Part shown: positions 1-64,000 of the stretch, piece after piece
Numbering within the stretch: position 1 is the stretch's first letter
Layout: each line of letters opens with the position of its first letter
NCBI RefSeq assembly: GCF_002007205.1
Contig: NZ_LAZS01000011.1
Coordinates: 62,001 to 126,000, forward strand
DNA length: 64,000 bases
Direction: 5' to 3'
From: Ensifer adhaerens
GTDB lineage: Bacteria > Pseudomonadota > Alphaproteobacteria > Rhizobiales > Rhizobiaceae
The notes under the pieces: model-generated
Database searches by the model: none
What the model was told of the DNA's origin: nothing
Seen by the model: the letters and a program-made list of their open reading frames with translations, nothing else
Translations under genes and position numbers: made by a program

Positions 1-407
1 CACCGACCTGGCCGGAGAAGCTGCTCTTCGTTCTGCACGCGGCTTACGCCTTCGTGCCGCTCGGCTTCCTGGCGATATCGGCCGGCGCGATCGAGCTTCT
101 CAGCGACTACCCGGTCATGCATGTGCTGACCGTCGGCGTGATCGCCTTCATGATGCTCGCCGTGATGACGCGCGCCACTCGCGGCCATACCGGGCGGCCG
201 CTGGTGGGATCGGCACTCACCAGCGCCTCCTATGTCGCGATCGCGGGCGCCGCGCTGATCCGGCCGCTGGCCGAGGTGCTGCCGGCGCATTATCATCACC
301 TGATCGCGCTTTCGGGTGTGTTGTGGATCGCAGCGTTTGCGCTGTTCACGTTCGAATACGGACCGATGCTGGTGCGCGAGCGCCGCTCGCCGCGCGCCTC
401 ATCCTGA
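1..407 (+). CDS. nnrS: NnrS family membrane protein, C-terminal part only
   Basis: The frame is open from base 3 and ends with TGA at 405-407, so only about the last 134 residues are inside the window. They form roughly four hydrophobic helices, opening with HAAYAFVPLGF, continuing through a conserved MTRATRGHTGRPL loop and ending in a short basic tail. This matches the C-terminal part of NnrS. NnrS proteins are multi-pass haem/copper proteins of the inner membrane that relieve nitrosative stress and sit in NO-reductase regulons. The neighbours here (hemN, nor, nnrU) fit. The start and promoter lie outside the window. Confidence 0.85.
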   Translation, partial: PTWPEKLLFVLHAAYAFVPLGFLAISAGAIELLSDYPVMHVLTVGVIAFMMLAVMTRATRGHTGRPLVGSALTSASYVAIAGAALIRPLAEVLPAHYHHLIALSGVLWIAAFALFTFEYGPMLVRERRSPRASS

Positions 408-428
408 CCGCACGTCGAAACCCAACGC

Positions 429-463
429 AAAAGGCGCCGCGGATGCGGCGCCTTCACTTTTTC
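429..463. terminator. Bidirectional intrinsic terminator
   Basis: A perfect 10-bp stem (431-440 with 445-454) has a GGAT loop. It is followed by CACTTTTT on the plus strand and by TTTTG on the minus strand. It lies between the convergent ends of nnrS (407) and the MIP18-type gene (478), so it can serve both. Confidence 0.8.
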
Positions 464-477
464 TAACAGGACCAGGC

Positions 478-804
478 TCAGAAGATGCTGCCGTGGGCAA
501 ATTCCATCGCGCCGTCGGCCATCATGTCAGGCGTCCACGGCGGTTCGTAGGTCAGGCGCACCTCGGCATATTCGACACCCGGCACATACCAGACGCAATT
601 CTGCACCGCTTCCTTGAGGAAGGCGGTCGCCGGGCAACCCTTGATCGTCGTCGTCATGGTGACGCGGGCAATGCCGCCCTCCTGAACGTCGATGTCGTAG
701 ATCAGGCCGAGATCGACGACGTTCTTGCCCATTTCGGGATCGATGATGATGCGCAAGGCATCGCGGATCCTCGCTTCGAGATCCAGGGTCTCAGGCGCCG
801 ACAT
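478..804 (-). CDS. MIP18/DUF59-type iron-sulfur cluster assembly factor
   Basis: The protein has 108 aa and is a single DUF59 (MIP18/PaaD-like) domain. Seen: a DPEMGKNVVDLGLIYDI stretch, the conserved VTMTTTIKGCPA segment with its cysteine, and a C-terminal LTYEPPWTPDMM. Family members (SufT, PaaD, the MIP18 group) help mature Fe-S proteins. The start is the ATG at 804 with GGGAGG just upstream; the frame extends further 5' but only inside the neighbour. It overlaps the end of the tandem DUF2249 gene by 14 bp, so it is probably translationally coupled as last gene of the 3101-478 operon. Inference: it serves a metal centre used in NO or anaerobic respiration. Confidence 0.85.
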   Translation of the reverse strand: MSAPETLDLEARIRDALRIIIDPEMGKNVVDLGLIYDIDVQEGGIARVTMTTTIKGCPATAFLKEAVQNCVWYVPGVEYAEVRLTYEPPWTPDMMADGAMEFAHGSIF

Positions 805-1321
805 GGGAACGCCTCCCGCCGATACGAATGAGGATCCGGTAGGTCTCGCCGGCCGTATCGAAATTGCCGGCCCATTTGTGGCCGCGCTTGGCAAGTTCCG
901 GATAGAGGAACAGCGGCTCGCGTGCGAGCAAGGCAAACAGCACCTCGCCCTCCGCCATTTTCTCGGCCGTTGCCAGAATGCGCACCATCGGTTCGGGCGG
1001 ATCGAGTTCGGTCAGATCGAGCTGACGGCTGGGATCGGGCCAGGTGTCGAGATCCGTTTCGCCGGCCGAGAGCCTGATCTCCTCGACCTCGCCTTCGGGC
1101 GAAAACAGAACCTCCCAGTCGCCATTGTCGAGCGGGCGATCCTGATGGGTGAAACCGCGCCCGGCCATGACGCTGAAGAGCGGAACGGGCCTGAAGGTGG
1201 CAATCAGCTTCAGCGCCTGACCCGGCGCCAGGCTGTCGACCGCATTCATGATGGCCTGGAACGGATCGCTGCCGCCGCGCAAGTGCGGCCGGACATCGAG
1301 TTCATAGGGATCTTGGCTCAT
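791..1321 (-). CDS. Tandem DUF2249 protein
   Basis: The protein has 176 aa. Two DUF2249 copies can be seen. Residues about 5-75 begin YELDVRPHLRGGSDPFQAIM and include ALKLIATFRPVPLFSVMAGRGF. Residues about 100-172 begin QLDLTELDPPEPMVRIL and include LFALLAREPLFLYPELAKRG. The domain has no firm biochemical function but is common in denitrification and NO gene clusters. ATG 1321 is preceded by GGAGG. The 5' end overlaps the upstream 12-TM gene by 20 bp and the 3' end overlaps the MIP18 gene by 14 bp, so this is a tightly coupled operon. It is probably cytoplasmic, with no signal peptide or membrane segment. Confidence 0.8.
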   Translation of the reverse strand: MSQDPYELDVRPHLRGGSDPFQAIMNAVDSLAPGQALKLIATFRPVPLFSVMAGRGFTHQDRPLDNGDWEVLFSPEGEVEEIRLSAGETDLDTWPDPSRQLDLTELDPPEPMVRILATAEKMAEGEVLFALLAREPLFLYPELAKRGHKWAGNFDTAGETYRILIRIGGRRSHVGA

Positions 1322-2681
1322 GGGAACCTCCGTGAGGAATGGATGGCAGAAACAGGCCTGGTCGAACAAGTCCGTCAGGCAATCGAAGTTCGGCCGGAAC
1401 GTTGATCAGTCGCCGTGTTCGCACGAACTCCAGGATGAGCGCATTGACGGCAATCAACTGGCCGAGACTGGCAAAACGAAAAAGAAGCGCGCTGCCGATC
1501 AGCAGGGCCAGCGTGCCGACCGCGACCGTCAGATAAAAGAGCCGGAACCAGCGAAGGGCGGACGTTTCGCTGACGAGGTCCTGGACCCTCGGGGTCGGCA
1601 TGCGCCCAAGCGCCGGCCCGTAACATTCGAGCCAGGTCATGAACGGCACGATCTTGTAGAGCTGGGCGAGCCCCATGCCCGTCAGCCAGCCAAAGGTGGC
1701 GAGATAAATAACGGCGCCGATAGCCTCATCAAGCCGGCCGGCCGAGAGCAGCGCGACGAAGAGCATAGCCGCGGCGACCAGTGACACGAAGGCGCCGATG
1801 CTGGCGCGGCTGTTGAGTTCGATCGCCTTGCGCCGGCGCTCCCGATAGATACGCAGGATATCGCCGACATAGATCGCGACCACGGCCGCGCCGGAACCGA
1901 CGGCAAGGAGGAAAAGCGGCGAGCGACCAACGGTGCCCACGAGAATGACGGGCACTGCGGCCGCGAGTAAGCCGAGGCAAAGGACGCCGAGCACGAAGAC
2001 CAGGCGGCTGCTTGTCCGCTCCTTGTCTGGCGACAGCATGAACATGGTCAAAAGTCGATAGCTGACGCCCATGGTGGTGAAGCTCAACCAGCCGCAGAGG
2101 CCGAGGGAGGCATGAAGCGAGAGACCATCGACGGTGAGGTCGATCGCGCCCGCCGCCTCGATCAGGCCCGAGAGCACGCCAGCATAGACGCCGCCGAGCA
2201 GCATCGTGCCGAAGAGAGTGGCAAGGCCGACCGCGACGAAGCGGGCCGGTAGTGGCAGGGGGCGTGCATGCCAAAGCGTGACCGAGAAGGAAAAGCCCAG
2301 CACCGAAAAGCCAACAATCGAGAAAGCGGCTCCAAGAGGAAGCAGCGTCACGGGAAGATCGATCGCACCGGAAAGACCGACGAAGCCGAGGGTCAGCGTG
2401 GCGATGCCGCCAATAAGAAACAGGAGCGCCGGCAGGGCGACGCTCGGCAAGGACAGCGGCTGGCCGACGAGAACAGGCACGAATTGCAGCAACGCGCCGG
2501 TCATCAGCAGGCTTAGCCAACCCAGAACGACGACATGGACGAGCGCCAGCGTTTCAGGCGCCTCAAGGGCTAAGACCGGATAACCAAAGCCGAGAACCAT
2601 CATGGTCTCGCCAAGGACAAGGAAAATCAGCGCGGCCGCGAAGTAGGACATGGTCCAGCGGGATAGCGTGGCTGCGAACAT
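1302..2681 (-). CDS. 12-TM membrane protein resembling NnrS / haem-copper oxidase subunit I
   Basis: The protein has 459 aa with about twelve hydrophobic segments along its whole length. Two histidines lie in the conserved-looking segments LALVHVVVLGW (H49) and LSLHASLGLCGWLSFTTMG (H190), the kind of placement seen in haem-binding membrane proteins of the NnrS/CcoN-like group. No full set of haem-copper oxidase ligands is evident, so a catalytic oxidase is unlikely. It lies between DUF2249 genes and overlaps the tandem DUF2249 gene by 20 bp. The start at 2681 (MFAATL) has a weak AGGG upstream; ATG 2651 (MSYFAA) is an alternative. Function is not established; a haem or metal role in the NO response is inferred from context. 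Confidence 0.7.
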   Translation of the reverse strand: MFAATLSRWTMSYFAAALIFLVLGETMMVLGFGYPVLALEAPETLALVHVVVLGWLSLLMTGALLQFVPVLVGQPLSLPSVALPALLFLIGGIATLTLGFVGLSGAIDLPVTLLPLGAAFSIVGFSVLGFSFSVTLWHARPLPLPARFVAVGLATLFGTMLLGGVYAGVLSGLIEAAGAIDLTVDGLSLHASLGLCGWLSFTTMGVSYRLLTMFMLSPDKERTSSRLVFVLGVLCLGLLAAAVPVILVGTVGRSPLFLLAVGSGAAVVAIYVGDILRIYRERRRKAIELNSRASIGAFVSLVAAAMLFVALLSAGRLDEAIGAVIYLATFGWLTGMGLAQLYKIVPFMTWLECYGPALGRMPTPRVQDLVSETSALRWFRLFYLTVAVGTLALLIGSALLFRFASLGQLIAVNALILEFVRTRRLINVPAELRLPDGLVRPGLFLPSIPHGGSHEPRSL

Positions 2682-2743
2682 GGTGGTTCAACCCTTGGAT
2701 CACGATGGCTCTGGTCGAGCCGAACAAGCGTGATCGAATCTTT

Positions 2744-2803
2744 CAAGTGAGAGCGGGATGAGAGCGGAAAATGACGCACGCTTTTTCTCACCCCGCTCTT
2801 GAA
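2744..2803. other. Long imperfect intercistronic hairpin
   Basis: The arm around 2752-2765 (AGCGGGATGAGA) can pair with 2786-2799 (TCTCACCCCGCTC), and flanking TCAAG/CTTGA extends the stem. A run of five T lies in the plus-strand loop. It sits between the DUF2249 gene ending at 2817 and the 12-TM gene starting at 2681, within one presumed transcript. It could stabilise or attenuate the mRNA. Confidence 0.45.
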
Positions 2804-2816
2804 GGACACCAGGCGC

Positions 2817-3101
2817 TCAGTGCCCGCCGCAGCAGCAGTCACAGCCGGAGGACTGTTGCCGACCGATCTCGACTCGCCAGACCTCGGGCCCCTGCTCAAG
2901 GTATTCCCAGGTGAATTCGCCCGGATAGCGGGTTTCCAGCTGGTAGTGCAGCGGACGCGGATCGTGGTCGTTGACGATGATGAAGGCGCCACCCTCGGCA
3001 AGCGCGTTCAACATGCCGAAGATTTTCGGATGGCGCTCTACCGGCGGGATCGTCCGCACATCGATAAAGGGCTTGTCGGTCTCTGCAATGGTCATGGTCA
3101 T
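2817..3101 (-). CDS. DUF2249 protein with Cys-rich C-terminus
   Basis: The protein has 94 aa. It is a single, near-canonical DUF2249 domain: FIDVRTIPPVERHPKIFGML, then IIVNDHDPRPLHYQLE and a W-rich end, EYLEQGPEVWRVEI. It finishes with a short tail CDCCCGGH, four Cys and one His in eight residues, which looks metal-binding. ATG 3101 was chosen because homologues start near this point; ATG 3095 is an alternative, and neither has a strong Shine-Dalgarno. It is the first gene of the operon 3101-478 and is divergent from hemN across the NnrR-type box at 3196-3209. Confidence 0.82.
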   Translation of the reverse strand: MTMTIAETDKPFIDVRTIPPVERHPKIFGMLNALAEGGAFIIVNDHDPRPLHYQLETRYPGEFTWEYLEQGPEVWRVEIGRQQSSGCDCCCGGH

Positions 3102-3195
3102 CCGCTCTGAGCGCCGTCGTTTGATGATGATCCGGGAAACGCCGGCGCACACGCCCCGGATTTCCGCAACCTAGCGCCAGCGCCGCCGCGACATT

Positions 3196-3209
3196 TTGTC
3201 GAAGCGCAA
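3196..3209. promoter_or_regulatory. NnrR/Dnr-type CRP/FNR box, divergent DUF2249 operon and hemN
   Basis: The site reads TTGTC-GAAG-CGCAA, a two-half-site FNR-family dyad with C/G at the fifth position. FNR and FixK sites usually have TTGAT-N4-ATCAA. It is about 100 bp upstream of DUF2249 (3101) and 115 bp upstream of hemN (3318). Four related boxes occur in this island. Confidence 0.7.
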
Positions 3210-3317
3210 ACAAATCTCGCTTTGGCCGAGACCGCCCCCGTCCTTGACTTTTCGCAAAGAGGTGCCGGTCCGCGAGGCCTAAAAAGCAGCATCCATCGCC
3301 ACCCAGATGAGGACGAA

Positions 3318-4670
3318 ATGCTAGCTTCCGCGCTCCTAAAATACGGTGAAATGCGCCTGCCGCGCTACACGAGTTACCCGACCGCTCCGCGCTTTGCGGC
3401 TGACGTCGACGACCACACCTATGGCGACTGGCTGAAGGCGATACCGGACCGGCAGGATGTGTCCCTCTACCTGCACATCCCGTTCTGTCGTTCCATGTGC
3501 TGGTACTGCGGCTGCCACACGACGATCACCAAAAAGGACGATCCGATCCTCGACTACCTCGATGTGCTCCGAGACGAAATCCGCATGGTCGCCGACACAG
3601 TCGGACGTCCCCTGCCCGTCGCGGAGGTGCACTTCGGCGGCGGCACGCCGACGATCATCGAACCGCGTGAATTCCTTGCGCTGATGACGTTGATGCGCGA
3701 GCGCTTCGCCCTGTCCCCATCGACCAATGTGGCGGTCGAAATCGATCCTCGCCGGCTGACGCTGGCAATGGCCGAGGCGCTTGGCGAAGGTGGCGTCAGG
3801 CGTGCCAGCCTCGGCGTGCAGAGCTTCGATCCCGTCGTGCAGAAGGCGATCAACCGCATCCAGAGCGAAAAGCAGACCGCCGAAGCCGTCGACCATCTGC
3901 GCGGCGCGGGCATCGGTGGGATCAATTTCGACCTGATCTACGGCCTGCCGCATCAGACGGTGCGCTCCTGCGTCGAGACGGTCGAAGCGGCCGTGGCGAT
4001 GCGGCCGGAACGGTTCGCGGTTTTCGGTTACGCCCATGTGCCGAGCTTCAAGAAGCACCAGCGTATGATCGACGAGAACGCGCTGCCCGACAGTGCCGCC
4101 CGCGCCGAACAGGCGATGGCGATCAGCGAAGCGCTGGTCAAAGCCGGCTACCGCCAGATCGGCCTCGATCATTTTGCGCTTCCTGACGACGATCTCGTCA
4201 CCGCCCAGGAGGCCGGGCAGCTCCGCCGCAACTTCCAGGGCTATACGACCGACACTTGCGAAACGCTGATCGGTTTCGGCGCCTCGGCAATCGGCCGCTC
4301 GCGCGACGGTTATGTCCAGAACGAGGTCCCCCCCGGCGTCTATGCAAGCCGCATCGCATCGGGACGGCTCGCAACCACCAAGGGCTACCGACTGACCGAC
4401 GAGGACCGGCTGCGCGCCGCGATCATCGAACGGCTGATGTGCGATTTCAGCGCGGATATCCCCGCGATCGCCAAGGCCCATGGGCGGGACTGGCAATCGC
4501 TTATCGAGGGCAACGGCAAATTGGCCGAGTTGCAGAGAGATGGTGTGATCGATTTTTCGGGTGGCGTCATCACGGTGCGCCCCGAACACCGCTTCGTGAT
4601 CCGCGCGGTAGCGGCGGCCTTCGATGCCTATATCGACGAGTCGCAGCGGGTGCACAGCAAGGCGGCGTGA
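3318..4670 (+). CDS. hemN: Oxygen-independent coproporphyrinogen III oxidase
   Basis: The protein has 450 aa, the usual HemN length. It is a radical-SAM enzyme that oxidatively decarboxylates coproporphyrinogen III to protoporphyrinogen IX without oxygen, so it supplies haem under anoxia. The cluster motif C-x3-C-x2-C is seen as FCRSMCWYC (C57, C61, C64) followed by GC, which is HemN-specific, with GGGTPT further on and a C-terminal HemN domain. The N-terminal LPRYTSYPTAPRF is diagnostic of true HemN rather than HemW. ATG 3318 is preceded by GAGGACGA; a longer open frame from 3222 adds non-conserved residues. It is divergent from the DUF2249 operon and shares its NnrR-type box. Confidence 0.95.
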   Translation: MLASALLKYGEMRLPRYTSYPTAPRFAADVDDHTYGDWLKAIPDRQDVSLYLHIPFCRSMCWYCGCHTTITKKDDPILDYLDVLRDEIRMVADTVGRPLPVAEVHFGGGTPTIIEPREFLALMTLMRERFALSPSTNVAVEIDPRRLTLAMAEALGEGGVRRASLGVQSFDPVVQKAINRIQSEKQTAEAVDHLRGAGIGGINFDLIYGLPHQTVRSCVETVEAAVAMRPERFAVFGYAHVPSFKKHQRMIDENALPDSAARAEQAMAISEALVKAGYRQIGLDHFALPDDDLVTAQEAGQLRRNFQGYTTDTCETLIGFGASAIGRSRDGYVQNEVPPGVYASRIASGRLATTKGYRLTDEDRLRAAIIERLMCDFSADIPAIAKAHGRDWQSLIEGNGKLAELQRDGVIDFSGGVITVRPEHRFVIRAVAAAFDAYIDESQRVHSKAA

Positions 4671-4784
4671 AGATCCTCAGTGCTTTTTGCAGAGCCGATG
4701 GCCTGGTGTCCAAACCGGGCCATCGGCGACTTGCTGCCTGCGCACGTCGTCGTCTACCCTCACACGATCTTCAAGGAGATCGCC

Positions 4785-4817
4785 GTGTTCACGACCGTAA
4801 TCAGCGCTATCCCATGA
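4785..4817 (+). CDS. Possible 10-codon leader peptide
   Basis: GTG 4785 has an excellent ribosome site (AAGGAG, 7 bases upstream) and reads VFTTVISAIP before TGA at 4815-4817. The stop overlaps the ATG of the next gene as ATGA (4814-4817). That downstream ATG has no Shine-Dalgarno of its own. The layout suggests a leader that couples translation, or a lost in-frame start. It could be chance. Confidence 0.4.
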   Translation: MFTTVISAIP

Positions 4818-5305
4818 GAGAACCAGACGAACCCAATGGGATGCAGGTCGTCGCCTTTCAAGGTCGGCACTCTTCTCTGAAGATGACCATACGCCAATAC
4901 CAGTTCCCTGACATTGCGGATGACGCGTGGGATGCGAACTGGCTGGTCGTCGAAGGCCGCGTCGACATCAAAGGCAGGAAATGGACGTTTCGCGATCCGT
5001 GCCTCACCACCTTTGAAGCGGAGCATCTGGCGGACTGGCTCGAGGAAGTGTCCACAGGAGAGCCGTCGGAGATCGACTGCCTTTTCACCGAGCCGAACCT
5101 AGAGTTCCGCTATCAGAAGAACCGGCAGCTCCGCATCTGTTTCGCACTCGAATCCGGACCGCCGGGATGCGGCACGCCGGTTCAGTGGAACGAGCGCAGT
5201 GTTCTGGTGCCGGTCAGTTCCGCGCTTGCAACTGCCGCAAGACAATTGCGGCAGCAACTCGGTCGGTTTCCTCCACGAGGGCCCAGCCCTCGTCCCGGTC
5301 GCTGA
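4814..5305 (+). CDS. WapI-like conserved protein
   Basis: The protein has 163 aa. The pattern YQFPDI...WLVVEGRVDI...WTFRDPCLTTFEAEHLADWL, followed by FTEPNLEFRY, resembles the WapI family, small soluble proteins some of which act as immunity proteins for Rhs/WapA toxins. No toxin gene is nearby, so an immunity role is not supported. ATG 4814 has no ribosome site and appears coupled to the preceding 10-codon frame; ATG 4841 (MQVVAFQG) is another possible start. It is convergent with norD, with 6 bp between stop codons. Confidence 0.55.
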   Translation: MREPDEPNGMQVVAFQGRHSSLKMTIRQYQFPDIADDAWDANWLVVEGRVDIKGRKWTFRDPCLTTFEAEHLADWLEEVSTGEPSEIDCLFTEPNLEFRYQKNRQLRICFALESGPPGCGTPVQWNERSVLVPVSSALATAARQLRQQLGRFPPRGPSPRPGR

Positions 5306-5311
5306 TCCACC

Positions 5312-7213
5312 TTAGCCGACCAGGTTGCGGTAGATCGCCGGCAGCGCTGCAGGCAGCCGCGAGATGTTGCCGACCACGGCGTAACCGTTCTGGCCGAACA
5401 TGGCTGGCACATAGGACTTTGCCTCCCGGTCTACGGTAACGGCAAAGGTGTTGATGCCGCTTCGCCGTGCCTCCGTGACCGCGCGGCGGCTGTCTTCGAG
5501 TGCGAAGCGTCCCTCGTAGTGGTCGATATCGTTGGGCTTGCCGTCAGTCAGGACGAGCAGGAGCTTCTTTCGGTTCGGTTGCCGGCGAAGCTCGGCCGAG
5601 GCGTGCCGGATCGCCGCACCGATGCGGGTGTAGTAGCCGGGCTTCAGCGCCGCGATGCGCGCCTCGACCAGCGGTCCCATCGCCTCGTTGAAGGCCTTGA
5701 CCGTTTCCACCCGCACCCAGTCGCGCCGCCGCGAGGTGAAGGTCAGGATCGAGTGGTTGTCGCCGCAGGCCGACAGCCCGTGGGCAAGAATGAGCAGCGC
5801 TTCTTTCTCGACATCGAGCACCCGCCGATTGTCGGACCAGGAATCGGTCGACAGCGACACGTCGACGAGGATCGTTACCGCCAGATCATGCACCTGCGGC
5901 CGGCTCATCAGATGGATGCGATCGCTCCCCTGGCCGCCGGCGGCGAGATCGGTGCGGGCACGCACCACCGCGTCGAGATCGAGATCGGCGCCGTCGAGTT
6001 GCGCGCGCAGCATCTCGTGTCGCGGGCGCAGCACTTCGAACTGGCGCCGCACACGGCGGATCAAGCTCCGGCTTTCCTCGGTCAGTTCGCTCCGCTCTTC
6101 CTGGGCGAAAGCCGGCATCGCCAGCACGCGGCAATGGTCCTTGAGGTACTGCCCGGTCCGGTAGTTCCATTCGGGATAGGTCAGCTCGGCCGTCAGCGGC
6201 GTCGGATCGACGGCTTCCGGCGGCAGATCGAGATCGAAGCGGAATCGCGCCGAGGGCCGTCCCTTGCGCTCGCCGAGCGTCATGTCGTCGAGTTCCTCGG
6301 CAGCCTTGCCGTCGTGGTCGTCGCTGTCGTCGCCGGGACGGTCGACGTTGACCATCTCGGCCATGGCCAGGATCTTCTCGAAGCGATTGAGGATGAACGG
6401 GCTGCGTTCGCCCTTTCGGTTCTCCGGGTTTTCGCGCACCGCCACGTGGCGCTCAACCTCGACACCCTCGCTCTGCGTGCCCGCAGTCGCGGCCACATCT
6501 TCGTCGCGCACGGTCGTGGTTTCGGCCCGCAACAGCGTGTCCGGCCATAGCGGCATCGGCAGCATCGGCAGGTAGCCGGGCGGCGCGCGATGCGGGAAGA
6601 TCACCGGCAACGACTTGTCCGCCTCGCCCGTCGCCTTGCGCAACAGCCTGAGGATGCGGTTTTCCAGATGCTGCTCAATCGAGGGCAGCGCCCCTCTCTT
6701 CCGTTCCGCAAGGGTCGCCTCCGCCAGGCGCCGATAACGTCGCCTAAGGCCTGGGAACCGCTGGAAGACTTCCTCGACCGTTTCCAGCGCGCGCGATATC
6801 AGCGCCAGATCGCGGCGGAGCGGATCGGTCTCGCTGACGGGGTCGACCGGCATCGTCGCCATATAGGCGACGAGCCAGTGATAGAGATCCCGGTTCAGGT
6901 CTTTCGTCGGAAAGATGTCGATCTCGCCCGGCAGCATCAAGGACGCGTGGTCACGCGCCGGCTGGACGAGCTTCTCTTCACCGAGCCCCATGCGCTGCCG
7001 CCACCGCAGCCGATGGGTCGACGTGCGCCCGCGGGCGGGCACGATCTGCACCGCCGCCTCGCCGCCATGTCCGCGAAAGCACACGCCGAGTACCGGCAGC
7101 ATGTCAGCGAGCTTCACCGCCTCCTCCGGATAACGCCGCCAGGTTCTGGTATTGCCGACGAAACGGTGCCAGGCCCGTCCGACGGTTTCTTCGAGCTCGA
7201 GGAAATCAAGCAT
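5312..7213 (-). CDS. norD: NO reductase activation protein NorD
   Basis: The protein has 633 aa. NorD is a cytoplasmic von Willebrand factor A protein that works with the AAA ATPase NorQ to insert or activate the non-haem iron centre of NorCB. Seen: a MIDAS-type DVSLSTD at about residue 451-457 and a later LTDGKPNDIDHYEG, both typical of the C-terminal VWA domain; the N-terminal two thirds are helical and charged. ATG 7213 was chosen for its GAGGTG site and because the frame upstream of it runs into norQ. It lies 8 bp after norQ and is last gene of norCBQD. Confidence 0.93.
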   Translation of the reverse strand: MLDFLELEETVGRAWHRFVGNTRTWRRYPEEAVKLADMLPVLGVCFRGHGGEAAVQIVPARGRTSTHRLRWRQRMGLGEEKLVQPARDHASLMLPGEIDIFPTKDLNRDLYHWLVAYMATMPVDPVSETDPLRRDLALISRALETVEEVFQRFPGLRRRYRRLAEATLAERKRGALPSIEQHLENRILRLLRKATGEADKSLPVIFPHRAPPGYLPMLPMPLWPDTLLRAETTTVRDEDVAATAGTQSEGVEVERHVAVRENPENRKGERSPFILNRFEKILAMAEMVNVDRPGDDSDDHDGKAAEELDDMTLGERKGRPSARFRFDLDLPPEAVDPTPLTAELTYPEWNYRTGQYLKDHCRVLAMPAFAQEERSELTEESRSLIRRVRRQFEVLRPRHEMLRAQLDGADLDLDAVVRARTDLAAGGQGSDRIHLMSRPQVHDLAVTILVDVSLSTDSWSDNRRVLDVEKEALLILAHGLSACGDNHSILTFTSRRRDWVRVETVKAFNEAMGPLVEARIAALKPGYYTRIGAAIRHASAELRRQPNRKKLLLVLTDGKPNDIDHYEGRFALEDSRRAVTEARRSGINTFAVTVDREAKSYVPAMFGQNGYAVVGNISRLPAALPAIYRNLVG

Positions 7214-7221
7214 GGTCCACC

Positions 7222-8034
7222 TCAGGCGATAAGCGAGCCGGCGACTTCGAGAAGGGCTGCGCGCACATCCGGTTCGTCGGTCAGCGGCTCGATCATCGCG
7301 GCACGCACGGCATCCTTGACCGGCATGCCGGCATCGATGAGCGAGGCGCAATAGACGAGCAGCCGGGTCGATACGCCTTCTTCGAGATCATGCCCCTTGA
7401 GTGCACGCAGGCGCTGCGCGAGGTTGACGAGCGGCGCCACCTGGCTCTCCAGCAGGCCACTTTCCTGCGAAACGACCGATATCTCAGCGTTGCGCGGCAG
7501 GAAGTCGAACTCGATCGCCACGAAGCGCTGTCTTGTGCTCGGCTTCAGGCTCTTCAAAAGGTTCTGGTAACCGGGATTGTAGGACACGATCAGCATGAAG
7601 CTCGACGGTGCTTCGAGCAGTTCGCCGGTCCGTTCAAGCGGCAACATGCGGCGGTCGTCGGTCAGTGGATGCAGGACGACGGCCACGTCCTTGCGGGCTT
7701 CCACGATCTCGTCGAGATAGCAGACGCCGCCGTTGCGGACGGCCCGGGTCAGCGGGCCGTCGACCCAGACGGTGTCGCCGCCCTTGAGAAGATACCGTCC
7801 GGTAAGGTCGGCGGCGGCGAGATCGTCATGGCAGGAAACGGTCGAAAGCGGCAGGCCGAGCTTCGCCGCCATGTGGCTGACGAAACGGGTCTTGCCGCAA
7901 CCGGTCGGTCCTTTCAGGAGCAGCGGTAGCTGCCGCACCCAGGCGCTTTCGAAAAGCGCGCATTCATTGCCCGAGGGACTATAGGCGGGGATATCGAGCG
8001 CCGCGCGACTGACGGCAGTTTGGACAGGGCTCAT
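7222..8034 (-). CDS. norQ: NO reductase activation ATPase NorQ (MoxR-type AAA)
   Basis: The protein has 270 aa. It is a MoxR-family AAA+ ATPase that acts with NorD on assembly or activation of NorCB. Walker A is GPTGCGKT at residues 42-49. Walker B-like VCYLDEIVEA and the DDRRMLPLERTGE segment typical of MoxR/CbbQ/NorQ proteins are present. ATG 8034 has GGAGA upstream. The gene is separated from norB by a 66-bp gap holding a strong hairpin (8070-8093). Confidence 0.94.
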   Translation of the reverse strand: MSPVQTAVSRAALDIPAYSPSGNECALFESAWVRQLPLLLKGPTGCGKTRFVSHMAAKLGLPLSTVSCHDDLAAADLTGRYLLKGGDTVWVDGPLTRAVRNGGVCYLDEIVEARKDVAVVLHPLTDDRRMLPLERTGELLEAPSSFMLIVSYNPGYQNLLKSLKPSTRQRFVAIEFDFLPRNAEISVVSQESGLLESQVAPLVNLAQRLRALKGHDLEEGVSTRLLVYCASLIDAGMPVKDAVRAAMIEPLTDEPDVRAALLEVAGSLIA

Positions 8035-8069
8035 GGCAAGTCTCCATGCTGGGAATTCGTGGGGGAGGT

Positions 8070-8093
8070 GCCGGCGCGGCGAGCCGCGCCGGC
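8070..8093. other. Strong intercistronic hairpin between norB and norQ
   Basis: Arms GCCGGCGCGGC (8070-8080) and GCCGCGCCGGC (8083-8093) are perfectly complementary. No T-run follows on the minus strand, so it is more likely an mRNA-stability or processing element at the 3' end of norCB than a full terminator. Confidence 0.6.
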
Positions 8094-8100
8094 TGGTCGA

Positions 8101-9447
8101 TTACTCAGCGGGTTGGACGACACCGGCGAGCTTCGCGCTGCGCTCGCGGCCGGGCACCAGAACCGCCCAGATGAACATCAACGCCGAGACCAGGACGACA
8201 GCGCCGGAGCCGAGGCGGATCCAGTAGAACAGGGCGAGCTGGTCCTGGACGTCCATGTAGCTTTCGCCGAGCACGCGCTGCAGGTGGGCCTGGAGGACAC
8301 CGGCGAAGGTGAGCGCGAAGGTCATGACCGACATTGCTGTGCACATGATCCAGAAGCTCACCATCGACAGCCACTGGTTATAGGGCGCACGGCCGCGAAT
8401 TTCCGGGATGGCATAGGCCATGACCGCGAGGTTCAGCATCACATAGGCGCCGAAGAAGGCGAGGTGTCCGTGGGCCGCGGTCACCTGGGTGCCGTGGGTA
8501 TAGTAGTTCACCGAGGACAGCGTGTGCAGGAAACCCCAGACGCCGGCGCCGAAGAAGGCCATGACCGAGCAGCCGATCGACCAGAGCAGTGCTGCGCGGT
8601 TCGGATGCTTGCGGCCGGCCTTCCAGGTCATCACGAAGGTGAAGACCACCATGGTGAAGAAGGGGGCCACTTCAAGCGTCGAGAACAGCGAACCGATCCA
8701 CTGCCAGTAACCCGGCGCGCCGATCCAGTAGTAGTGGTGGCCCGTACCGAGGATGCCGGAGAAGAGCGCCAGGCCGACGATGACATAGAGCCACTTTTCG
8801 ACGACTTCGCGGTCGATGCCGTTGAGCTTGATCATCAGGAAGGCGAGCACCGATGCCATGATCAGTTCCCAGACGCCTTCGACCCAGAGATGGACGACGT
8901 ACCACCAGTACATCTTGTCGAGCGCCAGGTTGATCGGATTGTAGAAGGCGAAGAGGAAGAAGATCGCGACACCCCAGAGCCCGAAGATCAGGATGTTGGT
9001 GACGGTGGTCTTGCGGCCTTTCAGCACCGTCAGCGTGATGTTGTAGAGGAACATCAGCGCGACGATGACGATGCCGACCTTGATCGCGAAGGGCTGTTCG
9101 AGGAATTCGCGCCCCTCGTGGATGTGCAGGAGGTAGCCGACGACGGCGATGGCCGCAGCGATCAGGAAGATCCAGAACTGCGCGATGGCGATCTTCGTGC
9201 TGTAGAGCTCGGTTTCCGCCTCTTCGGGCAGCAGATAGTAGGTCGCGCCCATGAAGCCCATGAGCAGCCAGACAATCAGCGCGTTGGTGTGGACCATGCG
9301 CACGATGTTGAAGGGCAGGAGCTCGGAGAGCGTGTTGGGCAGGACGTAGATGGTGCCGGCAAGTACGCCGAACAGCACCTGGGCGAGAAACAGGCCGAGC
9401 GCTCCGTAGAAATAGAGCATCGCGACCTTCTGGGTTTGGTATTTCAT
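8101..9447 (-). CDS. norB: Nitric oxide reductase large subunit NorB
   Basis: The protein has 448 aa. This is the catalytic subunit of cytochrome-c-dependent NO reductase (2 NO to N2O), a 12-helix inner-membrane haem-copper oxidase relative with a non-haem iron centre. Seen: VRMVHTNALIVWLLMGFMG in helix 2, a long WVEGVWELIMASVLAF helix with the NorB-specific glutamates, GTGHHYYWIGAPGYWQWIG carrying the FeB histidines, and HGHLAFFGAYVML with the haem ligands. ATG 9447 was chosen over an upstream start; GGAG lies 11 bp ahead. It is 24 bp downstream of norC. Confidence 0.97.
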   Translation of the reverse strand: MKYQTQKVAMLYFYGALGLFLAQVLFGVLAGTIYVLPNTLSELLPFNIVRMVHTNALIVWLLMGFMGATYYLLPEEAETELYSTKIAIAQFWIFLIAAAIAVVGYLLHIHEGREFLEQPFAIKVGIVIVALMFLYNITLTVLKGRKTTVTNILIFGLWGVAIFFLFAFYNPINLALDKMYWWYVVHLWVEGVWELIMASVLAFLMIKLNGIDREVVEKWLYVIVGLALFSGILGTGHHYYWIGAPGYWQWIGSLFSTLEVAPFFTMVVFTFVMTWKAGRKHPNRAALLWSIGCSVMAFFGAGVWGFLHTLSSVNYYTHGTQVTAAHGHLAFFGAYVMLNLAVMAYAIPEIRGRAPYNQWLSMVSFWIMCTAMSVMTFALTFAGVLQAHLQRVLGESYMDVQDQLALFYWIRLGSGAVVLVSALMFIWAVLVPGRERSAKLAGVVQPAE

Positions 9448-9471
9448 GGTGTCACACTCCAATTGCTCTGC

Positions 9472-9924
9472 TCAGCCCGCCTCGTTCGGCGGCCAGTCCT
9501 GGGTCTTGATGCGGCTCGTCCATTCGAGGAAATCGGCGAGGTCGTTGAGTTCCTGTTCGGTGAGGTTGAACTGCGGCATCTGCCGCCGCCCCTCGATGCC
9601 GGTCGGCTGGGCGGCCATCCAGGCCTTGAGCGTATCGCGGGCGCCATCCGGATCGGCCTCGCCGCCGAATCGCTTCCAGACGTTGCCGAGCTCGGGCGCG
9701 AAATAGGCGCCCTCGCCGAGAAGCGTGTGGCAGTTGATACAGGAGTTCTTTTCCCAGACGTGTTTGCCGCGGGCGACCGCATCGGTCAGCGTCGACTCAT
9801 CCGTCGAAGTCGTGCGCATGTAGTAGTGGCTGTGGGCGGTGAGCCCGACAAAGATTGCGAAGAAAAAGAAGGACCCGCCGTAAAAGACGTTACGGGCCCC
9901 GGTTTTGGTGAGGCGTTCTGCCAT
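9472..9924 (-). CDS. norC: Nitric oxide reductase cytochrome c subunit NorC
   Basis: The protein has 150 aa, with one N-terminal membrane anchor (residues about 13-32) and a periplasmic mono-haem c domain. The haem motif CINCH is at residues 62-66, and RRQMPQF supplies the likely axial Met. It passes electrons to NorB. ATG 9924 has AGGA about 9 bases upstream; a GTG directly before it (9927) is less likely. The likely promoter carries the NnrR-type box at 10051-10064. Confidence 0.96.
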   Translation of the reverse strand: MAERLTKTGARNVFYGGSFFFFAIFVGLTAHSHYYMRTTSTDESTLTDAVARGKHVWEKNSCINCHTLLGEGAYFAPELGNVWKRFGGEADPDGARDTLKAWMAAQPTGIEGRRQMPQFNLTEQELNDLADFLEWTSRIKTQDWPPNEAG

Positions 9925-10050
9925 CACGTGGTCCTTTCGATTTCAGTTGGCCGCTGAGAGTGCGGCCGGCTGATCTGATCCCCTCCCCGTGCGGCGCAGC
10001 CGGCAACAATCGGGGCGAACCCATGTCTAGGGAAATCGGTGGCGGCTTCT

Positions 10051-10064
10051 TTGCGTTTCGGCAA
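10051..10064. promoter_or_regulatory. NnrR/Dnr-type box upstream of norCBQD
   Basis: TTGCG-TTTC-GGCAA, centred about 133 bp before the norC ATG (9924), in the gap between norF and norC. The half-sites match the other boxes in this island. Confidence 0.72.
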
Positions 10065-10082
10065 ACAAGTCCACGGGTCGTC

Positions 10083-10361
10083 TCAGCTGAAGAGAGCGGT
10101 GCTCAAAACCAGTTTCGCTGCGGCGACGAGGACGAGCGCGGCGGGCCAGATGAAAAGGCCCACACGAAGGGCCGAGGGCGCCTGCCGGAGCCCCATGAAA
10201 TCGAGCGCGACGAACCGGCTTTTGACGACGGCGAGCCCGAGCAACACGGCAATGACGAGGGTGGCCGGCCCGGCGACCGCCATCAGCGCCATGCCCGAAA
10301 TCACGACTCCGGCAAGCCGCAGCCAGGTGTTGAACAATTGCCTTGGATTACGGTCGGTCAT
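10083..10361 (-). CDS. norF: NorF-type small membrane subunit
   Basis: The protein has 92 aa and about three hydrophobic segments, with the layout of the cytochrome oxidase subunit IV / NorF family (FIWPAALVLVAAAKLVL near the end). NorF is needed for full NO reductase activity in some denitrifiers. ATG 10361 was chosen; a GTG at 10370 overlaps the norE stop (GTGA) and is an alternative. It follows norE and precedes norC on the same strand. Confidence 0.82.
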   Translation of the reverse strand: MTDRNPRQLFNTWLRLAGVVISGMALMAVAGPATLVIAVLLGLAVVKSRFVALDFMGLRQAPSALRVGLFIWPAALVLVAAAKLVLSTALFS

Positions 10362-10366
10362 GGCAC

Positions 10367-10924
10367 TCACACGAGATAGACGAGCGGGAACATCACGATC
10401 CAGACGAGATCGATCACGTGCCAGAGCGTGGTGATGAGCGCGACGTTGCCGGGTTTTGGTCGCCAGGCCACGATGAGCAGCACGAAGGCGCCGAAGACGA
10501 CGTGCAGCAGATGGAAGCCGGTGACGAGGAAATAGAGCTCGAAGAAGGAGGCGAACTGAGGATCGCCGGCAACGCCGGCCTCGGCGCTGTATTCGAGGAG
10601 CTTGATCGCCACGAAGGCGAAGCCGAAGAGCGCGGCACCGATCAGCGCCCGTCGACGCTGCATGAGCGATGCGCGCGGCCTCGCCGCCAGGGCCGCCTGC
10701 CAGCCGCTGGTCAGGAGAACGAGGGTGTTGATACCGGCAAGCAGCGGATCGAGATGCGTACGGGCAGCGGCAAACGCGCCTGCCTGGATCACGCCGACGA
10801 CCAGAAAACCGACGAGCAGGATACCGAAGGCGGCAAGTTCGCTCCAGACGAGCACCCAGAGAAGGAGGGTGTCCGTCGTGTCCTCGTCCGCCGCCGTGGC
10901 GATCGGATGACTGCGAGCATCCAT
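10367..10924 (-). CDS. norE: NorE, cytochrome oxidase subunit III-like protein
   Basis: The protein has 185 aa and five hydrophobic helices in the COX3 fold. Seen: LLWVLVWSELAAFGILLVGF and FELYFLVTGFHLLHVVFGAF, then LWHVIDLVWIVMFPLVYLV, typical of NorE. NorE is an accessory protein of NO reductase. ATG 10924 has a strong GGAGG ribosome site. The NnrR-type box at 10983-10996 is about 65 bp upstream. Genes norE, norF, norC, norB, norQ and norD run in one direction, probably with a second promoter ahead of norC. Confidence 0.9.
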   Translation of the reverse strand: MDARSHPIATAADEDTTDTLLLWVLVWSELAAFGILLVGFLVVGVIQAGAFAAARTHLDPLLAGINTLVLLTSGWQAALAARPRASLMQRRRALIGAALFGFAFVAIKLLEYSAEAGVAGDPQFASFFELYFLVTGFHLLHVVFGAFVLLIVAWRPKPGNVALITTLWHVIDLVWIVMFPLVYLV

Positions 10925-10982
10925 GTCAGCGCCTCCGTTGAAAAATCACCGTTCGAGCTAGGCGCGGCCGCCCACCCTGTCT

Positions 10983-10996
10983 TTGCGATTCGACAA
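10983..10996. promoter_or_regulatory. NnrR/Dnr-type box between norE and the 51-aa peptide gene
   Basis: TTGCG-ATTC-GACAA, the inverse of the hemN box pattern. It is centred about 65 bp before norE (10924, minus) and 57 bp before the small gene at 11047 (plus), so it can serve both. Confidence 0.72.
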
Positions 10997-11046
10997 AGAA
11001 CGTGGCAGGGGGCGGGGCTATTGGCGGTCAACAAAGGAGCCTTCCG

Positions 11047-11202
11047 ATGACAGACGCACAGATTGGCCTTACCGTCGCCACACCCATCATCATCGTCTTC
11101 GCCCTCGTGCTCTATCGCATGGGCGTGCTTCAGCGCGGCGCGACGCTGTCGGCGATCTTCTCCTCCGTCGCAATCGCCATCGTACTTTTCCTCGACCGCT
11201 GA
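11047..11202 (+). CDS. 51-aa single- or double-TM peptide of the nor island
   Basis: The peptide has 51 aa. It begins MTDAQIGLTVATPIII, has a first hydrophobic stretch at residues about 5-23, a short LYRMGVLQRGATL linker, then a second stretch AIFSSVAIAIVLFL. ATG 11047 is preceded by AAAGGAG at a good distance. The gene sits between two NnrR-type boxes (10983-10996 and 11213-11226), so anaerobic or NO induction is likely. I do not recognise a named family. Size and topology would suit a small accessory subunit of a membrane complex such as NorCB. Confidence 0.65.
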   Translation: MTDAQIGLTVATPIIIVFALVLYRMGVLQRGATLSAIFSSVAIAIVLFLDR

Positions 11203-11212
11203 TCTGCAAAGT

Positions 11213-11226
11213 TTGAGAAATGTCAA
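11213..11226. promoter_or_regulatory. NnrR/Dnr-type box upstream of hemerythrin-nnrU
   Basis: TTGAG-AAAT-GTCAA, centred about 62 bp upstream of the hemerythrin ATG (11281). It follows the stop of the 51-aa gene by 10 bp. Confidence 0.65.
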
Positions 11227-11280
11227 AGAGCATCAGTGCCCGCGGGTGTAGTTCGAACCGACACGCAACGGAGCAGATCG

Positions 11281-11709
11281 ATGCAGCAGCAATTTTTGGA
11301 ACACCACGAGCTGGGGCAGGCTTATCGCGAGCTTCTGTCTCTGTGCGACCAGCTCGAGACACTCGCTGATTCGATCCCGCGCCGCATCGACATGGCAAGC
11401 TGCCGCGTGATCATGACGGAGTTGCCGGAAAAGCTCAGGCGTGTCCACGCGCTGGAGGAAATGATCCTGTTTCCGGCGGTGGAAGATCAGCGGGCGGACG
11501 ACAATCGCGGTGCCGTGATCGCGCGATTGCGCGCCGAGCATGACCAGGACGATCGCGCCGCCGTCGAACTGGTGCGCGTGCTGAAGGCCGTGCTCGACAA
11601 CAGGGCATCGCTCAGCTGGGACGCGATCGGCTATATGTTGCGCGGCTTCTTCGAGACCGTTCGCCGCCATGTGGCAACGGAACGATTGCTTCTGTGGCGC
11701 CATGCGTGA
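11281..11709 (+). CDS. Hemerythrin-like (HHE) di-iron protein
   Basis: The protein has 142 aa and one four-helix hemerythrin/HHE domain. Candidate iron ligands are H in LEHHELGQ, H and E in RVHALEEMILFP, H and D in RAEHDQDD, and H and E in RRHVATERLLL. Such proteins bind O2 or NO or serve Fe-S repair (the YtfE/Dnr group). It is soluble, with no signal peptide. ATG 11281 was chosen as the first Met after the NnrR-type box. The stop overlaps a possible earlier start of nnrU. Confidence 0.85.
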   Translation: MQQQFLEHHELGQAYRELLSLCDQLETLADSIPRRIDMASCRVIMTELPEKLRRVHALEEMILFPAVEDQRADDNRGAVIARLRAEHDQDDRAAVELVRVLKAVLDNRASLSWDAIGYMLRGFFETVRRHVATERLLLWRHA

Positions 11710-11719
11710 GACGACAGAC

Positions 11720-12409
11720 ATGACCTATTTTCTTCTCGCCTTCGCCGTATTCCTGCTGCTCCATCTCGTTCCGGCCTGGCCGGCGCTGCGCCAGGGCCTG
11801 ATCGACCGGCTCGGTCGCTCGACCTATTTCGCGGTCTATTCGCTTTTGTCGGTGCTCGCCCTCGGCCTCGTCTTTCACGCGGCCCTTCAGCTCGATTTCA
11901 TCCCGCTCTGGGACCCGGCGGCGTGGCAGGCCTGGGTGACCTTCGTTCTGGCGCCATTTGGCATCTTTCTCGTGCTCGCCGGCCTCTTCAGCGAGAACGC
12001 CTTGTCGATCTCGATCTACCAGGGACACGAGCGGCCCGGCGCTATGGTGACGATCACCCGTCACCCGGTGCTCTGGGGCTTCCTGCTCTGGGCTGCCGGT
12101 CACATCGTGCCCAATGGCGATCTGCGCTCGCTCGTGCTTTTCGGCGGCTTCGCGCTGTTTTCTATCGGCGGGTTCTTCATGCTCGAAAAGCGCGCCCGCC
12201 GTCGTCTCGGTGACGGGTGGCAAGCGGCCTCGACGGGCACGTCGATCTGGCCCTTCGCAGCGATTATCCGGGGCGAAGCCCGCTTGCGGCTCGATCCCGT
12301 GATGATCGTTGCCGCCTTTGCCACGGTCGCGATTGCCGTCTGGCTGCTGCTCGGCGGTCACGAGGTCCTCTTTGGCGCCGATCCCCTGCTCCAGGCCACC
12401 GCCTTCTAG
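11720..12409 (+). CDS. nnrU: NnrU family membrane protein
   Basis: The protein has 229 aa and about six TM segments. It matches the NnrU family: N-terminal FLLLHLVPAWPALRQGLI, then GRSTYFAVYSLLSVLALGLV and a HPVLWGFLLWAAGHIVPNGD block. NnrU is genetically linked to nitrite/NO reductase expression, and the family is related to isoprenylcysteine-type membrane methyltransferases; the reaction is unknown. ATG 11720 is used; ATG 11702, overlapping the hemerythrin stop, is possible. It is probably co-transcribed with hemerythrin and ends 1 bp before the convergent ubiX. Confidence 0.9.
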   Translation: MTYFLLAFAVFLLLHLVPAWPALRQGLIDRLGRSTYFAVYSLLSVLALGLVFHAALQLDFIPLWDPAAWQAWVTFVLAPFGIFLVLAGLFSENALSISIYQGHERPGAMVTITRHPVLWGFLLWAAGHIVPNGDLRSLVLFGGFALFSIGGFFMLEKRARRRLGDGWQAASTGTSIWPFAAIIRGEARLRLDPVMIVAAFATVAIAVWLLLGGHEVLFGADPLLQATAF

Positions 12410-12410
12410 A

Positions 12411-12998
12411 TCACGATTTTTGGTCCTCGCCCTGCCAGGCCCTTGACAGCGGGGCGATCGGCAGTGCCAGAAGGTCGATCGCCCGGGCCGCCAGATGGTC
12501 GACGATGGCCTCGACGCTTTCTGGCCGATGGTAGAAGGCCGGCACCGGCGGCATGATGATCGCCCCCATTTCCGTGACGGCGCACATGTTGCGCAGGTGT
12601 CCGAGATGCAGCGGCGTCTCGCGCGCCATCAGGACGAGCCTGCGCCGCTCCTTCAGATGCACGTCGGCCGCACGAACCACGAGATTATCGGCCATGCCGG
12701 CGGCGATTGCGGCCAGCGTGCGCATGGAGCACGGTGCCACGATCATGCCCGCCGTCGAAAACGACCCGCTCGCAATCGCCGCACCGATATCCGCGTGGTC
12801 ATAGGTTCGTGCAGCCATGCTCAACAGGGACGGAAGCGCATCTGCGCCCACCTCGTGCGCGAGCGTGCGATGCGCCGCCGGCGACAGGACAAGGTGCAGT
12901 TCGACGTTTTCGACTTCGGCAAGGCGCTCGGCGATGCGCACGCCAATTGCAGCGCCCGAAGCACCGGTCACGCCGAGGACGATCTTCATCCGGGTCAT
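12411..12998 (-). CDS. ubiX: Flavin prenyltransferase UbiX
   Basis: The protein has 195 aa, normal for UbiX. It makes prenylated FMN, the cofactor of UbiD. Seen: MKIVLGVTGASGAAIGVR at the N-terminus (flavin/phosphate loop), IVAPCSMRTLAAIAAG, and RRLVLMARETPLH with the conserved Arg/Glu. The start at 12998 overlaps the ubiD stop by 4 bp (ATGA), so the pair is translationally coupled. ATG 12989 is an alternative. Confidence 0.95.
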   Translation of the reverse strand: MTRMKIVLGVTGASGAAIGVRIAERLAEVENVELHLVLSPAAHRTLAHEVGADALPSLLSMAARTYDHADIGAAIASGSFSTAGMIVAPCSMRTLAAIAAGMADNLVVRAADVHLKERRRLVLMARETPLHLGHLRNMCAVTEMGAIIMPPVPAFYHRPESVEAIVDHLAARAIDLLALPIAPLSRAWQGEDQKS

Positions 12999-14506
12999 CG
13001 CGTCAGCCCTCCAAGCCCGAGATCCGCCCAGATCGCATCGACCTGGTTCTGGATCTCCAGCGACATTTCGAGCACCCGCCCCCATTCGCGGTCGGTTTCG
13101 CTACCTATCTTCTTGGTCGCGTCGAGCCCGAGCTTGCCGCCGAGGCCTGCGCGCGGCGAGGCGAAGTCGAGATAGTCGATCGGCGTGCCGTCGATCACGG
13201 TCACGTCGCGGCTCGCGTCGAACCGGGTCGCAAGTGCCCACATCACGTCGGACCAGTTGCGTACGTCGATATCCGGATCCACGGCGATGATCAGCTTGGT
13301 GTAGCTGAACTGCGGCAGCATCGACCAAAGCCCCATCATCACGCGCTTGGCCTGTCCCGGATAGCGCTTGTCGATCGAAACGACCATGGCCCTGTAAGAG
13401 CATGCTTCGGGCGGCAGAAAGAGATCGGATATCTCCGGAAACTGCTTGCGAACCAGCGGCACGAACAGCCTGTTCATCGCCTCGCCGAGCCGCGAGGGCT
13501 CGTCCGGCGGCCGGCCGGTATAGGTCGAGAGATAGAGAGGGTTTTGGCGCATGGTGATCGCCGACAGGCGCATCACCGGGAACCGCTCGACCGAGTTGTA
13601 GTAGCCGGTATGGTCGCCATAGGGGCCCTCGTCCGCGGTTTCATCTGCAGACACGGTGCCTTCGAGCACGATCTCCGCGTTGGCCGGCACCGAAAGCGGC
13701 ACGGTCTTCGCCTTGACGAGTTGCGTCCTGCTGCGCCGAAGCAGGCCCGAGAAATTCAGTTCGCTCAACCCGTCGGGCAAGGGCATGACGGCTGAAAGGA
13801 TCGTTGCCGGATCGGCGCCAATGACGACGGCGATCGGCATGTCCTCACCCTTGCGCTGCCACAGACGGTGATGGCGGGCGCCGCCGCGGTGGGCGAGCCA
13901 GCGCACGATCGCGCGATCCAATCCCAGCACCTGCATGCGATAGATACCGACATTGACATCCAGCGGATCATCCGGCGCGCGTGTGATCACCAGCGGCCAA
14001 GTGATGAGCGGCGCCGGTTCGCCGGGCCAGCACCATTGAACCGGCAGCCGGCCGAGGTCGATGTCACGACCACGCCAGACCACCTCCTGGCAGAGTGCGC
14101 GCGTCACCTTTCGCGGCCGCATGTACATCGCCGACCTCAACAGCGGCAGCCGATCCCAGGCATCACGCAGCGACTGCGGCGCTCTTGGATCGCGCAGCTC
14201 TGCGAGTTCACCGGCAAGCGCGTCGAGCCCGCCCGGCGCAAGGCCGAAACCGCGCTCGATCCGGCGTTCCGACCCGAAGAGATTGGTGAGAAGCGGGATC
14301 GGCTGCGCGGTGCCTGAGGCGTCGACCGGCCGCTCGAAGAGAAGCGCCGGCCCGTCCCTAGCGAGCACGCGGCGGTGGATCTCGGTCACTTCGTGCACCA
14401 GCGAAACCGGCCGGGAGATCCGCTTCAGGTCGCCTTCGCGCTCGAGCGTATCGATGAAATCCTGAAGCGATGCAAAGCCCTTGGACGGGCGGAGGGTCCT
14501 GTTCAT
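12995..14506 (-). CDS. ubiD: UbiD family prenylated-FMN decarboxylase
   Basis: The protein has 503 aa. UbiD removes the carboxyl group of 3-octaprenyl-4-hydroxybenzoate (decaprenyl in rhizobia) during ubiquinone synthesis. Seen: LLTNLFGSERRIERGFGL, DVNVGIYRMQVLG, and the active-site region TADEGPYGDHTGYY with its glutamates. ATG 14506 was chosen because it begins the conserved LRPSKGFASLQDFIDTLE region; the longer frame from 14554 overlaps the NnrR-type box. Together with UbiX and the divergent ubiTUV it forms an oxygen-independent quinone set. Other UbiD-type substrates cannot be excluded from sequence alone. Confidence 0.92.
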   Translation of the reverse strand: MNRTLRPSKGFASLQDFIDTLEREGDLKRISRPVSLVHEVTEIHRRVLARDGPALLFERPVDASGTAQPIPLLTNLFGSERRIERGFGLAPGGLDALAGELAELRDPRAPQSLRDAWDRLPLLRSAMYMRPRKVTRALCQEVVWRGRDIDLGRLPVQWCWPGEPAPLITWPLVITRAPDDPLDVNVGIYRMQVLGLDRAIVRWLAHRGGARHHRLWQRKGEDMPIAVVIGADPATILSAVMPLPDGLSELNFSGLLRRSRTQLVKAKTVPLSVPANAEIVLEGTVSADETADEGPYGDHTGYYNSVERFPVMRLSAITMRQNPLYLSTYTGRPPDEPSRLGEAMNRLFVPLVRKQFPEISDLFLPPEACSYRAMVVSIDKRYPGQAKRVMMGLWSMLPQFSYTKLIIAVDPDIDVRNWSDVMWALATRFDASRDVTVIDGTPIDYLDFASPRAGLGGKLGLDATKKIGSETDREWGRVLEMSLEIQNQVDAIWADLGLGGLTR

Positions 14507-14540
14507 GAAGCCTGTTTGTGGCGGCGAATGGCCCTTGTCT

Positions 14541-14554
14541 TTGACGTGGCGCAA
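14541..14554. promoter_or_regulatory. NnrR/Dnr-type box between ubiDX and ubiTUV
   Basis: TTGAC-GTGG-CGCAA, centred about 41 bp from the ubiD ATG (14506) and 87 bp from the ubiT ATG (14634). The spacing suits class II or I activation by a CRP/FNR-family protein in both directions. Confidence 0.72.
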
Positions 14555-14633
14555 ACAACCGCCGGCCGTGGCCGACTAGCATGTGCCCCATCGTCCGATT
14601 CCGTCGCTCCGCAGGTAGCCTCACAGGTAGTAA

Positions 14634-15152
14634 ATGACCCTTCCGCTCGCGATCACCGCACCCCTCAGCTTCGTTCCCATCATCGCCATCGAAAGCGTGG
14701 TGCAACGCGTCTTTGCCCGCGTGATCAAGACCCATCCCGGTCTCTTCGATCGCCTCGCCGACCACGCTGCCAAGCGCTACGCCTTCCTGCCCTCGGACCT
14801 GCCGATCGGTTTTCTGGTCGAGCCGGCCGTGCCGCGCATCTCAGTCCACCGCAAGGAGCGCGCGCCGGCCTCCGACGCCTGTATGGAAGGTGAACTCGTG
14901 CTGCTTCTGGCGCTGCTCGAAGGTCGCATCGACGGCGACGCCGTCTTCTTCTCGCGCGATCTGACGGTCAGCGGCGACATGGAGGCGATGCTGGCGCTGC
15001 GCAACGCACTCGACGATTGCGAAATCGATCTTCCGCGCGATCTCGCTGACTTGAGCGGGCCGCTGGCACCGCTCGTGCGCCGTACCGCGGAGCATATCCG
15101 CGAGCGCGCGCTTGGGCGTGTCTTCAAGGAGGAGGCTCCCCGATGGAACTGA
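14634..15152 (+). CDS. ubiT: Anaerobic ubiquinone factor UbiT (SCP2 domain)
   Basis: The protein has 172 aa with an SCP2 lipid-binding domain. UbiT binds quinone intermediates and is required for O2-independent ubiquinone synthesis with UbiU and UbiV. Seen: VFFSRDLTVSGDMEAMLALRN, a typical SCP2 signature, and a hydrophobic N-terminus. ATG 14634 is preceded by AGGTAG. The end overlaps ubiU by 10 bp. Confidence 0.93.
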   Translation: MTLPLAITAPLSFVPIIAIESVVQRVFARVIKTHPGLFDRLADHAAKRYAFLPSDLPIGFLVEPAVPRISVHRKERAPASDACMEGELVLLLALLEGRIDGDAVFFSRDLTVSGDMEAMLALRNALDDCEIDLPRDLADLSGPLAPLVRRTAEHIRERALGRVFKEEAPRWN

Positions 15153-16120
15153 TCTGCCCCGCCGGCACGCCGGCCGCCTTTCGAGAAGCCGTCGATGCCG
15201 GCGCCGACGCGGTCTATTGCGGCTTTCGCGACGAGACGAACGCCCGCAATTTCCCCGGGCTGAACTTCTCCCGCGACGAACTCCGCACAGCCATTGCCTA
15301 TGCCAGAGGGCGCAAGGTGATGACCTTCGTCGCCATCAACACTTTCATGCGCGCAGGCCAAGAAGGTCTCTGGCACCAGGCCGTGGATGACGCCGCGGCG
15401 CTCGGCGCCGATGCCGTCATCCTCGCCGACTTCGGCCTGATGGCCTATACCGTCGAGCGCCATCCTAAGCAGCGGCTGCATGTCTCGGTGCAGGCCTCCG
15501 CCTCCAACGCCGATGCCGTGCGCTTTCTCGTCGAGGCTTTCGCGGCAAAGCGTGTCGTGCTGCCGCGCACGCTGACGATCGCCGACATCGCCCGCCTTGC
15601 CAAGCAGATCGATTGCGAGATCGAGGTCTTCGCCTTCGGCGGCCTCTGCGTCATGGCCGAGGGGCGCTGTTCGCTTTCCTCCTACGCCACGGGCAAGTCG
15701 CCCAACATGAACGGCGTCTGCTCACCCGCAAGCCACGTGCGCTACCGCCCCGACGGGCGTGACCTGGTCTCCGAGCTCGGCGACTACACGATCAACCGCT
15801 TCCCCGCCGGCGAGGCCGCCGGCTATCCGACGCTCTGCAAGGGGCGCTTCGACATTGCCGAGGAGCGCGGTTACGCCTTCGAGGATCCGGTTTCGCTCGA
15901 CGTGATGGATCATATCGAAGCGCTGCGTGCAGCCGGCGTCAGCGCGCTGAAGATCGAGGGGCGTCAGCGCGGCAAGGCCTACGTCGCCGAGGTCGTCTCT
16001 GTCATGCGGCGGGCACTGACCGCCGGCGCCACCGAGCGGCCCGCATTGGTGTCGCGGCTGAAGGCGCTCAGCGAAGGCCAGAAGACGACAACAGGCGCCT
16101 ACGAAAAGCGCTGGAGGTAA
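15143..16120 (+). CDS. ubiU: O2-independent ubiquinone hydroxylase subunit UbiU
   Basis: The protein has 325 aa, peptidase U32 family. UbiU and UbiV form a [4Fe-4S] heterodimer that hydroxylates ubiquinone precursors without oxygen, using prephenate as oxygen donor. Four cysteines are at residues 169, 176, 193 and 232 (GGLCVMAEGRC, NGVCSPASH, YPTLCKGRF), which to my recollection are the same numbers as in the E. coli protein. The N-terminal MELICPAGTPAAFREAV is diagnostic. It overlaps ubiT by 10 bp and lies 7 bp before ubiV. Confidence 0.95.
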   Translation: MELICPAGTPAAFREAVDAGADAVYCGFRDETNARNFPGLNFSRDELRTAIAYARGRKVMTFVAINTFMRAGQEGLWHQAVDDAAALGADAVILADFGLMAYTVERHPKQRLHVSVQASASNADAVRFLVEAFAAKRVVLPRTLTIADIARLAKQIDCEIEVFAFGGLCVMAEGRCSLSSYATGKSPNMNGVCSPASHVRYRPDGRDLVSELGDYTINRFPAGEAAGYPTLCKGRFDIAEERGYAFEDPVSLDVMDHIEALRAAGVSALKIEGRQRGKAYVAEVVSVMRRALTAGATERPALVSRLKALSEGQKTTTGAYEKRWR

Positions 16121-16127
16121 TCGGTCC

Positions 16128-17066
16128 ATGACCCTATCGACAAGCCCATCCAAGCCCGTACTGAGCCTCGGCCCGGTCTATTATCTCTGGGACGGCCCCA
16201 AATGGCGCGATTTCTATTTCCGCGTTGCCGATGAAGCGCCGATCGCCCACGTCACGATCGGCGAGGCCGTCTGCTCGAAACGGCTGCATTTCATCGAGCC
16301 CCATGTCGGCGAGGTCATCGAACGGCTGGAGAATGCCGGCAAGCAGGTGAGCCTCGCCTCGCTCGCGCTGGTGACGCTGGAACGTGAAAGCCAGTTGGTG
16401 CGCGGGCTGGTGCGTGACAGCGCCCATTCGATCGAGGTCAATGACCTATCCGCGCTGCACCTGCTTGCCGGCAAGCCCCATTCGATCGGGCCGCTGGTCA
16501 ACGTCTATAACGGCGCGACCGCCCGGCTCTTGGCTTCGAGGGGCGCGACGAGCATCTGTCTGCCGCCGGAACTGCCGATGGGATCGGTGCGCGGCATCGT
16601 CGATGAAAACCCGGGCGTCGATTTCGAGGTCTTCGCCTTCGGCCGCGTGCCGCTGGCGATCTCGGCGCGCTGCGCCCATGCGCGCTCGAAGGGCCTGATC
16701 AAGGACAATTGCCAGTTCATCTGCGGCGAAGACCCTGACGGCCTGACAGTCGAGACCCTCGACAGCCAGCCCTTCCTGGCCCTCAACGGCGTGCAGACCA
16801 TGTCGCACACCTGCCAGGCGCTGCTGCAGGAACTGCCGGAGCTTGCCGCCGCCGGCGTTTCCCGCATCCGGCTGTCGCCGCAGGATTGCGACATGGCGGC
16901 CGTCGCACACATCTTCGATGATGTCATCGCCGGGCGGCGCTCGCCGCGTGAGGCACAGGCGACACTTGCCGGCATCTACCCGAACAGGCCGTTTTCCAAC
17001 GGTTTCCACCACGGTCAGACCGGAGCGACATGGATATCCGCGGAAGCCGGCGCAGAAGCAAGATAG
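16128..17066 (+). CDS. ubiV: O2-independent ubiquinone hydroxylase subunit UbiV
   Basis: The protein has 312 aa, peptidase U32 family, partner of UbiU. Candidate cluster cysteines are C49 (GEAVCSKR), C182 (SARCAHARSKG), C195 and C199 (DNCQFICG). LGPVYYLWDGPKWRDFYF at the N-terminus is typical of UbiV. It is the last gene of ubiTUV and convergent with the LysR gene ending at 17166. Confidence 0.95.
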   Translation: MTLSTSPSKPVLSLGPVYYLWDGPKWRDFYFRVADEAPIAHVTIGEAVCSKRLHFIEPHVGEVIERLENAGKQVSLASLALVTLERESQLVRGLVRDSAHSIEVNDLSALHLLAGKPHSIGPLVNVYNGATARLLASRGATSICLPPELPMGSVRGIVDENPGVDFEVFAFGRVPLAISARCAHARSKGLIKDNCQFICGEDPDGLTVETLDSQPFLALNGVQTMSHTCQALLQELPELAAAGVSRIRLSPQDCDMAAVAHIFDDVIAGRRSPREAQATLAGIYPNRPFSNGFHHGQTGATWISAEAGAEAR

Positions 17067-17165
17067 CGGGATGACGAGGAGCAGTCATCGCCACGCATTT
17101 TCGAATTGCGTCGGTCGCAAAATCCTCGCCGAATTCGCGCCTGTTGGCTACAGCGCCTGCGCAGG

Positions 17166-18077
17166 CTAGGGAACCAACTCGTTGGCCACGGCGAGAAAGT
17201 TTGCGCTTGCCGGGTTCCGGTCATTGGTGCGCCATAGCAAGCCGGTTTCAACTGTCGGGACGCGCCCGGAAAGCGGCAGATAGGTCACCCCTTCTCGCTG
17301 CAGCCGGGTCATGGATTGCGGAACCAGCGCGACACCCATTCCGGAGCCGACCAGCCCGATGATCGTCTGCATCTGTATAGCCTCCTGGAAGACGGAGAAG
17401 GCGGCGCGATGCTCGGCGAAATAGCCCGAAACAAGGTCGTGAAAGATCGGAGCGGACCGCCGCGGAAAGAGGATGAGTGGCGCGGCGAAGAACGCGACAG
17501 GTTCGAGTATCCCGTCGCAGAACCCCTCGCGCCCTTCGTTTATCCAGGATGACGGCACCGCCGCAACCAGCGGTTCAGAAAGGATCGGACGATAGGTCAG
17601 GGTTTGGCTCAGCGAACTGGATGGGGGCGCGATGACGATGCCGACATCGACTTCTCTCCTCAGCAGCGCATCGATCTGGAGGTCGCTTGTTGCTTCGCGC
17701 AGAGAGAGCTCGACGTTTGGATAGGCAGCCCGAAAGCGGCCGACGACGGCTGGCAGCAGGCTGTAGTCGACGGTACTGACGAAGGACAGGCGCAAAAGCC
17801 CCATTTCGCCGCGCGCAAGCTTTCTCGCGATATCAGGCAGCGCTGTCGCCTCGGCCAGAACCCGCCGGGCATGCACAAGCCACTGTTCGCCGAGGGTGGT
17901 GAGCTTCACCTGGCGTTTGGTTCGATCGAAAAGCCGCAATCCGAGTTCTCTTTCCAGCGTCTGGATCGCTTGACTGAGCGGCGGTTGCGTCATGTTGAGG
18001 CGTTCGGCGGCGCGGCCGAAATGAAGTTCCTCGGCAACTGCCACGAATTGGCGAATCTGTCTCAGGTCCATGTGCAT
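17166..18077 (-). CDS. LysR family transcriptional regulator
   Basis: The protein has 303 aa. An N-terminal winged helix-turn-helix is at residues about 3-62 ([21 protein letters not shown]) and is followed by a LysR substrate-binding domain of the CbnR/CatM type. It starts at 18077 (MHMDLRQ), or at 18071 if the second Met is used. It is divergent from the dihydroxy-acid dehydratase gene (18166), which it probably controls. The gap contains a perfect palindrome GAAATATATTTC at 18108-18119 that could be its site. Confidence 0.88.
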
Positions 18078-18107
18078 TGATATGTCTTTCGACCTAATTT
18101 GGCCTCA

Positions 18108-18119
18108 GAAATATATTTC
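18108..18119. promoter_or_regulatory. Candidate LysR operator
   Basis: A perfect 12-bp palindrome GAAATATATTTC lies in the 88-bp gap between the divergent LysR gene and the IlvD gene. It is AT-rich and placed where an autoregulated LysR site is usually found. It could equally be promoter sequence. Confidence 0.35.
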
Positions 18120-18165
18120 ACAACCCCTTTACGCGCCAGTAGGGTGGTCTCGATTTCGGGAGGCC

Positions 18166-19839
18166 ATGATGCATAACCAACGATCCAGACAGATTACCGA
18201 AGGCGTCGCCCGTTCGCCGAACCGGGCAATGTACTATGCGCTCGGATACGAGAAAGCCGATTTCGACAAGCCGATGATTGGTATTGCCAACGGCCACTCG
18301 ACGATCACCCCCTGCAATGCCGGGCTGCAGCCGCTCGCGGACGCGGCCGTGGCCGCGATCAAGGCTGCCGGAGCCAACCCGCAGATATTCGGAACGCCGA
18401 CGATTTCGGATGGCATGTCCATGGGAACAGAGGGCATGAAATACTCCCTCGTCTCGCGTGAGGTGATTGCCGACTGCGTCGAGACGACCGTGCAGGGCCA
18501 ATGGATGGATGGCGTTCTGGTGCTCGGCGGCTGCGACAAGAACATGCCGGGCGGCATGATCGGCATTCTCCGCGCCAACGTTCCGGCCATCTATGTCTAC
18601 GGAGGCACGATAAAGCCCGGCCTCTGGAAGGGTCAGAGCCTCTCGGTCGTTTCGGCATTCGAAGCCGTTGGCGCCTACATGGCCGGCCGGATGAGCACGG
18701 AGGATTTCGAAGGCATAGAGCGCAATGCCTGCCCGACGACCGGATCCTGCGGCGGCATGTACACGGCCAACACCATGAGTTCCTCGTTCGAAGCCCTGGG
18801 CATGTCCCTGCTTTACTCGTCGAACATGGCCAATCCGGACCGGGAGAAAATCGACAGCACTGTCGAGTCGGCACGCGTCCTGGTGGATGCGGTGAAGAAG
18901 GGCATCAGGCCGCGCGACATCGTCACGCGGCAATCAATTGAAAATGCCGTCGCGCTCGTCATGGCGACGGGCGGCTCTACGAACGCCGTGCTGCACTACC
19001 TGGCGATAGCGCATGCGGCGGAGATCGACTGGACGTTGGAGGATTTCGAGCGCGTGCGTCGCCAGGTTCCGGTGATCTGCGACCTAAAGCCGTCCGGCCG
19101 CTACATGGCCGTCGATCTGCACAAGGCCGGTGGCGTGCCGCAGGTATTGAAACTGTTATTGAACGCGGGCCTGCTGCACGGTGATTGTCTTACGATAACC
19201 GGCAGGACCATCGGAGAAGAACTTTCACACGTGCCGGATAGCCCCCACGCGGAGCAGGATGTCATCCGGTCGCTCAGCGCACCGCTCTATGGTGAGGGAC
19301 ATCTCGCGATCCTCAAGGGCAATCTCGCCGAAGGCGGGGCGGTTGCGAAGATCAGCGGGCTCAAGCGCCCTGTCATGACCGGTCCGGCGCGGGTCTTTGA
19401 GGACGAGCAGTCCGCCATGGACGCCATTCTCTCCGACAGCATCAGGCCCGGTGATATCCTCGTCCTTCGTTATCTCGGCCCCAAAGGCGGACCGGGCATG
19501 CCGGAAATGCTCGCCCCGACATCGGCGATCGTCGGGCGTGGTCTCGGCGAGAGCGTGGGCCTCGTCACCGACGGGCGGTTTTCCGGGGGCACATGGGGCA
19601 TGGTCGTCGGCCATGTCTCCCCCGAAGCTTTCGAAGGCGGAACCATCGCGCTCGTCGAAGATGGTGACCAGATCACCATCGACGCCGGCGAGCGGCTCCT
19701 GCAGCTTAGCGTGCCGGAAGCCGAAATCGCCCGACGGCGGGCGATGTGGCGGCAGCCTGCGCCGCGTTATCGGCGGGGCGTGCTGGCAAAATATGCGGCC
19801 CTGGTCCGCCCCGCCAGCGAAGGTGCGGTCACAGGCTGA
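18166..19839 (+). CDS. ilvD: Dihydroxy-acid dehydratase (IlvD/Edd family)
   Basis: The protein has 557 aa. IlvD converts 2,3-dihydroxy-isovalerate or -methylvalerate to the 2-oxo acids in valine and isoleucine synthesis, using an Fe-S cluster. Seen: [10 protein letters not shown] and [16 protein letters not shown] with the cluster cysteines, and [11 protein letters not shown] near the end. ATG 18166 (tandem ATGATG) has a strong GGGAGG site; the open frame runs further upstream across the promoter. The divergent LysR regulator suggests inducible use, so a catabolic role on a related sugar acid is possible. Confidence 0.85.
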
Positions 19840-19910
19840 CATTGCGGAATAGGTACGAGAGCAGGCGGAAGACCACGCCATAGCGCCCGCTCCAAGGGGG
19901 CGCTGCTGCC

Positions 19911-20522
19911 TCAATCTGCCACGCCGCCGCCCGGTATTCGGTTGGAGAACAGGTTCAAGGCGGCGTACTGCAACAGCATGATCGTCTTTCCATCGCGGAT
20001 GGTGCCAGAGCTGATCATGGCAAGCGCCTCATCGATGCCAAGTTCGAGGACCGCAATATCCTCTCCTTCGTCTTCGTTGCCGCCGCCTGGCGAGGTCCGA
20101 TCGCCGGGCTGGTACTCGCCAACGAAGAAATGCAGACGTTCCGTTACCGACCCGGGGCTCATGAAGGCATCGAACACCTGCCGCACGTCGCGCACCCGAA
20201 AGCCCGTTTCCTCCTCCGTTTCCGCCCGGATACGGGCTTCCGGTTCAGCGTTGTCGAGCAGCCCGGCCGGCGCTTCGATGAGGAGGTCGTCATGGCCGTT
20301 GACGAAGGCGGGGTAGCGGAACTGACGGGTGAGGATCACCGTGCGCCGGGCGGGATCGTAGAGCAGGATCGTCGCACCGTTCCCGCGATCGTAGGTCTCG
20401 CGCGACTGCCGCTGCCAGTTTCCGTCGCCGCGCAGAAAGGAAAAGGTGGTCTTCTTCAGGAGATACCAATCATCAGACAGAATGGTGACGTCTTCGATCC
20501 GGATGCGGTGCGCAATGCTCAT
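19911..20522 (-). CDS. NudK-like Nudix hydrolase
   Basis: The protein has 203 aa and closely resembles the GDP-mannose/ADP-sugar pyrophosphatase NudK: ETYDRGNGATILLYDPARRT, VILTRQFRYPAFVNG, then the Nudix box beginning GLLDNAEPEARIRAETEEET, and a C-terminal IRDGKTIMLLQYA. In the box the arginine normally before the first catalytic Glu is Ala (RAETEEE instead of RREAEEE). ATG 20522 has GGAGGG upstream; the longer frame is not conserved. Substrate is not certain. Confidence 0.85.
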   Translation of the reverse strand: MSIAHRIRIEDVTILSDDWYLLKKTTFSFLRGDGNWQRQSRETYDRGNGATILLYDPARRTVILTRQFRYPAFVNGHDDLLIEAPAGLLDNAEPEARIRAETEEETGFRVRDVRQVFDAFMSPGSVTERLHFFVGEYQPGDRTSPGGGNEDEGEDIAVLELGIDEALAMISSGTIRDGKTIMLLQYAALNLFSNRIPGGGVAD

Positions 20523-20647
20523 TGTGCCCTCCATAGTCACGCGTCCGGGGTGGATCGCGGTCGTTGCGGCGGCAATGTCGTGCATTTTCGTGCAATGTCA
20601 AAGAAGTTCGTGCAAACAAACTGACTACCGGACGTTCACCGCAGCGA

Positions 20648-20676
20648 AGGTGCCGCAGGCTGATCCTGCGGCACCT
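20648..20676. terminator. Perfect hairpin downstream of the cyclase gene
   Basis: AGGTGCCGCAGG (20648-20659) pairs perfectly with CCTGCGGCACCT (20665-20676) around a 5-base loop. It lies 39 bp past the cyclase stop (20715, minus) and upstream of the Nudix gene. No T-run follows, so it may be a rho-assisted terminator or 3'-end protector. Confidence 0.5.
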
Positions 20677-20714
20677 GGGTCCCTTGACCTCAGCGCGGAA
20701 ATTCCGCCGCCGTG

Positions 20715-21701
20715 CTATCGCAGCGGGAACGCCACCGGCCGGATCGGCGCTGCGTCTGCCCCACGGAACTTCAGGGACGCGCCGACAAAGGCAAACTCGT
20801 AGACCCGGTCCTTCGACAGCTGTTCCAGATTGATGAGCTCGATGATCGGCGCACCCTGTTGGGCGAGTAGATAGGTATGAACCGGGATGTAGTTGTTCTC
20901 GGTCTCGGCCGGAAAGGCCTCGAAGCTCAAGTTGTCAGCGCCCACCACCATGGCGCCGCCGTCTTCGACGAGGAACTTTGCCGCGTCGATGCTGAGCCCG
21001 GGAGGATTGCTCATATAGGCGGATTTGTCCTCGTAGTTCTGCATGCGTCCGGTGCGGATCAAGGCCACATCGCCCTCCGCGAGCGTCACGCCCTGGCTTT
21101 TCAGCGCCTCCTCGAGATCCTTGCGCGTGATCCGGTAGTTGTCGGGAAGCATCCGCATGCCCTTGGCGGCCGCAACGTCGATCATCACGCCGCGCGCGAC
21201 GATCGGCGGCAGCTTCTCGGCGCCGGTCACCGTCCAGCCCTGGTCCCCGAGGTGGTCGGCCGCCGCATAGCCATTCCAGATCTTGCCGTTCAGGCCGAAG
21301 TGATTGAGCGCGTCGATATGGGTGCCCATGTGGGCGTACATCGAAACGGCCGAGCCGGAATAGCTGACATGCGCATTCATCTCCTTGCCGACCTTCATCG
21401 GATCGGAGACCACCGTGCCGTGCGGCGTGTGCGTCATCCACATCTGGTAGGGCGGGTCTCCGGCCGCCTCCCAGCTGGGCATGCCGATGAAATACTCGAC
21501 TGCCAGGTCGTAGGACTTGCTCCCCTCGATCCGCGACAGAATGGCGGCGCGTGATTGCGGCGTGATCAGGTTGAGGCGGCCGATCTCGTCCTTCGGCCCC
21601 CATGGGCTCTTGCCGACCTCCTGCGCAAAGGCCGTGCTACCAAAGAGGCCTGCCACGAGAGAAACGACCAAGGCACGCTCGAGAGCTGCTGTTTTGAACA
21701 T
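20715..21701 (-). CDS. Secreted cyclase family (KynB-like) hydrolase
   Basis: The protein has 328 aa. An N-terminal signal peptide (ALVVSLVAGLFGSTAFAQ) predicts export to the periplasm. The metal site is the cyclase-family motif HMGTHIDALNHF. Relatives hydrolyse amides or lactones (kynurenine formamidase, isatin hydrolase). ATG 21701 is preceded by AAGGAG at ideal spacing; an upstream start at 21734 lacks this. It is divergent from a LysR regulator (21818), the probable controller. Substrate is unknown. Confidence 0.83.
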   Translation of the reverse strand: MFKTAALERALVVSLVAGLFGSTAFAQEVGKSPWGPKDEIGRLNLITPQSRAAILSRIEGSKSYDLAVEYFIGMPSWEAAGDPPYQMWMTHTPHGTVVSDPMKVGKEMNAHVSYSGSAVSMYAHMGTHIDALNHFGLNGKIWNGYAAADHLGDQGWTVTGAEKLPPIVARGVMIDVAAAKGMRMLPDNYRITRKDLEEALKSQGVTLAEGDVALIRTGRMQNYEDKSAYMSNPPGLSIDAAKFLVEDGGAMVVGADNLSFEAFPAETENNYIPVHTYLLAQQGAPIIELINLEQLSKDRVYEFAFVGASLKFRGADAAPIRPVAFPLR

Positions 21702-21752
21702 GATGAACTCCTTCTTCTGGTCTTCCATCGACATCAGGAAGCTGGGCTCACC

Positions 21753-21777
21753 TTATTGCTAGCGTTTGCGCGAATAA
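21753..21777. promoter_or_regulatory. Candidate LysR site between cyclase and LysR genes
   Basis: TTATT-N15-AATAA, with imperfect inner symmetry (ATTGC...CGAAT), lies in the 116-bp divergent gap. It fits the general T-N11-A style of LysR boxes. Confidence 0.3.
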
Positions 21778-21817
21778 TCAGCGATGAAACGAAAACATAA
21801 TTCACCCTGGAGAAAAT

Positions 21818-22714
21818 ATGGATCTTCTGGCTGCCATGCGTTCGTTCCGACGCGTCATCGAGCTCCAGAGCTTCAGCAAGGCGGCCGAGGAACTCGGACA
21901 ATCGAACGCCTCGATCAGCAAGCAGATCCGGCACCTGGAAGAACGCCTTGGAGCCGTCCTCATCGTGCGCACCACCCGGCGCATGAGCCTGTCGGAAAAC
22001 GGACGCGCCTACTTTTCCGAATGCTGCCGGCTTCTCGACGAGCTCGACCATCTGGAACGCACCACCTCGGGCGAAGCCGGCGAGATCAACGGCCGGCTCC
22101 GGCTCAATGCGCCCCTCTCCTTCGGATTGACAGTGCTTGCGCCCATGCTCGCGCGCTTCATGACACTTCATCCGCGTTTGAAGGTCGACATGACGCTCGA
22201 CGACCACGTGCTCGACGTCGTTTCGGAGGGCTTCGATGTTTCCATCCGCGTGCGCGCCGCGTTGACCGATTCGTCGCTGATTGCCCGACGGCTCGGAGAC
22301 ATCGGGCAAATTATCTGCGCCGCCCCAGCCTATCTGGCAGACAACGGCACGCCTGCGACGGTTGCTGATCTCAAGGACCACCATTGCCTCACCTACCGCC
22401 TGGCCGACCAGCCCGGCAGTTGGCGGCTGGAAGGACCTGACGGCGCCGTTATGATCGACCTGCCCGCGCGGTTCGTCGCCGACAACAGCCTGATGCTGAG
22501 CGAGATGATCCAGGCGGGCATCGGCATTGGCGTACTGCCCTCCTTCATCGCCACGCCGTTGCTTGCCGATGGCAAGCTTCGGCAGATCCTGCCCGGCCAC
22601 AAGCTTGCCGAGCGCGGCATCTACGCGGTCTATCCCACCAATCGTCTGCTGCTGCCGAAGGTTAAGGTCTTCACCGAATTTCTCGCAAGCGAGATCCGGC
22701 AGGCCGGGCTTTAG
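21818..22714 (+). CDS. LysR family transcriptional regulator
   Basis: The protein has 298 aa. The helix-turn-helix is at residues about 5-60 (FSKAAEELGQSNASISKQIR) and is followed by a CrgA/DhcR-type substrate-binding domain (RLRLNAPLSFGLTVLAPML). ATG 21818 has a GGAGA site. It is divergent from the secreted cyclase and probably regulates it. Confidence 0.9.
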   Translation: MDLLAAMRSFRRVIELQSFSKAAEELGQSNASISKQIRHLEERLGAVLIVRTTRRMSLSENGRAYFSECCRLLDELDHLERTTSGEAGEINGRLRLNAPLSFGLTVLAPMLARFMTLHPRLKVDMTLDDHVLDVVSEGFDVSIRVRAALTDSSLIARRLGDIGQIICAAPAYLADNGTPATVADLKDHHCLTYRLADQPGSWRLEGPDGAVMIDLPARFVADNSLMLSEMIQAGIGIGVLPSFIATPLLADGKLRQILPGHKLAERGIYAVYPTNRLLLPKVKVFTEFLASEIRQAGL

Positions 22715-22735
22715 CGAGCCCGGCCTGCGCCCGTT

Positions 22736-22948
22736 TCAGAACCGGGTCGTGAGGTTCACACGGAATGTACGCCCCGGCGCCGGAACCGCATTCGCCGCGC
22801 CGGTTGCCGCGTCCAGATAGAAGCGATCCGTCAGGTTTTCCACGCTCATCGCCAATTGCACCCAATCGTTGATCTTGTGCTTTGCGTAGAGGTCGACGGT
22901 GGTGAATTGTAGAACGGGCGGGCGCCCTCGATGCCGATCGCCTCTTAG
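22736..22948 (-). pseudogene. Relic of a TonB-dependent receptor (C-terminus)
   Basis: The minus strand reads LYAKHKINDWVQLAMSVENL followed by TDRFYLDAATGAANAVPAPG and RTFRVNLTTRF, the last strands and terminal aromatic of a TonB receptor. Directly upstream the homologous frame GIEGARPFY continues in a different phase (about 22910-22935), so there is a frameshift, and a TAA with loss of all homology lies at about 22948. At least 90% of the gene is missing. Confidence 0.75.
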
Positions 22949-22954
22949 TTTCAA

Positions 22955-22977
22955 AACATGACAAACTTAATCATGTT
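22955..22977. promoter_or_regulatory. Perfect inverted repeat, AACATGA-N9-TCATGTT
   Basis: A 7-bp perfect inverted repeat with a 9-bp AT-rich spacer, immediately outside the TonB relic. It may be an operator, or mark the break that truncated the receptor. Confidence 0.5.
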
Positions 22978-22997
22978 ACATGGGTGACACTCCGACT

Positions 22998-23021
22998 TTT
23001 GGAATGCCACGGCTTTCCAAA
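22998..23021. promoter_or_regulatory. Perfect inverted repeat, TTTGGAA-N10-TTCCAAA
   Basis: A second perfect 7-bp dyad, 6 bp upstream of the -35 element of the efflux operon promoter. It shares the TTTTGGAA sequence with the third dyad at 23052-23059. Confidence 0.5.
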
Positions 23022-23026
23022 TTCGT

Positions 23027-23055
23027 TTGACAGCGGGCGAGGAGGCGAATATTTT
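23027..23055 (+). promoter_or_regulatory. Sigma-70-type promoter of the EmrAB-like operon
   Basis: A perfect TTGACA at 23027-23032, a 17-bp spacer and TATTTT at 23050-23055. The predicted start falls inside the dyad at 23056-23073, about 70 bp before the ATG at 23130. Confidence 0.65.
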
Positions 23056-23073
23056 GGAAACTACACAGTTTCC
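23056..23073. promoter_or_regulatory. Operator dyad GGAAACT-N4-AGTTTCC
   Basis: A perfect 7-bp dyad directly abutting the -10 element, covering the predicted transcription start. The position suits a TetR- or MarR-type repressor of the efflux pair. No such repressor gene is seen in the window. Confidence 0.6.
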
Positions 23074-23129
23074 TTATTTGGCCTGCCGTTCATTTCGACG
23101 CTCGCCGCACCGGTGAAAGGAGCCGGAAA

Positions 23130-24332
23130 ATGAGCCAGCAGTCATTCAGCATCGAAAGTGCCCAACCCGTGGAGACGATGGAGGCGATGCCCGGTATGGA
23201 GCCTCAGCGGACGCTGCCGGCCGTGCCGACCGCGGTGACCACAAGTCCGCAGGCGGGTCGCAAGCGTTGGCTGCGCAATCTGCTTTTTGCGTCGGTTGCC
23301 ATTGCTGCCGTCGCCGGCGCGACTGACTTCGGCTGGGCTTACTGGACGACGGGCCGCTTCGAAGTCTCGACCGACGACGCCTACGTGAAGGCCGACAGCA
23401 CGACGATCGCCCCGAAGGTCTCGGGCCATATCGCCGAGGTGCTGGTCGCCGACAACCAACAGGTCAAGGCCGGACAGGTTCTCGCCCGCATTGACGACCG
23501 CGACTTCAAGGTCAGCCTCGAACAAGCACGGGCCGGCGTAGAAGCCGCCGAAGCCAATATCGCAAACAAGCAATCGGCTCTCGTCGCGCAGCAATCCGTG
23601 ATCGATTCGGCAAAAGCGACGGTCCAGGCCGACAAGGCCGACCAGACCTTCGCCGAGCAGGACGACAAACGCTATTCGGAACTCGCAAGACAAGGGTTCG
23701 GCACCCTGCAGAACGCGCAGCAGGCCGCCTCGCGGATCGCTGCGGCCCGCGCGGCGGTGACCCGCGACACGGCGGCGCTCGCAAGCGCGGTCAAGCAACT
23801 CGATGTCATCAAGGCCGAGGTCGCGCAGGCAAAGGCCGCGCTCGACAGCGCCAAAGCTGCCGAGCATCAGGCCGAGCTCAACCTCTCCTACACAGCGCTC
23901 GCAGCACCGATCGACGGCGTGATCGGCAACCGCACCTTGCGCGTCGGCCAATATGTGCAAGCCGGAACGCAGCTCATGGCAGTCGTGCCGACCCACGCCG
24001 CCTACATCGTCGCCAACTACAAGGAAACGCAGCTCGCCGATGTGGTTCCCGGGCAGACCGTGGCAATCGAGGTGGACACGTTCCCCGGTCAGGTTTTCGA
24101 GGGCCACGTCGACAGCATCTCGCCGGCAAGCGGCCAGGAGTTCGCGCTGCTGCCACCCGACAATGCGACGGGCAACTTCACCAAGGTGGTGCAGCGCATT
24201 CCCGTAAAGATCGTGCTTAACCGCGACAGTCCGCTGGACGTGGTGCTGCGTCCGGGCATGTCCGTCTACCCGACGATCGACACCAGAACCGCAGGAACAG
24301 CGGTTGCCGCCACGTCGGCGCGCATCAACTGA
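23130..24332 (+). CDS. EmrA/HlyD-type membrane fusion protein
   Basis: The protein has 400 aa. One N-terminal membrane segment (residues about 48-70) is followed by a periplasmic part: biotinyl-lipoyl-like half motifs (VSGHIAEVLVADNQQVKAGQ), a long Ala/Gln-rich coiled coil (about 115-240), then a beta-barrel region (IDGVIGNRTLRVGQYVQAGT). It bridges an inner-membrane pump to an outer-membrane channel. ATG 23130 follows AAAGGAG. It is the first gene of an operon with the MFS pump 46 bp downstream. Confidence 0.92.
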   Translation: MSQQSFSIESAQPVETMEAMPGMEPQRTLPAVPTAVTTSPQAGRKRWLRNLLFASVAIAAVAGATDFGWAYWTTGRFEVSTDDAYVKADSTTIAPKVSGHIAEVLVADNQQVKAGQVLARIDDRDFKVSLEQARAGVEAAEANIANKQSALVAQQSVIDSAKATVQADKADQTFAEQDDKRYSELARQGFGTLQNAQQAASRIAAARAAVTRDTAALASAVKQLDVIKAEVAQAKAALDSAKAAEHQAELNLSYTALAAPIDGVIGNRTLRVGQYVQAGTQLMAVVPTHAAYIVANYKETQLADVVPGQTVAIEVDTFPGQVFEGHVDSISPASGQEFALLPPDNATGNFTKVVQRIPVKIVLNRDSPLDVVLRPGMSVYPTIDTRTAGTAVAATSARIN

Positions 24333-24378
24333 GGGGCGCTCAGGCGCTGGTCTTTGCCCAGCTTGGCAGGAGGATGCG

Positions 24379-25992
24379 ATGTCCACTACCACGATACCCA
24401 TGGTTTCGCCTGCCGCGCGGAATCCCGCAGCGACGTCACCCGACAAGGCGAGCACGACGGCCTGGATCGCCGTTCTTGCCGGCCTGATCGGCGCCTTCAT
24501 GGCGATCCTCAACATCCAGATCACCAACGCCTCCCTGCTCGACATCGAAGGCGGCATCGGCACGGGCGTCGACAATGGCGCCTGGATCTCGACGTCCTAC
24601 CTCATCGGTGAGATCGTCGTGATCCCGCTCACGGACTACTTGAGCCGCGTCTTCTCATTCCGGCGCTATATGCTGACGAACGCCATCCTGTTTCCGCTGT
24701 TCTCGGCGGCCTGTGCCTTTGCCCATGATCTCGGATCTATGATCGCATTGCGCGGCCTGCAGGGCTTTGCCGGCGGCGTGCTCATCCCGATGGCCTTCAC
24801 CATGGTGCTCACCCGGCTGCCCAAGGCACAGCAACCCCTCGGGCTGGCGCTGTTTGCGCTCTCCGTCACCTTCGCCCCGGCCATCGGCCCGACGATCGGC
24901 GGCTACCTCACCGAGAATTACGGCTGGCAGTCGATCTTTTTCGTCAACGCTCCGCCAAGCCTGGTGATGGTAATTGCGCTCTATTTCACCCTTGAGAAGA
25001 AGCCAATGCAATTGTCGCTGCTCAGGGAGGGCGACTGGGCCGGCATCGTCACCATGGCCATCGGTCTCTCGGCGCTGCAGACCGTTCTTGAGGAAGGCAA
25101 CAAGGACGACTGGTTCCAGTCACCGTTCATCGTCAAGCTTGCCCTGACGGCGGCCGCATTCCTGATCGCCTTCGTCATCATCGAACTCAAGGTGGAAAAG
25201 CCGCTTGTGCAGCTGCGCCTGCTCAAGCAGCGCAATTTTGGGGTCGGGGTTCTCGTCAACGTGCTGGTCGGCGTCGCCCTGTTCGGCACGGTCTACATCC
25301 TGCCGCAGTATCTCGGTCAAGTGCAGCGCTACAATGCCGAGCAGATTGGCCTCGTGCTTGCCTGGACCGGATTGCCGCAGCTACTCATCATCCCGCTCGT
25401 GCCGGCGCTGATGAAGCGGTTCGACGTGCGCTACATCGGTTTCGTCGGCATCAGCATCTTCGCGGCCAGCTGTTTCATGAACACGACGCTGTCGATCGAC
25501 AGTGCCGGCGACCAGTTCTTCATCCCGAATATCGTACGCGCCATCGGTCAGGCGCTGGTGCTGACGCCGATCACGGTGATCACCACCGCCGGCATCGCGC
25601 CGAGCGACGCGGCTGCCGCCTCTGGCCTGTCGAACATGCTGCGCAATCTCGGTGGCGCCGTCGGCACGGCTACCCTTGCGACGGTGCTGACCAAGCGTGA
25701 GCAGTTTCACTCGAACATCATCGGCCAGTCCGTGACGATCTACCGCGATGAGGCCCGCGACCGGATCGGCGACCTGACGCGGCATTTCATGGCGCATGGC
25801 GTCACCGATGCCGCCGTCGCACAACACAAGGCGATCGCCGTGATCGGTGCTACGGTTCGCCGACAGGCGCTGATCCTCGGCTTCGGTGATACCTTCGCTG
25901 TGATCGGGATCGTGTTGGCGCTCGCCGCCATCGTGCTGCTCTTCACCCGAAAGATCCAGCTTGGCGGCGCCGGCGCGGGTGGCGCCCACTAA
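24379..25992 (+). CDS. EmrB-type DHA2 MFS efflux transporter
   Basis: The protein has 537 aa and 14 predicted TM segments, DHA2 family. Seen: LIGAFMAILNIQITNASLLD in TM1, DNGAWISTSYLIGEIVVIPL, and the family motif LAPxxGP-like FAPAIGPTIGGYLTENYGWQ. It exports hydrophobic drugs or toxins with the EmrA-like partner. ATG 24379 has a strong GGAGG site; the extra 25 codons upstream are not conserved. A MaoC-like gene follows 29 bp later. Confidence 0.92.
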   Translation: MSTTTIPMVSPAARNPAATSPDKASTTAWIAVLAGLIGAFMAILNIQITNASLLDIEGGIGTGVDNGAWISTSYLIGEIVVIPLTDYLSRVFSFRRYMLTNAILFPLFSAACAFAHDLGSMIALRGLQGFAGGVLIPMAFTMVLTRLPKAQQPLGLALFALSVTFAPAIGPTIGGYLTENYGWQSIFFVNAPPSLVMVIALYFTLEKKPMQLSLLREGDWAGIVTMAIGLSALQTVLEEGNKDDWFQSPFIVKLALTAAAFLIAFVIIELKVEKPLVQLRLLKQRNFGVGVLVNVLVGVALFGTVYILPQYLGQVQRYNAEQIGLVLAWTGLPQLLIIPLVPALMKRFDVRYIGFVGISIFAASCFMNTTLSIDSAGDQFFIPNIVRAIGQALVLTPITVITTAGIAPSDAAAASGLSNMLRNLGGAVGTATLATVLTKREQFHSNIIGQSVTIYRDEARDRIGDLTRHFMAHGVTDAAVAQHKAIAVIGATVRRQALILGFGDTFAVIGIVLALAAIVLLFTRKIQLGGAGAGGAH

Positions 25993-26021
25993 TTCGAAGA
26001 TACGTGGAAGGAGGAAGACCC

Positions 26022-26483
26022 ATGCAAGGTTCCAGACCGGATCGTCTCTATCTGGAGGATCTTCACGTCGGACAGCGCTTCACGAGCGCGACGCATACGA
26101 TCGACGAGGCGCAGATCAAGACTTTTGCCGCGCAGTTCGACCCGCAGCCGTTTCACCTGGACGAGGCGGCCGCCAGGGACACGCTCTTCAAGGGCCTGGC
26201 CGCAAGCGGGTGGCACACGGCGGCGATCACGATGCGGCTGAACGTCGAGACCGGATTGCCTTTCGCCGGTGGCCTCATCGGCGCGGGCGGAGACATCAAC
26301 TGGCCGGCCCCGACGCGACCCGGAGATACCTTGCATGTCGAAAGCGAGGTGGTCGAGATCATACCGTCGCGCTCGAAACCCGACCGCGGCATCGCGGTCG
26401 TCGTCAGCCAGACGATCAACCAGCGCAACGAGGTCGTCCAGATCCTCAAGGCGAAACTCGTGGTCGTGCGCAAGCCGGGCTGA
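26022..26483 (+). CDS. MaoC-like (R)-specific enoyl hydratase
   Basis: The protein has 153 aa in a single hot-dog fold. The hydratase motif is seen as FAAQFDPQPFHLDE, with the catalytic Asp and His, followed by GWHTAAITMRL. Such enzymes hydrate enoyl-CoA or related thioesters. ATG 26022 is preceded by GGAAGGAGGAAG. Its place right behind the efflux genes implies co-transcription, though no functional link is obvious. Confidence 0.87.
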   Translation: MQGSRPDRLYLEDLHVGQRFTSATHTIDEAQIKTFAAQFDPQPFHLDEAAARDTLFKGLAASGWHTAAITMRLNVETGLPFAGGLIGAGGDINWPAPTRPGDTLHVESEVVEIIPSRSKPDRGIAVVVSQTINQRNEVVQILKAKLVVVRKPG

Positions 26484-26642
26484 AACGGCCGACCGCACTT
26501 GGCGATCGTGCGAGGTAACGCCGCGCGACGCGCTCTGGATTTTCTGTCGTCGGGATCGTATTTTCCCAGCAGGCGCCCCGCGCAGCCGGACAGCAGCAAT
26601 GGAAGGCTGTGCAAGCAAGCCTGCAGATGACAAGAATGATCG

Positions 26643-28184
26643 ATGTTACCGAACAACCGTCCGTTTCTTGAGCGGCCCTTCCATCTTGCTGCCCTCTGGT
26701 GTCTTCTTCTGCTCGTCGGGGCCGTGGCTCTCGGCGCCCGTGAGCGACAGTCCCTCGTTGCCGAACTGGAGCAGGAAAGCACCGCGCTCCATGGGCTCGC
26801 CTCCCAGCGCGCCGATCAGCACGACGCCCATTTGACGGCGCTTTCGGCCGTGGCGGTTGCGTCCGAAGGGCGTCGGCACGACCTCTTCCTGGATGTCGCA
26901 CGCACCATCACCCGCTTCTATCCGCGCATCGACGAAGTCCAACTCGTTCCCCTGGAGCCGGGAGCGGAGACGATCGGGACAGCGACGCTCGATGCGGTGA
27001 CAGCCGAGGGAATTCGCGCGGCGGCCAAAGCCTCCGATGGCCGGATCACGCTTCTGCCGCATCCGCAGCGTCCCGATCACTACATGATGGTCAAACGCAG
27101 CCCCAACACCGACGAGGCTCGTTATGGGCTGATGCTCGCGATCGACGCAGGCAAACTGATAGGCGACGGCGGACCGTTTTGGACGCGGCCAAGCACGGCC
27201 GTTAGGCTCTCTCTTCCGGACGGGCACAATCTGCTTCAGCGTGCGGCGTTGCCCGATGCCATCCGCTTTTCCAGGCCGCTCAGCAGCGTGTCACAGCCGC
27301 TGTTGCTGGAAACCGGTATGGATATTGGTCTTTCCGATATGTTTCCGCCGGTGCAGACCGGCCTGACATTCGTCACCCTCACGCTCGCCTATCTCGCGGG
27401 GCTGGCGGCCTTGCGCCAACGGGCGCGGACCCGCGCCGCCGAACAGCAGGCACGGCTGAGCGCGCTCGATTCACGGCTCACACACGCCTCGCGCGTCAAT
27501 GCGCTCGGGGAAATGGCAAGCGGCATGGCCCACGAACTGACACAGCCCTTGACCGCAATCCTCGCCCAGGCGCAGGCCGGGCGTCGCCTGCTCACCCAGC
27601 GGAACCATGCCGCACTCGCCGCCGTGCTCGACGACACCGTGAGCCAGGCACGCCGAGCCTCCGGCATTCTGGAGCGCTTCCGCAACTGGTCGCAGCCGCA
27701 CGCGACACCCGTGAGCGCCTTTGACCTCCGCCGAGCGCTCGGCAATGTCGAGGCGTTGCTGGAGCAGGACGCCCTGTCGCGGCGCATCCAGCTTGAATTT
27801 CATCTTCCGGAAACGCCCGTCTCAGTTGTTGGCGACCCGGTCGAAATCGAGCAGGTCGCCTTTAATCTGGTGCGCAACGCGATGGAAGCGCTCGACGGAC
27901 ATGCAGGCGAAACGCCCCGCGTGACCGTGACTTTAAAGGAAGAGGATGCCTCGGTGGTTTTCGATGTCGCGGACAATGGTCCAGGCATCCCCGAGACCTT
28001 GCGCCCGCGCCTTTTTACCCCGTTCGTGACGACGCGGGCGGGCGGCACGGGGCTTGGCCTGGCCCTCAGCCAACGCCTAGTGGAACGCGCCGGCGGCGAG
28101 ATCGCATTGGTGGCCAGCGATGACGGCGCCACTTTTCGGGTGACCTTGCCCAGGGCGCGAGCCCGACAGGAAGAGACAGCATGA
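26643..28184 (+). CDS. Membrane sensor histidine kinase
   Basis: The protein has 513 aa. TM1 is at about 14-31, a periplasmic sensor of about 210 residues follows, and TM2 is at about 240-258. The dimerisation box GMAHELTQPLTAILAQAQ carries the phospho-acceptor His297. The N box (NLVRNAMEAL), G1 (DNGPGIPE) and G2 (GGTGLGLALS) are intact. It overlaps its response regulator by 4 bp (ATGA). The ribosome site of ATG 26643 is weak. The pair belongs to the FixL/FixJ-like class, without PAS or haem domains in this kinase. Confidence 0.92.
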   Translation: MLPNNRPFLERPFHLAALWCLLLLVGAVALGARERQSLVAELEQESTALHGLASQRADQHDAHLTALSAVAVASEGRRHDLFLDVARTITRFYPRIDEVQLVPLEPGAETIGTATLDAVTAEGIRAAAKASDGRITLLPHPQRPDHYMMVKRSPNTDEARYGLMLAIDAGKLIGDGGPFWTRPSTAVRLSLPDGHNLLQRAALPDAIRFSRPLSSVSQPLLLETGMDIGLSDMFPPVQTGLTFVTLTLAYLAGLAALRQRARTRAAEQQARLSALDSRLTHASRVNALGEMASGMAHELTQPLTAILAQAQAGRRLLTQRNHAALAAVLDDTVSQARRASGILERFRNWSQPHATPVSAFDLRRALGNVEALLEQDALSRRIQLEFHLPETPVSVVGDPVEIEQVAFNLVRNAMEALDGHAGETPRVTVTLKEEDASVVFDVADNGPGIPETLRPRLFTPFVTTRAGGTGLGLALSQRLVERAGGEIALVASDDGATFRVTLPRARARQEETA

Positions 28185-28789
28185 CCGTTCCCGTCTATCT
28201 CGTCGACGACGACGATGCGGTCCGCCGCGCGCTCGGCCTGCTGCTCTCGACGGTCGGCATCAAGGTTATCCCCTTCGCCGATCCGCAGGCGTTTCTCGGG
28301 CAATTGTCGCGCCTTGAGCCGGGTTGCCTGATCCTCGATATCCGCATGCCGGCCATCTCCGGGCTGAAGCTGCAGGAAAAGCTCCGCGAAAGCGGCGTGG
28401 ACTGGCCGACGATCGTCATCTCCGGCCACGGCGACATCGAGGCCTGCCGGCGCGCCTTCCGCAACGGCGCCATCGACTTTCTCTCCAAACCCATCGACGA
28501 GCAGGATCTGATCGACGCGATCCACAAGGGCCAAGAGATGCTGGTGCGCACCATGCAGGCGCGGGCGGAAAAGGCGGAAACGCTTGCCCTCCTGGCAGCG
28601 CTCACGCAGCGCGAGCGCGAGGTACTCGAGAGCATCGCCTCAGGTTTCACCACCCGCCAGATCGCCGAAGGGCTCGGCCTGTCGCCGCGAACCGTGGAAA
28701 GCCATCGTGCGGCGATCGGCGCCAAGCTTGGCAGCACCTCGCAGGCGGAGATGACCCGCATCTGGCTCGAAGGAATGCAAACTCCGTAG
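28181..28789 (+). CDS. FixJ/NarL-type response regulator
   Basis: The protein has 202 aa. The receiver domain has the acidic pocket DDDD (residues 9-12), phospho-acceptor D53 in LILDIRMP, and K in FLSKPID. The C-terminal LuxR-type helix-turn-helix is LTQREREVLESIASGF then TTRQIAEGLGLSPRTVESHR. It is coupled to the kinase by a 4-bp overlap. A palindrome overlaps its stop codon and may be its own binding site. Confidence 0.93.
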   Translation: MTVPVYLVDDDDAVRRALGLLLSTVGIKVIPFADPQAFLGQLSRLEPGCLILDIRMPAISGLKLQEKLRESGVDWPTIVISGHGDIEACRRAFRNGAIDFLSKPIDEQDLIDAIHKGQEMLVRTMQARAEKAETLALLAALTQREREVLESIASGFTTRQIAEGLGLSPRTVESHRAAIGAKLGSTSQAEMTRIWLEGMQTP

Positions 28790-28819
28790 AACTACGGATG
28801 GTGAGGGAAGAGCTACGAA
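28783..28819. promoter_or_regulatory. Candidate response-regulator operator (CTACG repeats)
   Basis: A perfect 16-bp palindrome TCCGTAG-AA-CTACGGA (28783-28798) is followed by CTACGAA at 28813-28819. The two CTACG half-sites are exactly 21 bp apart, two helical turns. It lies 60-95 bp upstream of the haem-binding-type gene at 28878. Confidence 0.5.
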
Positions 28820-28877
28820 TACCGACGGGCGGCGAACCGCAATAACCTTTCCATATCAACAGGAAAGGAACCCATTG

Positions 28878-29360
28878 ATGATCCGCAATATCGTGCTTGC
28901 AGCAGCCCTCCTCGCTCCCGTCGCCGCCACCGCCCAGGAGCTTCCGACCGCCGCCTACCTGCCGCTCGAGATGGCCGTCAAGGCTGCTGACGCTGCGCTG
29001 AAGGCATGCGCGGCCGAAGGTCACAATGTCAGCGTCGCAGTCGTTGCACGTGACGGTTCGACCAAGGTGGTGTTGAAGGCCGACAATTCCGGCCCGCACA
29101 CCGGCAACAGCGCCCAGGGCAAGGCCTTCACCTCGGCGGCCATGGGCCGCGACACGGCTGGCCTCGGCGAGTTCATCGCTTCCAAGCCCGCCAACGAAGG
29201 CCTCCGCAACATGGATGCACGCATGGTGATCCAGGCCGGCGGCGTGCCGATCAAGTTCGGCAAGGCGCTCGTCGGTGGCATCGGTGTCGGCGGCGCGCCG
29301 TCGGGCGACGTCGATGCAAATTGCGCAAACGCCGGCCTTGCCGCGATCGGCGCGAAGTAA
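28878..29360 (+). CDS. Secreted GlcG/HbpS-type haem-binding family protein
   Basis: The protein has 160 aa, with a clear signal peptide (MIRNIVLAAALLAPVAATAQ) and one GlcG/HbpS domain: AADAALKACAAEGHNVSVAV, VVARDGSTKVVLKADNSGPH, and GGVPIKFGKALVGGIGVGGA. Members bind haem or cobalamin, and in Streptomyces HbpS acts as the extracellular accessory sensor of the SenS/SenR two-component system. ATG 28878 follows GGAAAGGA. It is placed directly behind a two-component pair. Confidence 0.85.
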   Translation: MIRNIVLAAALLAPVAATAQELPTAAYLPLEMAVKAADAALKACAAEGHNVSVAVVARDGSTKVVLKADNSGPHTGNSAQGKAFTSAAMGRDTAGLGEFIASKPANEGLRNMDARMVIQAGGVPIKFGKALVGGIGVGGAPSGDVDANCANAGLAAIGAK

Positions 29361-29372
29361 TTCGCTCCGAGG

Positions 29373-29405
29373 GAGGCTCCCGCCCTTGAAAAGCCGGCGA
29401 GCCTC
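29373..29405 (+). terminator. Imperfect hairpin after the HbpS-like gene
   Basis: GAGGC (29373-29377) and CGCC (29381-29384) pair with GGCG (29396-29399) and GCCTC (29401-29405), followed by a weak T-run. It is 12 bp beyond the stop codon. Confidence 0.4.
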
Positions 29406-29484
29406 TCCATTTAAAGGCCACTACCCGTTTCGAGAGCTCTCAGTCGTCCGCGCCTTAGGCGTGCGATGGCGGCACTCCGGGTTA

Positions 29485-29529
29485 AAACAGGGCGCTCCCC
29501 GGCAAGGGTCGAGTGCCCTGTTTGCTTTT
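29485..29529. terminator. Bidirectional intrinsic terminator
   Basis: AAACAGGGC-g-CTC pairs with GAG-t-GCCCTGTTT, followed by GCTTTT on plus and by a T-run on minus. It lies between the convergent HbpS-like gene and the TonB receptor. Confidence 0.72.
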
Positions 29530-29591
29530 GGCCGGTCGAGGCGGCCAGTGCTTCGCCGCAGGCGCAGCGGACACCTGCCAGCCGGACGATT

Positions 29592-31796
29592 TCACCACGT
29601 CTTGCTGAGCTTGAGCGTGACCGTGCGCGCATCGCCATATCCGCAGACGAGCAGGCCGCTGCAACCGCTGACATAGTCCTTGTCGAACAGGTTGGTGACG
29701 TTGAGGGCGGCACCCCAGCCGTCCTTTTCGTAGCGCAGAGCGGCGTCGAAAACCGTCGATGCCGGTACTTTCGCCGTGTTGTCCTTGTCCGCCCAGCTCT
29801 CGCCGCGGTAGCGCACGCCGGCGCCAAGGCTGACGCCTTCGAGCGCCCCCTGCTGCACGGTGTAGTCGAGCCACAGCGAGGCCTGTGCGTCGGGCACGAG
29901 ATAGGGCGACTTGCCGATGAGCGCCCGGTTTGCGTCCTCGGTCACCTCGATATCCATGAAGTCGAGGCCCGCGATCAGCTTCCAGCTTTCGTCGAGATTG
30001 ACCTTGCCCTCGAACTCGATGCCGCGGGAACGTACCTCGCCCGTCTGGGTGGAGATGCTGGTCCCTGGATCGGTGACGAGCGCATTGCGTTTGGTCAGCT
30101 GGTAGACGGACGCCGTGAGCACTCCATCGAAGAAGGTCGGTTCGTACTTGATCCCGGCCTCGAACTGCTCGCCCTCCTCCGGCTTGGTGTTGCCGGTTGC
30201 CGTCACCGCGACGACAGGATTGAAGAAGGTCGCGACGCTGACGTAAGGGGTCAGGCCGTTGTCGAATTCATAGGCAAGTCCGGCGCGGCCGCTGAGGGCA
30301 CCTTCGCTATAGTCGAAGCTCGAATTCTGGGTCGGCACCCAGAAGGTTGGCCCGTTGTCGGTCCTGGTATCGACATAGTCGTAGCGGCCGTTGAGCGTGA
30401 CGAGCCAGCCGTCGCCGAAGCGGACCTGATCCTGTGCGTAAACGCCTAGCTGCTGCTGCGTGATCACCTGGTTGATGTAGATGTTGTTGGCGGGTTGCGG
30501 CGCGCCATAGACCGGATCGGTGGCGCTGATCGGAGTGCCCGCCGACGACGCCTGGACGTGGTCCAGCCGGAAGAACTTGTAGTCGAGACCAACGAGCAGC
30601 CTATGTTCGAGCGCTCCCGTCTCGAACTCGCCTTCGAGGCGGTTGTCCACGGCGAAGGTATCCACCTTCGACGTCGCCTCGAAGCCGAGGCGATAGAGCT
30701 TGTTGTCCGGAGTTGCTGGCTTGGTCGAAACCGGAAAAGGAAGGCTCGGATCGTAATAGCCATAGGTATACGGGCCGTTCTCATGCTTGTAGAGATGGCC
30801 ATAGCGCAGGTTCTGGCTGAACTGCCAGCCACTGTCGAACTCGTGCTTGAATTCGTAGCCGAGCATCTGCTGCACATAGGTGCCGGTATCGATGTCGGGT
30901 TCGCCGAAGAAAGCCTTGCGATCGATCTTGCCGAAGGGTGCATCGACGACCGTGCCGTCATAGGGCAGGAAGCCGCCGCCGGTATGGACCTGGTCGAGAC
31001 CCTGCAGCAATCCGTAGACGGTCAGGCTGGTCGCATCGTCGGGCTGATAGGTGATCTGCGGCAGGAGGAAGCCGCGCAGGTCCTCCGAATGATCGGTGTA
31101 ATTGTTGCCGCCGGACACCTTGCCGGTAACGCGGTAGTTGATCGCATCGTCCAGCGGCCGGTTGACGTCGATGCCGAGGAAGGCATTGCCGTTGTTGTTG
31201 ATGCCGGTCTCGACATAGGTGGAGCTCTCCTCCTGCGGCCGCTTGCTGATCAGGCTGACGATGCCGCCCGGATTGGCGCCGCCATAGAGCACCGAGGCCG
31301 GACCTTTCAGCACCTCGACGCGCTCCAGCATGAAGGGATCGATCTGGAAGCCGCCGAAGCCGTAGGAAAAGAGGTTCAGGCCATCGAGGAAGACGCCCGT
31401 CTGCGTGGCGTCGAAACCGCGGATGTAGAACCAGTCGGTATCCGGATCGACACCGAAGGGCTCGGCCATCACGCCCGGCGTGTAGCGTAGCGCTTCGTCG
31501 ACCTTGTTGACGACGCCGCGGTCGTCAAGCTCCTCGCGCCCGACGACGGAAACGCTCTGCGGGATTTCCGCGATCGCGGTTGCGGATTTCGAGCCGGTCG
31601 TCGTCGCCTTGGCGACATAGCCGTCGACCGGCCCGGTTGCATCATTCTCAGCCCTGGTGCCGGTCGCCTCGATCGTTTCCAGCCGCGTCGCGGGCGCATC
31701 CTGCGCTATCGCCGCGCTGGCGGCCAAGACCGCAATGCCGGCGACCCCGCCTGCCAGCCATTCCGTCAACCGTACTGCCTTGCCTTTTGCCTTCAT
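29592..31796 (-). CDS. TonB-dependent siderophore receptor
   Basis: The protein has 734 aa. A signal peptide (about 1-31) is followed by a plug domain (SVSVVGREELDDRGVVNKVD, RVEVLKGPASVLYGGANPGG) and a 22-strand barrel ending in the terminal aromatic (TLKLSKTW). It resembles FhuA/FoxA-type ferric hydroxamate receptors. It imports a ferric siderophore across the outer membrane using TonB. A candidate RirA (IRO) box lies upstream, and an AraC regulator is the next gene upstream on the same strand. Confidence 0.93.
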   Translation of the reverse strand: MKAKGKAVRLTEWLAGGVAGIAVLAASAAIAQDAPATRLETIEATGTRAENDATGPVDGYVAKATTTGSKSATAIAEIPQSVSVVGREELDDRGVVNKVDEALRYTPGVMAEPFGVDPDTDWFYIRGFDATQTGVFLDGLNLFSYGFGGFQIDPFMLERVEVLKGPASVLYGGANPGGIVSLISKRPQEESSTYVETGINNNGNAFLGIDVNRPLDDAINYRVTGKVSGGNNYTDHSEDLRGFLLPQITYQPDDATSLTVYGLLQGLDQVHTGGGFLPYDGTVVDAPFGKIDRKAFFGEPDIDTGTYVQQMLGYEFKHEFDSGWQFSQNLRYGHLYKHENGPYTYGYYDPSLPFPVSTKPATPDNKLYRLGFEATSKVDTFAVDNRLEGEFETGALEHRLLVGLDYKFFRLDHVQASSAGTPISATDPVYGAPQPANNIYINQVITQQQLGVYAQDQVRFGDGWLVTLNGRYDYVDTRTDNGPTFWVPTQNSSFDYSEGALSGRAGLAYEFDNGLTPYVSVATFFNPVVAVTATGNTKPEEGEQFEAGIKYEPTFFDGVLTASVYQLTKRNALVTDPGTSISTQTGEVRSRGIEFEGKVNLDESWKLIAGLDFMDIEVTEDANRALIGKSPYLVPDAQASLWLDYTVQQGALEGVSLGAGVRYRGESWADKDNTAKVPASTVFDAALRYEKDGWGAALNVTNLFDKDYVSGCSGLLVCGYGDARTVTLKLSKTW

Positions 31797-31864
31797 CTGT
31801 CCGCCGTCTCACGCCGATCCACCGCGGGCCTTCCAGGCGGCGCGGTCTATACCCTCTAATAAGA

Positions 31865-31887
31865 TGAGTATTTATATCAACTATTCA
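31865..31887. promoter_or_regulatory. Candidate RirA IRO box
   Basis: The sequence fits TGA-N9-T-N7-TCA exactly (TGA 31865-31867, TCA 31885-31887), in an AT-rich stretch about 70-90 bp before the TonB receptor ATG. This is the iron-responsive operator pattern of rhizobial RirA. Confidence 0.5.
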
Positions 31888-31969
31888 GGCAACTCTTGTC
31901 GCGATCAGCGGGAATTGAACGTTTCTGGGCTATTTGCAGCGAACAACTGCTCGTCGGCGTGGGACTTGC

Positions 31970-32854
31970 TCAGCTCAATCGACTGCGCTTCCACGAGGCC
32001 GGCGTCGCGCCCACGACCTTGCGAAAGACCCGGGTGAAGTGTGCCTGGTCGGAGAACCCGGTTTCGGCCGCAACTGTCGTCAACGATGCCTCGTTCTTCA
32101 GCAACAGCTGCTTGGCTCGCTCGATCCGGGCATTGGTCTGCCACTGGTGCGGCGCCATGCCGGTCGAAGCCTTGAAGGCGTGGCTGAAATGCGACTGCGA
32201 CAGTCCGGCAAGGGACGCCAGCTCCTCCAGCCGGATGTTGCGGCCCCAGTTTTCGTCGATGTAGTCGACGGCGCGGCGAAGTTGCCAGGCGGCGAGCGGG
32301 CTGCGTCTGCGGGCATCTGAACGGTTGAGCTTCATCAGGTCGATGAACAGCGCGACCGTCAGCCCATCGCCGTAGAGATCGTGCAAGGGCTGCGGATTGA
32401 GGCACTCGGCGGCAATCAGCTGTGCGAGCTGCAGAAAGCGCTCGTCGTAAAACATCAGCCGCGGCGTATCGCAGCGGCCCGCGTCGAGATCCTCCGCCAG
32501 CCGCCGGCTCAGAATCTCGAGGTTGAAATGCAGGTCGAGGTGGCGGATGTGGCTGACGTCGACCATATCGGCCCAGATTTCCATGCCCGCCGGAATATAG
32601 GAAAGCGCCTGCTGGCGCGCGTTCTGCACCGCACCGCGTCCATCGGGCGAAAGCCTGACATTGCAGCGGCTGCCGCCCTGGGCGTCGAGTACGATGAACA
32701 TGCGCGGATCATCGGAGAGGTAGTGGCCGCCTGCCCTCGCCTCGCATTCGACATCCCAGACATCGGCGATGATCCCGTTCCATTCCCGCCGGTGCAGGCC
32801 GCCGATAACCTTGAACCCGGAAATCTTGTTCTGCATCCGCGGTTGAAACGACAT
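31970..32854 (-). CDS. AraC family transcriptional regulator
   Basis: The protein has 294 aa. The N-terminal half is an unassigned sensor part; the C-terminal two helix-turn-helix motifs are NIRLEELASLAGLSQSHFSH and SLTTVAAETGFSDQAHFTRV. AraC proteins next to siderophore receptors usually activate them when the ferri-siderophore is present. It lies 173 bp upstream of the receptor on the same strand. Confidence 0.9.
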   Translation of the reverse strand: MSFQPRMQNKISGFKVIGGLHRREWNGIIADVWDVECEARAGGHYLSDDPRMFIVLDAQGGSRCNVRLSPDGRGAVQNARQQALSYIPAGMEIWADMVDVSHIRHLDLHFNLEILSRRLAEDLDAGRCDTPRLMFYDERFLQLAQLIAAECLNPQPLHDLYGDGLTVALFIDLMKLNRSDARRRSPLAAWQLRRAVDYIDENWGRNIRLEELASLAGLSQSHFSHAFKASTGMAPHQWQTNARIERAKQLLLKNEASLTTVAAETGFSDQAHFTRVFRKVVGATPASWKRSRLS

Positions 32855-32979
32855 CGAGGCGTATCCAATGCTCTAAGGGACGAGGCGACGCCTCCGGTTA
32901 ATTCCTTCTTCTATTACTCATCTTTAATGTTCTGCGGAAGCCCCAACGACGCGACGGATCAGCGGGCACAAGTGGATTT

Positions 32980-33726
32980 TTACGCGACCCGCCGCCGATA
33001 GACGAGCCACGCGCCGCCCGCGCTCATGACCGCGAGCGCAAACCAGGTCAGGGCATAGACGAGGTGGCTGTTGCGGAAGCGGACGACCGTGAGGCCGCCG
33101 ATCGGCAGACCGCCAGCGTTTAGTGTCGCGTCCGCATCGATAAAATAGGGCGCGACATCCGTCAGCCCTTTTGCGGTCGCGATCGCATCGACGTCACGGG
33201 AGAACCAGCGATCGCCGCCCGGATCGTTGGAACGAAGAAAGGCGCCACCCGGTTCACTGATGCGCAAAAGCCCGGTGATCCCAGTTCTCCCGGGCATTTC
33301 GCCGTTCGCGCGCGCCACCCGATCGCGCCGGTCGGCGGGCACGAAACCGCGATTGACAAGAACCGTCGTGCCGTTTTCGAGGCGCATCGGCGTCAGGACC
33401 CAGAACCCGGGCCCCCGTTCGGTTACTGCCTGTACCAGCACCGATTTGTCATGGTTGAAGGTACCCGTCGCACTGACGCGGCGGTATTCGTCCTTCCCTT
33501 GGGTAATGCCCTGCCAGTCCGGCCGCGGCGGGGCCGGGACTGCGTCGGCATGCACGCGCGCATCGACGCGGGCGATGAGGTCGAGCTTCCAGAAGAGCCG
33601 CTGGACCTGCCATGTCCCGAGCGCCACAAACACGATGCCGAGAAACACGAGCGCGCCGGTCAGCAGGAACCGGGCGCGGGAGGATGCTCTCGCGCCCTCC
33701 CCTTTCACGTCATGGCCAGCGGTCAT
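32980..33726 (-). CDS. SURF1 family oxidase assembly protein
   Basis: The protein has 248 aa. Two TM segments (about 20-40 and 220-240) flank a periplasmic domain, the SURF1 layout. Seen: LGTWQVQRLFWKLDLI and VLVNRGFVPADRR, both typical. SURF1 helps insert haem into terminal oxidases. It is the last gene of the cyo operon, 21 bp after cyoD. Confidence 0.93.
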   Translation of the reverse strand: MTAGHDVKGEGARASSRARFLLTGALVFLGIVFVALGTWQVQRLFWKLDLIARVDARVHADAVPAPPRPDWQGITQGKDEYRRVSATGTFNHDKSVLVQAVTERGPGFWVLTPMRLENGTTVLVNRGFVPADRRDRVARANGEMPGRTGITGLLRISEPGGAFLRSNDPGGDRWFSRDVDAIATAKGLTDVAPYFIDADATLNAGGLPIGGLTVVRFRNSHLVYALTWFALAVMSAGGAWLVYRRRVA

Positions 33727-33747
33727 TTCGCTTCTGCCCGCCCCTGA

Positions 33748-34152
33748 TCAGGGCATGTTCTTCATCATCTCATGGGTCATCGGCATCATGTTGGTATTGA
33801 GGTGATGCATGACCCAGAGCGAACCGGCGAGCGCGATGCCGACGATGATGATCGTGAAGATCAGCGCCATCAGCGTCCAGCCGCCTTCGGAGCGGGCGTT
33901 CATGTGAAGGAAATAGATCACGTGCACGACGATCTGCACGACGCCGATGCCCATGACGAGCACGGCGGTCAGCAACTTGCTGTCGAGCACGCCGCTCATG
34001 ACCAGCCAGAAAGGAATGGCCGTCAGGATCACCGACAGGATGAAGCCCGTCATGTAGCTCTTGAACGAACCGTGGCCGGCAGCGTCGCCCGGATGGCTGT
34101 GCGCGTGGTGGGGCTCGAACGCGCTTTCGTGGCCAGGATGCTGCGAACTCAT
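33748..34152 (-). CDS. cyoD: Cytochrome bo quinol oxidase subunit IV
   Basis: The protein has 134 aa and three TM helices, with FILSVILTAIPFWLVMSG and QIVVHVIYFLHMN typical of CyoD. It supports assembly of the CuB site. The start at 34152 overlaps the cyoC stop by 4 bp (ATGA). The N-terminus is His-rich (EPHHAHSHPGDAAGHG) and the C-terminus Met-rich. Confidence 0.94.
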   Translation of the reverse strand: MSSQHPGHESAFEPHHAHSHPGDAAGHGSFKSYMTGFILSVILTAIPFWLVMSGVLDSKLLTAVLVMGIGVVQIVVHVIYFLHMNARSEGGWTLMALIFTIIIVGIALAGSLWVMHHLNTNMMPMTHEMMKNMP

Positions 34153-34769
34153 CCGAGTACTCCCAACAGATAGACGAAGGAGAAGACGCCGATCCAGATG
34201 ACGTCGAGGAAGTGCCAGAACATGGAGAGGCACATCAGGCGGCGGCGGTTTTCCGGGTTCAATCCATGTTTGCTGACCTGCACCATCAGCGTGATCAGCC
34301 AGATGATGCCGAAGGTGACGTGCAGGCCGTGGGTGCCGACCAGCGTGAAGAACGAGGACAGGAAGGCCGAACGCGTCGGGCCGGCGCCCTCGTGGATCAG
34401 GTGGTAGAACTCGTAGAGCTCAAGCGTGAGGAAGATCGCACCGAACACGCCGGTGACGCCCAGCCAGAACAGCGTCTCCATCTTGGCGTTGCGCTCCATC
34501 TGGAGCATGGCAAAGCCGTAGGTGATGGACGAGAACAACAGCATCGCCGTGTTGATCGCGATCAGATTGAGGTCGAACAGGTCGGCCGGTGCGGGGCCCG
34601 CCGCATAGTTGCGCCCGACGACGCCGTGCGTGGCGAAGAGGACGGCGAAGATCAGGCAGTCGCTCATCAGGTAGAGCCAGAAGCCCAGCATTGTGCTGTG
34701 CTCCGGGTGATGCTCTTCCTTCAGGTAGAACTGCGGCTTTTCCGTTTCTTGGACTTGGGTTTGGCTCAT
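34149..34769 (-). CDS. cyoC: Cytochrome bo quinol oxidase subunit III
   Basis: The protein has 206 aa and five TM helices of the COX3 fold: MLGFWLYLMSDCLIFAVLFA, GTHGLHVTFGIIWLI and FWHFLDVIWIGVFSFVYLLG. ATG 34769 was chosen over the longer frame, which overlaps cyoB. It starts 4 bp after the cyoB stop. Confidence 0.95.
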   Translation of the reverse strand: MSQTQVQETEKPQFYLKEEHHPEHSTMLGFWLYLMSDCLIFAVLFATHGVVGRNYAAGPAPADLFDLNLIAINTAMLLFSSITYGFAMLQMERNAKMETLFWLGVTGVFGAIFLTLELYEFYHLIHEGAGPTRSAFLSSFFTLVGTHGLHVTFGIIWLITLMVQVSKHGLNPENRRRLMCLSMFWHFLDVIWIGVFSFVYLLGVLG

Positions 34770-34773
34770 CGTC

Positions 34774-36777
34774 TCAGGTCCGTTTCGCAAGCAGCTTTGA
34801 GCGGGCATCTTCGGTTGCCGCGACGGTTTCCGCGGGGATGAAGAAATCACGGTTGTAGTTGAAGGTATGGCCGATGGAGACGGCGATGAGGGCGATGAAG
34901 GATACCGCCGCCAGCCACCAGATGTACCAGATCAACGCGAAGGCGAGCACGACGCTGAGGCCGGAGAGGATGACGCCCGTACCGGTGTTCTTCGGCATGT
35001 GGATCGGCTTGAAGCCTTCGAGCGGACGCTCGTAACCCCGGTTTTTCATGTCGTACCAGCTGTCGTGGTCGTGAACGACGGGCGTGAATGCGAAGTTGTA
35101 ATCCGGCGGCGGCGACGAGGTCGACCATTCCAGTGTTCGGCCATCCCAGGCATCGCCCGACGTTTCGCGCAGCTGGTCTCGGCGCAGGAAGCTGACGACA
35201 AGCTGGATGATGAAGGACGCGATGCCAAGCGCAATCAGGACGGCGCCGAAGGCGGCGATGATGAACCAGATCTGCAGCGACGGATCCTCGAACTGGCTGA
35301 CGCGGCGGGTGACGCCCATCAGGCCGAGCACGTAGAGCGGCATGAACGCGAAGAAGAAGCCGATCTGCCAGAACCAGAAGCTCATCTTGCCCCAGAAGGG
35401 ATCGAGCTTGTAGCCGAAGGCCTTCGGCCACCAGTAGACGAGGCCTGCCATCAGTCCGAACAGCACGCCGCCGATGATGACGTTGTGGAAGTGGGCGATC
35501 AGGAACAGCGAGTTGTGCAGCACGAAGTCGGCCGGCGGGATCGCCAGCATGACACCGGTCATGCCGCCGATGACGAAGGTGATCATGAAGCCGATCGTCC
35601 AGAGCATCGGCAACTCATAGCGGATGCGGCCGCGATACATGGTGAACAGCCAGTTGAACATCTTCGCGCCGGTCGGGATCGAGATGATCATCGTGGTGAT
35701 GCCGAAGAAGGCGTTCACCGAGGCGCCCGAACCCATAGTGAAGAAGTGGTGCAGCCACACCAGGTAGGAGAGGATCATGATCACGCAGGTGGCGTAGACC
35801 ATCGAGGTGTAGCCGAACAGGCGCTTGCCGCAGAAGGTCGCCACCACTTCGGAAAAGATGCCGAAAGCCGGCAGCACGAGGATGTAGACTTCCGGATGGC
35901 CCCAGATCCAGATGAGGTTGATGTACATCATCGGATTGCCACCAAGGTCATTGGTGAAGAAGTTGAAGCCGAGGTAGCGGTCGAGCGAGAGCAGCGCGAG
36001 GGTTGCCGTCAGGATCGGGAAGGTTGCGACGATCAGGATGTTGGTGCAGAGCGACGTCCAGGTGAAGACCGGCATCTTCATGAAGGTCATGCCCGGAGCG
36101 CGCATCTTGACGATGGTGGCGATCAGGTTGATGCCGGATAACGTCGTCCCGACGCCCGCCACCTGTAGCCCCCAGATGTAATAGTCGACGCCGACGCCTG
36201 GGCTGTAGTCCGCGCCCGAAAGCGGCGGATAGGCGAGCCAGCCGGTGCGCGCGAATTCACCGACGAACAGCGACATCATGATGATGATCGCACCGCCCGT
36301 CGTCATCCAGAACGAGAAGTTGTTGAGGAACGGAAACGAGACGTCGCGCGCGCCGATCTGCAGCGGCACGACATAGTTCATGAAGCCGGTGACGAAAGGC
36401 ATGGCCACGAAGAAGATCATGATCACGCCATGCGCCGTGAAGATCTGGTCGTAGTGGTGCGGGTTGAGGTAACCCTCGTTGCCGTTGAAGGCGATCGCCT
36501 GCTGCAGGCGCATCATGATCGCGTCGGCAAAGCCGCGCAGAAGCATGACGATCGCCAGGATGATGTACATGATGCCGATCTTCTTGTGATCGACCGACGT
36601 GAACCACTCGTGCCAGAGATAGCCCCAGAGCTTGTACTTCGTGATCAGCGCGAGGATCGCCAGGCCGCCCACGGCCACGGCCGCGAAGGTCACGACGAGG
36701 ATCGGTTCGTGATAGGGGATCGCTTCCCAGGTAAGCCGCCCGAAGATGAATTGCGTGAGGCTGGTGTCACCAAACAT
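34774..36777 (-). CDS. cyoB: Cytochrome bo quinol oxidase subunit I
   Basis: The protein has 667 aa with 15 TM helices. This is the catalytic subunit that reduces O2 with ubiquinol and pumps protons. Seen: [13 protein letters not shown] (low-spin haem ligand), [15 protein letters not shown] (CuB His with cross-linked Tyr and the proton-channel Glu), [10 protein letters not shown] (CuB His pair) and [14 protein letters not shown] (haem ligands). Confidence 0.97.
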
Positions 36778-36819
36778 GGGTCTTCCAATATGTCTCGAAT
36801 TGCGGCCCGAAGGGCCCTG

Positions 36820-36848
36820 GCGCTCGCTGGAGCAATGCCGGCGAGCGC
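36820..36848. other. Hairpin between cyoA and cyoB
   Basis: GCGCTCGC (36820-36827) pairs with GCGAGCGC (36841-36848) across a 13-base loop, in the 80-bp gap of the cyo transcript. No T-run; a processing or stability element is more likely than termination. Confidence 0.45.
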
Positions 36849-36857
36849 GCGAAAGTC

Positions 36858-37976
36858 CTAGTGCGTCTTGTGCATGTCGTGGTTCATGGGCTCAGCCGCC
36901 GGCTGCTCTTCCTTGACGCCCTCGGCCGGTTCCTCGCTCTTTGCAGGATTGCCGGTTTCGGGGAAGGTCGCTGCCGGAGCGGCCGCCTCGGTCACGCCAC
37001 CCGCGTGGCGGTTGTCATGCTCGAGCTTGGCGCGGTTCTCGTGGCTTTCGACCCCGGCTCCGCCCATCATGTCGACGTGCATCATATCCTTCATGCACAT
37101 CTGGCCTTCGCGCACGCACATGTTGAGCACCGCCTCATAGAGGCCGTCTTCGACGGAAGCGTAATAGCGCACCGGCTCCTTCGCGCTCGGCTTTTCGAGC
37201 TTCAGATAGGCGTCGCGATTGAGCATCGTGCCGTTCTGCTTCACCCGGGCAACCCAGGCATCAAAGCCCGCCTGGTCCACGCCGTGGAACTTGAAGCGCA
37301 TGTGCGAGAAGCCGTCGCCGCTGTAGTTGGACGAAAGGCCTTCGTATTCGCCTGCCTTGTTGATGACGGCGTGCAGCTTGGTCTGCATGCCGGGCATGGC
37401 GTAGATCATGCCGGCGAGTGCGGGAACGTAGAAGGAATTCATCACCGAGGAGGCGGTGATCTTGAAGTTGATCGGCACATCGACAGGTGCCGCCATCTCG
37501 TTGACCGTGGCAATGCCGTACTCCGGATAGAAGAACAGCCATTTCCAGTCGAGGGCTACGACCTCGACCGTGATCGGCTTCATCTCCTCGGTGACCGGGC
37601 GCGCCGCATCGATCCGATCGAGCGGTCGATAGGGGTCGAGCTTGTGGGTGCTGACCCAGGTGATCGCGCCGAGTGCAATGATGATGGCGAGCGGCGCCGA
37701 CCAGATGATGACTTCAAGGCCGGTAGAGTGATGCCACTCCGGGTCATACTTGGCGGCGGTGTTCGACTGGCGATAGCGCCAGGCGAAGAAAAGGGTCAGG
37801 AAAATGACCGGAACGATGATCAGCAGCATCAGAACCGTCGAGATAACGATCAGATCCCGCTGCTGCGCGGCGATATCGCCGGAAGGCGACATGACCACCA
37901 TGTTGCATCCCGAAAGAACGGTGAGCAACAGGACGGCAGTGATCGATCGTCCGGCTAAACTGTATGGCTTCGGCAT
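36858..37976 (-). CDS. cyoA: Cytochrome bo quinol oxidase subunit II
   Basis: The protein has 372 aa. A lipoprotein signal with lipobox LSGC (Cys24) precedes two TM helices and a periplasmic cupredoxin domain that lacks the CuA ligands, as expected for a quinol oxidase ([18 protein letters not shown] is typical). The C-terminal 90 residues are unusual: rich in Met, His and Cys ([16 protein letters not shown] and a final MNHDMHKTH). It is the first gene of cyoABCD-surf1. Confidence 0.95.
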
Positions 37977-38270
37977 TGCGGCCTCAACTTGCGTTTTGTC
38001 TAGTCGGCATTACTCGGGCATGATCGCGCATGGAAATGAGGTCGATCGTCGCAGCGCAGCATTTTGCCGCAGTGCAGTGACAGCCTGATGGCTCTATGCG
38101 CGTCTGTACGGGCGCAAAGACTTATTGTCGGTTCGGTGCCGGCTGTTCCAGCGAACGTTAGGCACGAACTCGAATGAGGCATGTGCGCATGTACGTGCAC
38201 GGCATTCTTGATATCAGACGCCAATTGGTCAACACTCTAACGACAAGACGTTCGTTCGTCGGAGAAATTC
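37977..38270. other. Divergent promoter gap, cyo operon and MHS symporter
   Basis: A 294-bp non-coding stretch between divergent genes. A palindrome GACCAATTGGTC-like core (CCAATTGG, 38221-38228) and a CGAC-rich stretch just before the symporter ribosome site are seen. No good NnrR or FixK box was found. Confidence 0.4.
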
Positions 38271-39596
38271 ATGGTTTCGGTCGCTAACCCAACATCGTCT
38301 GGTCTCGAGCGGGATGCACGTCGCATTCATGAGGACGACAAGCCTCTGTCCCCCGGCAGCATCGCCATTGGCGTGGTCATTGGACGTACCTCGGAATTCT
38401 TCGACTTCTTCGTCTACGGCCTCGGTTCGATCCTCGTTTTCCCGAAGCTGATCTTCCCATTCGCGCCCAACGCGGTCACCGCGACGCTGATGTCCTTCGC
38501 GCTGTTCCCGCTCGCTTTCCTCGCCCGCCCGGTCGGCTCCTTCGTGTTCATGTGGGTCGACCGCAACTACGGACGCGGCACCAAGCTGACCATTGCGCTT
38601 GTGATTCTCGGTGGTTCGACGGCCTCAATCGCGTTTCTTCCAGGGTATGAGACGATCGGATACTGGGCGGTAGCGTTGCTGGCCCTCTTCCGGCTGGGAC
38701 AGGGCTTTGCCCTTGGCGGCGCCTGGGACGGCCTCGCCTCTTTGTTGAACCTCAACGCGCCACCGAACCATCGGGGCTGGTACGCGATGATCCCGCAGCT
38801 CGGAGCCCCAATCGGCTTCGCCCTCGCTAGCATCATCTTCTGCTACTTCGTGGCCAATCTTTCCGAGGAGGATTTCCTCTCCTGGGGTTGGCGCTATCCG
38901 TTCTTCGTCGCGTTTGCGATCAACGTCGTGGCGCTGTTTGCCCGCCTGCGCATCGTCGCCAGCAAGGAGTTCGGCGCGGCGATGGAAGCACAGGAACTGC
39001 AGGCCCGCCCGGTTTTCGAGATGTTGAGCAAGCACGCGCTTGACGTGGTGCTTGGAGCCTTCGTGCCTTTGGCGAGCTTCGCGATGTTCCATCTGGTGAC
39101 GATCTTCCCGCTCAGCTGGGTGATCCTGAACGGTGGGCAGTCGGCCGCCCGGTTCCTCTTGGTCCAGGTCGCGGGCGCGGCCGTCGGCGCGCTCGGCATT
39201 GTCGTGTCGGGCCTGATCGCCGACCGCGTCGGCCGCCGCAACGAGCTGATGTTTGGTGCGACCCTGATCGCGATCTTCAGTTTCTCCGCACCCTTCCTTC
39301 TCGACGCCGGCGGAGCCGGGCAGGATGCCTATATCCTGATCGGCTTTGCCGTTCTTGGCCTCACCTTCGGCCAGGCGTCCGGCGCCGTGTCGTCGCGCTT
39401 CACCAAGTATTACCGCTACACCGGTGCAGCGCTGACATCGGATCTGGCCTGGCTCGTCGGTGCGGCCTTCGCGCCGCTCGTGGCGCTCGGCCTTGCCAGC
39501 AGCTTCGGCATCATCTTCATCGGCGGCTACCTGATTTCAGGCGCGATCTGCACGATCGCAGCACTCAGCCTGACACGGGCGCTCGACCAGCAGTAA
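38271..39596 (+). CDS. MHS-family MFS transporter
   Basis: The protein has 441 aa and 12 TM helices, metabolite:H+ symporter type (RTSEFFDFFVYGLGSILVFP in TM1, LARPVGSFVFMWVDRNYGRG with the MFS loop 2-3 motif, and ADRVGRRNELM). Members take up organic acids, betaine or shikimate; the substrate is not evident. GGAG precedes ATG 38271. It is divergent from cyoA. Confidence 0.9.
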   Translation: MVSVANPTSSGLERDARRIHEDDKPLSPGSIAIGVVIGRTSEFFDFFVYGLGSILVFPKLIFPFAPNAVTATLMSFALFPLAFLARPVGSFVFMWVDRNYGRGTKLTIALVILGGSTASIAFLPGYETIGYWAVALLALFRLGQGFALGGAWDGLASLLNLNAPPNHRGWYAMIPQLGAPIGFALASIIFCYFVANLSEEDFLSWGWRYPFFVAFAINVVALFARLRIVASKEFGAAMEAQELQARPVFEMLSKHALDVVLGAFVPLASFAMFHLVTIFPLSWVILNGGQSAARFLLVQVAGAAVGALGIVVSGLIADRVGRRNELMFGATLIAIFSFSAPFLLDAGGAGQDAYILIGFAVLGLTFGQASGAVSSRFTKYYRYTGAALTSDLAWLVGAAFAPLVALGLASSFGIIFIGGYLISGAICTIAALSLTRALDQQ

Positions 39597-39605
39597 ACAG
39601 GGTCA

Positions 39606-39641
39606 ATCGGGGCGCCGGCTTCAGCGCCCCGATCCCTTTTC
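39606..39641 (+). terminator. Intrinsic terminator of the MHS gene
   Basis: ATCGGGGCGC (39606-39615) pairs perfectly with GCGCCCCGAT (39624-39633), followed by CCCTTTTCTG. It is 10 bp past the symporter stop. Confidence 0.78.
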
Positions 39642-39702
39642 TGTTACCTCGCCGCCGTGGTGCGACGATGTCGTATGGCGCTTCCTTCGATCCCTGCGGC
39701 CA

Positions 39703-41019
39703 TCATAGGCGGACCTCGACCTCAAATCCCTGCGTCATGCCCCGTGCCGGCGAAGCTATTCGCAATTGCCCGTGCATCTGTTCGACCAGCCGCTGGACGA
39801 TCGCAAGGCCGAGCCCGGAACCGGAGGCCTCGGTCGGGCCACGGACGAAGCGCTTCGTCAGGTTGGCAAGCACGTCTTCACCGACAACCGCGCTCTCGTT
39901 CGTGACGCGAATACCCATCGGATCGACATGGATATCAACGCGGCTGCCCGGCGGGCTGTGGATCAGGGCGTTCTCCAGGAGATTGCGCAGGACGATGGCA
40001 AAGGCATCCGCGCGGATCGGCCGCTCGAGAACGGTGCCCCTGGCGACCTGAACGTTCAGCCGGTTGGCGCCGAGCGCCGACCGTTCCAGATCCTGCATGA
40101 CGACCATCAACACCGGCAACAGATCGTTCTGCTCGTCCGAAATGGCAATTTCCGCCTCGGCGCGCGACATCTGCAGCAGCTTCTCGGCAAGCCGGCTCAG
40201 ATGTACGAGCGCACGTTCGATCTGGGCCGTTCGAGGCTGAAACGCCTGAGGCACCTCGCTCGCCAGCCGTTGGGTTTGCGCGAGCGCACCGGCAATCGGG
40301 GTCCTCAACTCATGGGCGCTGTTTGACGTGAATTCGCGTTCCACCTCCAACCCTGCCTTGAGCCGCGCCAAAAGCAGGTTCACCGAGCGCGCGATCGCGC
40401 GCAGCTCACGCGGCAGCGACGCCTCGTCGATCGGCGCCAGGTTGCCGCTGTCCTTGGTCAGGATGTCGTCGCGCAATTGCGCGACGGGCGACAGCGTGCT
40501 GCGAACGACGAAGACGATGGCAAGGATGCTGCCCGGTATCAGCACCAGCAGCGGCAGGAGCAGCGCGGTTCCGCCTTCCATCAGCGCTTCGGTCCGATGC
40601 TCGAGCGCGTCGGCAACCTGCACGTAGAGCGAGCCGTCGCTCGTTCCGGCAGTGTAGATCCGATGGGTGGAAGTCTGCGAGAAGCCGGTCGCAAGCGGAA
40701 CCGCAAAGGGTTCCGGCGCGCCGTCGTTGAACAGCATGCGACCATCGCGAGCGCGGACCTGGTAGGTGAGGTATTGCGAGTTGAGCCCCGGCGCCACAAC
40801 CGACGCCTGGGACAGGCCATTGGGCGCGTCCCTCGCCGCCTCGTCCGCCACGATCTGCAACAACCGTTCCGCGGTCTCCTGCACACCGCTGTCGAAGATC
40901 TCGGTGAACTCGTCCTGCATCACGTAGACGCCGAGCCCAAGCGCGACGAACCAGAACAGGGCAACGACGCTGGTGAGCGCGATGGCCAGTCTGCGTGTCA
41001 TGCTCCTCTTGTCGGACAT
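39703..41019 (-). CDS. Sensor histidine kinase, QseC/TctE-like
   Basis: The protein has 438 aa. TM1 (LAIALTSVVALFWFVALGLG) is followed by a 2CSK-type periplasmic domain, TM2 (LLLPLLVLIPGSILAIVFVV), a HAMP-like linker, the H box with His236 (SNSAHELRTPIAG) and an HATPase domain (NLLENALIHS, GSGLGLAIVQRL). ATG 41019, 5 bp after the regulator stop, has AGGTG upstream; ATG 41001 is an alternative. Signal unknown. Confidence 0.92.
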   Translation of the reverse strand: MSDKRSMTRRLAIALTSVVALFWFVALGLGVYVMQDEFTEIFDSGVQETAERLLQIVADEAARDAPNGLSQASVVAPGLNSQYLTYQVRARDGRMLFNDGAPEPFAVPLATGFSQTSTHRIYTAGTSDGSLYVQVADALEHRTEALMEGGTALLLPLLVLIPGSILAIVFVVRSTLSPVAQLRDDILTKDSGNLAPIDEASLPRELRAIARSVNLLLARLKAGLEVEREFTSNSAHELRTPIAGALAQTQRLASEVPQAFQPRTAQIERALVHLSRLAEKLLQMSRAEAEIAISDEQNDLLPVLMVVMQDLERSALGANRLNVQVARGTVLERPIRADAFAIVLRNLLENALIHSPPGSRVDIHVDPMGIRVTNESAVVGEDVLANLTKRFVRGPTEASGSGLGLAIVQRLVEQMHGQLRIASPARGMTQGFEVEVRL

Positions 41020-41023
41020 GCAA

Positions 41024-41692
41024 TCACCTGAAGCAGTAGCCGAGGCCGCGCACGGTCTCGATCCGGTGCGGCCCGATCTTCTTGCGCAGGCGGCTGATAT
41101 AGACCTCGACCGTGTTGCTTTCGATCTCGGCGCCGAAGGCGTAGAGCGCATCGTGAAGCTGCGCCTTGGATACGAGAGCGCCCGGATGAGCCACCAGCTT
41201 GTCGAGAACGGCCCACTCACGGGCACTGAGGTTCTGACTGTCGCCGTTGACGGCGATCTTGCGGTGAACCTGGTCGATCTCGATGCCGGGCAGCTTGACC
41301 GTCGGCGTGGCATTGCCCGTGTAGCGCCTGGAAACGGCCAGCATACGGGCCGTCAGCTCGTTGAGATCGAAAGGCTTGACGAGATAGTCGTCGGCCCCGC
41401 TGTTGAGCCCCTCGATCCGGTCGGAAATCTGGTCGTGCGCCGTCAGAACGATCACAGGCGTGCCATCGCCGCGTGCGCGCAGCGAACGCAGAAGGGTCAG
41501 CCCTTCGCCATCGGGCAGTCGGAGATCGAGCAGGATCAGTCCGTAGGATACCGTATCGGTCGCGGCCACCGCATCGAGGATGCGCTTGAACCAATCGACC
41601 GCATGGCCGCCGGCCGCGACATGGTCGCGCAGCGCCTCCCCCAGAACCTGATCGTCTTCGACTAGTAGGACTCTCAAGATATCACCGGACAC
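41024..41692 (-). CDS. OmpR/PhoB-type response regulator
   Basis: The protein has 222 aa. The receiver has EDD (12-14), D56 in LILLDLRLPDG and K in YLVKPFDL. The winged-helix DNA-binding domain ends with NTVEVYISRLRKKIG and VRGLGYCFR. It precedes its kinase by 5 bp in the same operon. Confidence 0.94.
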   Translation of the reverse strand: MSGDILRVLLVEDDQVLGEALRDHVAAGGHAVDWFKRILDAVAATDTVSYGLILLDLRLPDGEGLTLLRSLRARGDGTPVIVLTAHDQISDRIEGLNSGADDYLVKPFDLNELTARMLAVSRRYTGNATPTVKLPGIEIDQVHRKIAVNGDSQNLSAREWAVLDKLVAHPGALVSKAQLHDALYAFGAEIESNTVEVYISRLRKKIGPHRIETVRGLGYCFR

Positions 41693-41816
41693 TTGTTCGT
41701 CCTTGCCCTATGGTCGATCGGGGATGGGCGTCAAGTCCTTGAGCGGCCAAGCAGCGAAATGCGGTGACGGCGGCCCGTCTCGGCCACCGCCTTCAAGGCG
41801 CAAATATCGGAGGATT

Positions 41817-42551
41817 TCAGGAGGCGACGGGATCGCGGAAGGCCCCGCGCCTCTTCTTGTAGCTGATCACCGCCGTCGCGATCCCGACCAGAGCCATCGC
41901 GCCGCCTAGAACGGCCAGCACGCCGGCATTCCCGCCTGATGGCTCATAGGTCGCGAGCTTGTACATCTCCGTCGCGAGCACCGCGATCATGGCCGCCGAG
42001 ACGGTCGAATAGTCCTTGCCGACGACACGTCTGATGTTGAACGCCATTCCGTCCGCGGATTGTCTGAAGTTTGAAAGGCGCAGCGCCCAACGCGGCACGT
42101 CGCGGCAGTAGGCCTGATAGGCTTCGCCGAAGGTGCGAAGCAGAAACGCCTCCTCCGCATAGACGATGCATTGATACATGAAGGCAAAGAGCCCGATGCC
42201 GATCACGATGAGCAGCAGGTTGCCGTGCAGCAGGAAGACGCCGGAGTAGAGCAGCATGTTGCCGACATAGAGCGGGTTCCGGCAAACGCCGAACATGCCC
42301 TCGGTCACCAGGTCCTTGGCGTAGACCTTCTTTTTCAGGCCGCCACGCTGGATATACTTATAGCCGACGACGATTGCGCGAAGCGCCAGGCCGGCCAGAA
42401 TGACGAGGATCGCGACCGCATCCTTTGCCAGCGTCAGCAGCGGGTTGTCCAACACCAATGCCGGCGGCGGCATCAGCAGGAACAACTCCACGATGATCGC
42501 GGGAAAAAACTGGTTACGAAAGCGGAAGAGAAAATTGCCGATTGCGATCAT
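41817..42551 (-). CDS. PEMT/isoprenylcysteine methyltransferase-like membrane protein
   Basis: The protein has 244 aa. Several TM helices surround the family core: VTEGMFGVCRNPLYVGNMLL followed by EEAFLLRTFGEAYQAYCRDV, the SAM-binding signature of phospholipid- and isoprenylcysteine-type methyltransferases. Two more hydrophobic helices and a basic tail follow. It lies 12 bp downstream of a CmoA-like gene, so the two probably act together. The acceptor could be a lipid or other hydrophobic molecule. Confidence 0.78.
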   Translation of the reverse strand: MIAIGNFLFRFRNQFFPAIIVELFLLMPPPALVLDNPLLTLAKDAVAILVILAGLALRAIVVGYKYIQRGGLKKKVYAKDLVTEGMFGVCRNPLYVGNMLLYSGVFLLHGNLLLIVIGIGLFAFMYQCIVYAEEAFLLRTFGEAYQAYCRDVPRWALRLSNFRQSADGMAFNIRRVVGKDYSTVSAAMIAVLATEMYKLATYEPSGGNAGVLAVLGGAMALVGIATAVISYKKRRGAFRDPVAS

Positions 42552-42563
42552 AGTCGGTCCGTC

Positions 42564-43331
42564 CTACTTGATCGCGACAATGCCGCAGAAATTATACCAG
42601 CGGAAAAAGACCTCGACGCTGCGGAAACCCACTTCCTTCAGCAGCTGGAAATTTTCCTCCAGGCGGTACGGAATGAGGACGTTTTCTAGCGCCTCGCGCT
42701 TCTTAGCGATCTCGATCTCGGAATAGCCGTTGCGGCGCTTGTAGTCGTAGTAGTGCTCGATGAACAGGCGGTTGAACGTCGAATCCTCGCTGGTCAGTTT
42801 CTCGACGAGCAGCAGAGCGCCGCGCTCGTTGAGGCCGTCATAGATCGAGCGCATGACGCGCTCGCGGTAGAGGGGGCGCACGAACTGCAGGGTCAGAAGC
42901 ATCAGGACGACGCTGGCATTGTGGATCTCGATACCGTGGTGCAGGTCGCCTCCCCTGAGATCAATCGCCCGGTTGGAATTTGCCTGGACGATCTTTTCCT
43001 TCGCCTTCTCGATTATGTCGGGAGCGTTGTCGATGCCGACGAAGCGCACGGCGGGATCAACCATGGCGTCGAGCCCGAGCAGCGTCGTCGCGGTCGAGCA
43101 ACCGATGTCGTAGAGGTTGGTATCGGCTTCGGCAAAGTCACTGGCGAGTTCGCAAACCATCCGCTGGATTTCGCCGTAGTAGGGAACCGAGCGGCTGACC
43201 ATGTCGTCGAAGACGGCGGCCACGGTGGCATTGAAGGCGAAGTCGCCGACGTTTTGGTCCGGTGCGGCGAATACCTCGTCCCGGCGGTGGCTGTTGTCGT
43301 GCACGTGTAGATGCGGGGCCTTGCCAACCAT
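42564..43331 (-). CDS. cmoA: CmoA-like carboxy-SAM synthase / SAM methyltransferase fold
   Basis: The protein has 255 aa and aligns over its length with CmoA: FNATVAAVFDDMVSRSVPYY, LYDIGCSTATTLLGL, VVLMLLTLQFVRPLYRERVM and the diagnostic YDYKRRNGYSEIEIAKKREA, which holds the Arg that binds the carboxyl of Cx-SAM. CmoA makes carboxy-S-adenosylmethionine from SAM and prephenate for tRNA uridine-34 modification with CmoB. No cmoB is present here. ATG 43331 was chosen by homology and its AAAGGAAAG site. Confidence 0.8.
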   Translation of the reverse strand: MVGKAPHLHVHDNSHRRDEVFAAPDQNVGDFAFNATVAAVFDDMVSRSVPYYGEIQRMVCELASDFAEADTNLYDIGCSTATTLLGLDAMVDPAVRFVGIDNAPDIIEKAKEKIVQANSNRAIDLRGGDLHHGIEIHNASVVLMLLTLQFVRPLYRERVMRSIYDGLNERGALLLVEKLTSEDSTFNRLFIEHYYDYKRRNGYSEIEIAKKREALENVLIPYRLEENFQLLKEVGFRSVEVFFRWYNFCGIVAIK

Positions 43332-43569
43332 TCGCACTTTCCTTTCTTTTCCGGAGCACGCCAAACGAGAGGGCAATCGCCTCTGTCCCCGGAGCGATCG
43401 ATGCACCACACAAGCCACCCTAACCTGACACGAACCTGAAAGGTTTGGCTGCAGCGGTTTCGGCAAATCGGGGGCCGGGGCGCGGCATCACGGCGTGATC
43501 ACGCGATTTTGCCGGCAGGCGCACGCGCTTTTGCCGATAATCGGCGGCGCGAAAACCGGAGCAAAGACC

Positions 43570-44868
43570 ATGCGGCCGCGACTAAGTTGTACAGCGTTGA
43601 TCGCCAGCCTCGTCATGTCGATGGCCGCTGTGGCGTGGGCGGCGGAGTTGCCACGCTCCGGTGAGCCGACATTCGACCGGGTGATCGAGCTGGTGAACGC
43701 GAACTTCTATGACGGCAAGGCGCTTGACCGTTTCAATACCGCCGCCCAGGCGGAGATCACGGATCCCGTGGCGGCGCTTTCCAGGACGAGCCCGGCTTCA
43801 CGCGTCGATTCGGCGATCACGTCCGTCCTTGCAAGTCTTGGGGTTTCCCATACCGGACGTTTCAAAGCCGACACGATCGACTATTTCGAGCTCGCCGACA
43901 TTTTCCGCTTCGCCATCCGTGACGATATGCGGCGTCTCTTTCCGCCGGATGGCGCCGCGCGCTATCCCGGCATCGGCATGGTGACGACACTCGACAACGG
44001 GCAGCGCTTCGTCAGCGATGTTTATGACGGTTCGGCTGCAAAGAAGGCGGGCCTGCTCGTCGGCGACGAGATCCTTTCGGTCGACGGGCAGGCTTATCAT
44101 GAGATCGGATCCTTCGAAGACAAGGCCGGCCACACGGTCGAGCTTCGGCTCCGCCGCCACCGCGATGCGGAGCCGTTGTCGCTGCAGGTTCCTGTCGAAA
44201 GCTTGCGACCACTTCCGATGTTCGAGCGCGCGATCGAAGAGAGCATCGCACTGGTCGAGACCGGCGGCCGGAAGATCGGCTATGTGCGCCTCTGGACCCT
44301 TTCCACGCGAAACGGGCTCGATCTCGTCGCCGAGGCGCTTTCGAGCAGCCGCTTGAAGGATGCTGAAGGCCTCGTCGTCGACCTGCGCGGCCGCTGGGGC
44401 GGCGGGCCGGCAGACGCGGCCGAGTTCTTGGTCGGCGGTACGCCGACGTTCCGGCTGATTCCACGCCGGGGCGAAGCCACGCTTGCCAATTTCCGCTGGC
44501 AAAAGCCTGTGGTCGCGCTGATCGACAACGGAACCCGCAGCGGTCTCGAACTTTTCGCCTATACGCTGCGGCAGCATGCCATAACCTTGATCGGCGAGCG
44601 CACTGCCGGTGCTCTGCTTGCCGGCCGTGCCTATGTGCTACCGGACGACAGCCTCTTGGAAGTGGCGGTGTCGGATGCTGTCATCGGCGACGAGCTACGG
44701 CTTGAGGGGGTAGGCATCGCGCCGGATGTGCAAGTGGCATTTCCGCTTGCCTATGCGGCCGGCAAGGATCCACAGCGGGAAGCCGCGATCACTGAGATGC
44801 TGCGCATGCTCCAAGCCACGCCGGCGCCCGAAACCCTGCCGGCTCAAGAACCGGCCGCAACCCGGTGA
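43570..44868 (+). CDS. S41-type (C-terminal processing) peptidase homologue
   Basis: The protein has 432 aa. A signal peptide (ALIASLVMSMAAVAWAAEL) sends it to the periplasm. A PDZ domain (about 135-215, PGIGMVTTLDNGQRF) precedes the S41 protease domain (about 235-405). The usual Ser region is DNGTRSGLELFAY, but the following GERTAGALLAGRAY has no Lys where CTP proteases carry TxGK. Catalysis is therefore uncertain. ATG 43570 has GGAG upstream. Confidence 0.8.
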   Translation: MRPRLSCTALIASLVMSMAAVAWAAELPRSGEPTFDRVIELVNANFYDGKALDRFNTAAQAEITDPVAALSRTSPASRVDSAITSVLASLGVSHTGRFKADTIDYFELADIFRFAIRDDMRRLFPPDGAARYPGIGMVTTLDNGQRFVSDVYDGSAAKKAGLLVGDEILSVDGQAYHEIGSFEDKAGHTVELRLRRHRDAEPLSLQVPVESLRPLPMFERAIEESIALVETGGRKIGYVRLWTLSTRNGLDLVAEALSSSRLKDAEGLVVDLRGRWGGGPADAAEFLVGGTPTFRLIPRRGEATLANFRWQKPVVALIDNGTRSGLELFAYTLRQHAITLIGERTAGALLAGRAYVLPDDSLLEVAVSDAVIGDELRLEGVGIAPDVQVAFPLAYAAGKDPQREAAITEMLRMLQATPAPETLPAQEPAATR

Positions 44869-44895
44869 CGCTTGCAGCCGCGCAGGACAATAGTG

Positions 44896-46374
44896 TCAGC
44901 CGATGCCGCCGCCTGCGACGATCTCCCGTCCGAGTCTCACAACTTCGCGCACGAACAGGTCCAGGTCCTCCCGTCGCGTGCGGTGATTGTTGATTGCCAC
45001 GCGCAGGCAATGCTCGCCGTGCACGGTCGTATCGGAGATGACCGCGGTCCCTTCGTCCTGGAGCCGCAGCATGATTTCCGTGTTCAGCGCCTTCAACCCT
45101 TCGGCAGCCATGTCGCCCGGCTGGTAACGGAAGCAGACGATGTTGATGCTGGTCGGCGCTACGAGTTCGAGCTGCGGCTCTGCCTCGACGAGGTGGCTCA
45201 GATAATGGCCTTGAGCAACATTCTGGTCGACGAGGCGGCCAAACTTCTCGATGCCGTGCTCCATCAGCGACATCCAGATTTTCAGGGCACGAAAACCGCG
45301 CGACGTCTGCAGGCCATAGTCATAAAGCCAGGGCGCCGAGGCGAGACCGCGCACAGTCGACTCCAGATATTCTGGCGTAACGGCAAAGGTGCCGCGGTGC
45401 GCGGCCGCATCGCGAACGAGGACGCACCCCGCTTCGAAGGGTGCATGCAACCACTTGTGCGGATCGAGCGCGATCGAATCTGCCCTTTCGATGCCTTCGA
45501 CGCGCCAGGCATTCTCGGGCGCGATCCGGAGCAGAGCGCCGATACAGCCGTCGACGTGAAGCCAGAGGCCAAACTCTGCAGCCAGATCGGCGAGAGCCTG
45601 GATGTCATCGATGGCGCCGGTATTCACCGTTCCGGCATTGGCGATGATGCAGACGGGCAGTCGGCCGGACGCGCGATCCTCCTCGATCACACGGCGCAAG
45701 ACCGCGATATCGATGCGCAACTCGGCATCCGTCGCAACGCGCCGGAGGGCCCGGTCGCCGAGGCCGAACAGTTCCACCGCCTTGCGATGGCAACTATGGC
45801 TCTGGTCCGAACCGTAAAAGCCAAGCGGCCGATCGCCAATGCCATGCGCGCGCACATCGACGCCGGCTTTGACGTTGCGGGCAACCGTCAGGCCGACAAT
45901 ATTGGCGACCGAGCCGCCGCTGACGAGCGTGCCGCTGGCCGATACCGGAAACCCCAGCATTTCCTTGCACCAATTGACGACCTGTTGGTCCATGAGTGCG
46001 GCAGCGTGATTGCCGCCGCCGACGTTCGATCCCTGGACGGCTGCAAGAAACTCGCCGAGCGCGCCGGTGAAATTGCCCGCGCCCATGTACCAGGCCCAGA
46101 AGCGGGGGTGGATGTTGCCCATGGGGTAGCCGAGCACGTTTTTCGCGACCGAGGCGTAGATCTCTTCAAGCGGCCTCGGTGTTCTGGGAAGCGGGGCAGA
46201 AAAGCTCTCCCGCACCATATCGGGCATGTTGCGCCATGCCGGCCGTTCCCGGACCTGGCTGAGATAGTCGATCGCGTCGTCGACGATCCGATGCGACAGA
46301 GCCCGCAATTCAGCCCAGTCTTTCGGGTCGAGCGTTTCCTCCACCCCGCTGGACGTTGCCGATCGCTTGTCCAT
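44896..46374 (-). CDS. Group II PLP-dependent decarboxylase
   Basis: The protein has 492 aa and belongs to the aromatic-L-amino-acid / glutamate / histidine decarboxylase family. Seen: NIHPRFWAWYMGAGNF, TLVSGGSVANIVGL, HVDGCIGAL (PLP Asp) and DPHKWLHAPFE with the Schiff-base Lys307. It produces an amine from an amino acid; the substrate is not clear. ATG 46374 has a strong GGGAGGGGAG site. A SAM methyltransferase gene ends 31 bp upstream on the same strand. Confidence 0.88.
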   Translation of the reverse strand: MDKRSATSSGVEETLDPKDWAELRALSHRIVDDAIDYLSQVRERPAWRNMPDMVRESFSAPLPRTPRPLEEIYASVAKNVLGYPMGNIHPRFWAWYMGAGNFTGALGEFLAAVQGSNVGGGNHAAALMDQQVVNWCKEMLGFPVSASGTLVSGGSVANIVGLTVARNVKAGVDVRAHGIGDRPLGFYGSDQSHSCHRKAVELFGLGDRALRRVATDAELRIDIAVLRRVIEEDRASGRLPVCIIANAGTVNTGAIDDIQALADLAAEFGLWLHVDGCIGALLRIAPENAWRVEGIERADSIALDPHKWLHAPFEAGCVLVRDAAAHRGTFAVTPEYLESTVRGLASAPWLYDYGLQTSRGFRALKIWMSLMEHGIEKFGRLVDQNVAQGHYLSHLVEAEPQLELVAPTSINIVCFRYQPGDMAAEGLKALNTEIMLRLQDEGTAVISDTTVHGEHCLRVAINNHRTRREDLDLFVREVVRLGREIVAGGGIG

Positions 46375-46405
46375 GAAAATCTCCCCTCCCCGTCGTTCGC
46401 TTCTG

Positions 46406-47254
46406 CTATGGTCGCGTGCCGGCGATAATCGTTGCCGTCGAGCGCAGTTCCACCTTGCCTGCCCGGATCGCCTGGCCTGCCAGATCAAGAACCTCACTGC
46501 GGATGCGCGTGCGTGTCTGATCGTCGGCTTGCGCCAGTCCGGCGACCACGGGTGCGGCGATCTCGGTCATGAAGGCCCAGTATTCCTCCGGCGTCTCGTG
46601 GACCATCGTGGTGGTGACCTCCTCCTCGCGGACGTCGCGCAATCCCGCATCCTCGAAGACGGCCTTCATCAGACCCGCAGGCGCGCAACGAAACAGGCCG
46701 GGCGCGCCTGCCGGTGGTTTCGGCATGTCCACGTGGCGGGCGATCGTCGCCATGATCGTCGTTGCCCAGGCATTCTTCTCGGGCGCTCCCCACACGGCGG
46801 CACAAACGCGCGCTTGGGGTTTCGCGACCCGCGTCAACTGCTGGGCTGCTGCCGCCACATCCGGAAAGAACATGAAACCGAACCGGCAAAGAACAGCGTC
46901 GAACGTTGCGTCCGGGAACGGCAAGGCGCCGGCGTCGCAGGCCCTGGTTTCGAAATTCGTCAGACCGCGATGCCGGGCGTTCTCCGTCGCCACCTGCAAC
47001 ATGCGCTCGGAAAGGTCGGTGACAGTCACGCGGCCCTTCGGGATAGACGCCGCCACTGTCAGGCCGGGCTCGCCCGTTCCCGCGGCAACGTCAAGCACCT
47101 GATCGCCGTCCTTGATGGCCGCGTGCCGGATCATTGCCGCGCCGTATGGCGTCAGCCATCCAAGCACCAGCGCGTCCCACTTCTTCCAGCCGGCGGAGAA
47201 GCGGTCCCAAGTCTCTCTTTGCTGGTCACGGATTTGATCGAGATGCGCCGACAT
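46406..47254 (-). CDS. Class I SAM-dependent methyltransferase
   Basis: The protein has 282 aa. Seen: VLDVAAGTGEPGLTVAASIP (SAM motif I), DLSERMLQVATENA, and FDAVLCRFGFMFFPD. UbiE/COQ5-like fold, soluble. It is upstream of and probably co-transcribed with the PLP decarboxylase, so it may methylate the resulting amine or its precursor. Confidence 0.87.
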   Translation of the reverse strand: MSAHLDQIRDQQRETWDRFSAGWKKWDALVLGWLTPYGAAMIRHAAIKDGDQVLDVAAGTGEPGLTVAASIPKGRVTVTDLSERMLQVATENARHRGLTNFETRACDAGALPFPDATFDAVLCRFGFMFFPDVAAAAQQLTRVAKPQARVCAAVWGAPEKNAWATTIMATIARHVDMPKPPAGAPGLFRCAPAGLMKAVFEDAGLRDVREEEVTTTMVHETPEEYWAFMTEIAAPVVAGLAQADDQTRTRIRSEVLDLAGQAIRAGKVELRSTATIIAGTRP

Positions 47255-47491
47255 GCAGGTTCCTCCCTCTGTGCCGTGCTTTAGCCCTCGCTCACGAAAC
47301 TATGAACGCTCCGCGGCAGGTTACAAATCAACTTTCCCGCCGCAATTCTGGCAGCGTGCCGCATTGTCACGAATTTTGCGATGTGCGCTGTGACCGCGGT
47401 TACATGTGGGCACAGACAATCCGCGCTAGGGAGAGAGGGTAAGGCAGGCTATATTCTACTTGAGGAGACCGGGAAGGAGAGATTCGCACCG

Positions 47492-49300
47492 ATGTCGAAC
47501 CGGACGAACGGCGTAAATAGCGGCCGGATAGAACCCAACGACGAACAATCCCTCGGTGATCAATTGCGGATGATGCATCGGGCCTTCATGGCCTCGCCGC
47601 TGCGCAACAAGATCATCTTGCTGAGTATAAGCATCATCGTTGTCATCGTCGTGACGGCCTTCGGGCAGATCATCCTCAACCGATGGTACAAGCCATTCTA
47701 CGACACGCTCGAGCGGCGCGACCTTCCGGCCTTTCTCCATCAGCTCGTCGTCTTCGCCCAGATCGCCGGCGTCCTCCTCGTTCTCAATGTTCTGCAAACC
47801 TGGCTCGGTCAGGTCATCAAGCTGCGCTTGCGCGAGGGCCTGACCGAGGACCTGATCACCGAATGGATGCGCCCGACGCGCGCGTTCCGGCTGGCGAATG
47901 CGGGCGCTATCGGCATCAACCCGGACCAGCGCATCCATGAGGACGCGCGCCACCTGACCGATCTTTCCGCGGGACTTTCGATCGGCCTCTTCCAATCCGG
48001 CATCTTGCTGGTGAGCTTCATCGGAGTGCTGTGGTCGCTGTCGGACGGTTTCGTCTTCCATGTCGCGAGCTATTCCTTCGCGATCCCCGGCTATATGGTC
48101 TGGGCCGCGATCCTCTATGCGGGTACGGCCTCCTGGTTGAGCTGGCTCGTCGGCCGTCCGCTGGTAGCGCTCAATGGCGAGCACTACGCCCGAGAGGCCG
48201 CACTCCGCTTTTCGCTGATGCGCGTCAACGAACATATCGAAGCTGTCTCGCTTTCGTCCGGCGAGGCCAGTGAAAAGAAGCGGCTGCAGCACGACCTGGC
48301 CTCGGTGCTCGAGATCAGCTACGGCCTGTTGCGCGCCGTGACACGTCTGACGTGGGTGACAGGCGGCTATGGCTGGATCACCGTCGTTGCGCCGATCGTC
48401 ATCGCCGCGCCGGTCTATTTCGCCGGCGACCTGAGCTTTGGTGGGCTGATGATGGCAGTCGGCGCCTTCAACCAGGTGCATGCGTCGCTGCGCTGGTTCG
48501 TCGACAATATCGGCGCGATCGCCGACTGGCGCGCGACGCTGCTGCGTGTCGCCGCCTTCCGCTCGGCGCTCTTGATGACCGACGAGCGGCATGAGGGCGA
48601 CAAGCGCATCGACTTCAAGACATCCGGTACGCCGCAGATGAGCTTCGACAATATCGAGATCGTCTCGCCGACCGGCTGCATCAAGCTTCGCGAACCCTCC
48701 GTCACCATCGATCCGGGCGAGCGCGTGCTCGTCACCGGCGCGCCCGAGGTCGAAAAGGCGCCGTTCTTCCGCGCGATCGCCGGGCTTTGGCCGTGGGGGC
48801 ACGGCCGCATCGCGCTGCCCGTCGATGACGGCCTCGCCTTTGTGCCGAAATCGCCCTATTTCCCGCCGGGCACGCTTGGCGAAGTGCTCGCCTATCCGAG
48901 CGCACCCGATACCTACAGCAAGGGCGAACTTGCCGCCGTTCTCTCCAAGGTCGGCCTTGGGCGGCTCAGCAGTCGGCTCGACCAGGATGCACGCAAGCAG
49001 ATGAACCTCAGCGAGGCCGAGCAGCGTCTGCTTGCCATCGCCCGGCTCAGCCTGCACAAGCCGCGCTGGCTGATCATCGACGAAGCGCTCGACACCCTTG
49101 AAGACGATGCCTACCAGCGCGTGCTGAAGTTCCTGGACGACGAGCTCCAGGGCGTGGCGATCGTCAACATCGGACGCACCGAACGCGGCAGCGACTTCTT
49201 CACCCGCGTGCTGCACCTCGACAAGAACCCGACGGGCAATACGCTCAGGCGCCTCCAGCCGCGCAGCCTGCAGCCGGCCGATCCACAGCTCGTGGATTGA
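47492..49300 (+). CDS. SbmA/BacA/YddA-like ABC protein with degraded ATPase motifs
   Basis: The protein has 602 aa. The N-terminal half is an ABC_membrane_2-type TM domain (about 35-330; ILNRWYKPFYDTLERRDL is typical of SbmA/BacA/YddA). The C-terminal ABC domain keeps FRAIAGLWPWGHG and WLIIDEALDTL (Walker B). Walker A is GAPEVEKAP (about 416-424), lacking the Gly-Lys-Ser/Thr end; the signature is LSEAE instead of LSGGQ; the switch His is Arg (IGRTER). A family transport role is likely, but ATP hydrolysis is doubtful. ATG 47492 was chosen by homology; AAGGAG is 12 bases away. Confidence 0.85.
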   Translation: MSNRTNGVNSGRIEPNDEQSLGDQLRMMHRAFMASPLRNKIILLSISIIVVIVVTAFGQIILNRWYKPFYDTLERRDLPAFLHQLVVFAQIAGVLLVLNVLQTWLGQVIKLRLREGLTEDLITEWMRPTRAFRLANAGAIGINPDQRIHEDARHLTDLSAGLSIGLFQSGILLVSFIGVLWSLSDGFVFHVASYSFAIPGYMVWAAILYAGTASWLSWLVGRPLVALNGEHYAREAALRFSLMRVNEHIEAVSLSSGEASEKKRLQHDLASVLEISYGLLRAVTRLTWVTGGYGWITVVAPIVIAAPVYFAGDLSFGGLMMAVGAFNQVHASLRWFVDNIGAIADWRATLLRVAAFRSALLMTDERHEGDKRIDFKTSGTPQMSFDNIEIVSPTGCIKLREPSVTIDPGERVLVTGAPEVEKAPFFRAIAGLWPWGHGRIALPVDDGLAFVPKSPYFPPGTLGEVLAYPSAPDTYSKGELAAVLSKVGLGRLSSRLDQDARKQMNLSEAEQRLLAIARLSLHKPRWLIIDEALDTLEDDAYQRVLKFLDDELQGVAIVNIGRTERGSDFFTRVLHLDKNPTGNTLRRLQPRSLQPADPQLVD

Positions 49301-49380
49301 TAGTCCGGCCCACGGTCGGCAAACTGCGAAGCGCTGAGAGCCGGGATGTGGAAACGGCCTTATCCGGCGGAAAACAAAGA

Positions 49381-49413
49381 AAAACCGCGCAATCCCTGGA
49401 ATGCGCGGTTTTT
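49381..49413. terminator. Bidirectional intrinsic terminator
   Basis: AAAACCGCGCA (49381-49391) pairs perfectly with TGCGCGGTTTT (49402-49412), flanked by A- and T-runs on both strands. It separates the convergent ABC gene and the allE gene. Confidence 0.85.
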
Positions 49414-49433
49414 CCTGACCTAAGGTGAACTGC

Positions 49434-50261
49434 TCAGCGTGACTTCAGCTTCATGTGGCGGTTCACGTCCTTGTAGAGCAGGTAGCGGAACTTGCCCGGG
49501 CCGCCGGCGTAGCAGGCCTGCGGGCAGAAGGCGCGCAGCCACATGTAATCGCCGGCCTCGACCTCGACCCAATCCTGGTTAAGGCGGTAGACCGCCTTGC
49601 CCTCGAGCACATAGAGGCCGTGCTCCATGACATGTGTCTCGGCGAAGGGAATGATCGCGCCGGGCTCGAAAGTGACGATCGTCATGTGCATGTCGTGGCG
49701 CAGATCGGTGGGGTCGACGAAGCGGGTCGTCGCCCATTTGCCGTCTGTGCCTGGCATCGGCGACGGGGTGATTTCGGCCTCATTGGTGAAGAAGGCCTCC
49801 GGTACGGGCAGACCGTCGACATATTCGTACGCCTTGCGTACCCAATGGAAGCGAACGGTCGATTCGCTTCCATTGCGAACCGTCCAGTTGCTCGCCGGCG
49901 GGATGAAGGCGAAGCCGCCCGGTTGCATCTTGTGCGCCTTGCCGTCGAGCGTGACAGTCAATTCGCCCTCGACGACGAAGATCGCGCCCTCGGCGCCTTC
50001 GTCGAGTTCCGGCCGGTCGCTGCCGCCGCCCGGAGCGATTTCCATGATATATTGTGAAAATGTTTCAGCAAAACCGGAGAGCGGGCGCGACAATATCCAC
50101 AGCCGGGTCTTGTCCCAGAACGGCAGATAGCTGGTGACGATGTCCATCATCGTCCCCTTCGGAATCACCGCATAGGCTTCGGTAAAGACCGCGCGATCCG
50201 AAAGCAGTTGGGTTTGTGGCGGGTTGCCGCCGTGCGGCGCATAATAGCTACGGTTGGTCAT
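49434..50261 (-). CDS. allE: (S)-ureidoglycine aminohydrolase
   Basis: The protein has 275 aa with two cupin domains. It hydrolyses (S)-ureidoglycine to ureidoglycolate and ammonia in allantoin breakdown and needs Mn. Seen: TNRSYYAPHGGNPPQTQLLS at the N-terminus, GAEGAIFVVEGELTV (cupin 1) and ETHVMEHGLYVLEGKAVYRL with metal-ligand His/Glu (cupin 2), then a final WLRAFCPQACYAGGP. ATG 50261 has GGAAG upstream; the longer frame is not conserved. It is downstream of the GntR gene on the same strand. Confidence 0.92.
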   Translation of the reverse strand: MTNRSYYAPHGGNPPQTQLLSDRAVFTEAYAVIPKGTMMDIVTSYLPFWDKTRLWILSRPLSGFAETFSQYIMEIAPGGGSDRPELDEGAEGAIFVVEGELTVTLDGKAHKMQPGGFAFIPPASNWTVRNGSESTVRFHWVRKAYEYVDGLPVPEAFFTNEAEITPSPMPGTDGKWATTRFVDPTDLRHDMHMTIVTFEPGAIIPFAETHVMEHGLYVLEGKAVYRLNQDWVEVEAGDYMWLRAFCPQACYAGGPGKFRYLLYKDVNRHMKLKSR

Positions 50262-50330
50262 ATCTTCCTTCAGTCTGCTGGCAGGCACCGCCTCCTCTAA
50301 AGTGCGGTGCAATGGGTCACGCGCTCCGCA

Positions 50331-51017
50331 TCAAAGCAATGCGGTGCGAAGATCGCGGGGCAGGTCTTTCTCCTCGTCCAGATCCAGTTCCGCTTCCACG
50401 TGGTTCAGGTGCTCGGCCATTTCCTTGATCGCGCTCTCGACATCGCGCGAGGCGATGTGCTCGACCACGGCCAGATGTTCGTCCGGCCCGCAATTGTGCA
50501 GGTGGTTCGACCGGTACATCGCGGTGATCAGGGATGTGCGGGAGACAAGGTCGCGCAGGATGCCGAAGAGAAAGGCCGAGCCCGACAGTTCCGCAAGCAG
50601 GAGGTGGAAACCGCCGGAAAGCCGAACGATATCAGAGAGATTGCCGGATCGGCCGGCAATGCGCTCCTCTTCGATATGGGCGCGCAACCGGACGATATCC
50701 TTGGGATTGGCCCGCTCGCAAAGCCGCTCGACGACGCGCTGCTCGATCGCCCTGCGGGCAACGAAGACATCGCGTGCCTCGTCGACCGAAGGCTCGGAAA
50801 CGAACGCGCCCCGGTTCGGCATGATCGTCACCAGGCCATCGCGCTCGAGCGCCGTCAGTGCCTGACGAATGCGAGCCCTGCTGACGGAGAATATTTCGGC
50901 AAGTTGTTCTTCCTTCAATCGCGTTCCCGGCCGTAGCCGACGTTCTGCAATCGCAAGCCAGATCTTCTCGCAAATGATCGCCGTCGGAGCACCGGCGGCT
51001 TCGTCCGCGTTGTACAT
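50331..51017 (-). CDS. GntR/FCD family transcriptional regulator
   Basis: The protein has 228 aa. The N-terminal winged helix is LRPGTRLKEEQLAEIFSVSR then ARIRQALTALERDGLV, followed by an FCD ligand-binding domain (about 85-215) with the helical HLLLAELSGSAFLFGIL and a metal-type EHIASRD. Its gap with the flavin-reductase gene contains a dyad repeated upstream of the dpp-like operon. It probably represses both until an inducer binds. Confidence 0.92.
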   Translation of the reverse strand: MYNADEAAGAPTAIICEKIWLAIAERRLRPGTRLKEEQLAEIFSVSRARIRQALTALERDGLVTIMPNRGAFVSEPSVDEARDVFVARRAIEQRVVERLCERANPKDIVRLRAHIEEERIAGRSGNLSDIVRLSGGFHLLLAELSGSAFLFGILRDLVSRTSLITAMYRSNHLHNCGPDEHLAVVEHIASRDVESAIKEMAEHLNHVEAELDLDEEKDLPRDLRTALL

Positions 51018-51096
51018 GAAATCTCCCTTAGCCGTTCGCTTACTCTCGCCGTGCGGCGCTCAAAGTCAATTCCATCCGCTGCAGTTAGATATTGAC

Positions 51097-51116
51097 TACA
51101 AAATTGTAGACAATAT
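51097..51116. promoter_or_regulatory. Candidate GntR operator, copy 1
   Basis: TACAAAATTGTAGACAATAT, with the core TTGTAGACAA. It matches 18 of 20 bases of the inverse strand of the site at 63593-63612. It lies 80 bp from the GntR ATG and 93 bp from the flavin-reductase ATG. Confidence 0.65.
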
Positions 51117-51208
51117 TGTGTACCGCAACTTGATGTGCAATGGCAACCGCTTAAACACGACCGTGCGACCGGCACAAAACCGGCCCGCGGCGCCAATTGA
51201 GAGCTCCG

Positions 51209-51853
51209 ATGGACTTCGATTTCACAGAACTGCCGGCCCAGGACCGTTACCGCCTGCTGACGAATTTCATCGGTCCGCGACCGATCGCGCTGGTTTCCAC
51301 GCTCTCGCCGAGCGGACAGGACAATGCGGCGCCGATGAGCTTCTTCAACGTGTTCTCGCACGACCCGCCGATCGTCATTCTCGGCATCCAGACCCGCCCC
51401 AACGGGGAGGAAAAGGACACGGTTGCCAATATCCGGCGCACCAACGAGTTCGTCGTCAACATGGTGGACATGGCGATCGCCGACCAGATGCTGGTCTGCG
51501 GCCTGTCGTTCGAGCCGGATGTCGACGAGGTGGCCATCGCCGGGCTGACGGCGGCCGACGGTCACAAGGTCGGTGCCCGCCGCATCGTCGAGTCGCCCTG
51601 CTCGATGGAATGCCGCGTCGAGCGGCTGATCGAATACGACCGCCGTGTGATCGTTCTCGGCGAGGTCGTTCATATGCACGTGCGCAAGGACTGCCTCGAC
51701 GAGGAAGGCCGCTACGTCGACCCGTCGCAATACCAGCCGATCGCCCGGCTGCATGCCAACAACTACATCACCTCGGACCGGCAGTTCGTCATGCCGACGC
51801 CCGACATTACCGCCTATGCCCCCCTCGCAAACGCCATGCGGAAGACGAGCTGA
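51209..51853 (+). CDS. Flavin-reductase-like domain protein
   Basis: The protein has 214 aa and one flavin-reductase/FMN-binding split-barrel domain: YRLLTNFIGPRPIALVSTLS, AAPMSFFNVFSHDPPIVILG and a central NEFVVNMVD. Such proteins supply reduced flavin or act as two-component oxygenase partners; no oxygenase is nearby. ATG 51209 was used over a TTG at 51197. It ends 3 bp before the racemase gene and is divergent from GntR. Confidence 0.87.
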   Translation: MDFDFTELPAQDRYRLLTNFIGPRPIALVSTLSPSGQDNAAPMSFFNVFSHDPPIVILGIQTRPNGEEKDTVANIRRTNEFVVNMVDMAIADQMLVCGLSFEPDVDEVAIAGLTAADGHKVGARRIVESPCSMECRVERLIEYDRRVIVLGEVVHMHVRKDCLDEEGRYVDPSQYQPIARLHANNYITSDRQFVMPTPDITAYAPLANAMRKTS

Positions 51854-51856
51854 TCC

Positions 51857-52591
51857 ATGCGCATCCTGCTGATCAATCCGAACTCCACCCGCTCGATGAC
51901 GGAACAGGCGCATCGCAGCGCCGAGCGCGTCGCTGCAACCGACACCCAGCTCGAATCGATCAACCCGACGTCGAGCCCGGCCAGTATCGAAGGCCATGCG
52001 GACGAAGCGATGGCGGTGCCGGCGATGCTCGCGGAAATCCGCAAGGGCGAAGCCCGCGGCATCGATGCCTATGTCATCGCCTGCTTCGACGATCCCGGCC
52101 TTGGCGCGGCGCGCGAGATCGCGCGCGGTCCTGTCATCGGCATCTGTCAGGCTGCCGTGCAGGTGGCGATGAACATCGCGACCCGCTTTACCATCATCAC
52201 CACCCTTCCCCGTTCGGTGCCGATCATCGAGGACCTGGCCGAGGCCTATGGTGCCGGTCACCGCTGCCGTAAGGTGCGCTCCGTCGACATGCCGGTACTG
52301 GCGCTGGAGGAGGATCTTGAGCACACCGAGGAGATGCTGGTTCAGGAAATCCTGAAAGCACGCCAGGAGGATGGTGCGGAAGCGATCATTCTCGGCTGTG
52401 CCGGCATGTCCGAACTCTGCGATCGCCTGAAGGCGCGCACCGGCATGCCCGTCATCGATGGCGTGACCGCGGCGGTGAAGCTTGCCGAAGCGCTCGTCGG
52501 CGGCGGTTATGCCACCTCGAAGGTGGGCGCCTACGACTATCCGCGCACCAAGGAAGCGCCGGCCTGCCGGTTGGTTGACGCCGCCGGCTGA
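51857..52591 (+). CDS. hyuE: Asp/Glu/hydantoin racemase family protein
   Basis: The protein has 244 aa. It starts with RILLINPNSTRSMTEQAH (substrate-binding Asn) and has catalytic Cys residues in YVIACFDDPGLGAAREIA and ILGCAGMSELC. Fits hydantoin or allantoin racemases. It is 3 bp after the flavin-reductase gene, so one transcript. No hydantoinase is present beside it. Confidence 0.87.
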   Translation: MRILLINPNSTRSMTEQAHRSAERVAATDTQLESINPTSSPASIEGHADEAMAVPAMLAEIRKGEARGIDAYVIACFDDPGLGAAREIARGPVIGICQAAVQVAMNIATRFTIITTLPRSVPIIEDLAEAYGAGHRCRKVRSVDMPVLALEEDLEHTEEMLVQEILKARQEDGAEAIILGCAGMSELCDRLKARTGMPVIDGVTAAVKLAEALVGGGYATSKVGAYDYPRTKEAPACRLVDAAG

Positions 52592-52608
52592 ACGCGACTG
52601 ATAAGGGT

Positions 52609-52632
52609 CACCGGGCGCCATGCCGCCCGGTG
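52609..52632. terminator. Perfect hairpin between hyuE and the DUF480 gene
   Basis: CACCGGGCG (52609-52617) pairs with CGCCCGGTG (52624-52632), between convergent genes. There is no T-run, so it is weak as an intrinsic terminator. Confidence 0.45.
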
Positions 52633-52652
52633 GTTCTGCCCCCTCGCGCTTG

Positions 52653-53303
52653 TCAGCGCGTCAAGGCGTCCAGCTGCTCCTGCAGCGTTGCCACTTTCTG
52701 CTCAAGCGCTTCCAGGCGCTCTTCAAGGGCGGACAGCCCCGAGCCCGCCGAAACCGCCGACGTGGCAGCCCGCTCAAAAGTCGGCTGTTCGATTTCGCCG
52801 CAAAGCAGATGCGCAAACCGGTCCTCGCGCTGGCCGGCGCCCCGGTTCAGTTGCACAATCAGCGGCGGCCGGCGCCCGATCATCAGATCCAGATTGTCCT
52901 TCAGATCCTCGATCGACGAGAACCGCGCCATGCGCTCGCTGCGCGCCCAAAGTTCGTAGGCCGTCTGCGGGCCGCGAAGAAGAAGCAGGCCAAGCATGAC
53001 GATCTGCGGCGACGTCAGCGAGAAGCGGTTCGCCACCATGTGCTCGTAGCGCTCGACCCGCGACGCGAATGCCTGCCGGACCAATCCCTTTTGCCCCAGC
53101 GACGAGAGCGCGCGGTGGATCTCGACCTGCTCGAGCGCCATGACGGGATCGCGCGCCGTCTTTTGGTTGGCAGCCGAATGGGCTGAATTGAGCGTCAACG
53201 GATAGACGTCGGGCGTCGTTTCCTTCTTCTCGATCAGGCATCCGAGAACGCGGGCTTCAACGGCATTGAGGACGGGGAAATCGGTGTCGGAGGTCGTATT
53301 CAT
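52653..53303 (-). CDS. DUF480 (YceH-type) protein
   Basis: The protein has 216 aa with two winged-helix-like halves. Seen: LNAVEARVLGCLIEKKETTP, DVYPLTLNSAHSAANQKTAR, and RGPQTAYELWARSERMARF, all typical of YceH/DUF480, plus a C-terminal coiled coil (LEERLEALEQKVATLQEQLD). Function unknown; possibly DNA-binding. ATG 53303 was chosen by homology. Confidence 0.9.
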   Translation of the reverse strand: MNTTSDTDFPVLNAVEARVLGCLIEKKETTPDVYPLTLNSAHSAANQKTARDPVMALEQVEIHRALSSLGQKGLVRQAFASRVERYEHMVANRFSLTSPQIVMLGLLLLRGPQTAYELWARSERMARFSSIEDLKDNLDLMIGRRPPLIVQLNRGAGQREDRFAHLLCGEIEQPTFERAATSAVSAGSGLSALEERLEALEQKVATLQEQLDALTR

Positions 53304-53634
53304 AAGCCAACTCTTCAAATCAACGCATTTCGATCCCAGCCGCACCTCCAAGGCGAGGCGCAGTCCGGGCCTTCGGCCCCTACCCTAGCGTGAGTGTCGA
53401 AGCCCGGAAATGGTCATCGGTCTATTTCGTTGAATTCCGGTTAGCACGGACTGAAAACCAGGCATGGATCTGGCTCGGGCCGCTTCTCAGTTGCGCTAGA
53501 ACGTCCGCAGACAGCGAAATGGAATGGCGGATATTGCGTGGTTCTCGCAATCGACGCGCCAAGCCAACAGCCCAGCCGCACCCGGCACTGAACTACTGGA
53601 GCAAGACGAACGATGATTGCCGCCGAGCGAAGGT
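53304..53634. other. Intergenic stretch, no supported gene
   Basis: 331 bp between the divergent starts/ends of DUF480 and the SGNH gene. An 82-codon open frame (53390-53638, plus) exists but has no ribosome site, odd composition and no recognisable domain. No clear hairpin or repeat was seen. Confidence 0.5.
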
Positions 53635-54762
53635 CTAATTCGCCGGCACGCTTTTTGCTGCGACCGGAAGCCCGGCAATCTCGCCGAGCCATTTGTTGAA
53701 GGCCGGCGTCAAGGATGTCGCCACCACCCGGTTTCCTGCGGGTGTTAGATGACCGTCGAAGCGATAGTAGAGCTCCTCCCCGGTGGCCGCATAGGCGTCG
53801 GCCAGGGGGGCAAGCATCGGAAACCACCCCATCCCCTGCTCGGCAGCAAACGCCGTGAACTCGCGGTCGACATAACCTGCGTCGATCAACTCGGATTCCT
53901 CACCCTTGGCGCGGGCGATCACCTGGAAGAGCTGCGGGATCGAGACCACGGCGAATTCGATGTCCTTGGTCCGGCAGAACTCGCGAGCCCGGGTAAGCAA
54001 CGCTCGCGTGGTCGCCATCTGGCGGTTCATCACGTCGGTCGGATGGGCGCGGAAATAGTCGGCACGCGGGGTCACCTGGTAGAGGCGCATGTAAATCGCA
54101 TCGTTCATCATCATCAGCCGCGTTGCCAGGACCACGCTGTGGAGACTTGACTTCTTGTCGCTGGAGGCGCGCACGGCCGGATCGTTGAATTCCGTCTGTT
54201 CGGCCCCCGCCTGCGTGGCCGCCCCATCTGTTGCGAGCGGCATGTTGGTGAACAGGTCATTGGTAAGAAAGGTCATCACGACGGCGTCGGGATGCAACTG
54301 ATCGACGAGCCTCTCGATGTAAAGTGTCTCTGTACGCGTGTCGTAGGCCGGCACGCCCGCCTTGATGATCTCGACCTTGCGGCCGGCATCACGCAGGCTT
54401 TTTTCCAGAATGACGGCCCAGGCCTCGTCATAGGCATTGCCGACACCGAAGGCGAAGGAGTCGCCTACCAGCAGGATCCGCGTCACACCCGGCGTCGGAG
54501 AAGGGGGATAGACAGTGAGGTCACGAAACCCCTGGGAATTGACCTGGTAGTCCGACGTGTATTCCGGACCCGTGACCTTAATGTGCGCGTTCGGCCGATT
54601 GACATGTCCGAGCACCGGATCGCGCAGGCCGAGCGGCTCGCCCCCGATCAGGGTCGTATCCAGCCTCTGCGGAGCGAAGGCGCGAAGGCCGAATTCAATG
54701 CCGGCGAAGATCACGCCGGTAATCGCGACGATGACCACTGTATCCCGAAGAAACTTGAGCAC
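53635..54762 (-). CDS. SGNH/GDSL-type hydrolase with N-terminal anchor
   Basis: The protein has 375 aa. One N-terminal hydrophobic helix (VVIVAITGVIFAGIEFGL) places the catalytic part in the periplasm. The catalytic Ser102 lies in LLVGDSFAFG, an Asn block in FLTNDLF, and Asp/His in FDGHLTPAGNRVV. Family members esterify or de-esterify glycans and lipids. GTG 54762 has GAGG upstream; upstream frame is less likely. Substrate unknown. Confidence 0.8.
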   Translation of the reverse strand: MLKFLRDTVVIVAITGVIFAGIEFGLRAFAPQRLDTTLIGGEPLGLRDPVLGHVNRPNAHIKVTGPEYTSDYQVNSQGFRDLTVYPPSPTPGVTRILLVGDSFAFGVGNAYDEAWAVILEKSLRDAGRKVEIIKAGVPAYDTRTETLYIERLVDQLHPDAVVMTFLTNDLFTNMPLATDGAATQAGAEQTEFNDPAVRASSDKKSSLHSVVLATRLMMMNDAIYMRLYQVTPRADYFRAHPTDVMNRQMATTRALLTRAREFCRTKDIEFAVVSIPQLFQVIARAKGEESELIDAGYVDREFTAFAAEQGMGWFPMLAPLADAYAATGEELYYRFDGHLTPAGNRVVATSLTPAFNKWLGEIAGLPVAAKSVPAN

Positions 54763-55232
54763 GCTTGCCTCGCTTAGGTCAGTGCCACCACCGCAATCAT
54801 CCCTGCATTTGCAGGCGTATTCGGAGAAGACGTGTTGGCAGGAGACGGGCAACAACCGGTGGAGTTACCAGTGCAAGACGCGCTTGCGCCTTGAGAAACT
54901 TTCGGCGGCCATCCCCGACGTCAAAAAATTGCGATCATATGCCGTTGATGAAAATGCATTAAAAACGTCCTGACCAGAGTATCCGGCCCGAAGACAACTC
55001 ACAATATATCCTCCGATATAGACCTAAATAGCTATAGATACACGGAGACTACATTGGCTGACCAGCGAAGTCTGGGGCACCACATACAAATGCGCAAAGT
55101 CTCTCCTTGGCCCAAGACTTTCCGCGCAGCATGATGGCTTCTCGATTTCGACCTGCGAAAGGCCCTGTGAAATCCGTCCATCGATGAGCGACTTGCCGGC
55201 GTCCGTGACCACAGTCAAAGTCCGCGAACCGC
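54763..55232. other. Intergenic stretch of low GC, no supported gene
   Basis: 470 bp between the SGNH gene start and the terminator of the dpp-like operon. A short part (about 55000-55045) is AT-rich with small palindromes (ATATATCCTCCGATATA). A 71-codon minus frame (55024-55239) has no homology I recognise and no good ribosome site. A small RNA or promoter is possible. Confidence 0.4.
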
Positions 55233-55272
55233 AAAACAAAAAAGGCCCCGCGACTGGAACGACACGGGGCCC
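55233..55272 (-). terminator. Intrinsic terminator of the dpp-like operon
   Basis: On the minus strand GGCCCCG (55265-55271) pairs with CGGGGCC (55244-55250), followed by TTTTTTGTTTTG. It is 28 bp after the last ATPase stop. Confidence 0.82.
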
Positions 55273-55299
55273 AAGTCCTGGGAGAAAGAAGCTTTGCGG

Positions 55300-56280
55300 C
55301 TAGGCCGCGTTGATCGCCTTCACCGTCTCTTCGATGCGATGGCAGGCGGCGCGCGATCCATCGGCAAAGCTGCGCATCTCCGGCCTCTCGCTCTTGCAGC
55401 GGGCATCCGCGAAGGGGCAGCGGGGATGGAAGGTGCAGCCGGACGGTGGGTTGAGCGGGCTCGGCACCTCGCTCGCCGCAATGCTGCGTCCCCGCTTCGG
55501 ATGGGTGATATCCGGGATCGTCTCCAAGAGCAGCTGCGTATAGGGATGCCGCGGATTGGCAAAAAGCGTCTCGGTGTCCGCCTCCTCGACGATCCGCCCA
55601 AGATACATCACCGCGATCCGGTCCGACATGTGGCGAACCACGCTCATGTCGTGGCTGATGAAGAGATAGGTCAGCCCCATCTCGTCCTGCAGCTTGCGCA
55701 TGAGGTTGAGGATTTGCGCCTGCACCGACACGTCGAGCGCCGAGGTCGGTTCGTCGCAGACGAGAAACTCCGGCTCGCCGGCAAGCGCGCGGGCGATCGA
55801 GATGCGCTGGCGCTGGCCACCCGAAAACTCATGCGGGAACTTGGCGCCGTCGGAAGGCGCGAGGCCGACGATCTTCAGCAGTTCGCCGACGCGTTCCATG
55901 ATTTCGGCTTCCGAATTGCGCAGCTTCAGCTCGCGCAGCGGCTCGGCGATGATGTTGCGCACCCGCCAGCGCGGATTGAGGCTGGCATAGGGATCCTGGA
56001 AGATCATCTGCGCTGAAAGCGGCTCGCCGCTTTTGCCCGGCGCAAACCGCACCTCGCCTTCACTCGCACGATAAAGGCCGGTGACGAGCCGCGCCACCGT
56101 CGACTTGCCGCAGCCGGATTCGCCGACAAGGCTCAGACAGCCGCCCATCGGCACGCTGAAGCTGATATCGTCCACGGCGCGGACGAACTGCCGCGGCTTG
56201 CGCTCGATCACGCGGTTAAGCCAGGGGGCGGAAACATCGAAATTGCAGGTCAGGTCGTTGACCGTCAGGGCATCACTCAT
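55300..56280 (-). CDS. Oligopeptide-type ABC transporter ATPase (DppF-like)
   Basis: The protein has 326 aa. Walker A GESGCGKST, signature FSGGQRQRISIARAL, Walker B LVCDEPTSALD, and the C-terminal oligopeptide/dipeptide domain with three Cys (CTFHPRCPFADARC), which may hold an Fe-S cluster. It starts with a 4-bp ATGA overlap with the DppD-like gene. It drives uptake together with the DppD-like partner. Confidence 0.93.
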   Translation of the reverse strand: MSDALTVNDLTCNFDVSAPWLNRVIERKPRQFVRAVDDISFSVPMGGCLSLVGESGCGKSTVARLVTGLYRASEGEVRFAPGKSGEPLSAQMIFQDPYASLNPRWRVRNIIAEPLRELKLRNSEAEIMERVGELLKIVGLAPSDGAKFPHEFSGGQRQRISIARALAGEPEFLVCDEPTSALDVSVQAQILNLMRKLQDEMGLTYLFISHDMSVVRHMSDRIAVMYLGRIVEEADTETLFANPRHPYTQLLLETIPDITHPKRGRSIAASEVPSPLNPPSGCTFHPRCPFADARCKSERPEMRSFADGSRAACHRIEETVKAINAA

Positions 56281-57263
56281 AGCACTCCTCCTGCATTGAG
56301 CCAGCATGCGGCGACGCCGGTCCCGACCTGCGCCGGTTCGGGCCTATCCTTGCGGCAGCGCGGTCCCGCATCCGGGCAGCGCGGGTTGAAGGCGCATCCG
56401 GCCGGGATCGCATTCAGCCGTGGCATGGAGCCGTCGATCTGGTTCAGCCGCTCGACACGGCGGCCAAGCGCCGGGATCGAGCCCATGAGGCCACGCGTAT
56501 AGGGGTGACGCGCATTTTTCAGAACCTCGGCGACCGGACCGATCTCGACGAGACGACCGGCATACATGACCGCGACGCGATCGGCCGTCTCGGCAATGAC
56601 GCCCATGTCGTGGGTAACGAGCATGACGGCGGTGCCATGATCGTCGCAGAGCCGGCGCAGCAGCGAAGTGATCTGTGCCTGGATCGAGACGTCGAGCGCC
56701 GTCGTCGGTTCGTCGGCAATGATCAGCTTCGGCTCTGCGGCGAGCGCCAAGGCGATCACGACACGCTGGCGCATGCCGCCGGAGAACTGATGCGGATAGT
56801 GGTCGTAGCGCGCTTCGGGCGCCGGGATGCCGACTTCCTTCAAGAGCTGGATGGCGCGCGCCTTGGCGTCGGCCTTGGAAAGCTTCAGGTGAAGGCGGAT
56901 GGTTTCAACAAGCTGCGCCCCGACGGTGAAGAGCGGGTTCAGTGAGGTCAACGGGTCCTGGAAGATCGCGCCAATCTGCCGGCCGCGTACCTGCTGCATC
57001 TGCTTGTCGTCGAGCTGGTCGATGCGGCGGCCGCCGACCCAGACCTCGCCGCCGGAAATGCGGCCAGGCGGCTCGAGCAGTCCCTGCACCGCAAGGCCGG
57101 TCATCGACTTGCCGGCGCCGGATTCGCCGACGACGCCGAGGATTTCGCCGGGGCGAATACTGAGCGAAACGTCGGAAAGCGCCTGCACCGTTCCGTGACG
57201 ACCGGGGAACTCGACACAGAGGCCGCGCACATCCAGCACGGCCGATGATAGATGTTCTGTCAT
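56277..57263 (-). CDS. Oligopeptide-type ABC transporter ATPase (DppD-like)
   Basis: The protein has 328 aa. Walker [10 protein letters not shown], signature [15 protein letters not shown], Walker [13 protein letters not shown], and the C-terminal [14 protein letters not shown] oligopeptide motif. It overlaps the chlorohydrolase-type gene by 4 bp at its start. Second ATPase of the transporter. Confidence 0.93.
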
Positions 57264-58744
57264 CGCTGCACCTCCAATGGGTAGCTTGGCGGGAAGATCT
57301 CGCTGACCGGTGGGTGGCCGAAGCTTCGTTCCGGATACTTCGCGATCAGGCCATCGAACTGGACCTGCGCTTTTGCGCGTGCCTCGTTCATATCGAAGCC
57401 GGCAACTTCACCGTCCCGCATCGACAGGCGGCCGTCGACGAAGACCGCCTTGGTGACGCGTCCCGATCCGCCGACGACGAGTGTCGTGATCGGATCGATA
57501 GCCGGCGCCATGTGGTGGTCCATGAGGTCGAAGACGGCGATATCGGCGCGGGCGCCCGCCTCCAGGCGACCGAGGTCGGATCGGCCGAGCGCCTTGGCAC
57601 CGCCGAGGGTGGCGGCATCGAAGAGATCGGCGCAGCTGACCGCCGCCGGATCGCCCTCGACCACACGGGCCGCAATCAAGCCGACCAGCAGGTTCATCAG
57701 CATGTCCGGCGGCGTGGTGTCGGTGCCCATGGCAATGTTGACGCCCCGCGCCTTAACCGAACGGAACGAGTTGAGCGTGCTGCCGCCGCGGGCCGAAACC
57801 AGCGGGCAGTGCACGATGCTCACGCCATTTTCGGCATAGAGCCGCAGATCGTTATCGGTCGCCTGCGTCGCATGCGGCGCGATCAGGCGGTCCGAGAGAA
57901 AACCGAAGCTCGCCAGCCATTCCGGCGCCGTCTTGCCGTGCAGGCGGCGTACGGTTTCGACCTCCATCGTACCCTGTGCGGCGTGAAGCCGGATCGGGCA
58001 GTTGAGCTCGCGCGCCGCGTCGGCGGTGCGCACCAGCAATTTCTCGGTGCAGGTCTCCACCCGGTCCGGCGCCAAAAGCCCCTTCACCAGGCCACCGTGG
58101 CGGCCTTCATGCTCGCGGATGAAGCCGATGGCATCGTCGAGGCCCTTGAGGCCCCTCGCCTCGTCGAAGATCGCTTCGAGCTGTCCCGGCGCGGTGACCA
58201 TCATGCCGCCGGCGCGGTAGGCCGGGCTCAGATAGACGCGCAGGCCGAGGTCGCCCGCCGCATCCGATGCGGCTGCGAATTCCGCGACGGTCTCGCCCCA
58301 TTCGCGATAGAAGAGCGAGGCGATGGGGGCTGCCGTTGTGATGCCGTTCAAGAGAAGCTGCGCGAAGGCGAAGCGTTTCTGGAACGCCAGTTCCTCCTGC
58401 GTGTACATCTCGTAGGGTCCACGCTCGATGTAGGTGCGTGGCCAGACGCGACCCTTGGCCCAACCTGGCTGGTGGTCGATCGCAAGGATCGTCGTGTCGA
58501 GATCGGAGAGCGCGTCGAGATCGATCAGGCCCGGGCTGATCATCGCCGCGCCGAGTTCGATGCGGCGTGCCACCTCACCCTCGAAACGTGGGCCGACATA
58601 GATGAGCGTGCCGCCCTCGATGACGACCTCGCCATTCGGGACAAGCCGGTGCGAACCGTCGCGGTGCCCGAGCACCCATTGCGCCGTCAGAAGCGTGCGT
58701 CCTTCGGCCCGCTGGCCGAGCGTCAAATCCTTGATGCTGCTCAT
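57260..58744 (-). CDS. Amidohydrolase, chlorohydrolase-like, lacking the HxH motif
   Basis: The protein has 494 aa in the amidohydrolase TIM barrel. The usual PGLIDxHxH metal motif reads ISPGLIDLDALSDLDTT, without HxH. Later elements are LHAAQGTMEVE (His), LIAPHATQATDND and MGTDTTPPDMLMN (Asp). The pattern recalls the chlorohydrolase-family group. Catalysis may use another metal set-up. It is in an ATGA-coupled row with its neighbours. Confidence 0.83.
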   Translation of the reverse strand: MSSIKDLTLGQRAEGRTLLTAQWVLGHRDGSHRLVPNGEVVIEGGTLIYVGPRFEGEVARRIELGAAMISPGLIDLDALSDLDTTILAIDHQPGWAKGRVWPRTYIERGPYEMYTQEELAFQKRFAFAQLLLNGITTAAPIASLFYREWGETVAEFAAASDAAGDLGLRVYLSPAYRAGGMMVTAPGQLEAIFDEARGLKGLDDAIGFIREHEGRHGGLVKGLLAPDRVETCTEKLLVRTADAARELNCPIRLHAAQGTMEVETVRRLHGKTAPEWLASFGFLSDRLIAPHATQATDNDLRLYAENGVSIVHCPLVSARGGSTLNSFRSVKARGVNIAMGTDTTPPDMLMNLLVGLIAARVVEGDPAAVSCADLFDAATLGGAKALGRSDLGRLEAGARADIAVFDLMDHHMAPAIDPITTLVVGGSGRVTKAVFVDGRLSMRDGEVAGFDMNEARAKAQVQFDGLIAKYPERSFGHPPVSEIFPPSYPLEVQR

Positions 58745-59937
58745 GGGATGGCTACCTCCGCAACGCCATTGCGGGCGACGACACGGCCGCGCTTGACGAC
58801 CAGCGGCCGCGGCGCGACGTCGACGACGGCATGTGCCAGCGTCTCGCCAGTGAGCAGGGTGAAATCGGCATCACAGCCAACCTCGAGGCCATACCCCTTG
58901 ATATCCATGACGTCGGCGCCGCCCTTGGAGCAGACGTAAAGCGCATGCTCGAGATCGACGTCGCGGCGCAGGCCATTTTTCATGCCGAGGATGCGGGCAC
59001 GATCCATCATGTCGGGCTGACCCCAAGGACCCCAGGTGTCGCGGATGCCGTCGCAGCCGGCAGCGACCTTCACGCCGGCATCCTTCAGGCGCAGGATCGA
59101 CGGCACGGTCGAGGACGGCGAACCGGTAGTGACGATGCGGATATCGAGTTCGGCGATCTGTTCGATCAGGCCGCCAACGCGCAGATAGTCGGGAGCGCCG
59201 AGCGCAAAGGCGTGGCTGATCGCGACCTTGCCCTGCATGCCAAGCGCGCGGATGCGCTCGAACATCATTTCCATGCTGAAGGCGCCAAGTTCGCCCTGCT
59301 CGTGCAGGTGAATGTCGATCGGCTTGGAGTGCTTGTCAGCAAGGCCGAAGATCGCGTCGAGATGGCCCTTCGGATCCCGGTCGATGCCACAGGGGTCAAT
59401 GCCACCAAGCACTTCCGCGCCATTGCTCAGAGCCTTGTCGAGCAGCTCGACCGTGCCCGGACGGGTGACGAGGCCGGACTGCGGGAAGGCGACGATCTCG
59501 ATATCGATGACGTCCTTGAGCGCCTTTCGGGTCTCGATGATGCCTTCCATCAGCCTCAGGCCATGGGTGGTGTCGATGTCGACATGGCTGCGGATATGGC
59601 TTGCGCCGTTGGCGGCCAGCATGATCGCCTGGCGCATGGACTGTCGGTGCGGATCGATGCCGATCTCAAGCCGCTTCTCGCGTTCGAAATCGATGCGCTC
59701 GCGCAGTGTCGCGGTCTTGGCGTTCACATGCCAGGGCATGCCCCAGACGGACTTGTCGAGATGGGTATGGGCTTCGACGAGGCCGGAGATCACGATATGG
59801 CCGCTGCCGTCTTCGACTGCCACGCCTTCGGCGGCGAGGCCCTTGCCGAAGACGGCGATCTTGCCGTCGCGCACGAGAATGTCGGTCGCTTCGCCGGCGT
59901 TGGGCCTGACGTTACGGATCAGGAGATTGGACATCAT
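58741..59937 (-). CDS. Cytosine-deaminase-like amidohydrolase
   Basis: The protein has 398 aa. The metal motif is intact (GLVEAHTHLDKSVWGMPWHV), with IDIHLHEQGELG, ISHAFALG and GCDGIRDTWGPWGQPDMM completing a CodA/TrzB-type active site. Members deaminate pyrimidines, isocytosine, creatinine or triazines. ATG 59937 (tandem ATGATG) has GAGG. It abuts the DppC-like stop. Confidence 0.87.
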   Translation of the reverse strand: MMSNLLIRNVRPNAGEATDILVRDGKIAVFGKGLAAEGVAVEDGSGHIVISGLVEAHTHLDKSVWGMPWHVNAKTATLRERIDFEREKRLEIGIDPHRQSMRQAIMLAANGASHIRSHVDIDTTHGLRLMEGIIETRKALKDVIDIEIVAFPQSGLVTRPGTVELLDKALSNGAEVLGGIDPCGIDRDPKGHLDAIFGLADKHSKPIDIHLHEQGELGAFSMEMMFERIRALGMQGKVAISHAFALGAPDYLRVGGLIEQIAELDIRIVTTGSPSSTVPSILRLKDAGVKVAAGCDGIRDTWGPWGQPDMMDRARILGMKNGLRRDVDLEHALYVCSKGGADVMDIKGYGLEVGCDADFTLLTGETLAHAVVDVAPRPLVVKRGRVVARNGVAEVAIP

Positions 59938-60888
59938 TCACCTCAATTTCGGATTGAGCGCATCGCGCAGCCAGTCACCAAGCAGGTTGACCGAGACCAC
60001 GAGAAGGCAAAGCTGGACGACGGGGAAGAGCACGACCCACCATACGCCCGAGAACAGGAACTGGTTGCCGAGACGGATCAGCGTTCCAAGGCTCGGCTGG
60101 CTCGGCGGCATGCCGATGCCGAGGAAGGAGAGCGTTGCTTCCGTCAGGATCGCCATGCCGAAGTTCAGGGTCGCGGCAACCATGATCGGCGTCAGCGTGT
60201 TCGGTAGGATATGCTTCAGCATGATGCGCCGTGCCGGCGTCTTCAGCAGGCGCGCCGCCTGCACATATTCCTTGCCGCGCTCGACAATCGTCTGGGCGCG
60301 CACGGTACGGGCATACTGCACCCAGGCGCTGAGCGTGATCGCCAGCACCAGAACGGCGGCCGAGCCGACGTCCCGAAGTTCCGGCGGCAGCATCTGGCGT
60401 GCGACGGCACTGACGAGGATGGCGATCAGGATGGTCGGGATCGACAGAAGCACATCACCGATGCGCATCAGGAAGTTGTCGATGAAGCGGCCGAAATAGC
60501 CGGCAACGAGCCCGAGGCTAAGGCCCACGGCGAGCGAAAGCACGACCGAGGCGACGCCGATCAGGATCGAGATGCGCGAGCCGTAGAGGATGGCCGAGAG
60601 CATGTCGCGGCCCTGCGTGTCCGTGCCGAGCACGTAGGGCCATTGGCCATCGGCTTCCCAGATCGGCGGAAGCTCGGAATTCCAGAGCTCGAGCTGGGCC
60701 GGATCGAAGGGATTCTGCGGCGCAATCAGCGGCGCGGCAAAGGCGGTCACGATCAGGAAGGTGAGGATGACCGCGCCGATGATCGCCGAAGGCTTGTGGG
60801 TGAAGGACCACCAGAGATCGCTCTGGCGGAAGCGCGCAAGCCGCGAAGGCTTGCGTGCCGGTGTGGTCTGCTGGACGTGATCTGTCAT
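59938..60888 (-). CDS. Oligopeptide-type ABC permease (DppC-like)
   Basis: The protein has 316 aa and six TM segments. The EAA loop (VQAARLLKTPARRIMLKHIL) and N-terminal OppC domain (SDLWWSFTHKPSAIIGAVIL) are present. ATG 60888 has GAGG; ATG 60912 is possible. It forms the channel with the DppB-like subunit. Confidence 0.93.
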   Translation of the reverse strand: MTDHVQQTTPARKPSRLARFRQSDLWWSFTHKPSAIIGAVILTFLIVTAFAAPLIAPQNPFDPAQLELWNSELPPIWEADGQWPYVLGTDTQGRDMLSAILYGSRISILIGVASVVLSLAVGLSLGLVAGYFGRFIDNFLMRIGDVLLSIPTILIAILVSAVARQMLPPELRDVGSAAVLVLAITLSAWVQYARTVRAQTIVERGKEYVQAARLLKTPARRIMLKHILPNTLTPIMVAATLNFGMAILTEATLSFLGIGMPPSQPSLGTLIRLGNQFLFSGVWWVVLFPVVQLCLLVVSVNLLGDWLRDALNPKLR

Positions 60889-60898
60889 GGCAACGACC

Positions 60899-61870
60899 TC
60901 AGCGGGTTGCATCGCGCAACCGCGGATCGATGACCGCATAGGCGATATCGACGAGCGTGTTGAGCGTGACGAAAATGAAGGAGACGATGCAGAGATAACC
61001 CGCCATGACAGGCATATCGAGGAAGGTCACCGCCTGGATGAAGAGCATGCCCATGCCCGGCCACTGGAATACGGTTTCGGTGATCAGCGCGAAGGCAATC
61101 AGCGAACCGAAATTCATCGCCGTCATGGTGACGACAGGCATCAGACAGTTTCTGAGCGCATGCCGGAAATAGATTCGCCACCGTGGCACGCCGCGAGCGC
61201 GTGCGAACTTGACGAAGTCTGAGCGCAGCACTTCCATCATCTCGGCGCGGACGAGACGCATGACCAGCGTGATCTGGTAGAGCGCGAGCGCCAGAGACGG
61301 CAGAAGCAGCGAGGCGCGGCCGGAAGCGGTCAACAGGCCCGTGCTCCACCAGCCGAGCTGCACGACATCGCCGCGACCGAAAGCGGGCACGAGGCCGAGC
61401 GTGACGGCAAAGACGAGGATCAGCAGGATGCCGACGACGAAGCTCGGGAGCGAAACGCCGATGATGCTGATGAATTGCAGCCCCTCGGAATACCATCGCC
61501 CGCGATGGATGGCGGTGATGACGCCAAGCGGAATACCGATCAGGAGCGACAGGACGGTTGCGACCAGCGCCAGCTCCATTGTCGCCGGGAAGCGCTCGGC
61601 AATCAGCTTCATCACGTCCTGGCCGTTGCGGTAGCTGATGCCGAAATCGCCCTGGGCGGCGTTGCCGACGAAGCGGCCGAACTGGGTCAGGAAGGAATCG
61701 TTGAGCCCGAGCTTTTCGCGCAGTTCGATACGATCGGCCTGCGACATCTGCTCGTTGGCCATCAACTCAACCGGATCGCCGGCAAAGCGGAAGATCAGGA
61801 AGGCGAGCAGCGCGACGGCGAGCATGACCAGCACGGCGTTGGCCAGCCGCTTGATGAGAAAGACAATCAT
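60899..61870 (-). CDS. Oligopeptide-type ABC permease (DppB-like)
   Basis: The protein has 323 aa and six TM segments. The N-terminal LIKRLANAVLVMLAVALLAF and the EAA loop (VKFARARGVPRWRIYFRHAL) are typical. It is separated from the binding protein gene by a 58-bp gap holding a hairpin. Confidence 0.93.
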   Translation of the reverse strand: MIVFLIKRLANAVLVMLAVALLAFLIFRFAGDPVELMANEQMSQADRIELREKLGLNDSFLTQFGRFVGNAAQGDFGISYRNGQDVMKLIAERFPATMELALVATVLSLLIGIPLGVITAIHRGRWYSEGLQFISIIGVSLPSFVVGILLILVFAVTLGLVPAFGRGDVVQLGWWSTGLLTASGRASLLLPSLALALYQITLVMRLVRAEMMEVLRSDFVKFARARGVPRWRIYFRHALRNCLMPVVTMTAMNFGSLIAFALITETVFQWPGMGMLFIQAVTFLDMPVMAGYLCIVSFIFVTLNTLVDIAYAVIDPRLRDATR

Positions 61871-61894
61871 AGGGTTTCTCGCTGAATGAGAAGG

Positions 61895-61918
61895 CCCGGC
61901 AGAGAGAACTCTGCCGGG
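61895..61918. other. Perfect hairpin between DppA-like and DppB-like genes
   Basis: CCCGGCAGAG (61895-61904) and CTCTGCCGGG (61909-61918) form a 10-bp stem with an AGAA tetraloop. No T-run on the minus strand. It probably protects the 3' end of the binding-protein mRNA and lowers downstream expression. Confidence 0.65.
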
Positions 61919-61928
61919 ACAAGGAAAC

Positions 61929-63491
61929 TCAATCGCCGATACGGGTCAGCCAGTGACGCGGCTTGTTGTCGGCCCGGATGGTCACGTCCGTGACATTCTT
62001 CGACATCGCCCAGGCCATCGGCTGCTGGTGCAGCGGGATCATAATGACCTCGTCCTTGGCAAACTTCAGCGCTTCGGTTTCGATCGCCAGACGCTTGTCG
62101 TGATCCATTTCGAGCGCGGCCTTCTTCACCATCGCGTCAAGTTCCGGATAGGACCAGCCACCGTAGTTGGCGACGCCGGCTGCACCTTCACGCGTCGAGA
62201 GAACCTGAACCAGGATCGAATAGGCATCGAGCGTCGGCTCGTTGGCCCAGCCGATCATATAGGCGTCGGACTTGCCGCCGGCGCGCTTCGGTGCCTGGAC
62301 GGCGCGCGGGCCGATGTCGAGGGTCGGCTTGAGACCGACGCGCGACAGCATCGAGACGAGCGCACTGCAGACGTCTTCCTCGTTGACGCTCTCGTCGTTC
62401 ATGCAGACGAGCGTGAACTCCTTGCCGACGGCGCCGGCCTCTTCAAGGAGCTTCTTGGAGAGTTCCGGATCATAAGCGGTCGGCACGTCGAGCTCGGCGC
62501 TGTAGCCGGGGATCTCAGGGGCGACCATGGTGCCGGCGACATGCGACTTGCCGCGCATGACGCGCTTGAAGATCAGCTGACGGTCGATGGCGTGGTCGAT
62601 CGCCTGGCGCACCTTGATGTTGTTGAAGAAGTTCTCGCGACCGTCGGCGAAGGTCTCGTGACGGTTGAAGACCATGTGCACCGTGCGCAGGTCCGTGCGC
62701 TCGATGACGTTGATGTCCGGGGAACTTTTCAGGCGCTCAAGATCCTGTACGGGAGCGCCATCGGTGAGGTCGATTTCGCCCGAAAGCAGGGCTGCGACGC
62801 GGGTCGCTGCCGAGGTGATCGGCATGAATTCGATGCGGTCGAGATTGTGCTTCGGCGCATCCCACCAGTCGTCGTTCTTGATGAGAACCGTCTTGCTGTC
62901 GGGAACGCGCGACTCGACCTTGAACGGACCAGTGCCGTTGGTGTTGTAGGTGGCAAAGCCCTCGACCTTGGCGCCGACGTCGGTCGGGAGTTCCGACTTG
63001 TTGTCCACCAGCCAATCCTTGTCGAACATGAAGATGTTGGTCATGTCGTTGAGGAACAGCGGGTTCGGCGAGTTCACTTCGATGTCGACCGTGTAGTCGT
63101 CGACCTTGGTGGTCGAGACATAGGCCGGAATGTTGCCGCGCAGCGGCGAGGTCGGATGGCTGACGCGGGCCATGGAGGCAACAACGTCATCGGCGGTGAA
63201 ATCGGCTCCATTCTGGAACTTCACGCCCTTGCGCAGGTGGAAGCGCCAGACCTTCTCGGAAACCATCTCCCAGCTGGTGGCGAGCGCCGGCTCGACCTTG
63301 AACTCGGGCGTATAGCGCGTCAGGCCCTCATAGACGTGATTGAGGAAGGCCAGGTTCGAGGTGCTGCCATAGGAATAGGGGTCGAGCGAGAAGATGTCCC
63401 GCGGGCTACCCCAGCGCAGCGTCTCGGCGGATGCGGAGGATGCGAGAAAGGCAAATGCCAACCCCGCGAGGAGATGCTTTCTCAGTTTCAT
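61929..63491 (-). CDS. Oligopeptide-type ABC substrate-binding protein (DppA-like)
   Basis: The protein has 520 aa. Signal peptide (HLLAGLAFAFLASSASAE) and the SBP_bac_5 fold: ETLRWGSPRDIFSLDPYSYG, VWRFHLRKGVKFQNGADFTA, VRQAIDHAIDRQLIF. It gives substrate specificity to the transporter in the periplasm. Family 5 binding proteins carry peptides, nickel, opines or nucleoside-type compounds. It is first gene of the operon. Confidence 0.94.
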   Translation of the reverse strand: MKLRKHLLAGLAFAFLASSASAETLRWGSPRDIFSLDPYSYGSTSNLAFLNHVYEGLTRYTPEFKVEPALATSWEMVSEKVWRFHLRKGVKFQNGADFTADDVVASMARVSHPTSPLRGNIPAYVSTTKVDDYTVDIEVNSPNPLFLNDMTNIFMFDKDWLVDNKSELPTDVGAKVEGFATYNTNGTGPFKVESRVPDSKTVLIKNDDWWDAPKHNLDRIEFMPITSAATRVAALLSGEIDLTDGAPVQDLERLKSSPDINVIERTDLRTVHMVFNRHETFADGRENFFNNIKVRQAIDHAIDRQLIFKRVMRGKSHVAGTMVAPEIPGYSAELDVPTAYDPELSKKLLEEAGAVGKEFTLVCMNDESVNEEDVCSALVSMLSRVGLKPTLDIGPRAVQAPKRAGGKSDAYMIGWANEPTLDAYSILVQVLSTREGAAGVANYGGWSYPELDAMVKKAALEMDHDKRLAIETEALKFAKDEVIMIPLHQQPMAWAMSKNVTDVTIRADNKPRHWLTRIGD

Positions 63492-63592
63492 GTCGTTCCC
63501 TTTGTTTTCTCATAAGTCGCCATAATCAGGCGCCCTCGCCCACTCGTGAGCAAGCCACCCTAGATTTGAAGCTGTCGGCGACAATGTCAACT

Positions 63593-63612
63593 ATTTTGTC
63601 GACAATTTTGTA
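63593..63612. promoter_or_regulatory. Candidate GntR operator, copy 2
   Basis: ATTTTGTCGACAATTTTGTA, with a perfect TTGTCGACAA core. Its inverse strand matches the site at 51097-51116 in 18 of 20 bases. It lies about 100-120 bp upstream of the binding-protein ATG (63491). Confidence 0.65.
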
Positions 63613-64000
63613 TGCATAAATGTTTAAAGTCGCATACGGCCGGGAAAGCGCCGGCTCGCGACAGAAAAAAGCGAGTGGAGAATCGAGCGGTAAGCGACAA
63701 CCGTGAGACGAATCGAAACCGAAGAAGTGCTGCAGCCAAATCGCTGACGCAGTATCTCTCGAGACCACGTGCAAACAGGATTCGTCAAAAAACACCGATG
63801 TTTAGAAAATTGGAGCGCGCAGACAGCTGAGGAGCCTGTCCACCAGCGGTCTTGTGAGACCCTGTGTGGCGGTGCGCGCCGCGGTGGCAGCGATTGCCAT
63901 CTCAGAGCCGCGCCAGGATCGGCCGCATATTTTGTGCCTTCCCGGCCCCCCGCTTCGCCCGATCGTCACCCTTCGATCCTCTCGCCGGCGGACGTCTGCG
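63613..64000. other. Non-coding end of the window
   Basis: 388 bp upstream of the dpp-like operon. Short open frames (63612-63830 plus; 63526-63795 minus) have no ribosome site or homology I recognise. No repeat or RNA gene was seen. Confidence 0.4.

Follow-up and report, generated by a model that had tools for sequence, protein, structure and literature searches.

The window, that is, the whole stretch of 64,000 nucleotides analyzed here, carries two gene units that share a short sequence element. In the first unit, a gene on the reverse strand (positions 50331 to 51017) encodes a 228-aa GntR-family regulator with an N-terminal winged helix (PF00392; 56.4 bits, cutoff 27) and a C-terminal FCD domain (PF07729; 76.5 bits, cutoff 24.3). 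These two domains, together with a predicted palindromic operator having a GT-N2-3-AC center (footprint TTGTNNACAA), place the protein in the FCD (FadR) subfamily, and it is the proposed owner of the operator described below; two further matches to it, with 42 to 43% identity, were found in the same genome. Likely cotranscribed with this regulator gene is that of an (S)-ureidoglycine aminohydrolase-like bicupin (49434 to 50312, reverse strand), which scored above the cutoffs of NF008373 (539.7 versus 445) and TIGR03214 (300.9 versus 200) and is the only gene in the genome above the latter. On the forward strand, a flavin-reductase-like FMN protein (51209 to 51853; Pfam Flavin_Reduct, with the frame taken from the TTG at 51197), whose top PDB match is the 2-nitrobenzoate nitroreductase 4z85, is followed by an Asp/Glu/hydantoin-type racemase (51857 to 52591; Asp_Glu_race, PF01177, 204.3 bits, cutoff 31). 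Two cysteines are the active-site residues of Asp/Glu/hydantoin racemases; of the corresponding motifs, CFDDPG was present in all 81 aligned sequences and GCAG in at least 61 of them, and the racemase of the window carries both. Its substrate could not be read from the protein itself, because the closest solved structures are split between putative hydantoin racemase (3qvj and 3qvk) and allantoin racemase (5lfd).

The second unit is a reverse-strand transporter-amidohydrolase operon, whose first gene encodes a family 5 solute-binding protein (61929 to 63491; SBP_bac_5). It continues with an OppB/DppB-type permease (60899 to 61870; BPD_transp_1), an OppC/DppC-type permease (59938 to 60939; BPD_transp_1 and OppC_N, above cutoff), a cytosine-deaminase/AtzC-like amidohydrolase (58741 to 59937; NCBIfam PRK05985, above cutoff; PDB match 6nbo), a second amidohydrolase of the PRK06151 "chlorohydrolase" family (57260 to 58744; above the NCBIfam cutoff), and ATPases of the OppD type (56277 to 57263) and OppF type (55300 to 56307), both with ABC_tran and oligo_HPY domains. 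The second amidohydrolase has DLD at the position where its relatives have HxH. Both amidohydrolases scored above the cutoffs of NCBIfam families other than allantoinase, and in the whole genome no gene exceeded the allantoinase cutoff (TIGR03178), the best one, at C18:88041, reaching 284 of 358 bits; that gene may still be an allantoinase, and allantoin itself is a possible substrate. The deamination and racemization that an earlier note on this DNA attributed to these units are to be read as putative assignments by family membership only.

The shared element was found as S1 (51097 to 51116, forward strand; TACAAAATTGTAGACAATAT, with the core TTGTAGACAA at 51104 to 51113) between the ATG of gntR (51017, reverse strand) and that of the flavin reductase gene (51209, forward strand), and as S2 (63593 to 63612, reverse strand; reverse complement TACAAAATTGTCGACAAAAT, with the core TTGTCGACAA at 63596 to 63605) approximately 100 bp upstream of the ATG of the binding-protein gene (63491, reverse strand). 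These coordinates agree with the earlier note, which had placed the two elements in the promoter gaps of the two units and had counted 18 matching bases out of 20 between the element at 51097 and the inverse of 63593 to 63612. That count was confirmed: 18 was the top 20-mer match between the two gaps, whereas the maximum among 500 dinucleotide-shuffled pairs was 16, a value reached 8 times, ruling out chance likeness. The core had been given as TTGTnGACAA; the shared element stood, but its palindrome is TTGT-NN-ACAA. Automatic gene tags marked S2, and also a site on contig C4 (see below), as coding, which was attributed to spurious open reading frames. Duplication of a promoter was ruled out as well, because the 60-base flanks of S1 and S2 differ, sharing only 17 of 60 and 11 of 60 positions.

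A search of the 6.87-Mb genome for the 20-mer with up to three mismatches returned three places, namely, S1, S2, and a third that overlaps S1 on the opposite strand (reversed control, 0), so the many random matches that the earlier note had named as a refutation were absent for the full element. The bare core behaved differently, with 34 palindromes genome-wide versus 20 for the reversed control, and was dropped as a specific marker. It is the longer context ACAAAATTGTNGACAA, not the bare core, that distinguishes S1 and S2: with zero mismatches it occurred at these two sites only, and one mismatch added a single place, C19:819495.

Comparative analysis revealed that the element is genuine and evolutionarily conserved. 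S1 was unchanged at all 20 bases across the genus (16 of 16 genomes), and the exact S2 core stood in the same promoter at all 15 genus loci of the binding-protein gene. In most of 80 named loci from relatives, the regulator, enzymes, and transporter formed one cluster, with OppD/OppF present in 76 and all seven tested partner genes in 64. After genes cut by the locus end and identical sequences were dropped, TTGTNNACAA preceded gntR in 60 of 85 upstream regions (0.5 in shuffles) and was present in 41 of the 59 regions upstream of the binding-protein gene (0.25 in shuffles), while the exact core was found in none of the 73 to 88 upstream regions each of OppC, OppD, OppF, and the two amidohydrolases. 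It was absent upstream of gntR in the remaining 25 of 85 cases and upstream of the binding-protein gene in the remaining 18 of 59; the core-less loci included those of Pseudochrobactrum and several of Rhodobacteraceae. Among 297 genomes of the family, a set whose loci partly overlap the named ones and is not independent of them, the longer site occurred in 28 (reversed control, 0), 22 of which were among the 32 genomes with an ortholog of this GntR (Fisher's exact test, 2e-20); it was missing in 10 of those 32. The site was found at 35 places, of which 30 loci were inspected, and all 24 from ortholog-carrying genomes preceded a binding-protein or OppB gene. A likeness arising by coincidence or from a duplicated promoter fragment of no regulatory meaning, for which the 34 bare cores against 20 in the control could be cited, is already contradicted by this conservation and co-occurrence, besides the shuffle test and the unlike flanks, and we regard it as extremely improbable.

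Given the clustering, the presence of the site before both units, and its tracking of the gntR gene, one shared regulator is by far the best reading, as the earlier note had proposed, and S1 and S2 are very likely operators of the FCD-type GntR encoded at 50331 to 51017. A different assignment is suggested by the other cores of this genome: in loci of 3 to 5 kb, 6 of the 34 besides S1 lie near other GntR-type genes (C2:291409, C4:11612, C21:254886/255635, and C4:499901/499935), making cross-binding or paralog control possible. Two of these stand at an isolated binding-protein gene of contig C4, which has an FCD-GntR gene of its own next to it and carries the core upstream in 10 of 10 genus genomes having the gene; it is nevertheless likely a third target of the same regulator. 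If the operators were of the FCD class but one or both operons were controlled by other GntR paralogs, the commonness of TTGTNNACAA beside such genes and the two additional matches of 42 to 43% identity would be accounted for, but the longer site co-occurs with this particular ortholog (22 of 28 genomes) and the core precedes gntR itself. Moreover, the six genomes with the longer site and no ortholog had a different center (AT or GT) in five cases. In favor of paralogs, the core lay near another GntR-type gene in five of the same six genomes. Paralog control is considered unlikely.

Under control by the GntR of the window, a dimer would read TTGT-NN-ACAA. The regulon would comprise gntR itself with the adjoining downstream gene for the ureidoglycine aminohydrolase, the flavin reductase and racemase genes that diverge from it, the transporter-amidohydrolase operon 12 kb away (binding protein, OppBC, amidohydrolases, and OppDF), and, as a probable further member, the lone binding-protein gene of contig C4. 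Import and degradation of one compound would thus very probably be under joint control of a GntR-type regulator. Repression, lifted by the imported compound or its product, is the likeliest sign of control and is favored with some confidence. S1 lies less than 100 bp from each of the two divergently oriented start codons, an autorepression-like placement, and at S2 the longer form ATTGTCGACAAAATAGTTGACA (63585 to 63606, reverse strand) joins the operator to TTGACA, a possible -35 box or second half-site. Weaker GTNNAC boxes recur at 12 bp, one of them inside this TTGACA, suggesting neighboring dimers, and binding there would block polymerase. Neither observation is decisive. The operator stops 5 bp upstream of TTGACA, with its center ~10 bp upstream of the possible -35 box, a position that fits activation as well as repression; furthermore, PMC4609117 lists HpxS among FCD activators or repressor/activators. 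Activation of the transport operon, with regulator and sites unchanged, is possible but the less probable sign. A total of 65 nonredundant operator-plus-TTGACA sites were collected; this set was chosen by that spacing and provides no independent test of it, a role that falls to the controlled search of 297 genomes.

The compound itself is perhaps nitrogen rich and ureide- or hydantoin-like. Tentatively, the genes could form an undescribed rhizobial regulon that scavenges such a heterocycle, with Opp-type import and a spare binding protein encoded elsewhere, opening by the two amidohydrolases (one with DLD for HxH), and processing of the remains via the racemase and the only recognized ureidoglycine aminohydrolase of the genome. 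From a 20-base likeness seen by eye, the analysis arrives at a regulon of plant-associated bacteria that can be tested and whose regulator is named, tying the lone binding protein and the ureidoglycine aminohydrolase to a catabolic cluster, and the regulator would offer a direct route to the substrate of that cluster.

No paper about this gene set was recognized among the literature matches listed for the cluster or the motif. Compared with Dpp/Opp peptide operons, the transport operon has the same family 5 binding protein, two permeases, and two ATPases, but two amidohydrolase genes stand between its permease and ATPase genes, and its cargo is probably not a peptide. The Klebsiella HpxS regulon (hpxSAB) serves purine/allantoin use. 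It resembles the present system in having a GntR gene near an allantoin/hydantoin-racemase-like gene and in the 2-nt GT/AC operator spacing, which the predicted site shares, whereas the clustered allantoinase gene of that system has no counterpart above cutoff in this genome, where an Opp/Dpp-type transporter and two other amidohydrolases are found instead. In operator architecture there is agreement with FadR/FCD GntR regulators, for which PMC4494728 describes GT-N2-AC spacing and extra half-sites 7 to 12 nt away; TTGTNNACAA fits the TKGT/ACMA boxes, the 2-nt spacing, and the additional boxes at 7 to 12 nt. Both Pfam domains are present here and no named ortholog was identified. The system is read as a new local FadR/FCD GntR regulon that is ordinary in kind.

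The element S1 (51097-51116, +), in the gap between the divergent GntR (50331-51017, -) and flavin-reductase genes, and S2 (63593-63612, -), upstream of the binding-protein/transporter-amidohydrolase operon, were identical in 18 of 20 bases when S1 was compared with the reverse complement of 63593-63612, as the earlier note had claimed. No other 20-mer pairing of the two promoter gaps matched more closely, and 500 pairs of dinucleotide shuffles of these gaps reached a maximum of 16 (eight times). Copying of a longer DNA piece between the sites was rejected, since their flanks (60 bases each side) agreed at only 17 and 11 positions. Searching the whole genome (6,874,104 bases, 22 contigs) with the S1 20-mer at up to three mismatches retrieved S1, S2, and one opposite-strand place that overlaps S1 (reversed control, 0 places), and the 16-mer ACAAAATTGTNGACAA matched exactly at S1 and S2 only. 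The symmetrical part of the element proved to be the palindrome TTGT-NN-ACAA rather than the TTGTnGACAA form first described, and this bare core is unspecific (34 palindromes versus 20 in the reversed control); random matching thus concerned the core, the 20-mer being rare. Besides S1, six of the 34 cores sat in loci also holding a GntR-type gene (contig positions C2:291409; C4:11612; C21:254886 and 255635; C4:499901 and 499935).

The S1-side unit comprised GntR, (S)-ureidoglycine aminohydrolase (over the NCBIfam cut-offs, and the genome's only gene over the TIGR03214 cut-off), a flavin-reductase-like protein, and an Asp/Glu/hydantoin racemase. The PDB entries nearest in sequence to this racemase were 3qvj and 3qvk (named putative hydantoin racemase) and 5lfd (allantoin racemase). 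The S2-side unit comprised the binding protein, OppB, OppC, two amidohydrolases (AH1, 58741-59937, -; AH2, 57260-58744, -), OppD, and OppF, and was separated from the former in the window by a DUF480 gene and a GDSL/SGNH-type gene. AH2 carried GLIDLDALSDLD in place of the HxH of more distant same-locus amidohydrolases, its DLD being present in all six variants listed (together 96 of 100 aligned sequences).

GntR was matched at 1e-40 in 90 of 297 family genomes, 32 of which carry a close ortholog (E no higher than 3.5e-70, at least 56% identity; counted by hand). Both halves usually formed one cluster around these 32 orthologs and in the best 80 of 127 named loci, spanning Ensifer, Agrobacterium, Rhizobium, Mesorhizobium, Aminobacter, Phyllobacterium, Brucella/Ochrobactrum, Pseudochrobactrum, Rhodobacteraceae, and others. 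In these best 80, OppD/OppF were present in 76, the amidohydrolases in 74 and 75, the racemase in 73, the flavin reductase in 70, and all seven tested partner genes together in 64; several of the loci with missing genes were truncated at a contig or locus end. In L092 and L096 the nine partner genes all followed one site in the same orientation and GntR was divergent, and L095 was arranged likewise without a racemase match. The Ensifer-type loci L067, L105, L106, L107, and L109 showed no match to a DUF480 relative between their halves. The flavin-reductase gene was unmatched in L102, L103, L104, and the Pseudochrobactrum-type L110-L114 and L179; the latter type also lacked a racemase match and kept the transporter and amidohydrolase genes. 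One such locus, L113, came from a record titled Bacillus subtilis SK6B4, perhaps mislabelled or mixed. L267 (genome G157) may hold a sister system, its 67% flavin-reductase relative adjoining a GntR relative (42%) that has a variant site. The ureidoglycine aminohydrolase gene was linked to the cluster in 15 of the best 80 loci, adjoining GntR in nine Ensifer-type loci and following the racemase gene in six loci of Rhizobium and Phyllobacterium, and this linkage in two arrangements points to a ureide-like product.

Of 85 distinct regions before GntR, 60 held exact TTGTNNACAA within 250 bp (shuffle mean, 0.5), as did 53/70 before the flavin reductase (0.35) and, within 400 bp, 41/59 before the binding-protein gene (0.25); the family loci agreed (25/35 before GntR, 17/27 before the binding protein). 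Exact TTGTNNACAA preceded OppB, the first gene behind the site in some species, in 24/71 regions and the racemase gene in 3/73, with none before OppC, OppD, OppF, AH1, or AH2 (73-88 regions each) or the ureidoglycine aminohydrolase gene (0/15). Loci without exact TTGTNNACAA included Pseudochrobactrum and several Rhodobacteraceae loci. Within the genus, S1 was identical at 20/20 bases in 16/16 genomes, and the S2 promoter held the core in 15/15 loci; in the remaining genome, G299, the binding protein had no match at 1e-150, and the longer site lay ~10 kb from the GntR gene. In genome G071 (L066, L037), ~113 extra bases with apparent inverted repeats lay between the unaltered S1-type site and the GntR start.

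The longer site ATTGTNNACAANNNNRTTGACA, in which the putative operator is joined to TTGACA (a possible -35 box or second half-site), was found at 35 places in 28 of 297 family genomes, its reversed control in 0/297. A GntR ortholog was present in 22/28 genomes with ATTGTNNACAANNNNRTTGACA versus 10/269 without (Fisher p = 2e-20 from a table filled in by hand, only a guide because the genomes are related). Among 30 loci examined, all 24 from ortholog-carrying genomes lay before a binding-protein or OppB gene, and five of the six from ortholog-free genomes held another GntR-type gene, the sixth holding none. Together, co-occurrence and ortholog-free loci say that the core is common to the GntR class, the longer site belonging mostly to this system. 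As a candidate third target, a lone binding-protein gene (C4:497790-499346; 64% identical) had a putative operator pair upstream, with ATTGTCGACAAAGACGTTGACA at ~550 bp; this gene type occurred in 10/16 genus genomes, the core lying 375-655 bp upstream in 10/10. No OppBCDF relatives were matched at close identity in the 20-kb locus around it, and the sites have another FCD-GntR gene immediately upstream, which counts against a third target, as the neighbouring regulator could use them.

At S1, GTNNAC-like boxes (GACTAC, GTAGAC, GTGTAC) followed at 12-bp steps, and at S2 GTTGAC lay 12 bp further on. This spacing suggests side-by-side GntR dimers, the downstream one of which would cover a potential -35 element. 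Weak -10-like sequences were selected at a spacing of 16-20 bp, a range imposed by the script, with 47 of 65 at 18-19 bp. Given that GntR binds, the dimer arrangement leads to repression relieved by a ligand being favoured, with reasonable though not strong confidence, over activation by GntR, the main rival. The proposal that one regulator controls both units was supported by comparative evidence, with the sites as putative operators. According to PMC4494728, FadR-subfamily GntR sites have TKGT/ACMA boxes usually spaced by 3 nt, often accompanied by an additional, weaker box at a distance of 7-12 nt, and 2-nt spacing is given for the GntR, HpxS, HypR, MdcY, PrpR, and UxuR groups. The regulator adjoining S1 has both GntR and FCD domains, and, judged from sequence comparison, the S1/S2 system is a real, conserved local regulon of known kind with putative operators.
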